From Mycobacterium barrassiae (GTDB lineage: Bacteria; Actinomycetota; Actinomycetes; Mycobacteriales; Mycobacteriaceae), in the NCBI RefSeq assembly GCF_025822765.1, contig NZ_JACKUK010000023.1:515535-579534 (forward strand): a stretch of 64,000 bases of DNA. Direction: 5' to 3'. Both the position numbers and the translations under genes were made by a program. The notes below the pieces were generated by a model. It saw only the letters and a list, made by a program, of their open reading frames with translations, was not told the DNA's origin and ran no database searches. Below are positions 1-64,000 of this stretch, piece after piece; within the stretch, counting starts at the first letter, position 1; the number at the start of each line of letters is the position of its first letter.

Positions 1-494
1 GCGTGTTGCGCGCGCTGCCGGAGGCCGGGATTCGCGTCGGCACCCTGTCCGATGCGATCACGGAGGGGTTTGTCGGCTCACCCGTCGAATTGCCGCCCAG
101 CTCTTGGGGTTCCGGTAAGGACTGGCAGGTGTGGGCGGGCGAGCAGGTTGCCGACCTGGTCCAGTTGAACAGTGAAGTCGTCGACACCGCACTCACGACC
201 GTCGACAAGACACTGGGTGAGACCGACACGGCACCGGCCAGAAACTTCGTCGCCGACCAGATCCTGCGGGAAACCCTGTTGACGGTGTCCAGCGACTGGC
301 CGTTCATGGTCAGCAAGGATTCGGCAGCGGACTATGCGCGGTATCGCGCACACCTGCACGCCCACGCCACCCGCGAGATCGCCGGAGCGATGGCGTCGGG
401 TCGCCACGACCACGCACAGCGCCTCGCCGAGGGCTGGAATCGCGCCGACGGCCTGTTCGGCGCGCTCGACGCACGGAGACTCCCCCGACCGTGA
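1..494 (+). CDS. GH57 alpha-glucan branching enzyme, C-terminal end (cut by window start)
   Basis: This open frame is already running at the left edge and stops at TGA 492-494, so only about the last 163 residues are visible. The segment is helical and ends with a stretch typical of the C-terminal helical region of mycobacterial GH57 1,4-alpha-glucan branching enzymes of the Rv3031 type (for example SSDWPFMVSKDSAADYAR). Such enzymes act with the Rv3032 glycosyltransferase to build methylglucose lipopolysaccharide, and that partner follows at 601, which supports the call. The catalytic residues lie upstream of the window and cannot be checked. The GTG at position 3 is internal, not a start. 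Confidence 0.8.
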   Translation, partial: VLRALPEAGIRVGTLSDAITEGFVGSPVELPPSSWGSGKDWQVWAGEQVADLVQLNSEVVDTALTTVDKTLGETDTAPARNFVADQILRETLLTVSSDWPFMVSKDSAADYARYRAHLHAHATREIAGAMASGRHDHAQRLAEGWNRADGLFGALDARRLPRP

Positions 495-520
495 AACCCC
501 ACACCCCCGCCCCCTCCTCC

Positions 521-581
521 GCCGAGACTGCGCACAGATCGCCCGATCCGGGCAAATTGGCGATCTGTCAGCAGTTTCGGC
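521..581. repeat. Long imperfect inverted repeat in the leader of the glycosyltransferase gene
   Basis: The left arm at 521-543 and right arm at 559-581 are 23 nt each and pair over nearly their whole length. The inner 10 bp (ACAGATCGCC at 534-543 against GGCGATCTGT at 559-568) are perfect, and the outer 11 (GCCGAGACTGC against GCAGTTTCGGC) have one mismatch. The loop is 15 nt. It ends 19 bp before the GTG start at 601. It may act as a terminator for the upstream gene, a leader hairpin, or be a copy of a dispersed mycobacterial palindrome. Confidence 0.8.
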
Positions 582-600
582 GCATGCCTGGAGCACGATC

Positions 601-1842
601 GTGAAGATCCTCATGGTGTCGTGGGAGTACCCGCCGGTTGTGATCGGCGGGCTCGGGCGGCACGTTCATCACCTCGCGACGGCGCTGGCCGATGCGGGCC
701 ACGAAGTGGTGGTACTGAGCCGTCGGCCCAGCGGTACCGATCCCAGCACGCATCCGTCGACCGACGAGATCGTCGAAGGTGTGCGCGTCGTCGCCGCCGC
801 CCAGGACCCGCACGAGTTCGACTTCGGCAGCGACATGATGGCGTGGACGCTGGCGATGGGTCATTCGATGATCCGCGCCGGACTCGCCATCAAGGGCCGC
901 CGCGGCAAACCGTGGCAACCGGACGTCGTGCACGCCCATGACTGGCTGGTCGCGCACCCGGCGATCGCACTCGCCGAATACTTCGATGTGCCACTGGTTT
1001 CCACGATCCATGCGAGCGAAGCGGGCCGACACTCAGGCTGGGTGTCGGGTGCCATCAGCAGGCAGGTGCACGCGATCGAGTCGTGGCTGGTTCACGAATC
1101 CGATTCGCTGATCACATGTTCGGCGTCGATGAGCGACGAGATCGTCGAGCTCTTCGGGCCGGGGCTGGCGGAGACCCGGGTGATCCGCAACGGAATCGAG
1201 ACCGCGCGTTGGCCGTTCGCGAAGCGTCGTCCGCGCACGGGGCCCGCCCAGCTGATGTATCTGGGTCGCCTGGAGTACGAGAAAGGCGTCCACGATCTCA
1301 TCGCCGCGCTCCCCCGGATTCGTCGTACCCATCCCGGCACGACGTTGACGATCGCCGGAACCGGCACCCAGCAGCAGTTTCTGATCGAACAGGCGCGTAA
1401 GCACAAGGTGCTCAAGGCCGTCACGTTCGCGGGGCATCTGCACCACGAGGAACTCGTGAGCATGCTGCACACCGCGGACGTCGCCGTCCTACCCAGCCAC
1501 TACGAGCCGTTCGGCATCGTCGCACTCGAAGCCGCCGCCACCGGAATCCCGTTGGCTACCTCGAATGTCGGTGGCCTCGGCGAGGCGGTGATCGACGGGC
1601 AGACCGGCGTCTCCTTCCCCCCGCGCGACATCGCCGGGATCGCGGCTGCCGTCCGCAAAGTCCTCGACGACCCCGACGCGTCACAACAGCGCGCGATCGC
1701 CGCCCGCGAGCGCCTCAACTCCGATTTCGAATGGCACACCATCGCAGGCGAGACCGCGCAGGTCTACCTGGCCGCCAAACGGCGTGAGCGCGAACCGCAT
1801 CGGCGGCGCCCCATCGTCGAGCATGCGCTGCCCGATCGCTGA
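601..1842 (+). CDS. GT4-family glycosyltransferase (Rv3032-like, methylglucose lipopolysaccharide / glycogen synthesis)
   Basis: A 413-aa GT-B fold glycosyltransferase. The N-terminus (MKILMVSWEYPP, then a GGLGRHV loop) is the sugar-nucleotide/acceptor loop seen in glycogen synthase-like GT4 enzymes. The C-terminal half carries the donor-binding EX7E motif in HYEPFGIVALEAAATG. The M. tuberculosis homologue Rv3032 elongates alpha-1,4-glucan for methylglucose lipopolysaccharide. The frame is open from 334, but GTG 601 is chosen because homology begins there and the length matches the family (about 414 aa). The GH57 branching enzyme lies directly upstream on the same strand and an acyltransferase follows convergently, consistent with one polysaccharide pathway. 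Acts in the cytosol. Confidence 0.9.
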   Translation: MKILMVSWEYPPVVIGGLGRHVHHLATALADAGHEVVVLSRRPSGTDPSTHPSTDEIVEGVRVVAAAQDPHEFDFGSDMMAWTLAMGHSMIRAGLAIKGRRGKPWQPDVVHAHDWLVAHPAIALAEYFDVPLVSTIHASEAGRHSGWVSGAISRQVHAIESWLVHESDSLITCSASMSDEIVELFGPGLAETRVIRNGIETARWPFAKRRPRTGPAQLMYLGRLEYEKGVHDLIAALPRIRRTHPGTTLTIAGTGTQQQFLIEQARKHKVLKAVTFAGHLHHEELVSMLHTADVAVLPSHYEPFGIVALEAAATGIPLATSNVGGLGEAVIDGQTGVSFPPRDIAGIAAAVRKVLDDPDASQQRAIAARERLNSDFEWHTIAGETAQVYLAAKRREREPHRRRPIVEHALPDR

Positions 1843-1851
1843 CCACCAGGT

Positions 1852-2589
1852 TTAGCGCGCGGCCTTCTTGCGTTCGATGTCCGCCAGCGCCGCGGCGAGC
1901 TCGGCACGCTGAGCCGCCGACGTCTCCCACGACAGCTTGCGGTTCTTGACGACCTTCGCCGGTGCGCCGACGGCGATCGAGAAGTCCGGGATCTCACCTT
2001 TGACCACCGCGTGCGAGCCGAGCACGCAGCCACGGCCGATCGTCGTGTTGCGCAGAATCGTCACCTTGGTGGCGATCCAGGTGTCGGGACCGATCCGCAC
2101 CGGGCCCTTCACGATGCCCTGGTCCTTGATCGGCAGCTCGATGCTGTCCATCCGGTGGTCGAAGTCGCACACGTACACCCAGTCCGCCATCAGCACGGAA
2201 TCGCCCAACTCGATGTCGAGATACGTGTTGATCACGTTGTCCCGCCCGAGGACCACCTTGTCGCCGAAGCGCAACGACCCCTCGTGACAGCGGATCGTGT
2301 TCTTGTCGCCGATGTGCACCCAGCGACCGATCTCCATCGTGGACAACTCCGGCGTTGCCTGGATTTCCACGCCCTTGCCGAGGAAGACCATGCCGCGGGT
2401 GATGATGTGCGGGTTGGCGAGCTTGAACTTCAGCAACCGCCAGTAACGCACGAGGTACCACGGGGTGTAGGCCCGATTCGCGATGACCCACCTCAACGAG
2501 GCCATGGTGAGGAACTTGGCTTGGCGCGGATCGCGCAGACGCGAACCTCGCCACCGCTTGTGCAGCGGCGCGCCCCACATCGTTGTCAT
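1852..2589 (-). CDS. Left-handed beta-helix (hexapeptide) acyltransferase, Rv3034c-like
   Basis: A 245-aa protein whose middle and C-terminal parts show hexapeptide-type repeats ([LIV]-G-x4 rhythm: EIGRWVHIGDKN, RFGDKVVLGRDN, RIGPDTWIATKV, TIGRGCVLGSHAVVKG), ending in the usual SIAVGAPAKVVKNR cap. That is the LbetaH O-acetyl/acyltransferase fold. An extension of about 70 residues precedes it. The start is set at ATG 2587-2589 (MTTMWGAP) on remembered similarity to Rv3034c; the frame is open further upstream but without family resemblance. It is convergent with the GT4 gene (9 bp between stops), so a role in acylating the glucan made nearby is plausible but inferred. Confidence 0.85.
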   Translation of the reverse strand: MTTMWGAPLHKRWRGSRLRDPRQAKFLTMASLRWVIANRAYTPWYLVRYWRLLKFKLANPHIITRGMVFLGKGVEIQATPELSTMEIGRWVHIGDKNTIRCHEGSLRFGDKVVLGRDNVINTYLDIELGDSVLMADWVYVCDFDHRMDSIELPIKDQGIVKGPVRIGPDTWIATKVTILRNTTIGRGCVLGSHAVVKGEIPDFSIAVGAPAKVVKNRKLSWETSAAQRAELAAALADIERKKAAR

Positions 2590-2678
2590 GGCCGGAAAGC
2601 CTACGCGAGCCATCGGGTGCCGAACGGTTACCCTCACTGGGACTTCCAAGGCGGGCAGAACACGAAAGAAAGGGCGCA

Positions 2679-3965
2679 GTGTTCCGGCGATCGATCGTGC
2701 TGGCGGCAACAGCGCTGATCACGGCCGCGCTGGCCGGTTGCGGAAACACCGACTCCTGGGTCGAGGCGCATGCGTCCTCGGGGTGGGCCGCCCAGTACGG
2801 CGACGCCCGCAACAGCAGCTACCAGCCGAACGACGGCGCCGACTCGCTGCGTCTGGAGTGGGTCCGCTCGGTCAAGGGTGAGCTCGCGGCGCAGGTGGCG
2901 CTGGGCTCCGGCAGCTATCTGGCCGTCAACGCGCAGACCCCGGCCGGCTGCTCGCTGATGGTGTGGGAGGCCGACAACCGCGCCCGGCAACGCTGGTGCA
3001 CCCGCCTGGTACAGGGCGGCGGCTTCTCCAGTCCACTTTTCGATGGATTCGACAACCTCTACGTCGGCCAACCCGGGGCCATCATCTCGTTTCCGCCCAC
3101 GCAGTGGATCCGCTGGCGTCAACCGGTGATCGGGATGCCGACCACGCCGCGAATTCTGACGCCCGGCCACCTGTTGGTGGTCACTCACCTGGGGCAGGTC
3201 CTGGTGTTCGACGCGCACAAGGGCGTCGTCGACGGATCCCCGCTCGACCTGATCGACGGCGTCGATCCCAAAGACCCCGAGCGCGGCCTCGCGGACTGCC
3301 AGCCCGCACATGCCCGCTGCCCCGTGGCGGCGGCGCCGGCATTCGCCGAGCAGACGGGGATCATCGTGCTCAGTCTGTGGGAACCGGACACCGACGCTCC
3401 GGTGCTCGTCGGGTTGCGCTACCGCCCGGGTCAGAACCCGGTGCTGACCCGCGAGTGGACCAGCGATGCCGTCAGCGGCGGACCCCTGGCCAGTCCGGTG
3501 CTGTCGGCGGACGGTTCGACCGCCTACGTCAACGGGCGCGACGAGCATCTGTGGGCGATCGACACCGCCGACGGCACACCGAAATGGTCGGTCCCGCTGG
3601 ACTATCTGGCGCAGACGCCGCCGTCGGTGTCGCCTGACGGCCTGATCGTGGCCGGCGGCGGCCCAGGGGCCAAGCTCGTCGGCATCAAGGACGCCGGCGA
3701 CAAGGGCGAGGTGACCTGGACCCGTGACGATGTCGAACCGCTGACCACGTCGAGTCAGTCCGGTACTCACGTCGCGTACGCGGTGGCGCGCGACGGTGAG
3801 GACGCTCAGGCGTTGGTGGTCTTCGATCCCGCCGACGGCCGCACCGTGAACAGCTATCCCCTGCCCAATGCGGGAGGGTGGCCGGTCGGCGTCTCGATCG
3901 GCCAAGACCGCCGCGTCGTCACGGCGACGAGCGAGGGCCGGGTCTACGGGTTCGCGCCGGCTTAA
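2679..3965 (+). CDS. Lipoprotein with PQQ-type beta-propeller repeats (Rv3035-like)
   Basis: A 428-aa protein starting at GTG 2679, preceded by AGAAAGGG at a good ribosome-binding distance. Residues 1-20 form a lipoprotein signal ending in the lipobox LAGC. The mature part has repeated blocks such as GSPLASPVLSADGSTAYVNGRDEHLWAIDTADG and similar ones around 60-120 and 330-400, the pattern of PQQ/quinoprotein-like propeller blades. No metal or PQQ ligands are evident, so a binding or scaffold role outside the membrane is more likely than catalysis. It diverges from the acyltransferase at 2589. Its TAA overlaps the stop codon of the convergent TB22.2-like gene within TTAA. Confidence 0.82.
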   Translation: MFRRSIVLAATALITAALAGCGNTDSWVEAHASSGWAAQYGDARNSSYQPNDGADSLRLEWVRSVKGELAAQVALGSGSYLAVNAQTPAGCSLMVWEADNRARQRWCTRLVQGGGFSSPLFDGFDNLYVGQPGAIISFPPTQWIRWRQPVIGMPTTPRILTPGHLLVVTHLGQVLVFDAHKGVVDGSPLDLIDGVDPKDPERGLADCQPAHARCPVAAAPAFAEQTGIIVLSLWEPDTDAPVLVGLRYRPGQNPVLTREWTSDAVSGGPLASPVLSADGSTAYVNGRDEHLWAIDTADGTPKWSVPLDYLAQTPPSVSPDGLIVAGGGPGAKLVGIKDAGDKGEVTWTRDDVEPLTTSSQSGTHVAYAVARDGEDAQALVVFDPADGRTVNSYPLPNAGGWPVGVSIGQDRRVVTATSEGRVYGFAPA

Positions 3966-4660
3966 AGCGCCAGCATCGGTGCGACGGAGGCGCGCGGCAC
4001 CGACGCCTGGACCGGACCTGCCGACTCCGGGAACATCTCGCCCTGGCTGAAGAAGAAGATCAACGAATCGTCGGTCAGCGCGAAGTTCTGGTAGTTGGCC
4101 GGATCCAGGCCCGCGCTTGCAGGGATCGCGTCTGCCAGACCCTGCTCTCTCGACAGGTAGTTGTTCACCTCGGGGTAGATCACGTCTAGCGGTTTGGTGC
4201 CCTGCTTGAACAACGACCCGAAGGTGATGGGTGAGCGGTTGGCATGATTCCAGTTGAACGCCTGATACCAGGTCACCGGGTGCGCACCGCCCACGTTCTG
4301 ATACACCTCGAACACCAGACTCTCGGTGCCGAGCAGCGGCAGACCCGAGCGGTAGCCGGTGCCCTTGGCGTCGAGCACGTAGGGCAGCCCGCGCGAGCCG
4401 GGCATATCCGAGACGTTGACGAACCCGTCGCGGGTCTGGGTCAGGTAGTCGACCACCGCCTGCTGATCGGGATATTGCGCGGGAAAGGCGAAGTCAAGGA
4501 GATACGTGTCGTTCTGGGCGTGCACCCGACAGATCTGGTCGGCGTCCACCGTGCCGCCCAACTCGGCGCACGCCGACTGCGCCGACGCCACCGGAGCGCC
4601 GATCGTGCCGGCGATGACACAGGCACCCAGCACAGCGGCTGCCGTCTTCAGAATGCGCAT
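3962..4660 (-). CDS. Exported TB22.2-like protein (Rv3036c homologue, DUF3298/RsiV-type)
   Basis: A 232-aa protein with a clear Sec signal peptide (MRILKTAAAVLGACVIAGTIGAP, probable cleavage after VASAQ near residue 28). The mature part resembles the secreted M. tuberculosis antigen TB22.2: a DUF3298/RsiV-like fold with conserved SLVFEVYQN, YQAFNWN and FALTDDSLIFFFSQGEM segments. Two cysteines near the mature N-terminus (Cys31, Cys43) could form a disulfide. No catalytic residues are assigned. Start ATG 4658-4660. Stops of this gene and the PQQ lipoprotein overlap. Confidence 0.85.
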   Translation of the reverse strand: MRILKTAAAVLGACVIAGTIGAPVASAQSACAELGGTVDADQICRVHAQNDTYLLDFAFPAQYPDQQAVVDYLTQTRDGFVNVSDMPGSRGLPYVLDAKGTGYRSGLPLLGTESLVFEVYQNVGGAHPVTWYQAFNWNHANRSPITFGSLFKQGTKPLDVIYPEVNNYLSREQGLADAIPASAGLDPANYQNFALTDDSLIFFFSQGEMFPESAGPVQASVPRASVAPMLAL

Positions 4661-4747
4661 CGTTGGACGTCCTCGAAGCGGGGCGTCGGCTCCGCCGCCG
4701 ACGCATCACTGCCAGGGTACGTGTCGTTTCAGAGGGGGCGCGGAAGC

Positions 4748-5974
4748 TCAGCGCGACGGACGGCAGATGAACGCCCTTGCCTGGCTTGACGCCCCGGTCC
4801 CGATCCGGGTGATGACCACCGAGACCGACTGCGTTCCGCGTAGCCGCAGCCGGTGCCGCAGCGCGTCGGGATCGACGTCCACACCGCGCACCAGGATCTC
4901 GGCCGCACCGACGTTGCGGCCCGAAAGCGCCTGGCGCAGTCGGCGTTCGCTGTAGGCGAGCTCCTCGAGCACCTCGAAACCACGCACCCCGGAAGGCACG
5001 CGATCGCCGGACAGGTAGGCGATGTCGGGGTCGAGTTGCCACAGGCCGTGCCTGGCCGCGTAGTGGCGCACCAGTCCCGCGCGGACGACCGCGCCGTCGG
5101 GGTCGACGATCCATCGGCCGACCGGCGCCACGGCGCACTCGTCGGGTTCGGCGTCCGTGATCTCCTCCCCCGTGTCGAGCATGCTGGCGCGCCGAGTCAC
5201 GCCCGGCGTGGCCAGCCCCGCCGACCACAGACACGCCTCACGTACGCCACCGGCGGCTGAGGTCACCTCGACTTCGCCGCTGAAGCCCAAGCCGGTCAAA
5301 GCATCGAAATCGATTCCGGGCGCGCACTTTACGACGATGTCGCGACCCCCGTACACCTCGAGCAGGAGGTCGAGGCCCGGGGTGTAATCACGCGGATCGA
5401 AGCGCCGCCGACCACCGCGTCGGCGCGCAGGGTCGAGCAGGACGACGGCCGAACGGGTGATCGGCCGCAGCGCGTCGGCCCGGCACAGGTCCACGTCGGC
5501 GACGTTGTGCCGTGCCATCGCCAGCCGAACCGGGTCCACGTCGCTGCCGACGAGAGTGGTCGTCGAATTCCGTAGCGCGGCAAGCTCGGTGCCGATCGAA
5601 CAGGTGGCGTCGTGCACGACCGCACCCGTCAGCCGCCGGGCTCGATGCGCGGCGACCGCCTGCGTCGTCGCCTGCTGGAGCGCCTCGTCGGTGAACAGCC
5701 AGTCCGCGGCGTCGTCGAACTTCGTCGCGGCCCTGCGGCGCAACACCGTCGTCTCCACCAGGACGGCCGCTCGCTCGCCGAAACGCTCACGGACCGAAGC
5801 GATGTCGGCGACCAGAGTGGCCGGCTCCAGGCGCAGGCCGCCGACTTCGCCGAGCGCCTGCCTGCCGGCGTCGCTGCGTAGATAGGCGACGTCGTCGAGG
5901 CGGAAAGCTACGACGGCTTGACCCCGGTGACCATCACGTTGTAGAACCAGCCCTTCGGCACGACGCGACGCCAC
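4748..5974 (-). CDS. THUMP-like class I SAM-dependent methyltransferase (Rv3037c-like)
   Basis: A Rossmann-type methyltransferase with a THUMP-like N-terminal region. Motif I is degenerate (VHDATCSIGTELAAL), followed by TLVGSDVDPVRLAMARHN and a DPARRRGGRR loop. It probably methylates a nucleic acid or protein substrate, unknown which. The start is a problem. Family resemblance begins at AFRLDDVAYL, but no ATG, GTG or TTG occurs there; the codons are GTC GTA GCT. The nearest usable start upstream in frame is GTG 5972-5974, which gives 408 aa and a 67-bp overlap with the upstream methyltransferase gene, without a visible ribosome-binding site. Function confidence is moderate, start confidence low. 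Confidence 0.72.
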   Translation of the reverse strand: MASRRAEGLVLQRDGHRGQAVVAFRLDDVAYLRSDAGRQALGEVGGLRLEPATLVADIASVRERFGERAAVLVETTVLRRRAATKFDDAADWLFTDEALQQATTQAVAAHRARRLTGAVVHDATCSIGTELAALRNSTTTLVGSDVDPVRLAMARHNVADVDLCRADALRPITRSAVVLLDPARRRGGRRRFDPRDYTPGLDLLLEVYGGRDIVVKCAPGIDFDALTGLGFSGEVEVTSAAGGVREACLWSAGLATPGVTRRASMLDTGEEITDAEPDECAVAPVGRWIVDPDGAVVRAGLVRHYAARHGLWQLDPDIAYLSGDRVPSGVRGFEVLEELAYSERRLRQALSGRNVGAAEILVRGVDVDPDALRHRLRLRGTQSVSVVITRIGTGASSQARAFICRPSR

Positions 5975-6873
5975 AGATTGTCGTCGACCCAGCTCAGGGT
6001 GATCCAGCTGTTGAACGCGAATTTCGCGTAGCCCCAACCCAATCGGCCGGGCGGTACCGCAGCCTCCAGGGTGCGCAGCGGCCACCCGAGCATCGCCGCG
6101 GTGAACTCCGTGGTGCTGGTCGAGATGTCGACCGCGCCGGCGCTGCGTGCCATGCGCTCCAGATCGCCGGGCGAGAACGTGTGCAGGTCGACGATCGCCT
6201 CCAGCGCGGCCGCGCGTGACGACTCGTCGAGTTCGGACTGCGGGCGACGCCAGCTGGTCAGCCCCGGCAGCTTGGTCAGGTTCGTCACGACGCGCCATGT
6301 CAAGGTCGACAACGGTCGCGCGTAGTTCTCCCCGGCGTTGCTCGGTTCGCCGGCGAACACGAATCGGCCGCCGGGCTTGAGGACGCGCACGACCTCGCGC
6401 AGCGACAACTCGACATCGGGGATGTGATGCAGGACGGCGTGCCCGACGACGAGGTCGAAGGTGTTGTCGTCGTACGGGATGCCTTCGGCGTCGGCGACGC
6501 GGCCGTCGATCTCGAGGCCCAGGTTCTCGCCGTTGCGCACGGCCACCTTGACCATCCCTGGCGACAGGTCCGTCACCGACCCGCGACGCGCCACCCCGGC
6601 CTGGATCAGGTTGAGCAGGAAGAACCCGCTACCGCAGCCGAGCTCGAGGGCGCGATCGTAGGGCAGATTGCGCAGTTCGTCCTCCGGCACCGTCGCGTCG
6701 AACAGGTCGCGGGCGTAGTCGACACAGCGCTTGTCGTAGGAGATCGACCACTTGTCGTCGTACGACTCGGCCTCCCAGTCGTGGTAGAGCACCTGGGCGA
6801 GCTTGGAGTCGTGGCGGGCCGCCTCGACCTGCTCCGCGGTGGCGTGCGGATTAGGTTTCGGGTCAACGGTCAT
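5908..6873 (-). CDS. Class I SAM-dependent methyltransferase (Rv3038c-like)
   Basis: A 321-aa methyltransferase of the Methyltransf_11 type. Motif I is ALELGCGSGFFLLNL (about 75-89), motif II covers GSVTDLSPGMV, motif III VADAEGIPYDDNTFDLVVGHAVLHHI, and motif IV VLKPGGRFVFAGEP. A C-terminal extension of about 130 residues is unlike small-molecule methyltransferases and may bind the substrate. Start ATG 6871-6873. It lies in a minus-strand run with the crotonase upstream (11-bp gap) and the THUMP-like gene downstream. The substrate is unknown. Confidence 0.85.
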   Translation of the reverse strand: MTVDPKPNPHATAEQVEAARHDSKLAQVLYHDWEAESYDDKWSISYDKRCVDYARDLFDATVPEDELRNLPYDRALELGCGSGFFLLNLIQAGVARRGSVTDLSPGMVKVAVRNGENLGLEIDGRVADAEGIPYDDNTFDLVVGHAVLHHIPDVELSLREVVRVLKPGGRFVFAGEPSNAGENYARPLSTLTWRVVTNLTKLPGLTSWRRPQSELDESSRAAALEAIVDLHTFSPGDLERMARSAGAVDISTSTTEFTAAMLGWPLRTLEAAVPPGRLGWGYAKFAFNSWITLSWVDDNLWRRVVPKGWFYNVMVTGVKPS

Positions 6874-6884
6874 AACAGGGCAGC

Positions 6885-7532
6885 CTAAAGGTCGAACGAC
6901 GCCTTGGCGGCAGCCAGTACCTGAGCAGGATGTTCGACGAACCGCCGCGCCCAGGCCAGCGCCGCGTCATAGACGCTGTCGGGGGCGACCATCTCGTCGA
7001 TCAGGCCCAGCGCGAGCGCCTCCTTGGCATCGAGGAAGCGGCCGCTGAACACCATGTCCTTGGCCTTTGAGAGGCCGACGGTGCTCGCCAGCCGCGAGGT
7101 GCCGCCCGCAGGCACCAGCCCGGCCAGGATCTCGGTCACGCCGAACCTGACGTTGTCGCCGGCGACGCGCCAGTCCGCGGCCAGCGACAGGTTGAGCCCG
7201 CCACCGAGCGCGTATCCCGTGATCGCGGCGACGGTGGGTTTGGGGATCGCGGCCAGCGCGTCGACGGCCTGCCGGCAGACCTGTGCGGCCGTCGCGGCTT
7301 CGGCGTTGTTGAGCAGCGACCGCTCCCGCACGTCGTCACCGGCGGAGAAGATCTCGTGGCCGCCGAAGAGGATGACGGCGCGCACGTCGTCACGCCCGCC
7401 GATCTCCGCCGCCGCGATCCCCAGCTCGCGGTACACCTGACGGGTCAGCGCGTTGGTGGGTGGCCGCGACAGCAGCAGGGTGGCGACGCCGGGCTGGTCG
7501 TCGCTGGTGTGGATGGAGACGAACTCCCTCAC
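6885..7532 (-). CDS. echA17: Short enoyl-CoA hydratase/isomerase family protein (EchA17-like)
   Basis: A 215-aa crotonase-fold protein. The oxyanion-hole segments are present (SAGDD at about 63-67 and GYALGGG at 106-112). The Glu equivalent to rat hydratase Glu164 is kept (FGVTEI, Glu134), but the position of Glu144 is Asn114 (GGGLN). The protein stops at AAKASFDL, about 40 residues short of the usual 250-260 aa, so the C-terminal trimerisation helices are missing. Start GTG 7530-7532 overlaps the Nudix stop as GTGA, supporting translational coupling. A hydratase with one catalytic Glu lost, or an isomerase-like or structural role, are alternatives. Confidence 0.8.
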
Positions 7533-8341
7533 GGGGTGCGTCCCCCGAGCGCCTGGTTGTAGCGCTCGCCGTCGAAGAACTCGAACTCCAGGTTCCCGTC
7601 GGTCATGTTCATGTTCGGCGAGATCGGCTCGATCTTTCGTTCGACGGCGAGGATTTCGGCGACGGTGTGGCCCGCCAGCGCATCGAGCTGCGTCCACGTC
7701 GGCGGCAGCAGGAAGGTGCGGTGCGCGGCGAAATCGTCGAGCGCCGCTTCGGGTGTGGTCCAGTCGGCTTTGTCGGATTCAGTGTTGTCGCCGTCGGCAC
7801 GCTGGCCGTCCGGAAGCGCGCCGACGAAGAAGTAGGTGTCGTAGCGGCGGGTGCGCTCCTCTTTCGGGGTCACCCAATTCGCCCATGGCCGAAGGAGATC
7901 GGCGCGCAGCATCAGCTTCTCGGTGCTCAGGAACTCGCCGAACGACAGCTCCTTGCTGACCAGTGCGGCGCGGGCGTCGCGGTAGCTCGACGCATCGTCG
8001 ACGAGCAGGTCCGGGTCGTCGGCGGCGCCTGCGAAAAGTACGCCGCACTCTTCGAAGGTCTCCCGCGCCGCCGCGCACACCAACGCCTCGGCGAGGTCGG
8101 CGTCGGTGTTGAGCCGGTCAGCCCACCAGTGCTTGTCGGGGCCGTGCCAGTCGATGTCGGCGTTGCGGTCGCGGTCGTCGACGCCGCCGCCCGGGAAGAC
8201 CATCACGCCACCGACGAAGTCCATCTTGCGGTGCCGTCGCATCAGGAACACTTCGATCTGGCCGGGCGTCTTGTCGCGGATCAGCATCACCGTCGCGGCC
8301 GGTCTCGGGGTCAATGGGTCTACCACTGGGTCTTCAGTCAT
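7529..8341 (-). CDS. Nudix hydrolase with split box (Rv3040c-like, NUDT19/acyl-CoA type)
   Basis: A 270-aa Nudix protein. The FPGGGV segment (about 49-54) and the catalytic [11 protein letters not shown] helix (93-103) are separated by about 40 residues, longer than the canonical 23-residue box. Such an insertion is a feature of the NUDT19/RP2 group that cleaves CoA and acyl-CoA. Glu97 and Glu98 would bind the metal. Coupling to a crotonase (GTGA overlap downstream) and to an ABC ATPase upstream (ATGA overlap) fits a CoA-ester role, which remains inference. Start ATG 8339-8341. Confidence 0.85.
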
Positions 8342-9180
8342 GCTCGCCTCCTGTGCGCAGCCCGGCTCCTGGCCCGGCGCGCGAAGTAACGACCGTCGGA
8401 GTATTCGAGGACGATCGACTGCCCGAACGCCTTCGACAGGTTCTCGGCGGTCAGTACGTCGGGAAGTAGGCCGGAGTCTATGACCTTGCCCTCGGACAGG
8501 ATCAGACCGTGGGAGAAGCCACGCGGAATCTCCTCGACGTGGTGGGTGACCAACACCAGTGCGGGGGAATCCGGATCCAGCGCCAGATCCTCGAGCCGCG
8601 CCAGGAGGTCCTCGCGTCCGCCGAGATCGAGGCCGGCGGCGGGCTCGTCGAGCAGCAGCAACTCGGGGTCGGTCATCATCGACCGCGCGATGAGCACGCG
8701 CTTGCGCTCGCCTTCCGAGAGGGTTCCGTAGGCGCGTTCGGCGAGGTGTTCGGCACCCACGCTTTCGAGCATGTCGATCGCCTGCTCGTAGTCGACGTCG
8801 TCGTAGCGCTCCCGCCAGCGGCCCAGCACCGAGTAGCCGGCCGACACCACCAGGTCGCGAACCACTTCATCGTCGGGGACGCGCTGCGACAGCGCCGAAC
8901 TGCTCAGGCCGACGCGTGCGCGCAGCTCGGACATGTCGGTGCGACCCAGGCGCTCACCCAGGACGTACGCCGTTCCGGTCGACGGATACTCCATCGCTGC
9001 CGCGATGCGAAGCAATGAGGTCTTGCCTGCGCCGTTGGGTCCGATGACCACCCAGCGTTCGTCGAGTTCGACCGACCACGTGATCGGACCGACGAGAACC
9101 TGGCCGCCGCGGCGCAGCGACACCTTGGCGAAGTCGATCAGCAGGTCGGGGTCGGCTGTATCTCCTTCGTCGACTGGCAC
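8338..9180 (-). CDS. ABC transporter ATP-binding protein (Rv3041c-like)
   Basis: A 280-aa ATPase with Walker A GPNGAGKTS (47-55), signature LSEGERKR, Walker B LLLLDEPAAGLD and the H-loop in VTHHVEEI. The DEPAAGLD and HHVEEIP stretches resemble the ModF/YheS-like single-domain group, with no permease gene next to it. The partner is unknown. Start GTG 9178-9180 lies 16 bp downstream of a long inverted repeat (9197-9251) that would sit in its mRNA leader. The stop overlaps the Nudix ATG (ATGA). Confidence 0.87.
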   Translation of the reverse strand: MPVDEGDTADPDLLIDFAKVSLRRGGQVLVGPITWSVELDERWVVIGPNGAGKTSLLRIAAAMEYPSTGTAYVLGERLGRTDMSELRARVGLSSSALSQRVPDDEVVRDLVVSAGYSVLGRWRERYDDVDYEQAIDMLESVGAEHLAERAYGTLSEGERKRVLIARSMMTDPELLLLDEPAAGLDLGGREDLLARLEDLALDPDSPALVLVTHHVEEIPRGFSHGLILSEGKVIDSGLLPDVLTAENLSKAFGQSIVLEYSDGRYFARRARSRAAHRRRA

Positions 9181-9869
9181 CCGCCCATCGTAATGAAGCG
9201 ATTTCGGCGTGCTCGGTCGCGCTCAGCATGACTGCGCACGCCCAAATCGCTGGCGTCGGCGACCGAGGCCCAGCCGCTGACGGCGAGGACGCGCTTCGGG
9301 GTGATCCGGACGAAGAACTGAACCAGCGGGCCGATGCCGAACGCGTAGAGCACGGTGCCGACGCCGACGGTCCCGCCGAGCAGCCATCCAAGGGCCAGCA
9401 CAGTCGCCTCGATCGACGTGCGGACCAGCCGCACCGACAGCCCCGTGCGCACCACAAGTCCCGTCATAAGACCGTCGCGGGGACCTGGACCGAGTCCGGC
9501 ACCGACGTAGAGCACGGTGCTGAACGCGTTGAGCACCACCGCACCGACCATCATCGCGACGCGGGCGGCCATCGACGACGGTTGCTCCATCAGCAGCATT
9601 CCGACGTCGACGGTGATCGCGATGACGACGACGTTGGCGACGGTGCCGATGCCGGGCCGGTTGCGCAGCGGAATCCACGCGAGCAGCACGACGGCGCCGA
9701 CCACTGCCGACGCGATACCGATCGTCATCGGTGTATGCCGGGCCAGACCCTGGTGAAAAACGTCCCACGGATCGAGGCCCAGCCCGGCGCGCACCATCAT
9801 CGCCATCGAGAGGCCGTAACCGGTCAACCCGACGAGCAGCGCCGTGCCACGCAGGGACCCTCGCATCAT
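9138..9869 (-). CDS. YczE/YitT-like integral membrane protein with a repeat-encoded C-terminal tail
   Basis: About 243 aa with at least five hydrophobic segments and the family signatures MVRAGLGLDPWDVFHQGLA, IPLRNRPGIGTVAN and YVGAGLGPGPRDGLMTGL, which mark the YczE (DUF161) membrane proteins. The function is unknown; in Bacillus relatives yczE is controlled by a divergently encoded MocR-type regulator, as arranged here. The start is ATG 9867-9869 with AGGGG just before it; ATG 9866 or GTG 9878 are alternatives. After the last membrane part the frame reads through the inverted repeat at 9197-9251 and on over the first 43 bp of the ABC gene, giving a basic tail that is not part of the fold. 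Confidence 0.83.
   Translation of the reverse strand: MMRGSLRGTALLVGLTGYGLSMAMMVRAGLGLDPWDVFHQGLARHTPMTIGIASAVVGAVVLLAWIPLRNRPGIGTVANVVVIAITVDVGMLLMEQPSSMAARVAMMVGAVVLNAFSTVLYVGAGLGPGPRDGLMTGLVVRTGLSVRLVRTSIEATVLALGWLLGGTVGVGTVLYAFGIGPLVQFFVRITPKRVLAVSGWASVADASDLGVRSHAERDRARRNRFITMGGCQSTKEIQPTPTC
9197..9251. repeat. Inverted repeat, family A copy 1, upstream of the ABC ATPase start
   Basis: Arms AGCGATTTCGGCGTGC (9197-9212) and GCACGCCCAAATCGCT (9236-9251) pair at 15 of 16 positions around a 23-nt centre that itself still partly pairs. The same sequence, in better preserved form, occurs at 53779-53831. Both copies lie on the same side of, and 13 to 16 bp from, the start codon of a minus-strand gene. 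This copy is also inside the 3' end of the YczE-like frame. Confidence 0.85.
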
Positions 9870-9874
9870 CCCCC

Positions 9875-10030
9875 TCACGCGTGATGAGGGAAGCGCATCC
9901 GGATGAGCTCCACTTCGCGGGCCATGCGCTCGGCGTCGCGATCTTGATAATCCACGCAACCGACCGGCACCTCCCAGCTGAAGGCCCGCGCCAGTCCGCG
10001 ACCCAGTTTCGATATCCACTTCGTACTCAT
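9875..10030 (-). CDS. Small conserved-looking protein, 51 aa, upstream of the YczE-like gene
   Basis: A short frame from ATG 10028-10030 to TGA 9875-9877 encoding 51 aa (begins MSTKWISKLGRGLARAF, ends RMRFPHHA). The composition is a basic amphipathic N-terminus, then a charged D/E/R helix. The stop lies 5 bp before the YczE-like ATG (TGA GGGG ATG), a translationally coupled arrangement, and the start faces the MocR operator region, so it would be the first gene of that unit. I recall such a short protein in other mycobacteria but cannot assign a domain or function. Confidence 0.6.
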   Translation of the reverse strand: MSTKWISKLGRGLARAFSWEVPVGCVDYQDRDAERMAREVELIRMRFPHHA

Positions 10031-10050
10031 AACCCGATAATTGAGGTGAT

Positions 10051-10092
10051 CTGGCTTGCTCATCAATAGCCAGTTAGCGCATACTGGCTTGC
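10051..10092. promoter_or_regulatory. Probable MocR-type operator: two direct repeats plus an inverted half-site
   Basis: The 64-bp gap between the 51-aa gene (minus) and the MocR gene (plus) holds CTGGCTTGC at 10051-10059 and again at 10084-10092, 33 bp apart (about three helical turns). An inverted half AGCCAG lies between them at 10068-10073. Direct repeats with an inverted third half-site are the known operator style of MocR/PdxR regulators. The site would control both directions. Confidence 0.65.
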
Positions 10093-10094
10093 AA

Positions 10095-11537
10095 ATGACG
10101 GTAGAACTGGCGGGTCGAGCCCTCGACGTGGACCTATTGGCCCGCGAATTGGGCAACTGGCGCACGTCCAGTCAAAGTGGACCGGCGTATCAGGGGCTGG
10201 CCGACGCGATCCGCCTGCTGATCATCGACGGCCGTCTCCCGGTCGGCTCGCGGCTGCCGAGCGAGCGCACGCTCGCCGACGCGCTGCGCGTATCGCGCAC
10301 GACAGTCACCGCCGCCTTCAACCAGCTGCGCGAGGACGGCTACCTCCACGCACGGCGCGGGGCGCGCAGCACCACCGCGCTGCCAGTGACGCCTCCCGTG
10401 CGGACCGATGCGCTGCCGGCGACGGTGAGCCTGGCCGCCGCCGCGCTGTCGGCTCCGGCCGCGGCGGTGATGGAGTCGTTCGTCGACGCCACGCGTGACG
10501 TCACGCCGTATCTGCACGAGCCCGGCCACGAACTCGTCGGTGTGAGCGCACTGCGCGAGGCCATCGCCGAAAGATACTGTGAGCGTGGACTTCCCACCGA
10601 TCCCGATGAAGTGTTGGTGACTACCGGTGCACTCCACGCGATCTCATTGATCCTGACGACGTATGTGCAGCCCGGCGACCGCGTGCTTGTGGAACAACCC
10701 ACTTATCACGGGGCGCTGTCGGCCATCAACACCACAGGTGCACGTCCGGTCCCCGTCGCGATGACCGAGGCGGGCTGGGAACTCGACGCGGTACAGGCCG
10801 CGATCAACCAGCTGGCCCCTAACCTTGCCTACTTCATTCCCGACAACCAGAACCCCACGGGGCTCACGATGCCCGAGGGCGACCGAAAGCGCTTGGCGCG
10901 CATCATCGCCGAGTCACGCACCCGCACGATCATCGATGAGACAATCCTCGACATGTGGCTGGACGGGCCGATACCCGCTCCCCTGGCGGCCGCGATGATG
11001 ACACCTCGCGATCTGCTTCTCACCGTGGGTTCGATGTCCAAGTCGTTCTGGGGTGGACTGCGCATCGGCTGGATCCGGGCCGAGCGCGCCACGATCGCGA
11101 CCATCGCCGCGCTGCGGCCGTCGATTGACATGGGCACCCCGGTGCTCGAACAATTCGCCGCCGCAAGGCTTCTCGGCCGCCGCGACGAGGTACTGCCCGA
11201 ACGCCGCGAAATCCTGCGGACCCGTCGCGCCCTGTTGCAGTCGTTGTTGAGTCGCCAGCTGCCCGATTGGGAACCGGGACCGGGAGTCGGGGGGATGTCG
11301 CTGTGGGTGCGGCTGCCGGCGCCGATGAGCACCGCGCTGTCGGCGGCGGCCTCGCGCCTCGGACTCGACCTGCCCGCCGGACCGCGATTCGGTGTCGACG
11401 GGACGCTGGAGCGGTTTGTGCGCATCCCCTACGCGCTACCCGAAGAACAACTCACCGAGGCCATCGAGCTGCTCGCTCGCGCGTGGCACAGCATCACGGG
11501 CGCGACGGCGCCGGAGCCGACGACCGTCGTCGTCTAA
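10095..11537 (+). CDS. MocR-family transcriptional regulator (GntR HTH fused to aminotransferase fold; YczR-like)
   Basis: About 480 aa. Residues 30-100 form a GntR winged helix (YQGLADAIRLLIIDGRLPVGSRLPSERTLADALRVSRTTVTAAFNQL). The rest is a class I aminotransferase fold with DNQNPTG and the PLP-lysine segment SMSKSFWGGLRIGWIRA. MocR proteins use PLP or a PLP adduct as a sensor rather than for catalysis. ATG 10095 is chosen because family similarity begins there; the frame is open 39 bp further up. Divergent pairing with a yczE-type gene matches the YczR/YczE pair described in Firmicutes, so control of the 51-aa/YczE unit is the likely role. Confidence 0.85.
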   Translation: MTVELAGRALDVDLLARELGNWRTSSQSGPAYQGLADAIRLLIIDGRLPVGSRLPSERTLADALRVSRTTVTAAFNQLREDGYLHARRGARSTTALPVTPPVRTDALPATVSLAAAALSAPAAAVMESFVDATRDVTPYLHEPGHELVGVSALREAIAERYCERGLPTDPDEVLVTTGALHAISLILTTYVQPGDRVLVEQPTYHGALSAINTTGARPVPVAMTEAGWELDAVQAAINQLAPNLAYFIPDNQNPTGLTMPEGDRKRLARIIAESRTRTIIDETILDMWLDGPIPAPLAAAMMTPRDLLLTVGSMSKSFWGGLRIGWIRAERATIATIAALRPSIDMGTPVLEQFAAARLLGRRDEVLPERREILRTRRALLQSLLSRQLPDWEPGPGVGGMSLWVRLPAPMSTALSAAASRLGLDLPAGPRFGVDGTLERFVRIPYALPEEQLTEAIELLARAWHSITGATAPEPTTVVV

Positions 11538-11545
11538 TCCAGCCT

Positions 11546-11601
11546 GAGCAGTCGCAAAGTGCACCGAACTCGCGGCGTGTCGGTGCCGTTTGTGTCTGCT
11601 C
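11546..11601. terminator. Inverted repeat between convergent genes, probable bidirectional terminator
   Basis: Left arm 11546-11567 (begins GAGCAG, ends GCACCGA) and right arm 11580-11601 (begins TCGGTGC, ends CTGCTC) pair at 18 of 22 positions, with a 12-nt loop. It sits 8 bp after the MocR stop and 12 bp after the serB2 stop, exactly between two convergent genes. No U-tract follows. It could also be a dispersed mycobacterial repeat. Confidence 0.65.
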
Positions 11602-11613
11602 GCGCAACAGTGG

Positions 11614-14735
<3,122 letters not shown>

Positions 14736-14808
14736 CTACAAACTGTCGTAAATGATTCACGACGCGGGCTGACCTGCTGCAACCTGGCTGGATGTTAACG
14801 TCAGCGAC

Positions 14809-15912
14809 GTGCTGATCAGCGGACCTCGTGCCGGCCTGCTGGCCTCGTCGGCTGCGATCGCGGCAGCGCTGGCCATCACGATCGTCAGCGGCTGCGGATC
14901 GCTGGGCGGCGATGAGCCTGCCACCGCCGGCGAGTCGTCCGTCATCACCAGCACCACGAAGATCGCCAGTGCCGGCGTCCTGGGCAATCAGCGCAGGCCA
15001 GACGAGTCCTGCGCCTCCGAACCGGCCCCGGTCGACCCCGGTCCGCCCGATCGGCTGGTCCAACATGCCGCGGGCGAAACCGAGGTGCGTGCGGATCCGC
15101 AACGCATCGTGGTGCTCTCCGGCGATCAGCTCGACACGCTGTGTGCGCTCGGTCTGCAATCCCGCGTGGTGGCCGCCGCTCTGCCCGACGGCTCCACGAG
15201 CCAACCCTCCTACCTCGGCCAGGTCATCCACGATGTGCCGCCGGCCGGTACCCGCACCGCACCCGATATCGAGGCGATCAAGGCCGCGACCCCCGACCTG
15301 ATCCTGGGGTCGGAGGCACTGACGCCCGGCGGTTTCGGTGAGCTCTCGGCGATCGCGCCGACGGTGTTCACCGGCCCTCCCGGCGCCAAGTGGCAGGACA
15401 ACATGCGAACCGTCGGCGCGGCGACCGGTCGGCTCGATGCGGCCAACGAAATGATCGACGGGTTCGAGCGGGCCGCCGACAAGACCGGCGCCGAAAACGA
15501 CGCCACTCACTTTCAGGCGTCGATCGTGCAGTTCACCGACAGCGTGATGCGGGTCTATGGGCTCGACAACTTCCCCGGCAGCGTATTGGCCGCAGCGGGC
15601 GTCGATCGTCCTGCGTCGCAACGGTTTACCGACAAGCCGTATATCGAGATCGGTATCTCCGACGCGGATCTGGATGACTCGCCTGACTTCTCCGCCGCCG
15701 ACGGCGACATCGTCTACATCTCGTTCGACTCGCCCGCGGCCAAAGACCGTGCACCCCGTGTGCTGGAAAGCGACGCGTGGAAGAAGCTGTCCGCCAATCG
15801 CGACAACCGAGTGTTCGCGGTGAACGACGAGGTGTGGCAGACCGGCGAAGGCATCGTCGCGGCACGCGGCATACTCGCCGACCTTCCATGGATCAACGCG
15901 CCGATCAACTAG
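14809..15912 (+). CDS. fecB: Iron-siderophore substrate-binding lipoprotein
   Basis: A 367-aa protein with a lipoprotein signal (hydrophobic 10-26, lipobox VSGC near residue 29) and a TroA/FepB-like two-lobed binding fold (RIVVLSGDQLDTLCALGLQSRVVAAAL; DLILGSEAL; NRVFAVNDEVWQTGEGI). It corresponds to Rv3044 FecB, reported as a siderophore/haem-binding envelope protein. Start GTG 14809. It is divergent from ctaD across 160 bp, and no convincing IdeR box was seen in that gap. Confidence 0.9.
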   Translation: MLISGPRAGLLASSAAIAAALAITIVSGCGSLGGDEPATAGESSVITSTTKIASAGVLGNQRRPDESCASEPAPVDPGPPDRLVQHAAGETEVRADPQRIVVLSGDQLDTLCALGLQSRVVAAALPDGSTSQPSYLGQVIHDVPPAGTRTAPDIEAIKAATPDLILGSEALTPGGFGELSAIAPTVFTGPPGAKWQDNMRTVGAATGRLDAANEMIDGFERAADKTGAENDATHFQASIVQFTDSVMRVYGLDNFPGSVLAAAGVDRPASQRFTDKPYIEIGISDADLDDSPDFSAADGDIVYISFDSPAAKDRAPRVLESDAWKKLSANRDNRVFAVNDEVWQTGEGIVAARGILADLPWINAPIN

Positions 15913-15922
15913 CCTGGCGTAG

Positions 15923-16198
15923 ATGTTCCACGTCTTGAAATCCACCTACCTGCAGCCACCCGACGTCGTGAACGAGACCCGGCCCGCTCATCTGGAGTGG
16001 CTGAAGGGCGAGGTCGCCGCCGGTCGAATCGTGCTGGCGGGCCGCCTGGAGGACGAGTCGGGCGCAATTCTGTTGACCGGCGACATCAGCGCAGATGAGG
16101 CGCAGGCCATCGTCGACAACGACCCCTACACCGCTGCCGAGGTGGCCCGTTACGAGCGACTGTCGTTCAACGGCGCCTTCCGCGCGCCGGGACTTTAG
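15923..16198 (+). CDS. YciI-like protein
   Basis: A 91-aa protein of the YCII-related fold. Signatures are RPAHLEWLKGEVAAGRIVLAGRLED (His candidate), a glycine turn, and DEAQAIVDNDPYTAAEVARYE. YciI proteins are small ferredoxin-like dimers; some take part in dehalogenation or hydrolysis through a His-Asp pair, but most have no known reaction. Start ATG 15923, 10 bp after the fecB stop on the same strand, so co-transcription with fecB is likely. Confidence 0.82.
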   Translation: MFHVLKSTYLQPPDVVNETRPAHLEWLKGEVAAGRIVLAGRLEDESGAILLTGDISADEAQAIVDNDPYTAAEVARYERLSFNGAFRAPGL

Positions 16199-16312
16199 GG
16201 GCTAACTCACAGCTTCGCGGGGAAGCGCGCGGCAGCCTCAGTCGTTTTACTTGAGTAGCCGCGTTGTCGCGGCGAATTTCCTTTTAGTGAATACCCGAGG
16301 TAGAAGGCCGCT

Positions 16313-17362
16313 ATGACCACCGTTTCCGCGTATGCCGCCACGTCGGCGACCGAACCGCTGACTGAGACCACCATCACCCGTCGCGAGGTCGGCCCCCATG
16401 ACGTGGCGTTCGACATCCATTTCGCAGGCATCTGTCACTCCGATATCCACACCGTCAAGGGCGAGTGGGGCGATGTCGTCTATCCGTTGGTGCCGGGCCA
16501 CGAGATCGCCGGCGTCGTCACCGAAATCGGCTCCGAGGTCACCAAGTTCAAGGTGGGCGATCGGGTCGGCGTCGGCTGCTTCGTCGACAGCTGTCGGGAG
16601 TGCGCTCAGTGCCGAGCCGGCGAGGAGCAGTACTGCACCAATCCGGGAATGGTCGGCACCTACAACGGCATCGGCCGCGACGGCGAGCGCACTCAGGGCG
16701 GCTACAGCGGCGCGATCGTCGTCGACGAGAACTATGTGTTGCACATCCCCGACAGCATTCCGCTCGATGCCGCTGCACCTCTGCTGTGCGCGGGCATCAC
16801 CATGTATTCGCCTCTGCGCCACTGGAATGCGGGCCCGGGCACACAGGTGGCGGTGATCGGACTCGGCGGACTGGGACACATGGCGGTCAAGCTCGCCCAT
16901 GCGATGGGTGCGACGGTCACCGTGCTGAGCCAGTCACTGAAGAAGATGGAGGACGGCCTGCGGTTGGGCGCCGACGAGTACTACGCCACCTCCGACCCGG
17001 CGACGTTCGAAACCCTCTCCAACTCATTCGATCTCATTCTGAACACGGTGTCGGCCAACCTGGACCTGAATGCTTATCTGAGGCTGTTGAAGCTCGACGG
17101 CACGCTGGTTGAGCTCGGGATGCCCGAACACCCCATGACCGTTGGGGCCCCGGTACTGGTGTCCGGACGGCGCAGCTTGGCTGGCTCGTTGATCGGCGGC
17201 ATCGCAGAGACGCAGGAGATGCTCGACTTCTGCGCCGCGCACGACGTCCGTCCCGAAATCGAGGTCATCACACCGGATTACATCAACGAGGCGTATCAGC
17301 GGGTGCTTGCCAGCGACGTGCGCTACCGGTTTGTGATCGATACCGCGACGTTGCGCCAGTAG
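16313..17362 (+). CDS. adhC: NADP-dependent zinc alcohol dehydrogenase
   Basis: A 349-aa medium-chain dehydrogenase of the cinnamyl/YahK type. Catalytic zinc site: GICHSDIH and GHEIAG; structural zinc: [15 protein letters not shown]; Rossmann motif [13 protein letters not shown], followed by a Ser (LSQS), which fits NADP use. It corresponds to Rv3045 AdhC and follows fecB as in M. tuberculosis. Start ATG 16313. The upstream gap (16199-16312) contains a perfect small hairpin GCCGCG-TTGT-CGCGGC at 16258-16273. The physiological aldehyde or alcohol is not known. Confidence 0.92.
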
Positions 17363-17368
17363 AAGGGG

Positions 17369-17824
17369 TCAGAAATGGCGCAGGGTGGCCACGCCCAGAA
17401 ACATGCCTGTGCCGGAGGCGTCGTTGGTGAACTTGGTCTGGGTCTCTAAGGGTTCGATGGTCCAGCCGTTGATGTGGTAGGTCTGGCCAAGGCTCAGGGA
17501 GACGTTCTGTGTTCCCGGGCCGGCGCCCAGGATGGGAACCTTGGCCCAGTAGAACTGCCCTGCGCCCCGCTTCACCGCGAGGTTCAGCCGCTGGAAGAAC
17601 TTCGTCGAGGCCCACGGTGACAGCGCGAACGGCTGGCCGTCCGTCTGTTGGCATATCACCATCGGGCCACCGCCCTGGGGCACGTTGTCGGCGCTGACCA
17701 AGCAGCGGATCTTTCCGTCCGGGGTGACGACCATCGTGCCGTCGTCGGCCGCCGCGGGTGGCGCCAGGGGCAACGCAATGGCGGCGAACATCGCCACGGA
17801 CACGGCGATCACTTTCCGAATCAT
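17369..17824 (-). CDS. Exported small protein of unknown function
   Basis: A 151-aa protein with a typical signal peptide (MIRKVIAVSVAMFAAIALPLA, cleavage probably after PPAAA near residue 26). The mature part of about 125 aa is beta-rich, with two cysteines (CLVSAD, ICQQTDG) likely to form a disulfide. I do not recognise a catalytic family; it looks like the small secreted mycobacterial hypotheticals. It is convergent with adhC (6 bp between stops). In M. tuberculosis this place holds Rv3046c and Rv3047c, which it does not obviously match. Confidence 0.75.
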   Translation of the reverse strand: MIRKVIAVSVAMFAAIALPLAPPAAADDGTMVVTPDGKIRCLVSADNVPQGGGPMVICQQTDGQPFALSPWASTKFFQRLNLAVKRGAGQFYWAKVPILGAGPGTQNVSLSLGQTYHINGWTIEPLETQTKFTNDASGTGMFLGVATLRHF

Positions 17825-17957
17825 CTCTGTCCCAACGCGCGCGGAATCCTTGCCAGGGGTGATGCTCTCACGACGGGGCGTGGTTTAGTCCGTAACCCCT
17901 CAGACTTGCTGCGCAGACGTGCCGCGCCGCGCGTCGCGACGGGCTAGCGTGACAGCG

Positions 17958-18665
17958 ATGACGCCCATGTTGCCCGAATTCGACGAGTGGTTGAACAACG
18001 CTCTGGTCGAGGAAGCGGCCATGGCCGGCGAAACCGTCGAAACGTACATCGCCCGTGCTGCCGCCGGGAGGATGGTCATCGAGCGGGCCCGCCGCGTTGA
18101 CGCCGACATACAGGAACTGCTGGCGCGCGTCCGCGCGGCCAATCTGGACGTGCCCGGTCCGATCACCGGCGATTCCGTCGTGTCCAATCCGGACCGACTC
18201 CGCGCGCTGTACGACAGTGGACTGCTCAACGCCGAACGGGCCCGCAGCCTCGACCGGGTGGTCGGCATGGTGGTGGGGGCGCTGGGCGTGCCGAGTGCCG
18301 CCGTGTCGCTGGTCGACCGTGACACCCAGTACATGTGCAGCGCGATCGGCCTCCGCGGAGAAGTCGTGCGCACCCGCCAGGGACCGTCCGAGGGTTCACT
18401 AGGCCGCGAGATCGTCGCCTCCGGCAAACCTCTGATCCTCGAGGACGTACGCAAGGAACCGCATTTGATCGATTATTTCGCGGTGCGAAACGGCTACATC
18501 GTGGCCTACGCGGGCTTCCCGCTCAAAGACGGTCAGGATCACACCATCGGCACACTGGGCGCCTGGGACACCCGACCGCGGCGCTGGTCGCCTGGACACA
18601 TCCAGCTGATGGAAGATTTCGTCATGATGATCCGCGCGCGTATATTCGGCATCGCGCCGGACTGA
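17958..18665 (+). CDS. GAF-domain protein
   Basis: A 235-aa protein with a helical N-terminal region and a GAF domain from about residue 90 onward (RVVGMVVGALGVPSAAVSLVDRDTQYMCSAIG, SLGREIVASGKPLILEDVR, YAGFPLKDGQDHTIGTLGAWD). The YAGFPL and IGTLG parts are the standard GAF core. No output domain is attached, so it may act as a small-molecule or redox sensor for a partner. ATG 17958 (MTPMLPEF) is preferred over the upstream in-frame ATG. Neighbours give no clear pathway. Confidence 0.78.
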   Translation: MTPMLPEFDEWLNNALVEEAAMAGETVETYIARAAAGRMVIERARRVDADIQELLARVRAANLDVPGPITGDSVVSNPDRLRALYDSGLLNAERARSLDRVVGMVVGALGVPSAAVSLVDRDTQYMCSAIGLRGEVVRTRQGPSEGSLGREIVASGKPLILEDVRKEPHLIDYFAVRNGYIVAYAGFPLKDGQDHTIGTLGAWDTRPRRWSPGHIQLMEDFVMMIRARIFGIAPD

Positions 18666-18798
18666 GCAGATGTCCGGACAGCAAAGTCGGCACGACCTGC
18701 GCTAACGTGGTCGTCAAAACGGCGGCCGGGGGGCCGATCGTAACCGCCAGAATCGGTTCGTATCGCGATGGACCTGTGTGGAAAGACGATCTGCATTC

Positions 18799-20259
18799 AT
18801 GAGCGTTGACGCTGACCCCCGTCGAGGAATTGAGGCGCCGGCGACGCCACGGCGCCTTACCTTTTTCGACGTCACCCGCAGCAGGGTCGGGAGTATCACG
18901 CTCACCGTCTTTCTCGATGTAGTAGCCGTCGCCGTCGCGGTGGTCTTACCGGAATCGTGGGACACGGCTGACCCCGGGCACGACGACCGGCTGATCTGGC
19001 TGTTCATTCCGGTGGTGCTCATCGCGTTTACGCACGACGGGTTGTATCGACGCAACCTGACACGCAATTTCCTCGACGAGGTGAACCCGATCGTGAATTC
19101 CATCGCGATCGCGTCCTTCGTCGTGCTGGGCATACTTCTCTTGGTCGGCCACGTGCACCCGGGCTACCACGTGGCCTGGACCGGGCTATGCGCCGCCATC
19201 CTGATTCTGCTGGTCCGACTGACCCGCAATACCCTTCAACGCCATTTTCGGCGATCGCGCAAATCGGCCGCGCCCACACTGCTGGTCGGGGACACCGTGA
19301 TGGTCGGCCGGCTGGTCAAGCACATGTGCGCTCTGCCCGAGTACGGGCTGCGCCCGGTCGGCATTCTGGCATCCGAGGCGCCGAAGCTGTCCGAGCTAAC
19401 GACGGCTGACCCGCCGGTCCCCTACCTCGGCCCGCCCGCACTGTTCGGTGAGATCGCGACGTCCATGGGCGTCGAAGAGGTCGTCATCTCCAAGGGCGCT
19501 ACCTCCGACGACGAACTGGTCGAGCTGATCGGCAAGGCCCATCGGCACGACATCCGCGTGTGGGTGGTGCCGCGGCTGCATGACGCCGTAGGCAAACGGG
19601 CTCGGATCGATCATCTCGGCGGGATACCCCTGTTGGTTCTGCCCCCGGTCAATCCCTCAGGGTGGCAGTTCGCAATCAAGTACGCGACGGACCGCATCGG
19701 TGCCGCACTGGCACTGCTGCTCATCTCGCCCCTGTTCCTGACGTTGGCACTACTCGTGAAGCTGAGTTCGCCCGGTCCGATCTTTTACCGCCAGAAGCGA
19801 GTAGGGCGCGACGGCGTCCCGTTCGACTGCCTGAAATTCCGCTCGATGCGCGATCCCAGCGACTCCGACACCCCGTTCGAGCTGACGCCCGGTGCGGCCC
19901 CTGGTGGCGTGGAGGGCGACGACCGGCGCACCCTCGTGGGGAAGGTGATGCGCAGGTTGTCGCTGGACGAACTGCCACAGCTGATCAACGTTCTACGCGG
20001 CGACATGAGCCTCGTGGGCCCGCGGCCCGAACGACCGGAATTCGTCGAGCTCTTCGAAATGCAGATCCACCGCTACGGTCAACGACACCGGGTCAAGGCG
20101 GGGCTGACCGGCTGGGCGCAGGTGCACGGTCTGCGAGGGCAGACGTCGATCGCCGACCGGGCGGAATGGGACAACTACTACATCGAGAACAGGTCGTTCT
20201 GGCTGGACATCAAGATCCTGCTGCTGACGGTCATCGCGGTGTTCAAGCACGCCGAATAG
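18799..20259 (+). CDS. Polyprenyl-phosphate sugar-1-phosphate transferase (WbaP/CpsE-like)
   Basis: A 486-aa membrane enzyme. Four or five N-terminal helices lead to a CoA-binding-like Rossmann region (PTLLVGDTVMVGRLVKHM), then a further helix and the bacterial sugar transferase domain, with SSPGPIFYRQKRVGRDG, KFRSMR, RRLSLDELPQLINVLRGDMSLVGPRPE and GLTGWAQV. Such enzymes move a sugar-1-phosphate onto polyprenyl phosphate to begin an exported polysaccharide. No other polysaccharide genes are near, so the product is unknown. ATG 18799 is chosen; GTG 18778 in frame is an alternative. Confidence 0.88.
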   Translation: MSVDADPRRGIEAPATPRRLTFFDVTRSRVGSITLTVFLDVVAVAVAVVLPESWDTADPGHDDRLIWLFIPVVLIAFTHDGLYRRNLTRNFLDEVNPIVNSIAIASFVVLGILLLVGHVHPGYHVAWTGLCAAILILLVRLTRNTLQRHFRRSRKSAAPTLLVGDTVMVGRLVKHMCALPEYGLRPVGILASEAPKLSELTTADPPVPYLGPPALFGEIATSMGVEEVVISKGATSDDELVELIGKAHRHDIRVWVVPRLHDAVGKRARIDHLGGIPLLVLPPVNPSGWQFAIKYATDRIGAALALLLISPLFLTLALLVKLSSPGPIFYRQKRVGRDGVPFDCLKFRSMRDPSDSDTPFELTPGAAPGGVEGDDRRTLVGKVMRRLSLDELPQLINVLRGDMSLVGPRPERPEFVELFEMQIHRYGQRHRVKAGLTGWAQVHGLRGQTSIADRAEWDNYYIENRSFWLDIKILLLTVIAVFKHAE

Positions 20260-20360
20260 CGAGCCGCCACAGGCGATTTGGTTCTCGTCGCGGCGATGCG
20301 GCGACGTTCAGAGATTCGTGGGCGACGTAACACACTCCGCCGCTGGACCGACAATCATTC

Positions 20361-21005
20361 ATGAGGTCTCTTTTCTCGATCACACGCGTCTCACGAACCC
20401 CACTAGTTTCCAATTTGGCGGTCGGCGCCGCCATTGCCGCGATATTGATGATCGCCTCGGCGACGGTCCCCGTTTCCCTGATTCCCGTGGCGTCGGCGGC
20501 GTGCCCGGATGCCGAGGTGGTTTTCGCCCGCGGCCGGTTCGAACCACCCGGGGTCGGCGCCATCGGTGATGCGTTCGTCAACGCGTTGCGCTCCAAGACG
20601 GCGAGGTCGGTCGGTGTCTACGGGGTCAATTACGTCGCCGACCTCGACGCCGCCAACGGTGCCAGGGATATCGGCTCCCACATCCGATCGATGGCGAGAG
20701 ACTGCCCGAACACCCGAATGGTGGTCGGCGGCTATTCCATCGGAGCAACGGCCGCCGATCTGTTCGCGAGGGCGAATTCACTTCCGCCGGATATCAACCG
20801 GCACGTCGCAGCGATCGTGTTGTTCGGCAACGGCACCAGGCGGCTCGGCCCGGCCCCGGCCTATGCCGGCAGGACGATCGACCAGTGCGCTGACGGCGAC
20901 CCCATTTGCGGCCGAGGCCTCAATTGGGATTCGCACCTGCAGCCCTCATACCTCGGCTCGGGACTGGTTGATCAAGCCGCCAGCATCGTCGCCGGCAAGC
21001 TGTAG
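20361..21005 (+). CDS. Cutinase-family serine esterase, exported
   Basis: A 214-aa protein with an N-terminal signal (hydrophobic 18-46, cleavage near VASA-A). The cutinase alpha/beta hydrolase core shows CPDAEVVFARGRFEPPGVG, nucleophile elbow GGYSIGA (Ser126), and CADGDPIC with Asp180, followed by His192 in DSHLQPSYL. Disulfide cysteines are in place. The usual ARGTxE is ARGRFE here and the elbow has Ile where most have Gln. It probably hydrolyses lipid or ester substrates in the envelope. Start ATG 20361. It is convergent with nrdF2 (9 bp between stops). Confidence 0.88.
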   Translation: MRSLFSITRVSRTPLVSNLAVGAAIAAILMIASATVPVSLIPVASAACPDAEVVFARGRFEPPGVGAIGDAFVNALRSKTARSVGVYGVNYVADLDAANGARDIGSHIRSMARDCPNTRMVVGGYSIGATAADLFARANSLPPDINRHVAAIVLFGNGTRRLGPAPAYAGRTIDQCADGDPICGRGLNWDSHLQPSYLGSGLVDQAASIVAGKL

Positions 21006-21014
21006 CCCTACGCC

Positions 21015-22001
<987 letters not shown>

Positions 22002-22024
22002 TCACCTGGTCTTTGTTGGTGGAA

Positions 22025-22043
22025 GCTATAGGGCAGCTATAGC
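22025..22043. promoter_or_regulatory. GCTATAG inverted/direct repeat in the nrdF2 leader
   Basis: GCTATAG at 22025-22031 and CTATAGC at 22037-22043 form perfect 7-bp arms around 5 nt. Because GCTATAGC is self-complementary, the two also read as direct repeats 11 bp apart. They sit between the NrdR boxes and the nrdF2 start, 36 bp before the GTG, where a -10 element or a second operator could lie. Confidence 0.45.
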
Positions 22044-22050
22044 GCCTTCA

Positions 22051-22098
22051 ACACTACAACTGGGGTCTGACGAACCGCCGCTATACGAGATGTTGTGT
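22051..22098. promoter_or_regulatory. Tandem NrdR boxes upstream of nrdF2
   Basis: ACACTACAACTGGGGT (22051-22066) and ATACGAGATGTTGTGT (22083-22098) each resemble the NrdR box consensus (ACACNATATNTNGTGT-like), and their starts are 32 bp apart, three helical turns. The same pair with the same spacing is found upstream of nrdH. NrdR is the ATP/dATP-cone repressor of ribonucleotide reductase genes; its gene is not in the window. Confidence 0.7.
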
Positions 22099-22116
22099 CT
22101 GGGCGTGTCGCACGAA

Positions 22117-23637
22117 CTAGGCCGCGATGCGCCTCTCAGCGGTCAGGAATTCGTACTCCGACGGGTCGAATCTGCGGGTCGCAAGCCAGTACTGCCACGT
22201 CATCCCGCTCCACAGTGTGCGGTTGACGCCGTGCTCGTCGAGGTACCAGCTGCGGCAGCCGCCGGTGCTCCAGACCGTGCCGGCCAGGTCGTGCTGCAGC
22301 TCGGCGTTATAGGCATCCTGGGCGGCCCGTGTCGGCGCCAGCGCCTGGGCGCCCGCCTTGTCGACGGCCGCGATCGCGTCGGCGACGTAGCGGATCTGAG
22401 ACTCGATCATGAACACCACCGAGTTGTGCCCCAGCGCGGTGTTGGGGCCGAGCAGGAAGAACAGGTTGGGCATGTCAGCGACCGTGATACCGCGCAGTGC
22501 GGTGATGCCCTCGCGGTTCCACCGGTCGACGAGGTCCTCGCCGCCGGGACCCTTGATGTCGACATAGGTGTAGGAGTCGGTGACGTGGAAGCCGGTGGCG
22601 GCCACCACGACGTCGACCTCACGTTCGGTCCCGTCGGCCGCGACGATGCCGGTCTTGGTGAACCGTGCGATGCCGTCGGTGATGACTTCCGTCTTCGGGT
22701 TCGCGATGCCCTGGTAGTACGTGTCGGAGTTGAGGATTCGCTTGCAACCGGCCCGGTAGTTCGGGGTCAGCTTCCTACGCACCTCCGGATCCTTGATGGC
22801 GCGGCGAATGTTGGCCTTGCCCATCAGTTCACCGATCTTGAGCAGCCGCGGTTGCTTGGTCATCGCGAAGCCGACGGCTTCGTGAATCCAATAGATCCCC
22901 GCCCGCATCGCCGCGCGGGTGCCAGGGACGTAGGTGAACACCTGCCGCATCCACCGCGGGATCGGGTTGTTGGGCCGCGGCATCACCCAAGCCGGGGTGC
23001 GCTGGTAAAGATGAAGCGCCGCAACGTCCTTGACGATCTCGGGCACGATCTGAATGGCGCTGGCCCCGGTGCCGATCACCGCGACGCGCTTGCCGGTCAG
23101 ATCGACGCTGTGGTCCCACTGCGCGGAGTGGAAGAGCGCGCCCTCGAAGTCGTCGAGCCCCTCGAAGTCCGGGATCAGCGGGATGTGCAGCCCCCCGGCG
23201 CCGGAAATCAGGAACTGCGCGACGAACTCGCGACCGTCCTTAGTGAAGGCGTGCCAACGCATTTCGTCGTCATCCCAGTGCGCCCGGTCGACGTGCGAGT
23301 TGAATTGGATGTAGCGCCGCAACCCGTACTTGTTCGTCACGCCCTGCAGGTACTCCTGGATCTCCGGCTGAAACGACCACATGTGTGTCCAGTCGGGCTT
23401 GGGCTCGAACGAGAACGAGTACATGTGCGACGGGATGTCGCACGCACAGCCGGGATAGGTGTTGTCGCGCCACGTGCCGCCGATGTCATCGGCCTTCTCC
23501 AAGATCACGAAGTCGACGTTCTGCTTCTGCAGCGCGATCGCCATTCCCAGACCGGAGAAGCCCGAACCGATGATCAGCGCGCGTGTGTGCACCGGCGTTG
23601 CAGCCGTAGCCTCGCCCGAGTACTCGGCAACCGTCAT
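22117..23637 (-). CDS. FAD-dependent Baeyer-Villiger-type monooxygenase (Rv3049c-like)
   Basis: A 506-aa flavoprotein. The first Rossmann motif GSGFSGLG is at 24-31, the second is IGTGASA near 175, and between them lies FEGALFHSAQWDH, matching the Baeyer-Villiger fingerprint FxGxxxHxxxW. The early aromatic segment DDIGGTWRDNTYPGCACDIPSHMYSFSF is typical of cyclohexanone/steroid-type monooxygenases. It uses NADPH and O2 to insert oxygen next to a ketone; the substrate is unknown. ATG 23635-23637 has a strong GGGAGG about 7 nt upstream. Gene order nrdF2, monooxygenase, TetR matches M. tuberculosis apart from one extra gene. Confidence 0.9.
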   Translation of the reverse strand: MTVAEYSGEATAATPVHTRALIIGSGFSGLGMAIALQKQNVDFVILEKADDIGGTWRDNTYPGCACDIPSHMYSFSFEPKPDWTHMWSFQPEIQEYLQGVTNKYGLRRYIQFNSHVDRAHWDDDEMRWHAFTKDGREFVAQFLISGAGGLHIPLIPDFEGLDDFEGALFHSAQWDHSVDLTGKRVAVIGTGASAIQIVPEIVKDVAALHLYQRTPAWVMPRPNNPIPRWMRQVFTYVPGTRAAMRAGIYWIHEAVGFAMTKQPRLLKIGELMGKANIRRAIKDPEVRRKLTPNYRAGCKRILNSDTYYQGIANPKTEVITDGIARFTKTGIVAADGTEREVDVVVAATGFHVTDSYTYVDIKGPGGEDLVDRWNREGITALRGITVADMPNLFFLLGPNTALGHNSVVFMIESQIRYVADAIAAVDKAGAQALAPTRAAQDAYNAELQHDLAGTVWSTGGCRSWYLDEHGVNRTLWSGMTWQYWLATRRFDPSEYEFLTAERRIAA

Positions 23638-23744
23638 GTTCGGACCTCCCTGGGAGCCGGCCCCGCGCCCCCATCCTGGGAACGCCGGTACCGGATACTT
23701 TCCACGCCCAGGGTACATCGTGCATGACGGTGCCGAGTCGCAGC

Positions 23745-24491
23745 TCAGGCGAAGGAAAGGGCCCGCTGGCTGCTCAGATGCCGATCCGGATCGAAGGTCT
23801 CGAAGTGACCCGATCCGACCATGCCGATGCCGCGCTGAGGCATCCGGAAGTCGCCGAGCCGAGCCTGCCGCAGCAACGGCCCGCTCGGGCCCAGGTCCCG
23901 CCCGTGCAGCACAGCACGCGAATCAGCAACGAACCACATCTGCTTCGGGGCCATCGAGTAGCACTGCCCGTTGGGCGCCCGCCCGGTGAGCCGCACGTCG
24001 CCGACACCGAGCGTGCGCCGCGCCACCCAGCCCAGCCGCTTCAGCATCGCGGGCTCGTTCCACGCCGACTCGGACACCCGGCCACCGATCCTGTTCATCG
24101 TCCGGGTGGCCCGAGTGGACTCCAGCTCGAGACTCCAGTGCAGCACGTCGGGAATCTCGACGGCCAGCGACCAGGGCCCGGTCCAGGAGATGCGGATGTC
24201 GCACTGCACCGCGTCATTCGGAGTGGCCGAGCTGAAATACCGTGCGCAGCTCTGCTGTCCGGGAGTCGTCGCGTAGAACGTCCAGTTGCACGATGGGTCG
24301 CGGTGCCACACCGAGACGTACGGCGGCGCGAATGTCGTTGCGGGGAAATGCCGCATCGCCAGATAGTGCCCGTTGGCGAAGGGCAGTCCCATGATTCCGA
24401 ATCCGACGAATCGCTCGTCGTCACCGGAAGGCAGGGTCGGGTTGGCCAGCACGGCCGCAACAGTTTCTTGGGGGGTGTGTTGTTTTGTCAT
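23745..24491 (-). CDS. Conserved-looking protein of unknown function, 248 aa
   Basis: A cytosolic-looking 248-aa protein without signal peptide or membrane segments. It is beta-rich with many Trp/Tyr (YVSVWHRDPSCNWTFYATT, DIRISWTGPWSLAVEIPDVLHWSLEL), then a C-terminal part with AWNEPAMLKRLGWVARRTLGVGDVRLTGRAPNGQ. The repeated WSL/W-x-D strands suggest a lipocalin- or CrtC-like beta barrel, but I cannot name the family. It sits between the monooxygenase and its likely TetR regulator and is absent from the same place in M. tuberculosis as I recall it, so it could belong to that catabolic unit. Confidence 0.75.
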   Translation of the reverse strand: MTKQHTPQETVAAVLANPTLPSGDDERFVGFGIMGLPFANGHYLAMRHFPATTFAPPYVSVWHRDPSCNWTFYATTPGQQSCARYFSSATPNDAVQCDIRISWTGPWSLAVEIPDVLHWSLELESTRATRTMNRIGGRVSESAWNEPAMLKRLGWVARRTLGVGDVRLTGRAPNGQCYSMAPKQMWFVADSRAVLHGRDLGPSGPLLRQARLGDFRMPQRGIGMVGSGHFETFDPDRHLSSQRALSFA

Positions 24492-24566
24492 ACGCCGATG
24501 GTCGTGCGAAACACGACCTCAGCACCTGAGGCGACTGCCTCAAAAACGGTGCCTCGAAATCAAATA

Positions 24567-25307
24567 TCAGGCGACCGGTTGTTGTCGCCGGACGGCGGTG
24601 TGGATCGGCTGGTCGGGGTCGATCTTGATGCCCAGCAGTTCGGCGGTGCCGTTGATGGCGCCCACCATGATCGTCGTCATATGCGCGATGAACTTGTCGG
24701 CCGGCATCCGCCGGGGGGTGTCGTCGTCAACGCCCAGCCACCAGTCCGTCGCCGACGCGGCGGTGCCGAAGATCGCGAACGCCGCCAGTTCGAACGCCTC
24801 TGGTTCCGGCGCGAGTTCCTCGAGCTCGGTGCTGATCATGTCCGCGATGGCGAGAGTGATTTCGCTGCCCTTGTTGACCGTCGTCATCGCAGCCGCCGAC
24901 TGATCGGCGAACCGGCCCTGCAGCAGGAACCGCACCACGTTCGGGTGTTGATCGACGAGTTGCACATAGTGCTCGACCCCACGCGCCACGATCTCGCGGG
25001 TGGAATCGGTCTCGACGTTGATCGACGGGATGATCGCCGCCCACAACATGTCGCGCATCCGCTGGCCGATCTCGGCGAACATGTCGGACTTGTCGGTGAA
25101 GTGCCGGTAGATCTTGGGCTTGGCGGTACCCGCCTCCTCGGCGATCTCGCGCACGCTGACGTTTGGACCGAGGCGGTCGATCGCACGGAAGGCCGCGTCG
25201 ACGATCTCCGAGCGCACCTTCTTGCGGTGCTCACGCCAGCGCTCGCTGCGGGCGTCCACCTTGACACCCGGTTCACCACTGGAACGTGGCCTGGACCCTC
25301 GTCGCAC
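24567..25307 (-). CDS. TetR-family regulator (Rv3050c-like)
   Basis: A 246-aa regulator. The HTH is near residues 30-75 (RSEIVDAAFRAIDRLGPNVSVREIAEEAGTAKPKIYRHFTDKSDMFAEIG), followed by a helical ligand domain (WWLGVDDDTPRRMPADKFIAHMTTIMVGAINGTAELLG). The frame is open far upstream; GTG 25305-25307 is taken as the start and GTG 25257-25259 is an alternative. It probably regulates the monooxygenase region. In M. tuberculosis it is followed upstream by nrdE, but here about 14 kb of accessory genes intervene. Confidence 0.87.
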   Translation of the reverse strand: MRRGSRPRSSGEPGVKVDARSERWREHRKKVRSEIVDAAFRAIDRLGPNVSVREIAEEAGTAKPKIYRHFTDKSDMFAEIGQRMRDMLWAAIIPSINVETDSTREIVARGVEHYVQLVDQHPNVVRFLLQGRFADQSAAAMTTVNKGSEITLAIADMISTELEELAPEPEAFELAAFAIFGTAASATDWWLGVDDDTPRRMPADKFIAHMTTIMVGAINGTAELLGIKIDPDQPIHTAVRRQQPVA

Positions 25308-25458
25308 CCGATCACTGTACCGCCCAGACACCGCTGACCTGCTCAGACCTGCCCACGCCCGCAAAGACCATCGGCGTAGCAATCCGTTTCTCTCGCAGAG
25401 ATGGGTTGCGCCGCCTTGGGTACTATTTCTACGACAGCCGATCGACGAGACGAGATTC

Positions 25459-26640
25459 ATGACGCAGCGATACGACCTGGTCATCGCAGGTGGCGGGCCC
25501 TCGGGCTCGGCGGCCGCGTGGCAGGCCGCGCAGACCGGCGCCAAGGTAGTGGTCCTGGACAAAGCCCAGTTCCCCCGCGCGAAACCCTGCGGTGACGGGC
25601 TCACCGCACGGGCCGTGAGCTACCTGCAGAAGATGGGGCTGGCCGACGAGGTCGCCACCTTCCACCGGGTCAACCGGGTGACGGCCTTCAGCCCCAGCGC
25701 GTGGGAGCTGTCGTTTCCCAAGCGCCCCGGGATGCCCGATCACGGCCACACGGTGAGTCGCGAGCATCTCGACACGCTGCTGCTCAAGCACGCGGAGTCC
25801 GCCGGCGCCGAAGTTCGCCAGGGTGCCGAGGTGGCGGGCCCCGAACTCGATCCGAGCGGCCGAGTGATCGGGGTGACGCTGAAGAGCGGCGAGAAGGTCT
25901 ACGGCGACGCGGTCATCGCGGCCGACGGCGCCTACTCCCCAATCAAGCGCGCCCTGAAGATCGATTCGGAGTACAACGGTTACTCGGCGATCGCGATCCG
26001 CTCCGAGATGCACGCGAACCGGCCCGACTCCGACAGCCTGGACATCTACCTCAAGCTGATGTTCCAGGGCGATCAGCTGCCCGGCTACGGCTGGGTGTTC
26101 CCGATGGGCAACGGGGTGTTCAACATCGGCCTCGGCTACGTGAACAGCTACAAGAACTGGCAGGCGATCAATGCCACCCAGTTCCTCGGCGAGTTCCTGC
26201 GCACATTGCCCGCCGACTGGGAGCTGCCGTCGATCGAAGAGCTGAAGAAGAACAAGAGTGTGCGCGCGTGGCGACTGCCGATGGGCTTCACTGCGTGGCC
26301 GCCGTGGCGGCCGGGTGTGCTGTTCGCCGGCGACTCGCTGGGTGCGGGCAAGCCGGCGTCCGGGGCGGGCATCTCCAAGGCTTTGGAGTCTGGTCTCACC
26401 GCAGGCGAATGCGCGGTCGCGGCGTTGCAGAACGGCGGCCCCGACGACTTCACGAACTACGCGCAGCGGATGGAAGCGGCGTGGGGCCGGGAGTACAAGC
26501 GTGGCCGCTACTTCCACAAACTGTTGGGCTATCCGCGGCTGGCGAATGCCGGCCTGAAGCTTTTGGACAATGCGGCGTTCCGCGACCGTATGCTCAAGGC
26601 GCTATACAAGAAGGCCCAGGGGCCCCAACACAGCTACTGA
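25459..26640 (+). CDS. Geranylgeranyl reductase-family flavoprotein
   Basis: A 393-aa FAD protein: N-terminal dinucleotide motif VIAGGGPSGSAAAWQAA, then the GGR-family signature KPCGDGLTARAVSYL, DGAYSPIKRAL, and a C-terminal FAD motif FAGDSLGAGKPASGAGISKALESG. Members reduce isoprenoid double bonds; Rv0561c (MenJ) reduces menaquinone in mycobacteria and is a paralogue family. The substrate here is unknown. ATG 25459 starts the family domain, and a TACTAT -10-like element lies at 25421-25426. It ends 7 bp before the RyR-domain gene, so the two are probably co-transcribed. Confidence 0.87.
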   Translation: MTQRYDLVIAGGGPSGSAAAWQAAQTGAKVVVLDKAQFPRAKPCGDGLTARAVSYLQKMGLADEVATFHRVNRVTAFSPSAWELSFPKRPGMPDHGHTVSREHLDTLLLKHAESAGAEVRQGAEVAGPELDPSGRVIGVTLKSGEKVYGDAVIAADGAYSPIKRALKIDSEYNGYSAIAIRSEMHANRPDSDSLDIYLKLMFQGDQLPGYGWVFPMGNGVFNIGLGYVNSYKNWQAINATQFLGEFLRTLPADWELPSIEELKKNKSVRAWRLPMGFTAWPPWRPGVLFAGDSLGAGKPASGAGISKALESGLTAGECAVAALQNGGPDDFTNYAQRMEAAWGREYKRGRYFHKLLGYPRLANAGLKLLDNAAFRDRMLKALYKKAQGPQHSY

Positions 26641-26647
26641 GGTATCC

Positions 26648-28624
26648 ATGCGCGGCGCGGTCGCTCGTGTATCACTCACGGCGATCGTGTTGCTGCTCCT
26701 CGGCTATCTGGCGGTGATTGCCGCGGTCCCCCAGCTTCGCGAAGGGCTGTCCCCGGCGTGGCAGTGGTTCGGAAGTCCGGGATCCTGGCAGACGTTGGCC
26801 ATCGTGACGGTGCTGCTCCTGATGCTGGGCGCGGTCGTCTTCAACTCGCGGAGCGTCGGGCGAACGAGCTCACCGGTGACCGCCGTGGTGGGTCTGGTGC
26901 TGATCACCATCACGCTGGGCCTGGCCTCGTACTGGCGATGCTTCGATGAGGACAACCCGAAGATCTTCACCCCGGTGATCTGGACGGCCAACTTGGTGAA
27001 GGGCGGCACCGGCGACCACGAGCTCGAGGACGGCGAGGTATGCCCGCTGCCCATCCCCGTCGCCCTTGACATAGCCCGGCTGACGGCCATCGCCGCGATA
27101 TTTCTCAGCGTGATCGGTGTCGCGATGGCGCTCTTCCAATCCCACCTCGACCGGCTCAGGATCTCGCTGGCGCCTTCGGTGACGGCGGTGGTGGATATCG
27201 ACGACGATGCGGCGTCGATGGTCGGCGCGATCGCGGCCACGCTGGGCCGCCGGAGCGCCCTGGTCGTGATCGCCGCCTCCCCCGATCGGCAATGCGTACG
27301 CGACGCACGCAGTGTGGGTGCGCGCGTGGTGGCTGCTGACTTCGCCAAGCCGGCGTGGACGGCATTGCCCTTGTGGCGCAAGCTGGATCGGCTCTACCTG
27401 CTCTCACCGGATGCCGCCGCGAACTTGCAGCGGCTGGCACTCATCACAGAGCGGCTGCCGAAAGACGCGGGCAGGCAACGCCTGCCACTGATCGTGCGAA
27501 TCGACGACCCCTGGCAGGCCGCGGCGTGGCGGGCGCAGCACTTCGGCGGAGCAGAGACCCGCTGGGCAGCCGACACCGTAGGCAAGTACGAGGTCACCGC
27601 CCGACGGTTGTTGGACGACATCCTCGACTCAGACACCGCCGTCGAACGCATTCTGGTGTGCGGCGCATCGGAGTTGACGCTTGCGTTGTGCGCCGAAATC
27701 GCCCAGCGGCAACTGGAGTGGGACTACTACGCCGCGCCGGACCGCCAGCCGCTGCCGTGCCTGACGCTGGTCGCCGAGAACGCCGAGGAATACAAACAGG
27801 ACCATCAATTCGCCCGACAACGGATGGGCCAACCGCCGGACCGTCCGCAGGTCACCGCGCAGGCCGAGCGGCCCTCTGTGCCCCTGCTGATTTCACTGGT
27901 CGAAGCGGCTCCAGCCGAGACCGCAGTCATCCTGGTCGACGATGCACGCGTGGATGCCAACACCGGAACGCGGCTGGCCGCCCGGTATCCGACGACCCCC
28001 ATCTATGCCTGGAATCCCGCCGCCCAGGAGACCGACGACCGGACTCCCGTTGTGGGACAACTGTTCTCCTACCGGCTGAGCATGCATATGCCCGCAGGTA
28101 AGGCACACGACGCGTGGGAGCGGGCGGCCCGGCTGATTCACGACCGCTACGTCGCCGAGATCGACAGCCATTCCGCCGCAACACTGCCGTGGGATCAGCT
28201 CAGCGAGTTCTACCGCGGCTCCAACAGACGCCAGGTCCGCAACGCGCTCTGGATGGTCGAGAAGATCGGCGGCCACACGTGGAACACCTTTGGCCATGAG
28301 CCGATTTCGGTGTCGACGGCGACGCTTCACGATCTCGCGCCTCTGGAGCGGCTGCGAGTGATGGGATTCGACGAGGACACCGCGCTGGCGATGGCGCGCT
28401 GCGAGCACGAGGAGTGGTGCCGTTACTACCGCGCCGCAGGATGGAAGTACGGTCCGGTGCGAGATGACACCCACAAAGTTCACGACAAACTCGTGGGATG
28501 GGAAGCCATTGCGGCCGATAATCATCTGCTGTCCACCGCGTTGGCCAGCCTCGCGGACACGCTTTCGAAGCTGCGCGAACTCGGATATATCTCCCGTCCT
28601 GCGGGCGATCCGTCAACCGTCTAG
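26648..28624 (+). CDS. Membrane protein with Rossmann (TrkA-N-like) region and C-terminal RyR domain
   Basis: A 658-aa protein. Four N-terminal hydrophobic segments lie at about 10-30, 50-70, 80-100 and 140-160. A cytosolic part follows with Rossmann-like strands (SVTAVVDIDDDAASMVGAIAATLG, VERILVCGASELTLALCAEIAQ), in the style of RCK/TrkA-N regulatory domains. Residues of about 582-625 (ARCEHEEWCRYYRAAGWKYG, then VRDD and LVGWEAI) match the RyR domain first known from ryanodine receptors. The layout resembles a gated channel or membrane sensor. RyR domains in bacteria occur in nucleotide-signalling and conflict contexts. ATG 26648 has GAGG in the preceding 11 bp. Its stop overlaps that of the convergent patatin gene within CTAG. 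Confidence 0.8.
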   Translation: MRGAVARVSLTAIVLLLLGYLAVIAAVPQLREGLSPAWQWFGSPGSWQTLAIVTVLLLMLGAVVFNSRSVGRTSSPVTAVVGLVLITITLGLASYWRCFDEDNPKIFTPVIWTANLVKGGTGDHELEDGEVCPLPIPVALDIARLTAIAAIFLSVIGVAMALFQSHLDRLRISLAPSVTAVVDIDDDAASMVGAIAATLGRRSALVVIAASPDRQCVRDARSVGARVVAADFAKPAWTALPLWRKLDRLYLLSPDAAANLQRLALITERLPKDAGRQRLPLIVRIDDPWQAAAWRAQHFGGAETRWAADTVGKYEVTARRLLDDILDSDTAVERILVCGASELTLALCAEIAQRQLEWDYYAAPDRQPLPCLTLVAENAEEYKQDHQFARQRMGQPPDRPQVTAQAERPSVPLLISLVEAAPAETAVILVDDARVDANTGTRLAARYPTTPIYAWNPAAQETDDRTPVVGQLFSYRLSMHMPAGKAHDAWERAARLIHDRYVAEIDSHSAATLPWDQLSEFYRGSNRRQVRNALWMVEKIGGHTWNTFGHEPISVSTATLHDLAPLERLRVMGFDEDTALAMARCEHEEWCRYYRAAGWKYGPVRDDTHKVHDKLVGWEAIAADNHLLSTALASLADTLSKLRELGYISRPAGDPSTV

Positions 28625-29772
28625 ACGTCGAAACTCGACGGAAAGTGCGCCGGAAGGATCTGAACCTTTGCGGCGGATCGACCCAATCTGGTCAACTCCG
28701 GCAGATTCTTGGCATCGTCCATCGCGTAGAGGGCGGCGCATTGCGCATCGCTGACGTGTAGGCCCACGGTGTCCTTCAGCCACCGCGGCTCCAAGGCGAG
28801 CTCATAGCGCAGGTAGGACATCAAAGCGGGCCCACCCCCCAGCACATCAGCCTCCAGATCACCGACCTCACCGTCGATGGTCCACGCGGTCGGGCTTCGT
28901 GACATCCACTGCAACACAGCCTGACCCAGCCAGTTGGCATCCTCCATGATGGAGACGACCGACTCCGCTGCCAGCCGCAGAGCCGGCATCTTCATCACGG
29001 TCGTCGCCGGGACCGAGACCTGACGAAATCCCGTACCTACCGAAACCAGAAGCAACCGGTCGTGTCCGAACGGCCAGTTCAATCCGTAGCCGCTACAGGT
29101 ACTCATCATCAACAGCTGCATCGATGGATTGTTGTAGGGGCTGATCCCACCATCGACAAAGGCGCCCGTGACATGGGGAGCCACCTGCAACATTTCCGGT
29201 TCGAAGTAATGTGGTGCGGCGGTACTCGCGCGAATGATGTTGCGCAGTAGCAGGTCTCGGTTACCGATTCCGTGCTCACCATCTTGTCCCCGGTAGAACT
29301 TGCCGCGCGGGTTGTTGTGCAGCAGCCAGGGGCTCCCGGTGTCCAGACGCTTGGTCATGACCACTAAGCCGGTCCGCAGTTTGTCGCTGCCCAGCGTCTC
29401 GTTTCCGAAGAATGTGTAAAGCGCCCGCATCAGAGGCTCTTTGGGGAACTTCGCGCCGAGCAGTCCGAAATGCAAGAAGCTCTCCTCGAAGACCTCCACC
29501 CCGACTGTGTGGTAGACCTCAATGAGTTCGTCTACGGACATCCCCATGGCCAGGCCGGTGGCGATGATCGATCCGGTGGACGTCCCACCGATCAGGTCAA
29601 AGTAATCGCAAAGCCGGAAATCCGGATCACCTCCGACACGTTCGCGGAGAATTTCTTCGATCTTGGCCAGATAACCAAGGCTCAGCGCGCCGCGAACACC
29701 ACCGCCGTCGAGCGACAGCATGCGCTTTGGCCCGTCGCCGAACAGATGTCCTTCCAGAGTCTTGTACGCCAT
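28621..29772 (-). CDS. Patatin-like phospholipase (CapV-like)
   Basis: A 383-aa acyl hydrolase: oxyanion motif DGGGVRG (22-28), nucleophile elbow GTSTG (63-67, Ser65) and catalytic-dyad DGG (207-209) in FVDGGISPYNNP. The opening MLSLDGGGVRGALSLGYLAKIEEILRER and FDLIGGTSTGS are like bacterial CapV-type phospholipases, the membrane-degrading effectors of some cyclic-nucleotide defence systems. No CD-NTase gene is present here. It lies 18 bp downstream of the TIR-STAND gene on the same strand, so it is probably translated from the same mRNA. Start ATG 29770-29772. Confidence 0.88.
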   Translation of the reverse strand: MAYKTLEGHLFGDGPKRMLSLDGGGVRGALSLGYLAKIEEILRERVGGDPDFRLCDYFDLIGGTSTGSIIATGLAMGMSVDELIEVYHTVGVEVFEESFLHFGLLGAKFPKEPLMRALYTFFGNETLGSDKLRTGLVVMTKRLDTGSPWLLHNNPRGKFYRGQDGEHGIGNRDLLLRNIIRASTAAPHYFEPEMLQVAPHVTGAFVDGGISPYNNPSMQLLMMSTCSGYGLNWPFGHDRLLLVSVGTGFRQVSVPATTVMKMPALRLAAESVVSIMEDANWLGQAVLQWMSRSPTAWTIDGEVGDLEADVLGGGPALMSYLRYELALEPRWLKDTVGLHVSDAQCAALYAMDDAKNLPELTRLGRSAAKVQILPAHFPSSFDV

Positions 29773-29790
29773 TGCTTTGCTTGCGCCCTA

Positions 29791-32700
29791 TCAGTCTGGT
29801 GCGATCGGGAGATCTGGACAGGTCGGGATGTAATCGATGTCCGGCGAGATCCACTCGTTCCACTGAGCACGGCTCATGTTTGAGGTGAGCTTGGCGCACA
29901 GGTCTCCCTCGGTGGCCTGGGTGGACCACAGGCGCAGAATCCCATCATCACCAGCTGATACGACGAGATGACGGTCGGAGTTGATGGCGACCCCAACCAC
30001 AAGGTCGGCGTGACCCCGCATCGGTCCGCCGATCGTTCGGCCCGAGTCGGCGTCCCACAACCGCACCTCGCCCGAATAGCCGCCGGACACGATCATCTGG
30101 CCGTCACGCCCGTACGCGACCGAGCCCACCGTGTCGTTGTGTCCGATGAGGGGCTTGCCGATCGGTCCACCGGTGTCGGCGTCCCACAGCCGCACCAGGC
30201 CGTCGCTGGCACCCGAGACGATTCGTTTTCCGTCTGGACTGAACGCGACACTGTCCACTGTGTTCGTATGGCCGGTAATCGGTTTGCCGATCTCCTGACC
30301 CGTGGCTGCATCCCACAACCGGATTGTGCGATCGACGCTGGCTGATACGACGCGCGACCCGTTAGGACTGAACGCGACGCCGTAGACGTCGCTGGTGTGA
30401 CCGGTGATCGGCTTACCGATCGCCTCGCCCGTGCTGGTATCCCAGATCCGAATCGTGCGATCCGCGCTGCCAGACACCAGGCGCGAGCCGTCCGGGCTGA
30501 ACGCCAACGTCCAGATGAGATCGGTGTGGCCCGTGAGCGGACGTCCCACCGGCTTTCCGGTTTCGACGTCCCAGATACGGATGGTCTTGTCATCGCCGCC
30601 TGCCGCCACCCACCGACCGTCAGGGCTGAAGGTGACCACCTCGATTGCTTGGTGACCGCCGACCAGCCTCGGCCCGACTGGCTTGCCGGTTGTGGTGTCC
30701 CACAGGCGTACCGACCCGTCGTCGCCAGCGCTGGCGACCCGGTTACCGTCGGGACTTAACGCCACCGTCCATAACTCGCCCTGATCGGCGAGAATCATGT
30801 CCCCGACATCCCACAGCCGCACGGTCTGGTCGTAGCTTCCCGTGACGACGTACCGGGCGTCGGGGCTGAATGCGAGGCTGTACACCTCGAAGTCGTGGCC
30901 GGTCAACGGCCTACCGATGGCCGAACCGGTCGCGGTGTCCCACAGCCACACAACGTTGTCGCCACCCGCTGAGGCAAGCATGCGTCCGTCGGGGCTGAAC
31001 GCGATTTCATGCACGATGTCGTTGTGGCCGATCATCGGGCCTGCGACCGGCCGTTGAGTGTCGGGGTCCCAGAGGTAGACGGTTCGGTCTTTCGAGCCCG
31101 AAGCCACCCGATGTCCGTCGGGACTGAAGTCCACGGCTGTCACCGCGTCCTTGTGTCCGCTCAGCGGTTCCCCGATGGGCGTCGCGGTCTCGGCGTCCCA
31201 AAGCCGCACCGTCTTGTCGTTGGACCCCGAGGCGAGTCGGCGGCCGTCAGGGCTGAACGCGATCGAATTGACGGCGTCGCGGTGCCCAACAAATTTCTGC
31301 GGCAGCGGATCGCCCGTGTTCGCATCCCACAGCCGAATCGTCCCGTCCGAGGATGCGGTGGCAAGTCGCCGACCGTCGGGACTGAAGACAACCTGCTTCA
31401 CCTTGGTCGCGTTGAGCCGCAGGGTGCTTCGGCTTGCAGCACCGACTTCGGCGCTCCACAGCTGAACGGAGTCGTCGCTCGCTGCGGCCAACCGCCGGCC
31501 GTCGGGACTGAAGGCGACGCTGAATGCGGCGTTCGGTAAGCCGGACAAGGGTTCACCGACGATATTGCCGGTCACCCTGTCCCAGACCCGCACCATGTGA
31601 TCCTCGCTCGCACTTGCGACGCGGCTACCGTCCGGGCTGAATGCCACGCCGTAGACCGGAGATTCGGCGGGGATGATCTTGACGAGGTTGTGCCTGCTGA
31701 CGGCGGCGCTGTAGATGGCGTCGTCATTCTCACCGTCGATCAGGTGAGCGGCGAGCACCTGTTGCAACGCCCGCGCATCACCGCCTGGCCGAACAGAGTC
31801 GAGCATGCCCTGGGCCTCCGATTCCAGCCTGGCCGCCGTCGCCTGCCGAAATCGAGTCTGCGCCTGACTGTGCGCCGAGGTGGCGAGCAGCGAGGCAACG
31901 ATCGCGAGTACGGCGACTGCCGCGGTGCCGGCCACGACTCGGCGTAGCACCTGCGACCTCTTGCGCAGTATGGCCGAGTGAGCTTCGGCGGTGGCTTGCT
32001 TCTCTTGCGCGTGATTAGCCCGCTCCTGGGCTGCGCGAAGTTCTGCCTGGCGTTGTTGTTCCTCGGCCGCGCGGCGCTCTTCTTCACTCTCCCGAGAGGC
32101 GGCGAGAAACTCGGCGGTACGAGCAAGTCGCTCGTGAAACCCGGGTTTCTCCAGCAGCACAACCGCTTCGGCCAGCCGACTCCCCTGCAGCAGCCAGGCC
32201 GGATTGCGGTCGTTCGCCTCCCACGCATCGGCACAGTGCTCGATGTCGTCGGCTTCCTTGAGATCCTTGCGCTCGTCGCGCAACCAGCCGGCCAGCTGAT
32301 CCCATTGGCGCAACAGACTTTCCAGTGCCACCTCAACCACGGTCTGCCCGTCGCGGTTGTCTTTGACCATCAAGCGTTTAGCCACCAGCGCATCGATCAG
32401 TGGTCGGCTTGCGTCAGGCAGATTGGACCAGCGCGCGACTCTTCGCATCGGCTGGTCGTTGTCGGGGTTGATCGTGGCCAGCCATGGGATGAATGCAGCC
32501 CTGAGCGCGGCCAATTCGGTTGCTCGCTGCCGAGGGTCGACGGCGAGGACTTCATCGATCTCGGTTTGCACTACTCGACGCATGCCGCCCAGCGCTTCAT
32601 AGTGCGCAAGGCTGAGTTCTCCGGAATCGCCATAATCGGTGTAGAGACGCGACAGCGTCAAAGCAAGCATCGGCAGCGTGTCCGCGCCCTCAGCGGAGTC

Positions 32701-33987
32701 GATCAACAACCGCTCCACCAGTTCCGGAGCGACCCGCAGGGGCTGACCGGCATCAGTCGCGCGGTGGGCCGGACCGACGATCACCTCCTTGAACTCGGTG
32801 GGAGGCATGGGTTTCAGTTCATCGAAAAGCACAGCACCAACGCCGGTCAATGCCGGATGCGTCTGCATCAGCTCGTATCGGTCGGTGCGGATGGTGGCGG
32901 CCACCACAAGGCCGGCTTGCAGGGCGTTCAACCGCCGCGTGACGCCGGCCAGCAGCCGCAGAAACGTGTCGGCCTGCTCTCCCGCGTCGGCAGAGAACAA
33001 TTCCTCGGCCTGGTCCAAGGGCAGCACCAATGTGGGCGCCACCGGCGCGTCCTGGTCGTCATTCTCCCGGTCCAACAAGCGTTCTGCGGCCTCGTTCCGC
33101 ATCTCGGTGAGCCAGGCCGTCACCTGGTCGACATCGCCGGCCGCGCACGCCGCCTTGACGTCGCCCAGACTCGGCCTGGAAAGGCCGAGCGCTTTTCTGG
33201 CGGCGAATATCGCGGCCGCCAAGCCCGATTGGCCGGTCAGCGCGCTGCGCTCAGGTCGCACGATGTCGAGCAGCGCGAAGCGACGATCCTCTCGCCCCAG
33301 CCGGGGTAGCAACCCAGCCCGCAAGAACGAGGACTTCCCCGTGCCCGACGGTCCCAGCACAACGAACAACGCATTCGTCCCGGAGCGCCGCATTCCGCGA
33401 ATCGCATCCAGCGCCCGCACGATCTGCGCATCGCGACCGAAGAACACCGCTGCGTCGGCGGCGTCCAACGGCTCCCAGCCCCGATACGGTGCGCGCTGCG
33501 GGTCATCCGTCGGAGGCCACCGAAAGGAGTCGGCACCGATACCCGCACTGCGGATCCCTTCGCGTAATCGATAGAGACCGTCTGTCGCGAAGGACACCGC
33601 GGGTCCGTTTCCGGTGTCGATCAAGGTGACTGGACCGTCGCCGAACAGATCGCAACGCTGCCATTCCGAAGTTAGTTCGTCGCCTGTCGACGGTTCCAAT
33701 CGAGCGCAGAAGATCTGTTTGTTCAGGTTTTCCGCGGTGCGATATTCCACCTTGCACTCATGGCTAGCTTCCCAATTTTCGGACAGGAGGCAGACAACGG
33801 CTTCGCAGCGCGCATTCGCACGACGCAGTGCGTCCTTCCAGCGTGTGCCGGTTTCCAATCCGGTGTGTGGGTCGACGTCAAGGAAGATCTCGTTGGCCAA
33901 TGACGCATCCTGCTCGACCAGCCACTGCTTCAACGCAATTGCCGCGCGGCTGTCTGCAGTCGCGTGACTGAGGAAGATGCGAGACAT
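29791..33987 (-). CDS. TIR-nSTAND ATPase-TM-WD40 protein, 1398 aa
   Basis: Architecture from N to C: TIR domain about 1-145 (MSRIFLSHATADSR; IFLDVD; SENWEASHECKVEY with Glu81 in the position of the NADase catalytic Glu); nSTAND1-type P-loop NTPase, entered by YRGWEPLDAADAAVFFGRD, Walker A GPSGTGKS 212-219, Walker B TLVLPLDQAEE near 319-329, up to about 600; a charged Glu/Gln/Ala coiled coil about 630-680; one hydrophobic helix about 683-703; then 14 WD40 repeats (about 775-1370), most with AFSPDG and IRLWD, enough for two seven-bladed propellers. STAND proteins are ligand-triggered switches, and TIR domains often cleave NAD. ATG 33985-33987 has GGGAG about 8 nt upstream. Probably operonic with the patatin gene. 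Confidence 0.9.
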   Translation of the reverse strand: MSRIFLSHATADSRAAIALKQWLVEQDASLANEIFLDVDPHTGLETGTRWKDALRRANARCEAVVCLLSENWEASHECKVEYRTAENLNKQIFCARLEPSTGDELTSEWQRCDLFGDGPVTLIDTGNGPAVSFATDGLYRLREGIRSAGIGADSFRWPPTDDPQRAPYRGWEPLDAADAAVFFGRDAQIVRALDAIRGMRRSGTNALFVVLGPSGTGKSSFLRAGLLPRLGREDRRFALLDIVRPERSALTGQSGLAAAIFAARKALGLSRPSLGDVKAACAAGDVDQVTAWLTEMRNEAAERLLDRENDDQDAPVAPTLVLPLDQAEELFSADAGEQADTFLRLLAGVTRRLNALQAGLVVAATIRTDRYELMQTHPALTGVGAVLFDELKPMPPTEFKEVIVGPAHRATDAGQPLRVAPELVERLLIDSAEGADTLPMLALTLSRLYTDYGDSGELSLAHYEALGGMRRVVQTEIDEVLAVDPRQRATELAALRAAFIPWLATINPDNDQPMRRVARWSNLPDASRPLIDALVAKRLMVKDNRDGQTVVEVALESLLRQWDQLAGWLRDERKDLKEADDIEHCADAWEANDRNPAWLLQGSRLAEAVVLLEKPGFHERLARTAEFLAASRESEEERRAAEEQQRQAELRAAQERANHAQEKQATAEAHSAILRKRSQVLRRVVAGTAAVAVLAIVASLLATSAHSQAQTRFRQATAARLESEAQGMLDSVRPGGDARALQQVLAAHLIDGENDDAIYSAAVSRHNLVKIIPAESPVYGVAFSPDGSRVASASEDHMVRVWDRVTGNIVGEPLSGLPNAAFSVAFSPDGRRLAAASDDSVQLWSAEVGAASRSTLRLNATKVKQVVFSPDGRRLATASSDGTIRLWDANTGDPLPQKFVGHRDAVNSIAFSPDGRRLASGSNDKTVRLWDAETATPIGEPLSGHKDAVTAVDFSPDGHRVASGSKDRTVYLWDPDTQRPVAGPMIGHNDIVHEIAFSPDGRMLASAGGDNVVWLWDTATGSAIGRPLTGHDFEVYSLAFSPDARYVVTGSYDQTVRLWDVGDMILADQGELWTVALSPDGNRVASAGDDGSVRLWDTTTGKPVGPRLVGGHQAIEVVTFSPDGRWVAAGGDDKTIRIWDVETGKPVGRPLTGHTDLIWTLAFSPDGSRLVSGSADRTIRIWDTSTGEAIGKPITGHTSDVYGVAFSPNGSRVVSASVDRTIRLWDAATGQEIGKPITGHTNTVDSVAFSPDGKRIVSGASDGLVRLWDADTGGPIGKPLIGHNDTVGSVAYGRDGQMIVSGGYSGEVRLWDADSGRTIGGPMRGHADLVVGVAINSDRHLVVSAGDDGILRLWSTQATEGDLCAKLTSNMSRAQWNEWISPDIDYIPTCPDLPIAPD

Positions 33988-34480
33988 GTCGGCACTCCCA
34001 CCTGCTGCAATCCCGATGCCGGCGAGATTGGCAAATTTACGTCGCTGTCACGGTATGCCACGAATTGGCAGCATGTGGGCGCTTTTCGTCGAATGAGTTT
34101 GACACTGCCGCTATGCCAAAGCTCAGCCCATTGGCACTGTCCACCGAAAACGGTGGCCTGCTTGCTTTCCCGCTGACATTCGACCGCCGAATTCCGCACC
34201 GCGACCGCTGCCCCACTCCTGGTGTAGGACACCGGATCTACCTACTGTCAATCGCTCTGCAGCACTGGGGTGTTTTTGGGTTTCCGAACATGGAACATCT
34301 TGGTATTGAACCGGATTCGTTATCGATGGTGAGCCTGGTGATCCGAATTGCTGGAACCCCTGCGCGTCACAGGATTCGAGACCCACACCTCGAGAGGTGC
34401 AAGCCGGGCCATCGACACGTACCGAGCGACCTCGCGGCCATGCTGTCGAGATCGCGCGAACTGAGCTACGGTCATGACCA
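33988..34480. other. 493-bp intergenic region between the TIR-STAND gene and the PGDYG-like gene
   Basis: A divergent control region of lower GC than its surroundings. It must hold the TIR-STAND promoter and perhaps that of the small gene at 34481. I see a 14-bp palindrome CACCTC-GA-GAGGTG at 34386-34399. Short open frames on both strands (for example 34065-34484 plus, 34123-34686 minus) have no family resemblance or good ribosome-binding sites. No insertion sequence, tRNA or attachment site is clear. Confidence 0.6.
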
Positions 34481-34906
34481 GTGACCAATTCCGGCTCGAC
34501 CTCGTCTGACGACGCGAATTGCGACCGGTGGCGACAGTTTCGTCGAACCGGCACAGTTATCGCTGAACAGCGAGCCGAAGCATGGACCTGGAAAAGCCGC
34601 GACGGCCAAACCATGCAGGCCAACGCAGGCGACTGGGACGTCGAGGACGTCACCAACGGGGACCGATGGTCGGTTCGCGACGACATCTTCCGCGCCCGTT
34701 ACGAACATGTCGAGGGCCCGTACTGGCGTCGCCACGGCACAGTTACAGCGCGGCCCGCGCGCGACGGCGAGGTCGTCGGAACGCTGGAAGGACGCGTGAC
34801 CGCATCCGCAGGCGACTGGGTGGTGCGGGGTGAGCACGGGGATCAGTGGCCTGTTCCCGCCGAGGAGTTCACCAGACGGCACGAAGGGCCGATTCAGCCG
34901 AGTTGA
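34481..34906 (+). CDS. Small protein with two PGDYG-like repeats
   Basis: A 141-aa protein starting at GTG 34481. Two related units can be aligned: about 22-78 (GTVIAEQRAEAWTWKSRDG, AGDWDV, RWSVRDDIFRARYE) and about 85-136 (GTVTARPARDGEVVGTLEG, AGDWVV, QWPVPAEEFTRRHE). The [AP]-G-D-[WY]-x-V core followed by W/Y-x-V and an F-x3-Y/H end resembles the PGDYG domain, a small fold of unknown role. It is divergent from the TIR-STAND gene across the 493-bp gap. No strong ribosome-binding site is seen, and an overlapping out-of-frame ATG is at 34474. Confidence 0.65.
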   Translation: MTNSGSTSSDDANCDRWRQFRRTGTVIAEQRAEAWTWKSRDGQTMQANAGDWDVEDVTNGDRWSVRDDIFRARYEHVEGPYWRRHGTVTARPARDGEVVGTLEGRVTASAGDWVVRGEHGDQWPVPAEEFTRRHEGPIQPS

Positions 34907-34926
34907 TGACGCCGTGACGTGAGCCG

Positions 34927-35283
34927 TCAGGACCGCGGGACGACGGTGAGCAGGAGGACCGAATCCTCCAGCGCCGCAACGTTGTGGCGTTCCTCGGGAA
35001 TCACGAGATAGTCGCCCGTTGCGCCCTCTACTGTGGACGTTGCGGTGCCGAGGCGAATACGACCGCGCAGCACCAATAGTGTTGCCTCGCCCGGACTTTC
35101 GTGATCGTCGAGGCCGTGGCCGCTGGCCAGTGCGAGGACGGTCTGACGTAGCGTGTGGCCGCTTCCGCCGAAGATGCTCTTCGCGGAGCGGCCTGCGGTC
35201 GCCGCCGTGGCAGCGGCGATCTGTTCGTCACCGACGGTTGACAGTGACAGTGCTTCGACCGTGTTCACCGGTCCCACCTCCAC
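34927..35283 (-). CDS. Small cupin-fold protein
   Basis: A 118-aa single-domain cupin: HGLDDHESPGEATLLVLRGRIRLG (first cupin motif with His/Glu ligands), a GDYLVIPEERHNVAALEDS second motif with His, and a final strand LLLTVVPRS. Such proteins bind a metal and often store or sense a small ligand. Start GTG or ATG at 35281-35283 (reads MEVGPVNTVEALSL). It is the last gene of a minus-strand unit; the regulator gene ends 10 bp upstream. The function in this unit is unknown. Confidence 0.75.
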   Translation of the reverse strand: MEVGPVNTVEALSLSTVGDEQIAAATAATAGRSAKSIFGGSGHTLRQTVLALASGHGLDDHESPGEATLLVLRGRIRLGTATSTVEGATGDYLVIPEERHNVAALEDSVLLLTVVPRS

Positions 35284-35293
35284 GTTGCTTGGT

Positions 35294-35968
35294 TTACTTT
35301 TTGGGGCTGAGTATCAATCCGACTTCGCAGGAGCCGGCCCGCGGATCCGGTGTCACGGCAACGCGATACATGGCGCCGAGCGCATCGGCGTTGAGGTCTA
35401 CGACCTCTTGGATCATGCCCTGCTGAATACCTCTGACCACTTCGGGCGCGGTCGCCGCCACTTCGGCAAGTGGGCATGTGCACAGCTGGACCGTCACTTC
35501 GCCGAACGAATTCAGCACCGAGCGCACCTGGAATCCGAGTTCGGTCAGCGTCGCCACCACAAGGTCGGCGATCGTCGATTCGTCTCGCTTCCTGGCCAGG
35601 TGAACCCGGTGGGCCAGATCGGCTCCGATGCGCAGCGCCCGGAGTTCCCGTTCCTCGGCCGTCCCTCCCAGATGGGCGGCGAATAGCGACACGATATCCG
35701 CGTAGTCCAGCCTCGGGGCCAGTTCGTAGGTCAGCCGGGGCCGCCCCGCGCGTGCGACTTTCGCCCCGCCACCGCGCCGGATGTAGCCCTGATCCTCGAG
35801 CGTCGTGAGGTGGAATCGGGCCGTGGTGATGTGTATCTGCAGTTCGTCGGCGACGCGCTGGGCGTCGACCGGGCCGGTCGCGTTCTGCAGCAGGCCGAGC
35901 ACCTTCTGCCGCTGCTGACCGGCCGCCCGCTCCGGCGGCGAGCCTGGGTCGTGGCGCTGCACAGGCAT
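35294..35968 (-). CDS. Winged-helix regulator with C-terminal cysteines (SufR/DeoR-like), one Cys short
   Basis: A 224-aa regulator. An N-terminal winged helix (QKVLGLLQNATGPVDAQRVADELQIHITTARFHLTTLEDQGYI, wing RRGGGAKVARAGRPRLTYEL) joins a C-terminal domain of the type that holds an Fe-S cluster in SufR-like proteins. Cysteines are at 163, 165 (CTCPLAEV) and 214. The cysteine found in the centre of the related protein at 60672-61346 (Cys181) is Val here. It could still bind iron or another metal. It lies within the iron-box operon between the methyltransferase (12 bp) and the cupin (10 bp). Confidence 0.78.
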   Translation of the reverse strand: MPVQRHDPGSPPERAAGQQRQKVLGLLQNATGPVDAQRVADELQIHITTARFHLTTLEDQGYIRRGGGAKVARAGRPRLTYELAPRLDYADIVSLFAAHLGGTAEERELRALRIGADLAHRVHLARKRDESTIADLVVATLTELGFQVRSVLNSFGEVTVQLCTCPLAEVAATAPEVVRGIQQGMIQEVVDLNADALGAMYRVAVTPDPRAGSCEVGLILSPKK

Positions 35969-35980
35969 TCCCTGAGTTTG

Positions 35981-36784
35981 TCACGAAGCCGGCACGACAC
36001 CGACTGCCGAAACCGCCGTGAGCGAGCGTCGATACTTGTGGAAGGTCCGCCGCATGCCGATCACCCGTGCCCGCGCGGCACCGCGAACAACCAGATTGCC
36101 GACGATCCGCAGGGCGCCCAGCGGCCCTTCGTCAGCGAGAACGCGGGCCGGATTGAGCAGCGCCATCGGTGCGTAATCCACCTTGATGTCCACAAACCCG
36201 GCGTCCTTGAGCAATTCAACCCACTCGGCGGCGGTCAGTGGCCGGGCGTTGACCTTGATCGATCTCGCAAGATCGCGGCGGATCTCGTCCTTGGTCTCCT
36301 GCGGTATCGAGTCGGGCTTCAGACCCAGCTCGTGGATGGCGTAGCGGCCGCCGGGGCGCAGGACACGGAACGCCTCGGAAATGATCGCTCGTTTGGCCTT
36401 GTCGCCCTGCATCGTCAGCATGGCTTCGCCGATGACGACGTCGGCGCTGTCGTCGGGAAGCCCGGTCGCCGCGGCGTCGGCGACCACCACTTTGCCCTCG
36501 ACAGGCGCGACGACCTGGCGCACGGACTCGGTCGCCGCCGCGGTGTCGTCGACACCGACGTATGACCGCGGCCGGAGTGCGACGATGTCGCGAGCCGTGC
36601 GGCCCAGACCGGGGCCCAGTTCCACGACGTCGGAACCGCTGACGCCTGCGGCGGCGAGCATCCGGGACGTCAGCTCGAGGCCACCGGGACGCAGCACCCG
36701 CTTGCCCAGGCGGGCCAGCAGCCAGTGTCCGGGTAGGTCTGCGTCGGAGCGTTCAGCCAGCGGAAGAGCTTCTCTGCCTGTCAT
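35981..36784 (-). CDS. Class I SAM-dependent methyltransferase in the iron-box operon
   Basis: A 267-aa methyltransferase: motif I VVELGPGLGRTARDIV, acidic loop YVGVDDTAAA, VVVADAAATGLPDDSADVVIGEAMLTM, and VLRPGGRYAIHELGL. It resembles UbiE/arsenite-type methyltransferases but has no Cys pattern for arsenite. ATG 36782-36784 overlaps the permease stop (ATGA), which fixes the start although the frame is open far upstream. Co-translation with an ABC exporter suggests it modifies the exported molecule or a related metabolite (inference). Confidence 0.82.
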   Translation of the reverse strand: MTGREALPLAERSDADLPGHWLLARLGKRVLRPGGLELTSRMLAAAGVSGSDVVELGPGLGRTARDIVALRPRSYVGVDDTAAATESVRQVVAPVEGKVVVADAAATGLPDDSADVVIGEAMLTMQGDKAKRAIISEAFRVLRPGGRYAIHELGLKPDSIPQETKDEIRRDLARSIKVNARPLTAAEWVELLKDAGFVDIKVDYAPMALLNPARVLADEGPLGALRIVGNLVVRGAARARVIGMRRTFHKYRRSLTAVSAVGVVPAS

Positions 36785-37566
36785 TTTCGTATCGTCCTTT
36801 CGGCTGCGGCGACCATGAATATCACACTGAACAGTGCGCACGTGTAGAGCAGTGCGGCGTCTTTGCCCCATGGCGGGATGAGTACGGTGTCTTGTCCCGT
36901 CGCATACACCGCGTTGAGCAGGGGCATGAATCGTTGCAGCGACGCCCCGCTGGGCAGGTATCCGGCGGCCGACTCGACGACGTACGCCCACAGCAGGATT
37001 GCCCCGACGGCGCCGAGGGGCGACCGGATGATCGCGCCGACGCCGACACCGGCACCGGCGGCGAAGAAGGCGAGCACGACAACCGTCCAGAGCAGTCGGC
37101 GGGCGACCGGATCGGTGACCGACACCGGCCCGTACACCAGCGGCGAAATGACCGGTAGCAGTGCGAGCACCACGACCATCGTGACAGCGGCGACTCCCGC
37201 ACCCACGGCACCGTAGAACAACCACCGCCCGACCAGCGCCGGCCACGGCCGCGATAACGCGATCCGGACGTACTCCCCTGCGCGATAGCGGCTTTCGGAG
37301 GCCTGCCCGTCCGCGGCCGCGACCGCGACCAGAACAACGGTGATGGTGATGACCCAGTAGGCGGCGTTCGAGGTGGACACCTGCAGCACCGAGAGCTGTC
37401 CCGGGATGCGCGCGAACGCCTCGGCCACCGCAGCGATCCCGAACGTGATGGCCATCGGTACCGCGGCCGCGGCGGGCATGACGACCGTCCACAGCCGGCT
37501 GCGTCCGCCGGTGCGAATCTGCTCGGCACGCAGGCTGCGCACGACCAGCGCGCCCGCGGTACTCAT
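36781..37566 (-). CDS. ABC-2-type permease
   Basis: A 261-aa integral membrane protein with about six hydrophobic segments (for example VPMAITFGIAAVAEAFA, YWVITITVVLVAVAAADG, VTMVVVLALLPVISPLV, LLYTCALFSVIFMVAAAE). No sequence motif beyond the ABC-2 permease style. ATG 37564-37566 overlaps the ATPase stop as ATGA, which decides the start. With the ATPase directly upstream it forms a complete half-transporter pair, probably an exporter. Confidence 0.8.
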   Translation of the reverse strand: MSTAGALVVRSLRAEQIRTGGRSRLWTVVMPAAAAVPMAITFGIAAVAEAFARIPGQLSVLQVSTSNAAYWVITITVVLVAVAAADGQASESRYRAGEYVRIALSRPWPALVGRWLFYGAVGAGVAAVTMVVVLALLPVISPLVYGPVSVTDPVARRLLWTVVVLAFFAAGAGVGVGAIIRSPLGAVGAILLWAYVVESAAGYLPSGASLQRFMPLLNAVYATGQDTVLIPPWGKDAALLYTCALFSVIFMVAAAERTIRK

Positions 37567-38255
37567 GCGCACTCCAACAACGTGGTCTCGAGCCATTCGC
37601 GGGTGTCCTCACCCACGGGGATCAGTTGCTCCAAGGGGCCGACGGTCTCCAGCCGCCCGTTGACCAGCAACGCGATTCGATCGGCGGACAAGGTCACCTC
37701 GCCGAGGAGATGAGTGGCGATCACCACCGTGGCGCCCTCGGCGGCCAGCCGGCGCAGAAGCGTTCTGAACCACACGATGCCCGGAACATCGAGACCATTG
37801 AGCGGTTCGTCGAAGAGCAGCGCTCGCGGCTCACCCAGCAGCGCCCCCGCGATGGCCAGCCGCTGCCGCGCACCCAACGACAGCCGCCCGATGCGCACGG
37901 ACCCCTGTTCGAGCATGCCGGCCTCATCGAGCACCGCGTCGACGCGCGCCCTGTCAACCCCGGCGAGCGCGGCCAACCACGACAGGTGCCTGCGCACGGT
38001 ATGCCCCGGATTCATCGCGTCGGGACCGAGGTGGACGCCGAGCAGTTTCGGGTCACTCGCCGTCTGGTGACCGCACACGGTGACCGTGCCGGCGTCGGGG
38101 TGGTCGAGGCCCGCGATCAGACGCAGAAGGGTGGTCTTGCCAGCGCCGTTGAGGCCCAGCAGAGCGGTGACGGAGCCCGCCGGGAACTCAGCGGTCACGT
38201 TGTCGACCGCACGATTGCGACCGAATGACTTTGTCAGCTTAGTAGTTTCGATCAC
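37563..38255 (-). CDS. ABC transporter ATPase of the iron-box operon
   Basis: A 230-aa ATPase: Walker A GLNGAGKTT, Q-loop near GVHLGPDAMNP, signature LSLGARQRLAIA, Walker B ALLFDEPLNGLD, H-loop THLLGEV. It is of the CcmA/NatA type that pairs with ABC-2 permeases. Start GTG 38253-38255, 7 bp after the stop of the exported MTB12-like protein; stop overlapping the permease start. Its place between an exported protein and a permease suggests a single export or envelope function. Confidence 0.88.
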   Translation of the reverse strand: MIETTKLTKSFGRNRAVDNVTAEFPAGSVTALLGLNGAGKTTLLRLIAGLDHPDAGTVTVCGHQTASDPKLLGVHLGPDAMNPGHTVRRHLSWLAALAGVDRARVDAVLDEAGMLEQGSVRIGRLSLGARQRLAIAGALLGEPRALLFDEPLNGLDVPGIVWFRTLLRRLAAEGATVVIATHLLGEVTLSADRIALLVNGRLETVGPLEQLIPVGEDTREWLETTLLECA

Positions 38256-38262
38256 GACGCAA

Positions 38263-38847
38263 TCACTGAAAATTGCACGGTATGGGCAACCCGAGCGTCT
38301 TGATGCCGTTGCAGAGCGACTTGCTCGCCACCTTCCATCGACCGTCGATTCGCCGCCACTCGGCCGGGATCTGGATGGTGGGGGCGCCCTGCCTGCTGGC
38401 GTTGATGACGGCGGTGTGGCGGTCGGGCTCGTGCGTCTCGGGACCGGTCACCAGGCTCGAACCACGCGGTGGACGGAAGAACCCGATGCGATAGACCATC
38501 TTCGGTGCGATCACCGCGCGATTGCCGCCCTCCAGCTGCGCGGCCTTGACCGCGTCGGGCGCCGGAGTACCGACGAGCAGCCGGATCTGTGCATCGAGTT
38601 CGGCGAGCGAGGGAACCTCGGACGTGATCGCGAAGTTCTCGATGGTGGCGGGGTCGAGTGGGCCACCGTAGTTGACCTGCACGCTGGATTCGGCCTGCGC
38701 GCCGGGCTCGGCCAGCACCCCCGAGTCGGCCTGCACGCCAGGGTCTGTCGGGACGCCGGGTTCGGCGTGCGCGGACGGGGTGACACCGATCAGCGCTGTG
38801 GCGGCGGCGACCACCATTCCCGCTGCGAATGCCCTGCGCGTCGACAT
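38263..38847 (-). CDS. Exported MTB12-like low-molecular-weight antigen family protein
   Basis: A 194-aa protein with a Sec signal (MSTRRAFAAGMVVAAATALIG, cleavage near SAHA-E). A Pro/Gly/Ala-rich linker follows, built of repeated six-residue units (DPGVQAD, EPGAQAE), then a domain resembling mycobacterial MTB12/CFP-2: PSLAELDAQIRLLVG, then beta strands ending in DGRWKVASKSLCNGIKTLG with two C-terminal cysteines. ATG 38845-38847 has AGGAG about 9 nt upstream; a TTG precedes it. It is the first gene of the unit that carries the IdeR-like boxes. Confidence 0.82.
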   Translation of the reverse strand: MSTRRAFAAGMVVAAATALIGVTPSAHAEPGVPTDPGVQADSGVLAEPGAQAESSVQVNYGGPLDPATIENFAITSEVPSLAELDAQIRLLVGTPAPDAVKAAQLEGGNRAVIAPKMVYRIGFFRPPRGSSLVTGPETHEPDRHTAVINASRQGAPTIQIPAEWRRIDGRWKVASKSLCNGIKTLGLPIPCNFQ

Positions 38848-38882
38848 CAACCGGCTCCTATTTAGAGGAAATGTTTCCGGTT

Positions 38883-38911
38883 AATGTAGATGGGCAGGCG
38901 AGATCAGGCAA
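38883..38911 (-). promoter_or_regulatory. Candidate sigma-A-type promoter of the exported protein/ABC operon
   Basis: On the minus strand TTGCCT (38906-38911) and TACATT (38883-38888) form -35 and -10 elements with a 17-bp spacer, ending 35 bp before the ATG at 38847. The -35 lies inside the IdeR-like box at 38904-38922, an arrangement expected for repression. Confidence 0.55.
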
Positions 38912-38942
38912 GCCTTACCTTCAGTTGTGTTGGCTAACCTAC
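38904..38942. promoter_or_regulatory. Two tandem IdeR-like iron boxes
   Basis: Box 1, 38904-38922 (reads TCAGGCAAGCCTTACCTTC on plus), matches the DtxR/IdeR consensus TWAGGTWAGSCTWACCTWA at 16 of 19 positions. Box 2, 38924-38942, keeps a nearly perfect half-site (GGCTAACCTA) and matches about 14 of 19. The boxes are 20 bp apart centre to centre. They lie 57 bp upstream of the MTB12-like start. Confidence 0.7.
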
Positions 38943-39066
38943 GTGGTGACGCGGCTCGAGTAGCGAAAGACGTCGGCGCCTGGGGATTAATTCACAGACT
39001 TGTCCCCGGCGATGCGGTGTTGGAGTATCCGCCCGCCTGATCGGACTCGGCCTTGCGGCCGGGTCG

Positions 39067-39177
39067 CTACTTCTTCTTGTTGCCGCCCGGCTGGGCGGTC
39101 GGGGCAGGCTTGGCCTTGGTGGTCGGCTCGAACTTGCCGCCCTTCTTCGGGTCATAGCTCTGCTTTTGATCAGCCAT
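39067..39177 (-). CDS. Very small Lys/Pro-rich protein, 36 aa
   Basis: A short frame from ATG 39175-39177 to TAG 39067-39069 encodes 36 aa, beginning MADQKQSYDPKKGGKFEP and ending PGGNKKK. The composition (Lys, Pro, Gly, Gln; no hydrophobic core) indicates a disordered protein. Codon third positions are GC-rich as in real genes of this genome, which argues for coding. It stands alone on the minus strand between nrdE's stop side and the iron-box promoter. Function unknown. Confidence 0.5.
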   Translation of the reverse strand: MADQKQSYDPKKGGKFEPTTKAKPAPTAQPGGNKKK

Positions 39178-39260
39178 GAACCGAGTCTAGGAGCGCACGC
39201 AGTTCGAGTCGATGGCCCTGAGCCATTGCGCAGCCCGCCTGCCCACCACCGCTCGTGGGC

Positions 39261-41429
39261 CTACAACATGCAGGAGACGCAGCCCTCGACCTCTGTCCCC
39301 TCCAGCGCCATCTGACGTAGCCGGATGTAGTACAGCGTCTTGATTCCCTTGCGCCACGCGTAGATCTGCGCCTTGTTGACGTCGCGAGTGGTTGCGGTGT
39401 CCTTGAAGAACAGCGTCAGACTCAGGCCCTGGTCCACGTGCTGGGTGGCCGCGGCGTAGGTGTCGATGACCTTCTCGTAGCCGATCTCGTAGGCGTCCTG
39501 GAAGTACTCCAGGTTGTCGTTGGTCATGTACGGAGCCGGGTAGTAGACGCGGCCGATCTTGCCTTCCTTGCGGATCTCGACCTTCGACGCGATCGGGTGG
39601 ATCGAACTGGTCGAGTGGTTGATGTAGCTGATCGACCCCGTCGGCGGCACCGCCTGAAGGTTCTGGTTGTAGATGCCGTGCTGTTGCACCGACTCCTTCA
39701 GCCGCACCCAATCCTCTTGTGTCGGAATACGAATGTCGGCCTTCGCGAACAACTCCTTCACCCGGTCGGTCTTGGGCTCCCACACCTGGTCGGTGTACTT
39801 GTCGAAGAACTCGCCCGTGGCGTACTTCGACTTCTCAAAGCCCTTGAACGCCGTACCTCGTTCGATCGCAATGCGATTCGACGCCCGCAGCGCGTGATAG
39901 AGCACCGTGTAGAAGTAGATGTTGGTGAAGTCGACACCCTCTTCGGAGCCGTAGAATATCCGCTCCCGCGCCAGGTAGCCGTGCAGATTCATCTGGCCGA
40001 GGCCGATCGCGTGAGAGTCGTTGTTGCCCTGTTCGATCGACGGCACCGACGTGATGTGCGTCTGATCGCTCACCGCGGTCAGCGCGCGGATGGCGACCTC
40101 GACGGTCTGCGCGAAATCCGGCGAGTCCATCGCCTTGGCGATGTTCAGTGAACCCAGGTTGCACGAGATGTCCTTGCCCACCTTCTTGTAGGACAAGTCG
40201 TCGTTGAACTCCGACGGCGTCGAGACCTGCAGGATCTCCGAGCACAGATTCGAGTGCGTTATCTTGCCGTCGATCGGGTTGGCCCGATTCACCGTGTCCT
40301 CGAACATGATGTACGGATAACCGGACTCGAACTGCAGCTCGGCCAGCGTCTGGAAGAACTCGCGCGCCTTGATCTTCGTCTTGCGGATCCGCGCGTCATC
40401 AACCATCTCGTAGTACTTCTCGGTGACGGAGATGTCGGCGAACGGCTGCCCGTAGACGCGCTCGACGTCGTACGGTGAGAACAGGTACATGTCCTCGTTC
40501 TTCTTGGCGAGCTCGAACGTGATGTCCGGGATCACGACGCCGAGCGACAGAGTCTTGATCCGGATCTTCTCGTCGGCGTTCTCCCGCTTGGTATCCAGGA
40601 AGCGGTAGATGTCGGGATGGTGGGCGTGCAGGTACACCGCACCCGCACCCTGCCGGGCACCGAGCTGGTTGGCGTAGGAGAACGAGTCCTCCAGCAGCTT
40701 CATGATGGGAATGACACCCGAGCTCTGGTTCTCGATGTTCTTGATCGGCGCGCCGTGCTCACGAATGTTGGTCAGCAGCAACGCAACCCCGCCACCGCGC
40801 TTGGACAGCTGCAGCGCCGAGTTGATGGAACGCCCGATGGACTCCATGTTGTCCTCGATGCGCAGCAGGAAGCAGGACACGGGCTCGCCGCGCTGCTTCT
40901 TGCCCGAGTTCAGGAACGTGGGGGTCGCCGGCTGGAACCGGCCGTCGATGATCTCGTCGACCAGCTTCTCGGCCAACAAGGTGTCCCCCGCGGCCAGCGT
41001 CAGCGCGACCATCACGACGCGGTCTTCGAAGCGCTCCAAGTAGCGCTTGCCGTCGAAGGTCTTCAGCGTGTAGCTGGTGTAGTACTTGAACGCGCCGACG
41101 AACGTCGGAAACCGAAACTTCTTGGCGTAGGCGCGATCCAGCAGCGACTTGACGAAGTTGCGGCTGTACTGGTCAAGCACCTCACGCTCGTAGTAGTTCT
41201 CCTTGATCAGGTAGTCGAGCTTCTCGTCCTGATTGTGGAAGAACACCGTGTTCTGGTTCACATGCTGCAGGAAGTACTGATGAGCCGCCTCGCGGTCTTT
41301 GTCGAACTGAATCTTGCCCTCGGCGTCGTACAGATTCAGCATCGCGTTGAGCGCGTGGTAATCGGTCTCTCCCGGCAGCGCGTGCGCGCCGGCGGCTACA
41401 GGCTCTGCAGCTGTGACGGTTGGTGACAC
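39261..41429 (-). CDS. nrdE: Class Ib ribonucleotide reductase alpha subunit
   Basis: A 722-aa catalytic subunit: substrate-site cysteines in VSCFLL and CNLGSLN, NLCSEI with the finger-loop residues, the radical-transfer pair YYIRLRQ, and the C-terminal shuttle EGCVSCML. It reduces ribonucleoside diphosphates with NrdF and NrdH. GTG 41427-41429 (then SPTVTAAEP) is preceded by GAAGGA and overlaps the nrdI 3' end by 34 bp. The nrdH-nrdI-nrdE order is the usual class Ib operon, with nrdF2 about 17 kb away as a separate unit. Confidence 0.96.
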
Positions 41430-41842
41430 GTCTGGTCCTTCCAGAAGTCGTTGAGGCCGGCCTGGACGGCGAGGACGTCGTCGGTCGTGCCCATCAGTTC
41501 GAAGCGGTAGAGGAATGGGACGCCGCACTTGCGCGAGACGACGACTCCCGCGTAGCCGAACTCGGCGCCGAAGTTGGTGTTGCCCGCGGCGATGACGCCG
41601 CGGATCAACGACCGATTGTGTTCGTTGTTGAGGAAGGCGATCACCTGCTTGGGGACATAGCCCCCTCGGTCGGGATCGGGTCCGTTGGCGTGCCCGCCAC
41701 CATAGGTGGGCAGCACCAGCACGTAGGGCTCGTCGACCTCGATGCGACCGTGCAGCGGGATCCGGGTAGCGGGCAGACCCAGCTTCTCGACGAAGCGGTG
41801 GGTGTTTTCCGACACGCTGGAGAAGTAGACGAGATTGCTCAT
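41396..41842 (-). CDS. nrdI: Flavodoxin-like NrdI
   Basis: A 148-aa FMN protein with the NrdI signatures [17 protein letters not shown] (phosphate loop), [13 protein letters not shown] and [15 protein letters not shown]. NrdI supplies oxidant to activate the dimanganese centre of NrdF. Start ATG 41840-41842, 30 bp after the nrdH stop; the 3' end overlaps the nrdE start. Confidence 0.95.
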
Positions 41843-41872
41843 CGTTTCTCCTCTCTGCTGTCTGAATACCCC

Positions 41873-42121
41873 TTAGGCCGTGACCGCGACCGCTCCGAGT
41901 GCCTTGATGCGGTCAGGCCGGAAGCCGGACCAGTGATCGCTGCCTGCCACCACGACCGGAGCCTGCAGGTAACCCAGCGCCATGACGTAGTCACGCGCCT
42001 CGGAGTCCAGGCTGATGTCAACCTTCTCGTAGGCGATGCCCTGCTTGTCCAGCGCCTTGTAGGTGGCGTTGCACTGCACGCATGCCGGCTTGGTGTACAC
42101 GGTGACCGGTGTGTGACTCAT
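41873..42121 (-). CDS. nrdH: Glutaredoxin-like NrdH
   Basis: An 82-aa redoxin with the NrdH active site CVQC ([16 protein letters not shown]) and the C-terminal [12 protein letters not shown] segment that fits thioredoxin reductase. It is the electron donor to NrdE. ATG 42119-42121 is selected because the fold starts at [10 protein letters not shown]; the frame is open upstream without similarity. GAGGAG lies 11 nt upstream. First gene of nrdH-I-E. Confidence 0.95.
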
Positions 42122-42323
42122 CTTCGGTACGGCTCCTCTGCGACCTGAGACTGGCAACTGATCATTTACTGCGTGTCGCTGAAATTCAGCGGCCCGGAGG
42201 CCCTCAAAATTCCTGTCGTCCGGAGCCGTCGTCCGTGGAGTCGAAGGCTCGACACCGGTGGATTTCAGGACTCCGGCCGACCCTTTGAAGCTTGGAAACC
42301 GTGGGGGTCTGTCGGTGTTCGAA

Positions 42324-42371
42324 ACACTACACCTAGTGTCCGACATTGCGAAGGGATACCAGATGTTCTGA
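42324..42371. promoter_or_regulatory. Tandem NrdR boxes upstream of nrdH
   Basis: ACACTACACCTAGTGT (42324-42339) has perfect ACACTA/TAGTGT arms and is a near-ideal NrdR box. A second, weaker box ATACCAGATGTTCTGA (42356-42371) starts exactly 32 bp away and shares 13 of 16 bases with the distal box of nrdF2. Same order and spacing as at nrdF2. Confidence 0.78.
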
Positions 42372-42553
42372 ATAACATTTTTGAAATTCCCTGGTCGTGA
42401 GCATCGGACACCTCAACTCTCCGGCGTGTCGCACATCACAGGTTGCCCGTGTCGCACGTCAGGGCCAGGTTTACCACCGGCCACCGACAAGCAGGCGCGC
42501 CCCAACCGTCACAGTGACATAACAGCAAAGCCTCTCGGGGGTCACGAACGCCA

Positions 42554-42585
42554 GATCGGACCGGCGGCACACCCCCGGCCCGATC
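42554..42585 (-). terminator. Hairpin downstream of the FMN reductase gene
   Basis: GATCGGACCGG (42554-42564) pairs with CCGGCCCGATC (42575-42585) at 10 of 11 positions around a 10-nt loop. It begins 15 nt after the stop of the minus-strand reductase gene at 42600. There is no U-run, as is common for mycobacterial stem-loop terminators. Confidence 0.55.
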
Positions 42586-42599
42586 CCTCGAGGGCGAAC

Positions 42600-43142
42600 T
42601 CAGCTGACTTCGGCGGCGAGCTTGCCCACGATGTCGCGCAGCTGTGCGGCGACTTCGGCGTTGTCGCGCGGGTGCTTGCCGTCGAACACCGTCGACTGCA
42701 CGGACAGACTCAGGTCCTCGACCACCCGCGGTCCCGCGATGCCGAACGACTTGCGGGTCTCGTCGTGGGCCCACACGCCGCCGTACTGGCCGAGCGCAGC
42801 ACCGACCACCGCCAGCGGCTTACCCTTCAGCGCGCCGTTGCCGTAGGGCCGTGACAGCCAGTCGATCGCGTTCTTCAACACACCCGGAATGCTGCCGTTG
42901 TATTCGGGGGTGATCACCAGGGCCGCGTCGGCACCGGCGGCAACTTCCCGCAGGGCCACGACGGGCTCAGCGACGTCTTCGTTGTCGATGTCCTCGTTGT
43001 AGAACGGCAACTCCCCCAGCCGGTCGAACAACTCGAGCTGCACACCGTCCGGAGCGGTTTCGACGGCCAACTCGGCGAGCTGACGATTGATCGACGCGCT
43101 ACGCAGACTGCCGACCAGCACCAGCACCTTGACGTCCGACAT
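42600..43142 (-). CDS. NADPH-dependent FMN reductase (Rv3054c-like)
   Basis: A 180-aa flavodoxin-like reductase: LVGSLRSASINRQLAELA phosphate loop, ITPEYNGSIPGVLKNAIDWLSRP (FMN and catalytic region) and GALGQYGGVWAHDETRKSF. It transfers hydride from NAD(P)H to FMN, quinones or chromate/azo compounds. Start ATG 43140-43142. It is divergent from a TetR gene, with a dyad-symmetric site in the gap, which suggests control by that TetR. Confidence 0.88.
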   Translation of the reverse strand: MSDVKVLVLVGSLRSASINRQLAELAVETAPDGVQLELFDRLGELPFYNEDIDNEDVAEPVVALREVAAGADAALVITPEYNGSIPGVLKNAIDWLSRPYGNGALKGKPLAVVGAALGQYGGVWAHDETRKSFGIAGPRVVEDLSLSVQSTVFDGKHPRDNAEVAAQLRDIVGKLAAEVS

Positions 43143-43186
43143 CTATATCCCTTTCGTTTGTCGCACACATCCTCGCACTGTTAAAC

Positions 43187-43200
43187 CGGACCCCGGTCCG
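43187..43200. promoter_or_regulatory. Palindromic operator between FMN reductase and TetR genes
   Basis: CGGACC-CC-GGTCCG at 43187-43200 is a perfect 6-bp dyad in the 88-bp divergent gap, 44 bp from the reductase ATG and 30 bp from the TetR ATG. Position and symmetry fit a TetR-type operator controlling both genes. Confidence 0.55.
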
Positions 43201-43230
43201 AATTCATCCCGGCTGAATTAAAGTGGTGAC

Positions 43231-43827
43231 ATGCCTGCGCGCGCACTGCCGATCTCGGATGAAGCGCCACAAGAGCGGGGGGACGCGGCTCGCAACAGAA
43301 CGTTACTGCTCGAGGCTGCACGCCGCCTGATCGCCGAACGCGGCGCCGACGCGGTGACCACCGACGACATCGCCGCGGCCGCAGGCGTCGGGAAGGGCAC
43401 CCTGTTCCGCCGGTTCGGCAGCCGGGCGGGGCTGATGATCGTGCTGCTCGACGAGGACGAGAAGGTGCAACAACAGGCCTTCCTCTTCGGCCCACCGCCA
43501 CTGGGCCCCGGTGCGCCCCCGCTGGACCGGCTGATCGCCTACGGCCACGCCCGGTTGGAGTTCGTCAAGGCTCATCGAGCGCTGCTCTCGGATGCCAACC
43601 GCGACCCACAGATGCGGTTCAACGCCCCGGCCACCCTGCACCAGCGCCACGTCACCGTGCTGCTGGAGGAAGCGGGCACCACCGGCGACCTCGACGCCCA
43701 GGCCACCGCGTTGCTCGCGCTGCTCGATCCCGACTACGTGCACCACCAACTCACCGAGCGTGGCCAGACGCTGAAGACCCTCGGCGACGCGTGGGAAACG
43801 CTGGCGCGCAAGCTCTGCGGCACTTGA
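43231..43827 (+). CDS. TetR-family regulator (Rv3055-like)
   Basis: A 198-aa regulator: HTH AARRLIAERGADAVTTDDIAAAAGVGKGTLFRRFGSRAGLM at about 29-71, with a helical ligand domain of the TetR_C type. The sensed ligand is unknown. Start ATG 43231. It is divergent from the FMN reductase and ends 5 bp before dinB2, so read-through to dinB2 is likely; that order is the same in M. tuberculosis (Rv3055-Rv3056). Confidence 0.88.
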   Translation: MPARALPISDEAPQERGDAARNRTLLLEAARRLIAERGADAVTTDDIAAAAGVGKGTLFRRFGSRAGLMIVLLDEDEKVQQQAFLFGPPPLGPGAPPLDRLIAYGHARLEFVKAHRALLSDANRDPQMRFNAPATLHQRHVTVLLEEAGTTGDLDAQATALLALLDPDYVHHQLTERGQTLKTLGDAWETLARKLCGT

Positions 43828-43832
43828 GCGCG

Positions 43833-44885
43833 ATGAACATTCGGTGGGTGTTGCACGTTGACCTCGATCAGTTCCAGGCCGCGGTCGAGGTGCGGCGCAA
43901 CCCCGCCCTCGCCGGATTGCCCGTCATCGTCGGCGGCAACGGTGATCCGACCGAGCCGCGGAAGGTCGTGACCTGCGCGTCGTATCCGGCGAGGGCGTTC
44001 GGTGTGCATGCTGGGATGCCGCTTCGCACCGCGGCGCGCAAGTGTCCCGATGCGACATTTCTGCCGCTGGACACCGACGCCTACGACGAGGCATCCGAAG
44101 AGGTAATGGGCCTGCTGCGCGACTTCGGTCATCCAGTCGAGGTGTGGGGTTGGGATGAAGCCTATGTCGGTGTCCCACAGGGTGATTCGGTCGACCCGTT
44201 CCAGCTGGCCGAACAGATCCGTGACGTGGTGGCCACTGAGACTGGCCTGTCCTGCTCGGTCGGTATCAGCGATAACAAGCAGCGGGCCAAGGTGGCGACC
44301 GGGTTCGGCAAGCCGGCGGGCATCTTCGCCCTCACCGAAGACAACTGGATGACCGTGATGGGCGACCGCGACGTCGACGCACTGTGGGGCGTCGGCCCGA
44401 AAACGGCGAAAAAGCTTGCCGGCATGGGTATCACAACGGTGGCCGATCTCGCCTCCACCGACGCGCAAGTCCTGACGTCGACGTTCGGCCCGACCACCGG
44501 CCTGTGGATTCTGTTGCTTGCCAAGGGCGGCGGCGATACCAACGTCAGCGCCGAACCTTGGGTTCCGCGGTCACGCAGCCATGTCATCACGTTCCCCAGC
44601 GACCTGACCGACCCCGCCGAAATCGATTCGGCCGTCACCGAACTCGCCAAACAGACACTCGCCGAGATCGCCGGTCAGGGCCGTGTCACCACGCGGGTAG
44701 CGGTGACCGTCCGTACCAAGACCTTCTTCACCCGCACCAAGATCCGCAAGCTGCCGTCGGCGGGCAACGACGAGCACACGATCGTCGAGACCGCGCTGGA
44801 CCTGCTGCACCAGTTCGAACTCGACCGCCCCGTGCGGCTTCTCGGTGTGCGGTTGGAGCTCGCCCCGCCCGTGGGTGGCTACTAG
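43833..44885 (+). CDS. dinB2: Y-family DNA polymerase DinB2 (DinP) with Gln at the steric-gate position
   Basis: A 350-aa polymerase without the C-terminal clamp-binding extension, as known for mycobacterial DinB2. The first catalytic acidic motif is VDLDQF (Asp10), the second VWGWDEAYVG. GISDNKQRAKVATGFGKP and the HhH region ALWGVGPKTAKKLAGMGI follow, then the little finger. The residue after Phe14 is the steric gate: Tyr or Phe in most DinB, Leu in the M. smegmatis and M. tuberculosis proteins as I recall them, and Gln15 here (VDLDQFQAAVE). DinB2 is known for easy ribonucleotide use. ATG 43833 follows the TetR stop by 5 bp. Confidence 0.92.
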   Translation: MNIRWVLHVDLDQFQAAVEVRRNPALAGLPVIVGGNGDPTEPRKVVTCASYPARAFGVHAGMPLRTAARKCPDATFLPLDTDAYDEASEEVMGLLRDFGHPVEVWGWDEAYVGVPQGDSVDPFQLAEQIRDVVATETGLSCSVGISDNKQRAKVATGFGKPAGIFALTEDNWMTVMGDRDVDALWGVGPKTAKKLAGMGITTVADLASTDAQVLTSTFGPTTGLWILLLAKGGGDTNVSAEPWVPRSRSHVITFPSDLTDPAEIDSAVTELAKQTLAEIAGQGRVTTRVAVTVRTKTFFTRTKIRKLPSAGNDEHTIVETALDLLHQFELDRPVRLLGVRLELAPPVGGY

Positions 44886-44908
44886 GTTCTACGAGTAGGT
44901 TCTACGAG
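44883..44908. repeat. 13-bp tandem duplication across two convergent stop codons
   Basis: TAGGTTCTACGAG occurs twice without spacer (44883-44895, 44896-44908). The first copy contains the dinB2 stop TAG. The second covers the stop of the minus-strand SDR gene (44902-44904). It is a simple slippage-type duplication that enlarges the gap between convergent genes. Confidence 0.9.
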
Positions 44909-45759
44909 GTTCGGGGTTTCGGCCGCAACGCGCGTGTGAAGAGCACGTTGACCTGACGCATCGCCACGCTGTAGGGCCACCACATGGTCCGCTTGAAGAG
45001 GTAGAGCGCTCGGATGTCGGGTGATGTGTAGATCAGAAACCGGTTGCGGCGCACGCCTTTCAGGATGCGGTCGGCGGCATGTTCGGGTGACACCGCGTGA
45101 CCGCCGAATCGGTCGGTCCACTTCTGCACCCGCGGGTCCTCACGGTCCACACCCGCGATCTGCACCGTCTGCACCAGCGGCGTCTTCACCGCGCCCGGCA
45201 CCACGACCGACACTCCGATGCGGTGGCGCGCCAGATCGAACCGCAACACCTCGGAGAGACCGCGCAGCCCGTACTTGCTGGCGCTGTAGGCCGCGTGCCA
45301 CGGCAAGGCCACGATTCCTGCGGCCGAGGACACGTTGACCAGGTGCCCGCCGTTGCGTGCGGCGACCATGGGCGGAATGAATGACTCGATGATGTGGATC
45401 GGACCCATCAGGTTGATGTCGATCATCGACTTCCAGTGCTGGTGGGTGAGAGTCGAGACGGTGCCCCACGCCGAGACGCCGGCGATGTTCATCACCACAT
45501 CCATCGCCGGATAGTCGGCGTGAATGTCGTCGGCGAACGCGGCGACCGCGTCGTAGTCCGAGATGTCGAAGGCGCGGTGCACGCGAACAATCCCACCCAG
45601 CGCGTGGGCGTCGGCGACGGTCGTCTCCAGGCCGTCGGCGTCGCGGTCGGTGAGAAAGAGCTCGGCGCCTTCGGCCGCGAGCCTCAGCGCGGTCGCGCGG
45701 CCGATACCGCTGGCGGCTCCGGTGAGAAGACAACGCTTGCCTGCGAAATCGCCCGCCAT
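44902..45759 (-). CDS. Short-chain dehydrogenase/reductase (Rv3057c-like)
   Basis: A 285-aa classical SDR: cofactor loop TGAASGIG, NIAGVSAWG, catalytic Ser in NVSSAAGI and YSASKYG (Tyr/Lys), with PGAVKTPL. An Asp at the end of beta-2 (LTDRDAD) suggests NAD. A C-terminal extension with FLIYTSPDIRALYLFKR and WWPYSVAMRQ may attach it to membranes, as in long SDRs acting on lipids. Start ATG 45757-45759. A TetR gene lies 10 bp upstream on the same strand, and the pair faces cyp136, as in M. tuberculosis. Confidence 0.88.
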   Translation of the reverse strand: MAGDFAGKRCLLTGAASGIGRATALRLAAEGAELFLTDRDADGLETTVADAHALGGIVRVHRAFDISDYDAVAAFADDIHADYPAMDVVMNIAGVSAWGTVSTLTHQHWKSMIDINLMGPIHIIESFIPPMVAARNGGHLVNVSSAAGIVALPWHAAYSASKYGLRGLSEVLRFDLARHRIGVSVVVPGAVKTPLVQTVQIAGVDREDPRVQKWTDRFGGHAVSPEHAADRILKGVRRNRFLIYTSPDIRALYLFKRTMWWPYSVAMRQVNVLFTRALRPKPRTS

Positions 45760-45769
45760 GGGGCCGAGA

Positions 45770-46405
45770 CTACCTATCCGTCTTGGCGGGACCGCGCCAC
45801 ATCGCGTTCAGCCACAGCTTCTCGACGATATCGACGGCGCGGGCGTACTCCTGGTCACGGCCGACGAACGTGCTGTCGTGCGTCAGCGTCATGGTGGTGA
45901 CCGCCGCCATCGTGCGCACCAGCGCGGGCAGGTCGTCGGAGATCGGCTGCAACTCGGCATCCTGCTCGAGCAGCATGATCAGCTTCTCGATGATGCCGTC
46001 GTAGAAGTCGTCCATCATCTCGCGGATCTGGGCGTCCGTGTTGCGCGCCACCGCACAGGCCCGCAGCACCGGATCGTCGTTCGCGTACACCGCTGCGGCG
46101 CTGCCGACCATCCGCTTGACGAAAGCCTCGGGCGTCTCCCCCGGCTCCCGGGACGCGAAGTGGTGCGTCAGGCTGTCGAGAAGGTCCCCGGCGTCGGCGA
46201 GGATCACCGCCAGCACCGCGTACTTCGAGTCGAAGTAGAAGTAGAAGCCCGACCTGGCAACGCCGGCGCGCTCACTGATGGTGCTGACGGACAGATCGGC
46301 GAAGGAGCGCTCCTGAAGGAGCTCCCGCACTGCGGTCACGATCGCATCGCGTTGCCGGTCGCCTCTGCTGCGGCGGAGTTCGGTGGGTGCGGACTCAGCA
46401 GTCAT
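45770..46405 (-). CDS. TetR-family regulator (Rv3058c-like)
   Basis: A 211-aa regulator: HTH QRDAIVTAVRELLQERSFADLSVSTISERAGVARSGFYFYFDSKYAVLAVIL and a TetR_C ligand domain of the EthR-like type (ALVRTMAAVTTMTLTHDSTFVG). ATG 46403-46405 gives the family N-terminus; the frame is open upstream. It is divergent from cyp136, with a dyad operator in the 118-bp gap, and followed by the SDR gene, so it probably controls both. Confidence 0.88.
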   Translation of the reverse strand: MTAESAPTELRRSRGDRQRDAIVTAVRELLQERSFADLSVSTISERAGVARSGFYFYFDSKYAVLAVILADAGDLLDSLTHHFASREPGETPEAFVKRMVGSAAAVYANDDPVLRACAVARNTDAQIREMMDDFYDGIIEKLIMLLEQDAELQPISDDLPALVRTMAAVTTMTLTHDSTFVGRDQEYARAVDIVEKLWLNAMWRGPAKTDR

Positions 46406-46442
46406 GGGAGTAGACCTTCGCACCGTGACACGGCTGCACCAA

Positions 46443-46460
46443 ACTTGACATGCGTCAAGT
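46443..46460. promoter_or_regulatory. TetR-type dyad operator between the TetR gene and cyp136
   Basis: ACTTGAC-ATGC-GTCAAGT at 46443-46460 has perfect 7-bp arms. It lies 38 bp upstream of the TetR ATG and 64 bp upstream of the cyp136 ATG, so binding could repress both. Confidence 0.65.
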
Positions 46461-46523
46461 CTGCCATCCAGGATGGGGATGAGAGTGACAACGGCCACAG
46501 TCTTTTCTGATTCAGGAGCGTTG

Positions 46524-48008
46524 ATGCCGACGATCAGCACCAAAGATTACGTTCTCGACCAGGCCAGGCGGCGTGTTACGACGTCGCCTCTGCTCACCCT
46601 GCCGGGGATGGGCCTGCTGGAGAAGCGACTGCTGGCCCACGACTGGCCACAGCGCGCATGGGCGGAACCGCCGACGGGCAGCGATCTCAAGCCCGTCATG
46701 GGCGATCTCGGTTTGCCGATCGTCGGGCACATGGTCGAGATGTTCCGCGGTGGCCCGGACTTCTTCCTGCACCTGTATCGCAAGCACGGCCCGCTGTTCC
46801 TGATGGATTCGCCGATCATCCCGTCGGTGGCGGCGCTGGGACCCGATGCCGCACAGGCGATTTACTCGAACCGCAACAAGGACTTCTCGCAGCAGGGCTG
46901 GGTACCTGCCATCGGACCGTTCTTCAAGCGCGGCCTGATGCTGCTCGATTTCGACGAGCACATGTTCCACCGGCGGATCATGCAGGAGGCGTTCGTCCGG
47001 ACCCGCCTCGCCGGCTACACCGAGCAGGTCGACACCGTGGTCTCGCAGGTCATCGCGAGCGACTGGGTCGCCAACGACCCGCGCTTCCTGCTGTACCCCG
47101 CGATGAAGGAACTCACCCTCGACATCGCCTCGATGGTGTTCATGGGTCACGAGCCCGGCACCGACAAGGAACTGGTCACCAAGGTGAACCGGGCCTTCAC
47201 CATCACCACGAGGGCGGGCAACGCCATCATCCGCACGGGCGTGCCGCCGTTCACCTGGTGGCGTGGCCTGAAGGCGCGCGAATACCTCGAGGGTTACTTC
47301 GAGGCACGGGTCAAGGAGCGCCGCGGCAAAGAAGGAAACGACCTGCTGACCGTGCTGTGCGAGACCGAGGACGAGGACGGCAACAAGTTCTCCGACGAGG
47401 ACATCGTCAACCACATGATCTTCCTGATGATGGCGGCGCATGACACGTCGACGTCCACGGCGACGACGATGTCGTACTACCTGGCCGCCAACCCGGAATG
47501 GCAGGAACGCTGCCGCGACGAGTCCGACCGCCTCGGTGACGGGCCCGTGGACATCGACTCGCTGGAGAAGCTCGAGTCGCTCGATTTGGTGATGAACGAG
47601 TCGATCCGGCTGGTGACACCCGTGCAGTGGGCGATGCGGCAGACGGTCCGCGACACCGAACTGCTCGGCTACTACCTGCCCAAGGGCACCAACGTGATTG
47701 CGTATCCGGGGATGAACCACCGCCTCGAGGAGATCTATCCCGATCCCTACAAGTTCGACCCGGACCGCTTCACCGAACCCCGCAACGAGCACAAGAAGCA
47801 CCGCTACGCGTTCAGCCCGTTCGGCGGCGGCGCGCACAAGTGCATCGGCATGGTGTTCGGCCAGCTCGAGGTCAAGACGATCATGCATCGTCTGCTGCGC
47901 CGGTACCGTCTTGAGCTGCCGCGGCCCGGGTACGAAGCGCGCTACGACTACGGCGGCATGCCCGTCCCGATGGACGGCATGCCGATCGTGCTGCGTCCCT
48001 TGCGCTGA
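46524..48008 (+). CDS. cyp136: Cytochrome P450 of the CYP136 family
   Basis: A 494-aa P450 with I-helix AAHDTSTSTATT, K-helix ExxR in NESIRLVTPV, and the haem loop FSPFGGGAHKCIGMVFG with the axial Cys. It resembles CYP51-like sterol oxidases; M. tuberculosis CYP136A1 (Rv3059) has about 492 aa. The substrate is unknown, possibly a sterol or lipid. ATG 46524 (MPTISTKDY) has CAGGAG at about 6 nt; the frame opens 51 bp earlier. It needs ferredoxin and reductase encoded elsewhere. Confidence 0.92.
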   Translation: MPTISTKDYVLDQARRRVTTSPLLTLPGMGLLEKRLLAHDWPQRAWAEPPTGSDLKPVMGDLGLPIVGHMVEMFRGGPDFFLHLYRKHGPLFLMDSPIIPSVAALGPDAAQAIYSNRNKDFSQQGWVPAIGPFFKRGLMLLDFDEHMFHRRIMQEAFVRTRLAGYTEQVDTVVSQVIASDWVANDPRFLLYPAMKELTLDIASMVFMGHEPGTDKELVTKVNRAFTITTRAGNAIIRTGVPPFTWWRGLKAREYLEGYFEARVKERRGKEGNDLLTVLCETEDEDGNKFSDEDIVNHMIFLMMAAHDTSTSTATTMSYYLAANPEWQERCRDESDRLGDGPVDIDSLEKLESLDLVMNESIRLVTPVQWAMRQTVRDTELLGYYLPKGTNVIAYPGMNHRLEEIYPDPYKFDPDRFTEPRNEHKKHRYAFSPFGGGAHKCIGMVFGQLEVKTIMHRLLRRYRLELPRPGYEARYDYGGMPVPMDGMPIVLRPLR

Positions 48009-48009
48009 T

Positions 48010-48528
48010 TTACCGGTTCGCGGTCGTCAGCAGTCGGTTGGCGCATGCGATCACGGCGCGCAATGCCGACTGTGCCGGGTCGTCGGCCAGGCCCATCGCC
48101 CATTCGGAATGCCCGCCGTCGGAGCCGCAGATGAACGTGGCGGTGTTCTCGCCGGCGGGCAACTGGTGGAATGCGGTCATCTCGACCGCGATCCCGTGCT
48201 CGTAGAGCATCTCCGTCAGAGCCGCGACGGGCCCTGACGCCTTGGCCGATGCGGTGCTGATGCGGTCACCCAGGGCCAGCGTGGCCTGGAAGGTGCGAGG
48301 CTGCGGACCCAGCCGGGTGGCAGGCCGGTCAGCGTCGGTGCAGGCCCACTGCCCCAGTCGCAGCGGACCCGTGGTGGGTGCGAACCGATCGAGGAAGGTG
48401 TCGAACGACATGGCGGCGGCCTCCTCGCGCAGACCGCGGGGCACCGGTCCGTCCAGGTAGGTCGCGAACGACGCGAACGACGATGGCCCCGGTGTCGGGC
48501 CTGCACTGGTTGCGGGTTCGAATGTCAT
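48010..48528 (-). CDS. Free-standing LeuA regulatory (dimerisation/allosteric) domain
   Basis: A 172-aa protein that resembles only the C-terminal part of 2-isopropylmalate synthase: PRTFQATLALGDRISTASAKASGPVAALTEMLYEHGIAVEMTAFHQL, then CGSDGGHSEWAMGLADDPAQSALRAVIACANRL. In LeuA this domain binds leucine for feedback inhibition. The N-terminal 60 residues keep the LeuA linker style, but there is no TIM-barrel catalytic domain in this gene or its neighbours. It could bind leucine or dimerise with LeuA in trans. ATG 48526-48528. A leader peptide-like element lies upstream. It is convergent with cyp136 (1 bp between stops). Confidence 0.75.
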   Translation of the reverse strand: MTFEPATSAGPTPGPSSFASFATYLDGPVPRGLREEAAAMSFDTFLDRFAPTTGPLRLGQWACTDADRPATRLGPQPRTFQATLALGDRISTASAKASGPVAALTEMLYEHGIAVEMTAFHQLPAGENTATFICGSDGGHSEWAMGLADDPAQSALRAVIACANRLLTTANR

Positions 48529-48586
48529 GTGCCGGTCTTCTCAGTTCAGAGGAAATGACCGACGAAGTAGCGACGACCCACAGCGA

Positions 48587-48609
48587 GGGGTCGGTCAGGA
48601 TCAGACCCC
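48587..48609 (-). promoter_or_regulatory. Attenuator-like hairpin in the leader of the LeuA-domain gene
   Basis: On the minus-strand RNA GGGGUC (48609-48604) pairs with GACCCC (48592-48587) around an 11-nt loop. The same G-run can instead pair with the CCC of the preceding codons in a CCCGCAGCGGG stretch. Two exclusive pairings next to a Leu-Val-Val leader peptide are the hallmark of attenuation control. Confidence 0.5.
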
Positions 48610-48642
48610 GCTGCGGGTTGCTACTACGAGTCGCCTCGGCAC
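48601..48642 (-). CDS. Putative leader peptide MPRRLVVATRSGV
   Basis: A 13-aa frame from GTG 48640-48642 to TGA 48601-48603, with a Leu-Val-Val run (CTC GTA GTA). It stands 72 bp before the LeuA-domain start and its end overlaps the attenuator hairpin. Leader peptides with branched-chain codons precede leuA in several Actinobacteria. A TAACAT-like -10 lies just upstream, so the peptide mRNA may be nearly leaderless. The start codon is uncertain. Confidence 0.5.
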   Translation of the reverse strand: MPRRLVVATRSGV

Positions 48643-48744
48643 GTCCGCGATGTTAGACCCCGGAGAACGCGCCGCGCAAACGGTTTTTACCGGCGTCTTC
48701 CTCAGCGCGACGCACCGCCGCCCGCCGCGTAACGTGTGCGCGCG

Positions 48745-49509
48745 ATGACGTGGTGGGATGCGGCCTTTCTCGCCGCGGCAGGGGTGCTCGGTGGCCTCAC
48801 CGGCAGTATCGCGGGCTTGGCGTCGGTGGCCACCTACCCCGCACTGCTGATGGTCGGCCTCCCGCCGGTGACGGCCAACGTGACCAACACCGTCGCCGTG
48901 GTGTTCAACGGAATCGGGTCGGTACTGGGCTCGCGTCCCGAGCTCAAAGGCCAGGGTGCATGGCTGAAACGTGTCGCGCCGGCCGCGGTGCTCGGCGGCC
49001 TGGTGGGCGCGGTCCTGCTGTTGTCGCTACCTGCCGAGGGTTTCGAGAAGGTCGTGCCCCTGCTCCTCGGATTCGCCTCGGTGGCCATCGTCATCCCCAC
49101 CCGCCCCCGCAAGGAGGTGACGGTTGCGACCCATCGCAGGCACGCGATGACGCTGCTGCTGGAGTGGGTCGCGATCTTCGGAATCTGTATCTACGGCGGC
49201 TATTTCGGTGCCGCTGCCGGGGTGCTGCTGATCGCGGTATTGCTGCGTACGGGTGGGCCGACGCTGGCCCATGCGAACGCGGGCAAGAACGTCGTCCTCG
49301 GGATCGCCAATGTGGTGGCAGCGGTCATATTCGTCGTGCTGGCACCGGTGCAGTGGTCGGCGGTGATCCCCCTCGGACTGGGCTGCCTGGTGGGATCCCG
49401 GCTGGGCCCCATCGTCGTGCGTCACGCACCCGCCAAGCCGATGCGACTCGCGATCGGGGCGGCGGGACTGGCGTTGGCCGTCAAACTCGGCGTCGACGCC
49501 TACGGTTAG
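48745..49509 (+). CDS. TauE/SafE-type membrane transporter
   Basis: A 254-aa protein with about eight membrane helices and the two related halves of the TauE family: AAGVLGGLTGSIAGLASVATYPALLMVGLPPVTANVTNTVAVVFNGIGS and GICIYGGYFGAAAGVLLIAVLL, then AHANAGKNVVLGIANVVAAV. Members export sulfite, sulfoacetate or other organic anions; the substrate is not readable. ATG 48745 is chosen over GTG 48736. It is divergent from the LeuA-domain gene and convergent with the kinase-fold gene (10 bp between stops). Confidence 0.87.
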   Translation: MTWWDAAFLAAAGVLGGLTGSIAGLASVATYPALLMVGLPPVTANVTNTVAVVFNGIGSVLGSRPELKGQGAWLKRVAPAAVLGGLVGAVLLLSLPAEGFEKVVPLLLGFASVAIVIPTRPRKEVTVATHRRHAMTLLLEWVAIFGICIYGGYFGAAAGVLLIAVLLRTGGPTLAHANAGKNVVLGIANVVAAVIFVVLAPVQWSAVIPLGLGCLVGSRLGPIVVRHAPAKPMRLAIGAAGLALAVKLGVDAYG

Positions 49510-49519
49510 GCGGCGAGGC

Positions 49520-50587
49520 TCAGGTGAGGTCGAACGGGTTGTCGCCCTTGACGACCCGGGTGCCCACATCGATCAGGTTCTGCGCGCTGGCGTGCAGCGC
49601 CTCCCCCGCGTCCCGGCTCGCCTTGCCCATCAGATACCGCGACCAGGTGCCCTCGATGACGACGCCGAGCTTGAAACACGCCATCGCCATGTACCAGTCC
49701 AGGTGCGGCGTCTCGCGCCCGCCGGCGTTCAGGTAGGCCTCGAGCAGTTCCCGTCTGCTGGCCAGCCCGCCGTACGCGGCCAGCGCACCGCCGGCCGTGA
49801 TCAGGCTGGTGTTCAGCGGCCAGGTGATCAACATCCAGCCCATGTCCAGCAGCGGGTCTCCGACGGTGGACATCTCCCAGTCCACGAACGCCGCCAACTC
49901 CGGCTTGTCCCGTCGCAGCAGCACGTTGCTCATGTGCGGGTCGCCGTGCATGATGCCGGGCTCGCCCTCCGGTGGAAGGTTGGCCTGCAGCCAGTCGGCG
50001 AGGTCGGCGACCGCGAGCGATTCGGGGTCGTACTGCTCGTGGCGGTAGCTCTCCAGCAGCCGGAGAAACTGCGGAACCTGGCGCTCCACAAAGGACCCCG
50101 GCCGTCTCAGCTCTTCGAGCGGCTTGCCCCGCCATTCGGCATTACCCAACCGTGCCAGGCTCGCGGCGTACGACAGGCCGACGTCGTGCCGCAACGTCTC
50201 GTCGCGGACATACGCCTCGGACACCTCGGCGCCGGGGTTGAAGCCGTCGATCTCCTCCATCAGGTAGAACACGACACCGAGCACGCTGGGGTCTTCGCAG
50301 CCGGCGATGAAGCCGGGATGCGGGACGTCCGTACCCGCGAGCGTGCGCAGCGCCGCGATCTCGCGGAGCATCGTCTTGTCGCTCGTCGGCCGCGGATGAA
50401 GGGGCGGACGACGCAGCACCATCGGACGACCGTCGATGTGCAGGCGCACCACGATGTTCTGGGTCCCGCCGGTGAGCGGTTCGACGTCGGTGACGGTCGA
50501 GCCGAGCCCCTGCTGTTGTACCCATCGTTGCAGGGTGGCCTGGTCCTCGTCGCTCAGTGTCGGCAGCTGCTGCGCGTCATCGGGCAT
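49520..50587 (-). CDS. APH-fold phosphotransferase (ACAD10/11-like kinase family)
   Basis: A 355-aa kinase-fold protein: glycine-loop-like EPLTGGTQNIVVRLHIDGRPMVLRRPP, catalytic loop GIMHGDPHMSNVLL (Asp, Asn) and metal motif FVDWEMSTVGDPLLDMGW. This is the aminoglycoside-phosphotransferase superfamily branch that in actinobacteria stands near fatty-acid genes and resembles the N-terminal kinase domain of ACAD10/11, which phosphorylates hydroxyacyl-CoAs. Drug resistance is unlikely. Start ATG 50585-50587. Confidence 0.83.
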   Translation of the reverse strand: MPDDAQQLPTLSDEDQATLQRWVQQQGLGSTVTDVEPLTGGTQNIVVRLHIDGRPMVLRRPPLHPRPTSDKTMLREIAALRTLAGTDVPHPGFIAGCEDPSVLGVVFYLMEEIDGFNPGAEVSEAYVRDETLRHDVGLSYAASLARLGNAEWRGKPLEELRRPGSFVERQVPQFLRLLESYRHEQYDPESLAVADLADWLQANLPPEGEPGIMHGDPHMSNVLLRRDKPELAAFVDWEMSTVGDPLLDMGWMLITWPLNTSLITAGGALAAYGGLASRRELLEAYLNAGGRETPHLDWYMAMACFKLGVVIEGTWSRYLMGKASRDAGEALHASAQNLIDVGTRVVKGDNPFDLT

Positions 50588-50611
50588 GCAGACATATTGT
50601 CAGGTCACGTG

Positions 50612-51970
50612 CTACGCCTGATAGTTCAGGCACGATACGGCGCCGTCGATCACACCCTGGCGGAACGCCTTGACCCTGGCCCAGCCGGCACCCTGGCGTT
50701 CGACGTCGCCGTCGCCGCGGAACACCAGCAGCGCCTTGATGCCCTCGTCGAGGTCACCGGGCGAGATGTGGAAGGTGCTGGTTTCGGGACGGTTGTAGAG
50801 GATCACGCTCGCCGTATAGCCGCCAGCGAGGCAGTCACCGCGCAACGTCGACGTCTTCTCGTCGGACTCGTCGCCCAGCCTCGTCAACGCCGCCAATCCC
50901 CACTGGGTGGCCAGCAGTGTGGCGACCGCATAATCGCCGCCCTGCCGGTACACCTGCGGCATCGCGTCGACGTTGTCCCACGCCACGTAATCCTCTGGCA
51001 CGCAATAGAACAGCGAGTACCCCTCGGCCGATTGGTCGCCGCACATCGGCGGGTTGGCGGGATCGAAGGGCTCGATGGATCGCAGCGGCGGCCACTCCTT
51101 ACCGTGCGAGAGTTCCGGGTAGACCTGTGTGAAGTAGTCCTCGATGTCATACGGCACACCGTTGACGATGGAGTCGTAAGGAGCGTCTCCTCCGCGCGAT
51201 TCGTCCTCGCTGTCGTTGAAGGGCAGTTCGAGCACCATCGGCTCGTCGTCGCGGTAGTCCTTGCACTTGTCCAACCCGTTGTCGAAACCGTCCTGGAATG
51301 CGCTGACCCGGTCGAACCCGCTGCCGTGGGCGTTCGGGTCGATCTTGGCCGTGCCGGGGGTGTCACGTAGGTCGAGGACACCCGCGAGGGCGCTGTCGAG
51401 ATTGGCGGCGTTGACGTCGAACACGTTGTCGTCGTGAGCGTGTCGCGACCACGCGCCTGCGAAGCAGTCGGCTTGCAGTTCGCTGGTGACGGTGCGTGCG
51501 GTGAAGTTCGACCGCGCCTGAACGGCGTGGCCCCATTCGTGCGCCATCACGACCGCAATGACGAATTCGCCGTACTTGTCCTGTAAGTCGGGCAGCAGTC
51601 CCTGGGCGTCCCACGCCACGACGTCTTCTGTCGAGCAGTAGAACGCGTTACCGGCCACCTCCGCGGCCTCGGTGGTACACGGCGGGGCGGGGCTCTCTTC
51701 GGTGACGGCGTAGTAGCCGCCGGCGATCTGCTCGAATTCCTTGTCGTACAGCTTCGGGAACTGCTCGCCCCAATACTTCTCGAGGTCGGCGATCGCCTGA
51801 ATCGCGACCTTGTTGACCGGTGCCGACGCGTCACCGTCGATCTTGACGGTGCTGGTGTCCGGCGCCCCATCCTTCTTCTCGCCCTGTGCCGACGACTGCG
51901 ATTTGGCGCCACCTCCGCAGCCGGCCACGAGCAGGACGACGGCCGCCACCGCGGCCACCCATGTGCGCAT
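50612..51970 (-). CDS. Lipoprotein zinc metallopeptidase with a degenerate second copy
   Basis: A 452-aa protein. Lipoprotein signal with lipobox VAGC (Cys18). The first unit, about 55-245, is a YpfJ-like neutral zinc metallopeptidase: FYCSTEDVVAWD, AHEWGHAVQ (zinc motif 144-148), SELQADCFAGAW (third ligand Glu164), NLDSALAGVLDLRD, DRVSAFQDGFDNG. The second unit, about 300-452, repeats the order FYCVPEDYVAWD, ATQWGLAAL, LRGDCLAGGY, DLDEGIKALLVFRGD, ARVKAFRQGVIDG, but HEWGH is TQWGL and the third Glu is lost. So it is one active and one dead domain in an envelope protein. Start ATG 51968-51970. Confidence 0.85.
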   Translation of the reverse strand: MRTWVAAVAAVVLLVAGCGGGAKSQSSAQGEKKDGAPDTSTVKIDGDASAPVNKVAIQAIADLEKYWGEQFPKLYDKEFEQIAGGYYAVTEESPAPPCTTEAAEVAGNAFYCSTEDVVAWDAQGLLPDLQDKYGEFVIAVVMAHEWGHAVQARSNFTARTVTSELQADCFAGAWSRHAHDDNVFDVNAANLDSALAGVLDLRDTPGTAKIDPNAHGSGFDRVSAFQDGFDNGLDKCKDYRDDEPMVLELPFNDSEDESRGGDAPYDSIVNGVPYDIEDYFTQVYPELSHGKEWPPLRSIEPFDPANPPMCGDQSAEGYSLFYCVPEDYVAWDNVDAMPQVYRQGGDYAVATLLATQWGLAALTRLGDESDEKTSTLRGDCLAGGYTASVILYNRPETSTFHISPGDLDEGIKALLVFRGDGDVERQGAGWARVKAFRQGVIDGAVSCLNYQA

Positions 51971-52028
51971 GCGCGAACATTAGCGGCCAAGATCAGAAAT
52001 TTTGCGGTAAGTGCACAGCCGGTTCGGG

Positions 52029-53765
52029 TCAGTCCAGAATTCGTCGTGCGACGTTCGTCGTCACCAGGTCGAGCAGCTCATCGGCCCGCCCGGCGAGGAT
52101 CGTGCGGATGGCATAGAGCGAGAAGCCTTTCGCCTGCTCAGCGGTGATCGCCGGAGGAATCGACAGCTCCTGGCGGGCCGTCACCACGTCGACGAGAGCG
52201 GGCCCGTCGTGGGCGAATGCGTCGGCCAGTGCGGGTTCCAGATCGGCCGGTTGCTCGACCCGTCGGCCGAAGATTCCCATTGCCTGCGCGACAGCGGCAA
52301 AGTCGGGGTTGACCAGATCGGTGCCGAAGTTGACGATGCCCGCGGCCTTCATCTCCAATTCGACGAAGTTCAACGAGGAGTTGTTGAAGACGATCAGCTT
52401 GACCGGCAGCCGGTTCTGGATCAGCGTCACGAGCTCACCGAACATCATCGTCAGCCCGCCGTCGCCGGCGAGCGCGACGACCTGGCGGTCGCGGTAGGCG
52501 GTTTGCGCGCCGATCGCCAGTGGCAGCGCGCACGCCATCGTGCCGTGGTTGAACGACCCGATGAGCCGGCGCCTGCCGTTCATCGTGAGGTACCGCGCCG
52601 CCCACACCACCGGCGAGCCCACGTCGGCGGTGAACACCGCGTCGTCGGCCGCCAACCGATTGGCAAGGCCGGCAACGTATTCGGGCCGGATCGGCGTCCG
52701 ATCGCGATCGTTGACCGCGAGTTCGTCCAGGCGTTTGCGGGTCTTGGCGTAGTGACGCAGGGACCGATCGAGGTGATCGCGCTGGGTCTTCTGCCGCAAC
52801 AGTGGCGCCAGCGCCGCCAGCGTGTCCTTGACGGTGCCCACGAGACCGAGGTCGACGGGTGTACGGCGGCCGAGGTTTCGGCCGCGGATGTCGACCTGGA
52901 TGACCTTGGCGTCGTCCGGAAAGAACTGCTGGTACGGGAAGTCGGTGCCCAGCATCAGCAGCGCGTCGCATTCCTTGATCGCCTTGTAGCCCGAGGCGAA
53001 GCCGAGCAGTCCGGTCATGCCGACGTCGTACGGGTTGTCGTATTCGATGAACTCCTTGCCACGCAACGCATGCACGATCGGCGCGTGCAACGTCGCCGCC
53101 AGGCTCACCAAGGCGTCGTGCGAGCCGGCCACCCCGGCACCGCCAAGGATCGTCACCGCCTGGGCGTCGTTGAGAATCGCGGCGGCCTGCCGCAGTGACT
53201 CGTCGTCGGGTCGCACCACCGACCGCGACGGTAGGACGGGGCGCGCGTTCCACGCGGAGGCGCCGGCGCGTTCGAGAAAGATCTCGCCGGGGATGACGAC
53301 GACCGCGACGCCGTTCTCCTCGACGGCCGCGCGCATCGCCATTTCGAGGATGCGCGGCGCCATCTCGGCGGTGCTGACGAGTTCGCGGTAGACGCTGCAC
53401 TCGCGGAACAGGTCCTGCGGGTGGGTCTCCTGGAAGTACTCCGAACCGATTTCGGTGCGCGGGATGTGCGCGGCGATCGCGAGCACCGGAACGCGGCTGC
53501 GGTGCGCGTCGAACAGCCCGTTGATCAGGTGCAGATTGCCGGGCCCACAACTGCCTGCGCAGACGGCCAGGCCGCCGGCGAGCGCCGCATCGGCCGCGGC
53601 CGCGAAGCCGGCGGTCTCCTCGTGACGGACATGCTCCCAAGAGATTTCGCCGCTGCGGCGGATCGCGTCGGTGAAGCCGTTGAGGCTGTCGCCGGGTAGG
53701 CCGTAGACGCGGCGCACCCCGCTGACCTTCAGAGCGTCAATGACGTGATCGGCGACGGTCGCCAC
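52029..53765 (-). CDS. poxB: Pyruvate dehydrogenase (quinone) / pyruvate oxidase-type TPP enzyme
   Basis: A 578-aa ThDP enzyme: N-terminal GLPGDSLNGFTDAIRR and the catalytic Glu in HVRHEETAGFAAAA, a central FAD-binding domain, and the TPP motif GDGGLTMMFGELVTLIQNRLPVKLIVFNN. The C-terminal part AKGFSLYAIRTILAGRADELLDLVTTN resembles the lipid-binding end of E. coli PoxB, which decarboxylates pyruvate to acetate and feeds quinone at the membrane. Start GTG 53763-53765, 13 bp downstream of a perfect 21-bp inverted repeat. Acetolactate synthase is less likely because of the PoxB-like end. Confidence 0.88.
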   Translation of the reverse strand: MATVADHVIDALKVSGVRRVYGLPGDSLNGFTDAIRRSGEISWEHVRHEETAGFAAAADAALAGGLAVCAGSCGPGNLHLINGLFDAHRSRVPVLAIAAHIPRTEIGSEYFQETHPQDLFRECSVYRELVSTAEMAPRILEMAMRAAVEENGVAVVVIPGEIFLERAGASAWNARPVLPSRSVVRPDDESLRQAAAILNDAQAVTILGGAGVAGSHDALVSLAATLHAPIVHALRGKEFIEYDNPYDVGMTGLLGFASGYKAIKECDALLMLGTDFPYQQFFPDDAKVIQVDIRGRNLGRRTPVDLGLVGTVKDTLAALAPLLRQKTQRDHLDRSLRHYAKTRKRLDELAVNDRDRTPIRPEYVAGLANRLAADDAVFTADVGSPVVWAARYLTMNGRRRLIGSFNHGTMACALPLAIGAQTAYRDRQVVALAGDGGLTMMFGELVTLIQNRLPVKLIVFNNSSLNFVELEMKAAGIVNFGTDLVNPDFAAVAQAMGIFGRRVEQPADLEPALADAFAHDGPALVDVVTARQELSIPPAITAEQAKGFSLYAIRTILAGRADELLDLVTTNVARRILD

Positions 53766-53778
53766 CCGGCCACCCTAT

Positions 53779-53831
53779 GCGATTTCGGCGTGTTCAGTCT
53801 CGCCCAGCGTGACTGAACACGCCGAAATCGC
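53779..53831. repeat. Inverted repeat, family A copy 2, upstream of poxB
   Basis: Perfect 21-bp arms at 53779-53799 (begins GCGATTTCGGCGTG, ends TTCAGTC) and 53811-53831, with an 11-nt loop. It shares sequence and orientation with the copy at 9197-9251. It lies 6 bp after the stop of the upstream SDR gene and 13 bp before the poxB GTG, all on the minus strand, so it is both a possible terminator and a leader hairpin. Confidence 0.92.
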
Positions 53832-53837
53832 CACTAA

Positions 53838-54605
53838 CTACTTGGGGGCGAAGCGCTGGCCCGCGTCGAGCCGCAGGCACTGGCCGTTGAGCATCGGGTT
53901 CTCGACGATCGCGGCGACCAGCTTCGCGTACTCCTCCGGCTTGCCCAGCCGCTTCGGGAACGCGGCGTCCTTGGTCAGCGCCTTGGCGAACTCGTCGGGG
54001 ATGCCCTCGGTCAGACCGGTGGCGAACAGGCTCGGCGCGATCGCCAGCGCGCGGATGCCCAAGCTGCCCATATCGCGGGCCATCGTGAGGCACATCCCCG
54101 CGATCGCGGCCTTGGACGCCGTGTAGGCGACCTGCCCGATCTGGCCCTCGAACGCGGCGATCGAGGCCGTGTTGATGATGACGCCGCGCTCTTCCCGCTC
54201 GTCGTCGACCAGGTCCTGCTTGCTCATCTGCCAGCCGGCCAGCCGGCTGATGTTGAAGGTGCCGATCAGGTTGAGGTCGACGCACTTGCGGAACGTGTCC
54301 AGGCTGTGCGGGCCGTCCTTCTTGACGGTGCGCTCGGCGGCGCCGCCACCGGCCGTCGTGACGATGATGTGCAGGCTGCCCAGCTTGTCGATAGCCTGCT
54401 GCAGCACCTTCTCGGTGCCCTCGAAGTCGGTGACATCGACCTCGAAGAACGAGCCGCCGATGGCGTCAGCGACTTCCTTGCCCTTCGATTGCGGCCGGTC
54501 CAGCACCGCGACGTTGGCGCCGCGCTTTGCCAGCAGCTCCGCCGTGGCCTTGCCGAAGCCCGACGCCCCGCCCACGATGATGGCGTTCTTGCCCTCGATC
54601 TCCAT
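53838..54605 (-). CDS. SDR-family 3-hydroxyacyl-CoA dehydrogenase (HSD17B10-like)
   Basis: A 255-aa SDR: VGGASGFGKATAELLAKRG cofactor loop, Asp after beta-2 (AVLDRPQ, NAD preference), TTAGGG, INTASIAAFEGQIGQVAYTASKAAI (Ser, Tyr, Lys) and the C-terminal MLNGQCLRLDAGQRF. It has the insertion near KKDGPHSLDTFRKCVDLNLIGTF typical of type II 3-hydroxyacyl-CoA dehydrogenases. It probably oxidises 3-hydroxyacyl-CoA in beta-oxidation. ATG 54603-54605 has GGAAAGGAAG upstream; the frame opens 54 bp earlier. Confidence 0.88.
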   Translation of the reverse strand: MEIEGKNAIIVGGASGFGKATAELLAKRGANVAVLDRPQSKGKEVADAIGGSFFEVDVTDFEGTEKVLQQAIDKLGSLHIIVTTAGGGAAERTVKKDGPHSLDTFRKCVDLNLIGTFNISRLAGWQMSKQDLVDDEREERGVIINTASIAAFEGQIGQVAYTASKAAIAGMCLTMARDMGSLGIRALAIAPSLFATGLTEGIPDEFAKALTKDAAFPKRLGKPEEYAKLVAAIVENPMLNGQCLRLDAGQRFAPK

Positions 54606-54703
54606 GTGGCTTCCTTTCCAAAAAGTGCCCAAACCGTAAAGCAACTTATCCGATGTCATTTTTCGGTAAGCCTTTCGGGTCGGTGCGTGGGTAGCTTGGC
54701 GTC

Positions 54704-56236
54704 ATGACCGCGCGCGGCGCCAAGGCGATGGCAGGTATCGCGGCGGCGGCGGTCGCGCTCGGCGTGACCCAATTGCTCGCCGTCCTGTTCGGGCCGGAGG
54801 CCGACGCGCGCACCGCGGTCGGATCGACCGTCATCGACCTCACGCCCGGCCCGGTCAAGGAATGGGCCATCCAGACGTTCGGCATGGCGGACAAGCTGGT
54901 GTTGTCGGTGCTGGTGGTGGCGGTGATCGCGGCCATCGCCGCGGTGACAGCCCAGTACGAGACGCGTCGCATGCCCGTGGGCAGCGCCGCGATCGTGCTC
55001 GCCGGGGTCGCGGGCTGCGCGGCCGTGCTGTCCCGGGCGGGAGCGGATGTAGCGGACATCGTGCCAACGGTGGTCGGCACGATCTGTGGTGTCGCGGTAC
55101 TTCGGCTGCTCACATCGGGCCGGTTCACCGACGAGCCGGAGAGCGACCCGGGGACGGACGCCCCGGACCGCGGCAGGCGACTGTCGCTCATCACGCTCGG
55201 GTTTCTCGGGGCGGGTGCGCTCGCGGGTGTCGGGGGCGCCGTGCTGTCACGGCTGACGACCTCGGTCTCCGGCGATCGAAACGCTTTTGCGCTGCCGAAG
55301 ATCGACGTGGCCGCACCACCCGTCCCGTCGGCCGTCCAACCGCAGGGTGTGACGCTGCCGTCGTTCGTCACACCCAACGACGAGTTCTACCGGATCGACA
55401 CCGCGCTGGCGGTGCCGCAGCTGAGCCGCGCGGACTGGCAGCTGAGGATCCACGGCATGGTCGACCGCGAGATCACCTACCGCTTCGAGGATCTGGAGAA
55501 GTTCGAGGTCGTCGAAAAGCTGGTGACGTTGACGTGTGTGTCCAATCCCGTCGGCGGAGACCTCATCGGCAATGCCGCGTGGACGGGATACCGCGTGCGG
55601 GATCTGTTGGCGGAAGCGGGCATTCACCCCGACGCGGACATGGTTCTGTCGATGTCGATCGACGGGTTCACCGCAGGCAGCCCCGTCGAGGCCCTCACCG
55701 ACGACCGCGATTCCCTCCTCGCGGTCGGCATGAACGGCCAGCCGCTGCCCACCGCACACGGCTACCCCGCGCGCCTGGTCGTGCCCGGCCTCTACGGCTA
55801 CGTGTCGGCCACCAAGTGGGTCGTCGACCTCGAGCTCACCCGGTTCGACCGCGCCCAGGGGTATTGGACGCCGCTGGGCTGGTCCGCGCACGGACCCATC
55901 AAGACGCAATCCCGCATCGACGTGCCCCGCAGCGGTCAGGACGTGCCCCAGGGCGCGGTCACGTTCGGTGGCGTGGCATGGGCTCAGAACCGCGGTGTGC
56001 GTGCCGTCGAGGTGCGCATCGATGACGGCGACTGGCAGCAGGCCGACCTCGGCGCGAACTACGCCAATGACACGTGGCGGCTGTGGAGCTTCCGGTGGCA
56101 GACCACCGACCCGGGTCTGCACACCATCGCGGTGCGAGCGATCGACAACACCGGTGCGGTCCAGACGGGTGACATCGCCGACCCGGTCCCCGACGGTGCA
56201 ACGGGCTGGCACACCGTGTCGTTCGCGGTCAAGTAA
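54704..56236 (+). CDS. Membrane-anchored molybdopterin-dependent oxidoreductase (sulfite oxidase fold)
   Basis: A 510-aa protein. Four or five N-terminal helices (about 8-30, 65-84, 96-112, 118-135, 160-185) are followed by an extracytoplasmic sulfite-oxidase-type domain from about 225: PNDEFYRIDTALAVPQLSRADWQLRIHGMVDREITYRF, LTCVSNPVGGDLIGNAAWTG with the molybdenum-ligand Cys, GYPARLVVPGLYGYVSATKWV, and a C-terminal Ig-like Mo-co_dimer part. Related to YuiH/nitrate-reductase-like enzymes; the substrate is unknown. The first membrane segments may carry haem or act only as anchor. ATG 54704. Confidence 0.88.
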   Translation: MTARGAKAMAGIAAAAVALGVTQLLAVLFGPEADARTAVGSTVIDLTPGPVKEWAIQTFGMADKLVLSVLVVAVIAAIAAVTAQYETRRMPVGSAAIVLAGVAGCAAVLSRAGADVADIVPTVVGTICGVAVLRLLTSGRFTDEPESDPGTDAPDRGRRLSLITLGFLGAGALAGVGGAVLSRLTTSVSGDRNAFALPKIDVAAPPVPSAVQPQGVTLPSFVTPNDEFYRIDTALAVPQLSRADWQLRIHGMVDREITYRFEDLEKFEVVEKLVTLTCVSNPVGGDLIGNAAWTGYRVRDLLAEAGIHPDADMVLSMSIDGFTAGSPVEALTDDRDSLLAVGMNGQPLPTAHGYPARLVVPGLYGYVSATKWVVDLELTRFDRAQGYWTPLGWSAHGPIKTQSRIDVPRSGQDVPQGAVTFGGVAWAQNRGVRAVEVRIDDGDWQQADLGANYANDTWRLWSFRWQTTDPGLHTIAVRAIDNTGAVQTGDIADPVPDGATGWHTVSFAVK

Positions 56237-56293
56237 TCGCGGCTACTCGCTGAGCTTCTCGAACATGTCTGACGCCCGTGCCAGGCTGATCAC

Positions 56294-57841
56294 GTGCAGT
56301 TACTTGACGTCGCCACCACCTCGACCGAGGTCGGCGCCACCTCGGCTCGACTGAAGAAGATCGCCAGGATCGCCGAACTCCTGCGCCGGGCCGGTGCGGC
56401 GGATGACCCGAACCTCGTGGCGGTGGTCGTGTCGTGGCTGTCGGGTGAGCTACCCCAACGTCAGATCGGCGTCGGCTGGGCCGCGCTGCGGTCGTTACCC
56501 CCTGCGGCGGCGGAGCCGTCACTCACGGTCCTCGACGTCGACGCCCGGTTCAGTGAGATCGGCGCGGTCGCGGGCAAGGGATCGCAGGCGCGGCGCGCGG
56601 AGTTGGTGGCCGGACTGTTCCGTCAGGCCACCGAGGAAGAGCAGACCTTCCTGCGGCGCCTGCTCAGCGGTGAGCTCCGGCAGGGCGCGCTGATAGGCGT
56701 GATGGCCGACGCGGTCGCCAAGGCCGCCGATGTCCCCGCTGCGGCGGTGCGGCGCGCAGCCATGCTCGGCGGCGCCCTGCCTGCGGTCGCTGCGGCCGCC
56801 CTCACCGGAGGCGAACCCGCGCTGGAGCAATTCACCCTCGCGGTCGGCCGACCCGTCGGTCCGATGCTTGCGCAAACCGCCAGCGGTGTCGCCGAGGCAC
56901 TCGAACGGATCGGCGGCACAACGGTTTTCGAGGCGAAGTTGGACGGCGCACGGGTGCAGATCCACCGGTCGGGCGACTCGGTCTCGGTTTACACCCGCAG
57001 CCTCGACGACGTCACCGCGCGACTGCCGGAGGTGGTCGATGCGACGCTGGCGCTTCCGGTCACCGACTTGATCGCCGACGCCGAAGCGATAGCACTGCGC
57101 CCCGACGGCCGACCACATCGGTTCCAAGTCACCGCGTCCCGCTTCGGACGCTCCGTCGACATCGATGCGGCCAGAACTGCCCAGCCGTTGTCGGTGTTCG
57201 TGTTCGACCTTCTCCATCTCGACGGCACCGACCTGCTCGACCTGCCGACCAGCGAGCGCATCGCGGTCCTTGACTCGGTGGTGCCGGAGCTGCATCGGGT
57301 CGACCGGCTCATCACCGACGACTCGGACGCCGCGCAGAACTTTCTCGACATCACGCTGGCGGCCGGCCACGAAGGTGTGATGGCGAAATCGACGACGGCA
57401 CCTTATGAGGCGGGCCGCCGCGGCGCGGGCTGGCTCAAGGTCAAGCCCGTGCACACTCTCGACCTGGTGGTGCTGGCCGTCGAGTGGGGGTCTGGTCGGC
57501 GTACCGGCAAGCTGTCCAACATCCACCTCGGCGCCAGGGATCCGGAGTCAGGCGAATTCATCATGCTCGGGAAGACGTTCAAGGGGATGACCGACGCCAT
57601 GCTGGATTGGCAGACCGCCCGGTTCACCGAACTGGCCGACGGCGCGACCGACGGCTACGTCGTCAAGGTACGGCCTGAACAGGTGGTCGAGATCGCGCTC
57701 GACGGTGTGCAGACGTCGACGCGCTACCCCGGCGGGATGGCACTGCGATTCGCGCGGGTGCTGCGGTACCGCGACGACAAGAGCCCGGCCGAGGCCGACA
57801 CCATCGACACCGTTCGCGCCCTTTACCAGCGCGGTGGCTGA
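56294..57841 (+). CDS. ligB: ATP-dependent DNA ligase LigB
   Basis: A 515-aa ligase: N-terminal helical DNA-binding domain 1-190, nucleotidyl-transferase domain with motif [13 protein letters not shown] (Lys215), motif [15 protein letters not shown], motif IV EGVMAKS, motif V WLKVKP, and an OB domain ending in [20 protein letters not shown] (motif VI). The length agrees with M. tuberculosis LigB (Rv3062, 507 aa). It joins nicks in duplex DNA and is not essential where LigA is present. Start GTG 56294. Confidence 0.93.
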
Positions 57842-57851
57842 CCCACGTGTG

Positions 57852-58292
57852 CTAGCTGCCTGCGTCACTCCCGTAGTGCGGCAGACCCCGTTCGCGGAAT
57901 CGGCGGCCCGTGATCTTCTCGGTCCGAATCCGCACGAAGTGATCACGCCGGCCCTCAACCCACGGCTCCACGAAAGTTCCTGAGACCTGTACCAAATCGT
58001 CGACGTCGGTGATCCGCTGCGCATGCCCGACCACCGTGACACTCCACCCGGTGCGAAGGTCCGGATCGAGTTCATCGGCTTCGAACGCGACGACCTGGTT
58101 GTCGGTGGCCGCATCGAGCTTCGGCCCGCCGGCGACTCGGATCACGATGTCGTCGTGCCACAACCGGAAGTTGACCGGCTGCACTGCAGGAAGTGCGTCC
58201 TCGGTGAAGACGAGTCGGCCTACGCGAACCTGTTGCAGGAGGTCCAGACACTGGCGGCGGTTGAGGACATCGAGTTCCTTGGTGTTCGGCAT
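57852..58292 (-). CDS. Pyridoxamine 5'-phosphate oxidase-fold protein (first copy)
   Basis: A 146-aa split-barrel protein: LDLLQQVRVGRLVFTEDALPAVQPVNFRLWHDDIVIRVAGG, NQVVAFEADELDPDLRTGWSVTVVGHAQRI, and KITGRRFRER. Such short members bind FMN or F420 and are part of low-oxygen regulons in M. tuberculosis. ATG 58290-58292 has GGGAG upstream; the frame is open further. It lies 5 bp downstream of the WS/DGAT stop on the same strand, so it is probably co-transcribed. It is related to the protein at 59779-60201. Confidence 0.82.
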   Translation of the reverse strand: MPNTKELDVLNRRQCLDLLQQVRVGRLVFTEDALPAVQPVNFRLWHDDIVIRVAGGPKLDAATDNQVVAFEADELDPDLRTGWSVTVVGHAQRITDVDDLVQVSGTFVEPWVEGRRDHFVRIRTEKITGRRFRERGLPHYGSDAGS

Positions 58293-58297
58293 GGTCG

Positions 58298-59707
58298 TCA
58301 ACTCCCTCGTACCAGTGCGAGCGTCCCCATGGGCGTGGAGCGCCAGTGTCCGCCGCTGACGGCCGTCAAACGGGCGATCGCGCGCTCTATTCCGCACGCT
58401 AACTCATCCACGTCGGGCGCCGCGTCATAGTCGCCGATGATGCCGAACGCGAGATGGTCTGCGTAGCTCATGATCGCGATGCCGGTACGCAGACTCATCG
58501 CCAGCGGCGGTATCGGCAGCAGCCGAATGACTTCTCGACCCTTGATGTAGAGGCGCTTTCGCGGACCCGGCACATTCGTCGCCAACGTGACGACGCCGCG
58601 CTGCGGCAGCCGGGTCAACGTCCGCACCGTCCAGGCCGTCAACGGGAACGGGATCGCCTTCGCCGCGGATACGAAGATGTTCCCCGCTTGGCGTTGTCCG
58701 CTGGCCTTCGTACGCATGAGGCGCGAGTGCACGGCTTGCAGTTGCGAGACAGGATCGGCCTTCTCGACGGGAAGGCACGGCAGCATGACGGAGACGCGGT
58801 TGTCCGTCTCGTCCGCGGCGTCGGCCGAGCGCACCGAAACCGGCACCAGTGTGCGCAATGAGTCCGGTCGGGGCAGCTCGCCCCGACGCAGCAACATCGT
58901 GCGGTAACTGTCCGTGATCGCCGTCAGCGCAACGTCATTGACGGTCACCCCGAAGCCGGCGCAGATTTTGTCGACGTCTTCGAGCGAGACCTCGACCGAG
59001 GCGTACCGCCGCATACTGGTCAGCGGCCCGGTCAGTGAGGACGGCGCGGCAGGCCGTAGCAGACCGCCTGCGAGCTCGGCCGCCCCCTGCAGCGCGTGCG
59101 CGGCGGCGGTCGTCACGCTCAGCGATGTGCGCCATGCTCCAGCGATCCAGTCGACCGGGTTGAGCGACAGCGCCGGCAGCCGCGGTCCGCGTTTCGACCG
59201 CTGCGCCCCACGGATTTCGGTCGCAAACGTCTCGACGGCCCCGCCGTCACAGATCCGGGAAAGCAGTTGGCTGGCTGCGATACCGTCTGCGATGCAATGG
59301 TGGACCTTCATCAGGATCGCCCACCGGTTGTGCGACAAGCCGTCGGCGATCCAGCATTCCCACAACGGTCGGTCGCGGTCGAGACGGCGCTCCATAACGT
59401 CGGCGACCCAACGCCACAGGGTCGCGTCGTCCCCAGGACCCGGTAGCGCCGCCCGCCGAATGTGATGGGAGATGTCGAGCTCGCCGTCCTCGACCCACGT
59501 TGGAGCGCCGAGGTCCAGCGGCTGCGTCTGCAGGATCTGCGTGAACCTCGGTACTGACAACACGCGCTCGCCGATGGTTGCGGTCAGCGACTCGAAATCG
59601 GGCATCGGTCCGGCGAGTACCGCGACGGCACCGATCGCGAGGCTGACATGGCGGTCGGAGTCCTCAGCCTGCAGGAACCCCGCGTCGAGCGTCGTCAATT
59701 GCTCCAT
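58298..59707 (-). CDS. Wax ester synthase / diacylglycerol acyltransferase (WS/DGAT)
   Basis: A 469-aa acyltransferase: active-site HHCIADG (136-142, HHxxxDG), N-terminal MEQLTTLDAGFLQAED, and the C-terminal NVPGPRKRLYIKGREVIRLLPIPPLAMSLRTGIAIMSYADHLAFGI (conserved NVPGP). It makes triacylglycerol or wax ester from acyl-CoA at the inner membrane face. ATG 59705-59707 is taken as start, as the Tgs family begins MEQL(T/S). A DosR-like box lies 36 bp upstream, and the gene is flanked by two PPOX genes, similar to tgs1 and its neighbour in the dormancy regulon. Confidence 0.9.
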   Translation of the reverse strand: MEQLTTLDAGFLQAEDSDRHVSLAIGAVAVLAGPMPDFESLTATIGERVLSVPRFTQILQTQPLDLGAPTWVEDGELDISHHIRRAALPGPGDDATLWRWVADVMERRLDRDRPLWECWIADGLSHNRWAILMKVHHCIADGIAASQLLSRICDGGAVETFATEIRGAQRSKRGPRLPALSLNPVDWIAGAWRTSLSVTTAAAHALQGAAELAGGLLRPAAPSSLTGPLTSMRRYASVEVSLEDVDKICAGFGVTVNDVALTAITDSYRTMLLRRGELPRPDSLRTLVPVSVRSADAADETDNRVSVMLPCLPVEKADPVSQLQAVHSRLMRTKASGQRQAGNIFVSAAKAIPFPLTAWTVRTLTRLPQRGVVTLATNVPGPRKRLYIKGREVIRLLPIPPLAMSLRTGIAIMSYADHLAFGIIGDYDAAPDVDELACGIERAIARLTAVSGGHWRSTPMGTLALVRGS

Positions 59708-59742
59708 GAGACCACTGTGGGCCTTTTCGGCGCCCTGCGGCA

Positions 59743-59756
59743 GGGGCAAAGGTCCC
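59743..59756 (-). promoter_or_regulatory. DosR-like box upstream of the WS/DGAT gene
   Basis: On the minus strand GGGACCTTTGCCCC (59743-59756) matches the dormancy-regulator core GGGACTWWAGTCCC at 11 of 14 positions. It ends 36 bp before the ATG. Single boxes of this quality occur by chance in GC-rich DNA, so support comes mainly from the gene content behind it. Confidence 0.4.
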
Positions 59757-59778
59757 TTCGTTGGCAGATGTTGGCCGG

Positions 59779-60201
59779 TCAGTCGACATCGACTGAAGGT
59801 CCGAAACGGAAGCGCCGACCGCTGATTTCCCTCGGATCCACCCGGACGAATCGGGGCTTGCGCCCAGCCGTCCACGGCATCAGTTGCGCGCGCTGCGCTT
59901 CCTCGATCTCGGCGTTGGAGTGCAGCACATGAGCAAAACCCTTGACGATGACGCTCCAGCCTTCCGACACGTTGTAGTCATCGGCTTCGAACACCACCCG
60001 GGCGTTCATCACGAGCGCGAACAGCTTGCTGGCGAAGTCCGCGGTACGAAACAGCACAGTCCTGCGCTGCACGACGTAGTTGACCGGAAAGACCTCCGGC
60101 CAGCCCTCGACGCAGATGACCAGCCGACCCAGCGACCTACTCGACAGCAGGTTCCAACTCTCGTCCGCCGACAGGACGTTCATCGGTTCACTGGCCATCA
60201 A
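59779..60201 (-). CDS. Pyridoxamine 5'-phosphate oxidase-fold protein (second copy)
   Basis: A 140-aa split-barrel protein: ESWNLLSSRSLGRLVICVEGWPEVFPVNYVVQRRTVLFRTADFASKLFALV, ARVVFEADDYNVSEGWSVIVKGFAHVL, and REISGRRFRFG. It aligns along its length with the protein at 57852-58292. Two-copy arrangement around a WS/DGAT gene. Probably binds a flavin (FMN or F420); no reaction is known. Start at ATG 60199-60201 or the next ATG, since it begins MMASEPM. Confidence 0.83.
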   Translation of the reverse strand: MMASEPMNVLSADESWNLLSSRSLGRLVICVEGWPEVFPVNYVVQRRTVLFRTADFASKLFALVMNARVVFEADDYNVSEGWSVIVKGFAHVLHSNAEIEEAQRAQLMPWTAGRKPRFVRVDPREISGRRFRFGPSVDVD

Positions 60202-60249
60202 CGCAGTCTAGGGATCGAAGCTTCCGATATGGGCACAACTAGCGCGGAT

Positions 60250-60675
60250 TCAGCTGGACAGCAGGAGAATTCCGCCCACGATGAGCGCGACCACCTTCAC
60301 GGCTTCGAGGCCGACGTACACGTAGTGCACACGGGAACGAGGGCCATTCTCACCGGCCAGCACCGCATCGGAGCGGCGCGTCAAAAGCGGTCGCACTCCG
60401 ACCAGTTGGGCGATCAGAGCCGCGGCGGCGACGGCCAGTGCGACGATGACGCCGACGCGTGGATGGCTCAGCACCACGGCGACGGCGATTCCAACGGCCA
60501 GCACCACTTCGGTGGTGTTGAGCGCCCGAAAGACCAGCCGGCCGATGCCCAACCCGATCTGCAGTGTGACCCCGGGAGCCCGGAACTTCAGCGGCGCCTC
60601 GAGAAACGAGATTGCCAACACCATCCCGAGCCAGACATAAGTCAGTGCGGTTGCGACGGCGAACCCCGCGCTCAT
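60250..60675 (-). CDS. Four-helix membrane protein of unknown function
   Basis: A 141-aa protein with four hydrophobic helices (about 3-25, 43-63, 67-90, 118-139). Between helices 1 and 2 it has SFLEAPLKFRAPGVTLQIGLGIGR, and a positive loop RPLLTRRSDAVL. I do not recognise a named family. ATG 60673-60675 overlaps the stop of the regulator gene (ATGA), fixing the start and indicating co-translation with the three-Cys regulator, hence a likely role in the same redox or NO response. Confidence 0.78.
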   Translation of the reverse strand: MSAGFAVATALTYVWLGMVLAISFLEAPLKFRAPGVTLQIGLGIGRLVFRALNTTEVVLAVGIAVAVVLSHPRVGVIVALAVAAAALIAQLVGVRPLLTRRSDAVLAGENGPRSRVHYVYVGLEAVKVVALIVGGILLLSS

Positions 60676-61346
60676 GATTGCGACCTCTCGACGGTGACGT
60701 GGGCCAGACACAGGTCGGGCTCGACGAACGGCTCCAGCCTGTCGACCGTGACGGGCGCACGCCACGTCTTCAGTGCGCCCTGCATGAGACCCAGGTGGAT
60801 CGGACAGACGACGGACCGCCGGTCCTCGGCCAGTTCCAGGAACGGGCAATGGCGTAGACCGACCCGGGTCTCGCCGTCGGCGTCCAGCCGCTGTGGCGCG
60901 AACCCGAGATCGTCGAGCAGGCCGATGAGCCGATTGACCGACGTCCGGGTGCCGATCGCCTTCGGGCCCGGGCGCGTCACCCGCTCCGCCCAGGCACGCC
61001 CGGCTTCGAGCGCCTTGGCACTTGCGTCGTCTTCACCGGCCAGACCGAGCGTCAGGATCTCGGCGAGCAACCGGTATTGACGTGCGCCACCGGGGTCCAT
61101 GCCGCGAACTGCGCGATACATCAGCGGCGGACGGCCCTGACGCTTGTGGTACGGTTCGACGCGCTCGACCCTGCCGTCCGCGATCAGGGCTTCCAGATGG
61201 AATCGGACCGTGTTGGCGTGCACTCCAAGCTGTTCGGCGACATCCACGATGGTCATGGCGTCGTCCGCACGCCTCAACACCGCCAGCACGTCCTCGCGAC
61301 GACCGGCCGGCTGTGACGCGGAGCTCACGGTCTGCGTCCTCGGCAT
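60672..61346 (-). CDS. Winged-helix regulator with three conserved cysteines (SufR-like Fe-S candidate)
   Basis: A 224-aa regulator. Winged helix at about 15-80 (VLAVLRRADDAMTIVDVAEQLGVHANTVRFHLEALIADGRVERV, wing KRQGRPPLMYRAV). The C-terminal domain has HCPFLELAEDRRSVVCPIHLGLMQGAL and DLCLAHV: Cys167, Cys181, Cys213 with nearby His. That spacing (CX13C then a distant C) is like SufR-type [4Fe-4S]/[2Fe-2S] repressors. It is divergent from the truncated haemoglobin gene, with a dyad operator between. Paralogue of the regulator at 35294-35968. ATG 61344-61346. Confidence 0.83.
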   Translation of the reverse strand: MPRTQTVSSASQPAGRREDVLAVLRRADDAMTIVDVAEQLGVHANTVRFHLEALIADGRVERVEPYHKRQGRPPLMYRAVRGMDPGGARQYRLLAEILTLGLAGEDDASAKALEAGRAWAERVTRPGPKAIGTRTSVNRLIGLLDDLGFAPQRLDADGETRVGLRHCPFLELAEDRRSVVCPIHLGLMQGALKTWRAPVTVDRLEPFVEPDLCLAHVTVERSQS

Positions 61347-61355
61347 ACGCTAGAG

Positions 61356-61379
61356 TTTATACAACCGCTCTTGTAAAAA
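61356..61379. promoter_or_regulatory. Dyad operator between the three-Cys regulator and the haemoglobin gene
   Basis: TTTATACAA (61356-61364) and TTGTAAAAA (61371-61379) pair at 8 of 9 positions with a 6-nt centre. It fills most of the 46-bp divergent gap, starting 10 bp from the regulator ATG and ending 13 bp from the haemoglobin ATG, so bound repressor would block both. Confidence 0.65.
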
Positions 61380-61392
61380 CCAAGGGGTTGTG

Positions 61393-61809
61393 ATGAGTGA
61401 ACCTGCCCGCGACCTGACCGACCGCGATGACGTCGAGGTACTGTTGCGGCGCTTCTACGGTCGAGTGTTCGCAGACGATGTGCTGGCCGAACCGTTCAGC
61501 GAGTTGCGCGCAACGGGGCTGGAATCGCATATCCCGGTGATGTGTGACTTCTGGGAGACGGTTCTGTTCCGGGCCGGGCTCTACCGCGGCAACGCGCTGG
61601 TGGTACATCGGCAGCTCGACAGTCGACATCCGTTGTACGCCAGGCACTTCGCCCGCTGGCTGGCGATCTGGGAGGCTACCGTGGACGAGATGTACGCGGG
61701 TGCCGCGGCCGAGCGTGCGAAGCTTCAGGCCGGCCGGATCGCCAGGGCCATGCACCGCCGCCTGAGGGGCGCCGACGCCGGTGAGATCGACGCGTTGGCC
61801 GTCAGCTGA
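61393..61809 (+). CDS. Group III truncated haemoglobin
   Basis: A 138-aa globin: helix B with LLRRFYGRVF, the helix E/F region SHIPVMCDFWETVLFRAGLYRGNALVVHRQL, and RHFARWLAIWEATVDEMYAG, where the His before FARWL is the likely proximal (F8) ligand. Group III (trHbP) proteins are linked to oxygen or nitric-oxide chemistry. ATG 61393 has AAGGGG 5 nt upstream; the GTG just before it is an alternative. Divergent from the three-Cys regulator and convergent with narI (9 bp between stops), suggesting a job during nitrate respiration. Confidence 0.87.
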   Translation: MSEPARDLTDRDDVEVLLRRFYGRVFADDVLAEPFSELRATGLESHIPVMCDFWETVLFRAGLYRGNALVVHRQLDSRHPLYARHFARWLAIWEATVDEMYAGAAAERAKLQAGRIARAMHRRLRGADAGEIDALAVS

Positions 61810-61818
61810 CCATTCGAT

Positions 61819-62565
61819 TCACCAACCTGGACGCCGGGGATGGGAGCCCACCATCTCAGCGTCTTTCTTGTGCCCCCTGCCGGTGGGCACCTCCCGACTG
61901 CGGTACACGATGTAGGGCCGGAACAGGTACCCGATCGGGGCGCTGAACACGTGCACCAACCGGGTGAACGGCCAGATGCAGAACAGCACAAGCGCAATCA
62001 TCACGTGAATGTGGAAGTACAGCGGCGCCTGGACCATCAGATCGCCCCGCGGCTGAAGCACCCAGATCGAGCGGAACCAGGGTGACACCGTTTCGCGGTA
62101 GTCGTGCTCGGCGCCCTCCGGCGTCGCGCCGATCAGTGTGCAGCTGAACCCGGCGATGATCGCCAGCACCAGCACGAGGTACATCACCTTGTCGTTGACG
62201 GTGGTCGCCATGAACACCGGGCCCGTGGTCCGGCGGCGATAGATGAGCAGTGCGATTCCGGTCAGCGTGGCGATCCCGGCGATCCCGCCGAGAATCACCG
62301 CCTGCAGGTGGTACACGTGGTCGCTCATGATCGCGTTCGTCCAGGACTCGGGAATCACCAAACCGATGATGTGGCCGACGATGACCACCAGCATCCCGAA
62401 ATGGAACAGCGGGCTGCCGATCCGCAGCAGCCGCGACTCGTAGAGCTGGGACGACCGGGTGGTCCAGCCGAACTTGTCGTACCGGTAGCGCCACCAGGTG
62501 CCGACGGCGACGATCGCGAGCGTCACGTACGGCACCACGTCCCAGAAGATCTCCCACCCGGACAT
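61819..62565 (-). CDS. narI: Respiratory nitrate reductase gamma subunit (cytochrome b)
   Basis: A 248-aa protein with five membrane helices and the haem-ligand histidines expected of NarI (FHFGMLVVIVGHIIGLVIP; YHLQAVILGGIAGIATLTG; YFHIHVMIALVLFCIWPFTRLVHVFSAP). It passes quinol electrons to NarH. Start ATG 62563-62565, 2 bp after the narJ stop; it is the last gene of narGHJI on the minus strand. Confidence 0.94.
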   Translation of the reverse strand: MSGWEIFWDVVPYVTLAIVAVGTWWRYRYDKFGWTTRSSQLYESRLLRIGSPLFHFGMLVVIVGHIIGLVIPESWTNAIMSDHVYHLQAVILGGIAGIATLTGIALLIYRRRTTGPVFMATTVNDKVMYLVLVLAIIAGFSCTLIGATPEGAEHDYRETVSPWFRSIWVLQPRGDLMVQAPLYFHIHVMIALVLFCIWPFTRLVHVFSAPIGYLFRPYIVYRSREVPTGRGHKKDAEMVGSHPRRPGW

Positions 62566-62567
62566 GG

Positions 62568-63203
62568 TCAGTGGTCTCCTTCCGCCCGGCGCGGTGGCAC
62601 GGTCAACTGAAAGGGTTGCAGGCCAACCGCTTCGGAGGGCGGCCCGGCGTGCAGCAGTCGTCGGGCGTCGTGTTGCCCGACAGCGGGCAACGTCGAACTC
62701 ACCGCGGTGACGGTGGGCGCGTACGGCGATGCGGCATCGACAAGCGCATGCCGCAACACATCGATCGGGACGCGATGCTCAGCCAACAGACGTCGTCCAC
62801 CCTGCGGGTCGACGGTGGCGGCGAACTCCAGCACCACCGGAAGATGATCTGGCGCTTCGCCTTTCGGGGGCTGGACGCCGGCGGCGCGGTAGGTCTGTGA
62901 GAACGCCAACATCTGCGCACCGCGGTTGCGGGTATCCCCCGCGGTCCAGTAGGTCAACAACATCGTCGAGCGTCGGCGCAGGTCGAATATCTCGACGTAG
63001 TGGGTTGCCGCCTGGGTCGGCCGCCAACCCCGCAGCACCTCGACGGTTTCCGCGAGCAGTGCGGAGGCCGGCCCTGTGATGTGTTCCCGCAGCCGGTCGA
63101 CGGTGTCGAGTCGACGGTCCTGCTGCCCGTCGGGGTATGCCAACAACAGTGACGCCGTCTGCCACACCAGGCGGTCCTGTAGCTCCCGATCGCGCCGTTT
63201 CAC
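62568..63203 (-). CDS. narJ: Nitrate reductase assembly chaperone (delta subunit)
   Basis: A 211-aa TorD/NarJ-type chaperone: LVWQTASLLLAYPDGQ, THYVEIFDLRRRSTMLLTYWTAGDTRNRGAQMLAFSQTYRAAG (NarJ core) and DHLPVVLEFAA. It assists cofactor loading of NarG and does not stay in the complex. Start GTG 63201-63203 overlaps the narH TGA (GTGA), which decides it. Confidence 0.92.
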   Translation of the reverse strand: MKRRDRELQDRLVWQTASLLLAYPDGQQDRRLDTVDRLREHITGPASALLAETVEVLRGWRPTQAATHYVEIFDLRRRSTMLLTYWTAGDTRNRGAQMLAFSQTYRAAGVQPPKGEAPDHLPVVLEFAATVDPQGGRRLLAEHRVPIDVLRHALVDAASPYAPTVTAVSSTLPAVGQHDARRLLHAGPPSEAVGLQPFQLTVPPRRAEGDH

Positions 63204-64000
63204 GACTTCCCACCCGGGAACATTCCTGACGGCACTCCCCTGCCGTCCCAGTTGAGCAGATTCACCCGCGACGGGTTCTCGGAATTGGCGGCCATCCCCT
63301 CCTGGCTCTGCCGGTGTTGCAACGCGTGGAAGGTCTCCACCGCCACCGGCACCGGTCCCCCGCTGGCCTCACCGAACGGGCCTGACTCGTACATCCCGGG
63401 TCCGCCCTCGAAGGACAACGAACAGCTGGTCTCCTCGAGACGCCTGCCCTCCGCGATATATGCGGTCGGAATCACGTACCGCTCATCGTATTTCGCCAAG
63501 GCGAGCAGCCGGTACATCGAGTAGATCTGCTCTTCGGTCATCCCGACCGCTGCCGGGATGTGCGGCTGGGTTTCACGGCCGAGGTTGACGTCACGCATGT
63601 ACGAACGCATCGCCGCCAACCGCCGCAGCACACCCTCCACGACGCCGGTGTCCCCAGCGGTGAACAGTCCGGCCAGGTACTCCATCGGGATCCGCAGCGC
63701 GTCCAGCGCGCCGAACAGGTTGCCGACATCCTCGCCGTCGTGGCCGTCACGGCTGACGGCGTCGACGATCGGCGACAGCGGCGGGATGTACCACACCATC
63801 GGCACCGTGCGGAACTCCGGATGCAGCGGCAGCGCAACCTGATACGTGTTGATCAGGGCGTACACCGGCGACCGCTGTGCGGCCTCGATCCACTCGTCGG
63901 AGATGCCCTCCGCCCGCGCACCGGCGATGACCTGTGGATCGGTGGGGTCGAGCAGGATCCGACGTTGCGCCTCGTACAGGTCCTTCTCGTCTTCCACCGA
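63200..64000 (-). CDS. narH: Respiratory nitrate reductase beta subunit, C-terminal part (cut by window end)
   Basis: About the last 266 residues of NarH, running out of the window. Visible: KDLYEAQRRILLDPTDPQVI, SPVYALINTYQVALPLHPEFRTVPMVWYIPPLSPIVD, ALRIPMEYLAGLFTAGDTGVV, and FEGGPGMYESGPFGE, all characteristic of NarH. The 4Fe-4S cysteine clusters lie upstream, outside the window. It overlaps narJ by 4 bp. Confidence 0.94.
   Translation of the reverse strand, partial: SVEDEKDLYEAQRRILLDPTDPQVIAGARAEGISDEWIEAAQRSPVYALINTYQVALPLHPEFRTVPMVWYIPPLSPIVDAVSRDGHDGEDVGNLFGALDALRIPMEYLAGLFTAGDTGVVEGVLRRLAAMRSYMRDVNLGRETQPHIPAAVGMTEEQIYSMYRLLALAKYDERYVIPTAYIAEGRRLEETSCSLSFEGGPGMYESGPFGEASGGPVPVAVETFHALQHRQSQEGMAANSENPSRVNLLNWDGRGVPSGMFPGGKS

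Follow-up and report, generated by a model that had tools for sequence, protein, structure and literature searches.

Genes and domains at the locus

The window (i.e., the whole analyzed stretch of 64,000 nucleotides of Mycobacterium barrassiae DNA) contains a complete and intact set of four genes. They encode an RyR-RCK membrane protein (positions 26648 to 28624, + strand; 658 aa), a CapV-like patatin phospholipase (28621 to 29772, - strand; 383 aa), a TIR-nSTAND1-TM-14xWD40 protein presumed to be both sensor and signal-making enzyme (29791 to 33987, - strand; 1398 aa; referred to here as TIR-STAND), and a PGDYG protein (34481 to 34906, + strand; 141 aa; GTG start). The TIR-STAND and patatin genes lie on a common strand with a gap of 18 bases, and the RyR and patatin genes are convergent with a 4-base overlap. 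Around this module, a search for mobile-element repeats or borders returned only the WD40 repeats and short chance-like matches.

The initial annotation described the first gene product as a four-TM/Rossmann/RyR protein, and our analysis agrees. Hydropathy peaks suggest four TM helices (approximately residues 12 to 30, 49 to 67, 77 to 95, and 145 to 163), the same scan giving a further peak at 1 to 19 that overlaps the first helix and a weak peak at 411 to 429, and the protein scores above the cut-off of the RyR profile (PF02026). On the model of a fused homologue (62% identity), it has two RCK/TrkA-like Rossmann domains and a C-terminal RyR (Repeat12) domain; it lacks the PGDYG domain that is fused in most relatives. 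The homologue's model resembles RCK-gated channels (MthK/GsuK/TrkA-like) plus an RyR Repeat12 domain, its RCK-channel fold match being only modestly higher than that of unrelated Rossmann enzymes. Between the last two TM helices, residues 107 to 120 (FTPVIWTANLVKGG; 26966 to 27007, + strand), whose conservation was scored over 71 homologues, may act like a pore helix (helix 95 to 105 in the homologue's model); this stretch contains no GYG filter. The predicted architecture shares with RCK-gated channels and TrkA-KtrA rings (MthK, GsuK, and TrkH-TrkA) a two-TM-plus-pore-helix core with two RCK-like domains behind it but differs in having two extra TM helices, no such filter, and a C-terminal RyR domain (plus, in relatives, PGDYG). 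Animal ryanodine receptors likewise carry RyR Repeat12 domains on an ion channel, whereas the M. barrassiae protein has one RyR stretch per chain on an ion-channel-like protein; the pore and gating parts of the animal receptors are unrelated to those considered here. PADLOC gave zero matches for the RyR protein and for a fused homologue.

In the RyR domain (28391 to 28597, + strand), His587, Trp590, and His612 align with His75, Trp78, and His100 of the phage protein RyDEP. In PMC13232231, RyDEP is described as binding the TIR products 2'/3'cADPR, with these three ligand residues and a catalytic Asp117. The ligand residues are identical to those of RyDEP and anti-Thoeris RyR proteins of phages, but the present protein is a membrane-anchored host protein with RCK domains. 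Of the RyDEP His-Asp dyad, the His is retained and Ser629 aligns with Asp117, in a loop whose alignment is uncertain; among the 71 homologues this position is variable and holds D in 14, with the same uncertainty of alignment.

The TIR domain of TIR-STAND (residues 1 to 150; 33538 to 33987, - strand) alone scored 45.5 bits against Pfam TIR_2 (cut-off, 28) and had no match by sequence in the PDB at an E value of 0.01; the TIR-STAND protein matched a PADLOC ThsB model weakly (E, 0.0022). Both the TIR fold and the presumed catalytic glutamate (Glu81) are present, as in Thoeris TIR proteins and as initially proposed. The nSTAND1 NTPase (approximately residues 157 to 600; 32188 to 33519, - strand) was recognized by the nSTAND1 profile and by its AAA+/NLR fold; it is followed by one predicted TM helix (684 to 702) and by 14 WD40 stretches forming propellers (approximately residues 770 to 1350; 29938 to 31680, - strand), presumably the trigger-sensing part. 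The domain order read earlier from the letters (TIR, P-loop, TM, and 14 WD40 repeats) was thereby recovered in full. The nSTAND1 core is shared with STAND/NLR proteins (Avs3, APAF-1, CED-4, and plant resistosomes), and with its N-terminal TIR and C-terminal WD40 parts the protein resembles a TIR version of APAF-1; no PADLOC Avs family was among its matches.

The patatin has the intact motifs reported in the initial annotation (DGGGVRG, GTSTG with Ser65, and DGG), and its nearest solved structures by sequence are those of CapV, a CBASS effector with the same fold. Its score against the NCBIfam CBASS lipase family (NF041079) was 107.8 bits, under the cut-off of 200, and the genome had no match to SMODS (PF18144), the one nucleotidyltransferase family searched. 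We therefore reject CBASS membership, in line with the earlier view that this locus, with no CD-NTase nearby, would not be classical CBASS.

The fourth gene had been read as a two-repeat PGDYG-like gene lying opposite the others. The two repeats are present; the gene itself is better described as a C-terminal domain that has become detached from the RyR protein. PGDYG is usually the C-terminal domain of that protein in the genus, and almost every relative that has PGDYG carries it as a fusion with RyR, whereas in M. barrassiae TIR-STAND and patatin intervene between the two. No convincing RyR remnants were found ahead of the split-off gene. The start chosen by the gene caller was 34613; we favor the longer frame (34481) because relatives measure 139 aa. 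A PDB sequence search with PGDYG returned a single chance-level match (E, 0.21), and the structure comparison of the fused homologue hardly covered this domain.

TIR and RyR genes across genomes

We found 70 RyR-PGDYG loci, spread over 69 of the 198 genomes examined from the genus, and a TIR gene lay no more than two genes away in 61 of them, compared with a chance expectation of approximately 0.05 of the 70 loci. These TIR partners have at least four architectures, and on the RyR tree the partner changed at least six times. The RyR-PGDYG protein is thus a partner of TIR proteins in this genus. Outside the genus, a TIR gene occurred within two genes in only 1 of 39 RyR loci (39 of 44 places surveyed, some on short contigs, one [L259] without a called RyR gene); most of the RyR proteins there match the TrkA_N-RyR profile, and their contexts look housekeeping by eye. 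A general rule that an RyR domain implies a TIR partner is ruled out by this count.

The initial annotation had called for a neighborhood survey of the patatin and TIR-STAND genes, and in the genus the two genes are close together: of the 10 genomes with the patatin among the 198, 8 have it adjoining TIR-STAND, while in one it lies 2.8 kb away and in one it is at a contig end. Together with the 61 of 70 loci above, this indicates that the arrangement is more than chance. Word searches of the literature did not turn up a description of a TIR-RyR pair in a host, PMC13232231 being the one paper they found on RyR and TIR; the pairing could be contained in the 2025 bioRxiv work of Yirmiya, which is said to treat TIR systems systematically, or in a 2015 paper on nucleotide conflict networks, reportedly by Burroughs et al.

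A candidate TIR-to-RyR relay and its alternatives

Gene content, TIR adjacency across genomes, partner exchange, conserved residues, and predicted folds together make fairly probable, in our view, a Thoeris-like second-messenger relay in which a TIR signal gates the RyR-RCK channel and the patatin is an optional second effector. We infer the ligand, the catalysis, the channel activity, and a role in phage defense. The WD40 and nSTAND1 parts would detect a cue, probably infection or stress, and assemble in the style of APAF-1 and NLRs. Clustered TIR domains, via Glu81, would then convert NAD to a signal of the cyclic-ADP-ribose type or to a similar product derived from ADP-ribose, a reaction suggested by the fold and by Glu81. 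The RyR domain of the neighboring membrane protein may take up this signal through His587, Trp590, and His612, and binding would shift the RCK ring and open the membrane pore, as the MthK/GsuK/TrkA-like model suggests; ion gradients would collapse, and the infected cell would stop growing or die. The patatin, encoded just behind the TIR gene, could attack the membrane as well, and PGDYG may be a regulatory or sensing domain also able to act as a separate protein.

The likeness to Thoeris lies in a TIR enzyme encoded beside a second protein, one domain of which would be expected to bind a signal of the ADP-ribose type. ThsB is a free TIR protein, whereas here the TIR domain is fused to nSTAND1 and WD40, and the putative receiver, an RyR-RCK membrane protein, is outside the known ThsA families. 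Thoeris effectors include SIR2-SLOG, TM-macro, and caspase-like protease proteins. The earlier idea of an undescribed conflict or stress system mostly survives with the corrections given above, and its interpretation is partly supported.

Four other explanations deserve consideration. A pathway for stress such as cell-envelope damage, rather than for phage, is rather unlikely; it accords with the TIR-TM-PknH_C type of 43 of the 61 close TIR neighbors, whose C-terminal part is a PknH-like extracellular domain (Pfam name), and with the stable syntenic block in which many genomes keep the RyR-TIR pair, but the STAND-WD40 switch of M. barrassiae resembles those of defense proteins such as Avs3, and the patchy presence (69 of 198 genomes), a plasmid-borne relative, and the patatin companion look like defense. 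That phage RyR domains defeat TIR signals, as stated in PMC13232231, also argues against it. Somewhat less likely still is the patatin as main effector, tuned by PGDYG, with the RyR protein secondary. Its CapV-like character with intact motifs fits, as do patatin-PGDYG pairs near TIR-STAND in Arthrobacter and Citricoccus, where these genes in some cases all share a strand and the stretch examined yielded no RyR gene; yet the patatin occurs in 10 of the 198 genomes of the genus versus 69 for RyR, and at least five relatives retain TIR-STAND beside a patatin that is absent, broken, or interrupted.

We consider it improbable that the RyR protein is an off-switch that sequesters or degrades the TIR product and so curbs self-damage. 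The shared ligand residues would suit this role, and PMC13232231 has RyDEP hydrolyzing the signal and its relatives sequestering it, but the poorly conserved (though uncertainly aligned) catalytic Asp position, TM helices and two RCK domains superfluous for a sponge, and the SLATT membrane effectors and LSDAT sensors found near TIR-STAND relatives elsewhere point away from it. The least probable explanation is that the genes work independently and lie together because the nrdF-nrdE interval is an insertion hotspot or because the region is a defense island, with the TIR protein killing by NAD depletion and the patatin and RyR proteins belonging to other systems. In its favor, about a dozen relatives have the arrangement by descent at one site, one relative (L098/L099) has TIR-STAND at the shared site and RyR elsewhere, and another (L097) has RyR there without TIR-STAND. 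Against it, the displaced RyR gene (L098) again adjoins a TIR gene, of another type, and TIR-RyR pairs recur in several further contexts and orientations, with the partner changes and the plasmid noted above.

Implications for cADPR signaling

Signals of the cADPR type are products of TIR enzymes in bacteria, plants, and animals alike, and whether ryanodine receptors act as direct receptors of cADPR has been debated for decades. This question is also raised in PMC13232231. We tentatively suggest, with slightly more doubt than confidence, that a mycobacterial TIR-made cyclic-ADP-ribose-type signal opens a channel via RyR Repeat12, with exchangeable TIR sensors, as a bacterial immune counterpart of the long-debated animal cADPR-RyR axis. 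A bacterial protein with RyR and RCK-type domains beside TIR genes offers a small, purifiable system for the cADPR-RyR link. If the relay is true, a channel would join the known TIR effectors, the presence of RyR proteins in mycobacteriophages would be easier to explain, and the orphan PGDYG domain would gain a context. Phage RyDEP would then be a stolen or mimicked copy of a receptor domain from the host, and the PGDYG proteins of phages would be candidate second anti-defense factors.

Four intact genes and the place of PGDYG

In the 5.9-Mb genome that carries the window (G000), the locus lies between two flanking genes that we take to be nrdF and nrdE, an interval whose content varies among relatives. 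Among named records, those of Mycolicibacterium and Mycobacterium species gave the best matches to its neighbors. The gene cluster described in the initial annotation is real, as all four genes are present and intact. The RyR protein (26648 to 28624, + strand; 658 aa) has about four predicted transmembrane (TM) helices and an RyR domain above the Pfam cutoff, and a homologue's structural model shows two Rossmann domains, consistent with the 4-TM/Rossmann/RyR architecture first assigned to it. The patatin (28621 to 29772, − strand) retains its three catalytic motifs, as had been noted. Profile matches and TM prediction likewise agree with the TIR-P-loop-TM-14×WD40 description of the 1,398-aa protein (29791 to 33987, − strand; here TIR-STAND), which comprises TIR_2, nSTAND1, one TM helix, and 14 WD40 stretches. 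The fourth gene (34481 to 34906, + strand) encodes a 141-aa PGDYG protein with two repeats (profile match). Neither the RyR nor the PGDYG protein had a family match in PADLOC or NCBIfam (E value, 0.01).

Among 198 genomes of the genus, 69 encoded the RyR protein and 68 PGDYG, with both in 67. The PGDYG match lay within an open frame of at least 400 aa in 63 of the 68 PGDYG genomes (table count), which we read as a fusion to RyR; the exceptions were the window, G043, G192, G120, and G172 (a broken copy). PGDYG is thus normally part of the RyR protein in this genus, and the "PGDYG-like gene opposite" of the initial annotation, correct as to its two repeats, is that part in detached form. TIR-STAND and patatin lie between RyR and a separate 139- to 141-aa PGDYG gene not only in the window but also in four relatives, namely, M. 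vinylchloridicum, M. sphagni, M. rhodesiae JS60, and one uncultured strain. Given that this split PGDYG was retained as an open frame, it probably works there as its own protein.

The patatin is accessory, since it was found in only 10 of the 198 genomes and is lost or broken in several relatives retaining TIR-STAND. The two genes adjoin in 8 of the 10 genomes and are 2.8 kb apart in G058, while the patatin of G059 is at a contig end. TIR-STAND was retained with the patatin absent, a remnant, or interrupted (transposase-like) in G004, G011, G033, L145, and L146. In the G004 locus (L087, 9125 to 11651), the interrupting gene is transposase-like by eye, and TIR-STAND and RyR are intact.

TIR genes beside RyR-PGDYG

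Every RyR locus of the 198-genome search was fetched, its genes were called by our own script, and TIR was sought with our own profiles and seed sequences. Counting contig pieces and broken halves of one gene once left 70 RyR loci, of which TIR was a constant neighbor, lying within two genes of RyR in 61 and within five in 62 (four genes away in L087). The 61 close neighbors were TIR-STAND-WD40 proteins (12), TIR-PknH_C proteins by similarity (43, some broken or truncated; L102 and L249 confirmed by Pfam), and six others, namely, L246 and L137 (TIR_2 confirmed by Pfam), L134, L237, and L242 (TIR from our profile or seed search), and L241, with no TIR family among the 25 Pfam families listed. 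No TIR was found within five genes in eight loci, i.e., L093 (TIR-STAND 5.8 kb away), L120 (5.7 kb away), L097, L136, L250, L247, which is on a short contig, and L231 and L236, which are gene fragments.

In 43 of the 70 loci (L101 to L118 and L221 to L251; e.g., L102, 10813 to 12324), the gene immediately next to the RyR-PGDYG fusion encodes a protein of the TIR-TM-PknH_C type, which consists of a predicted TIR enzyme and a domain resembling an extracytoplasmic sensor. Near the RyR gene of L242, a gene (3618 to 4877) encodes an apparent macro domain (by eye) followed by TIR, recalling macro-type Thoeris.

Across 41 genomes of the genus, TIR_2 gave just 37 matches. At this low frequency, TIR would be expected near RyR by chance in approximately 0.05 of 70 loci, versus 61 observed; this estimate assumes 5,600 genes per genome, ignores kinship, and uses a narrower TIR definition than our search. 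When only TIR_2 matches were counted, TIR lay within two genes of RyR for 16 of the 18 RyR genes of the 41 genomes, the others being those of G004 (interrupted patatin between) and G032 (contig break). TIR_2 was present in 18/18 genomes with RyR and 6/23 without (Fisher P = 7e-7, uncorrected); in the window genome, the only match at an E value of 1e-5 was the TIR-STAND of the window.

Shared descent is the main caveat on these counts, and we therefore placed 72 RyR proteins in a quick tree (SH-aLRT support only; rows of <560 aa omitted, seven rows from named loci added, and labels assigned by hand). TIR partner type changed at least six times on this tree (partnerless rows omitted; L093 counted as STAND), and thus different TIR proteins have come to adjoin one RyR family. 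On a mobilizable Rhodococcus qingshengii plasmid (L293, 134 to 16485), a RyR-PGDYG relative (38% identical) has among its neighbors a WD40 protein and a protein of 876 aa with a TIR annotation (slightly under the Pfam cutoff); the plasmid also encodes a DUF4062-STAND-like protein, and a second gene annotated as TIR lies about 7 kb away.

Direction and limits of the TIR-RyR bond

Viewed from the TIR side, the association with RyR is looser. The TIR-PknH_C protein gave 57 TIR-bearing matches, 43 at RyR loci and 14 elsewhere (table reading). TIR-STAND matches, some kinase-like at the N terminus, occurred in 33 of 198 genomes, near RyR-PGDYG in 14 (12 within two genes, plus L087 and L093) and near proteins of a second RyR family, TrkA_N-RyR, in four loci (L121, L122, L128, and L131). 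By eye, the 1,587- to 1,594-aa genes of L138, L139, and L140, in three genomes, encode nSTAND1-WD40 with an apparent Ser/Thr protein kinase instead of TIR at the N terminus.

Scanning with 16 TIR-STAND homologues, we surveyed the best 80 of 199 loci. Within five genes were RyR-PGDYG (16 loci), patatin (20), separate PGDYG (14), SLATT membrane effectors (12, including 10 in Nocardia), LSDAT/SLOG (3), and TrkA_N-RyR (6, including two RyR-PGDYG cross-hits, L153 and L199); SLATT_1 and LSDAT_prok were each confirmed by Pfam on one representative. At least one surveyed partner or TrkA_N-RyR accompanied 44 of the 80, and 36 had no surveyed partner within five genes. SLOG is described as the sensor in ThsA and SLATT as a predicted membrane effector (PMC9503650). 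The 12 Arthrobacter loci among these 80 had patatin within five genes in 9, separate PGDYG in 8, and RyR in none; where both genes occur, a 129- to 131-aa PGDYG gene directly follows patatin. A SLATT/DUF4231 membrane protein takes the place of RyR beside TIR-STAND-WD40 in L162 (Pfam tested), L165, L177, L186, L187, L196, L203, and L206, which are from Nocardia and one MAG.

Outside the genus, RyR proteins occurred in 37 of 394 genomes sampled from the class, most matching our TrkA_N-RyR profile. Only 1 of 39 fetched loci (from 44 places) had TIR within two genes of RyR; the TIR bond thus belongs to the RyR-PGDYG family and not to all RyR proteins. That one locus (L253; G288:C1:3705001-3721000), from another family of the same order, is a minimal TIR-RyR pair, a 100-aa RyR-only protein beside a 708-aa TIR protein. 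In L255 to L292, mostly from family f20, TrkA_N-RyR-like proteins lie among what look like housekeeping genes, with no TIR nearby.

Predicted ligand residues and likeness to Thoeris

Phage RyR-domain proteins are reported to bind the TIR products 2'/3'cADPR via His75, Trp78, and His100, and RyDEP of phage DyoEdafos to cleave them with a His75-Asp117 dyad (PMC13232231, a May 2026 preprint). Against 50,697 phage records, the window RyR domain had three weak matches (E values, 2e-3 to 3e-3), i.e., two entries of DyoEdafos gene 78, which is RyDEP itself (residues 75, 78, 100, and 117 checked as H, W, H, and D), and one Pseudomonas phage. In the alignment, His75, Trp78, His100, and Asp117 correspond to His587, Trp590, His612, and Ser629. 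Over 71 homologues, His587 was conserved in 68 (W in 3) and Trp590 and His612 in all 71, while the Asp117 position was variable (N in 34, D in 14, and the rest mixed). The RyR domain is therefore predicted to be a receptor-like binder; that it would not cleave its ligand is tentative, because the alignment of the Ser629 loop is uncertain.

PGDYG gave weak matches (E values up to 0.01) to stretches with no function assigned in 44 phage records, and also in PHROG families. Both RyR and PGDYG, the two domains of the host protein, thus seem to occur in phages, and the PGDYG-like stretches are candidate anti-TIR factors.

The early suggestion of a TIR signal with an RyR receiver is backed by the neighborhood statistics, partner exchange, residues, and fold. 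Judged by the families tested, the locus is no known Thoeris type, but it is similar to Thoeris in logic, and we infer that its cellular function would be that of a Thoeris-like relay from TIR to RyR.
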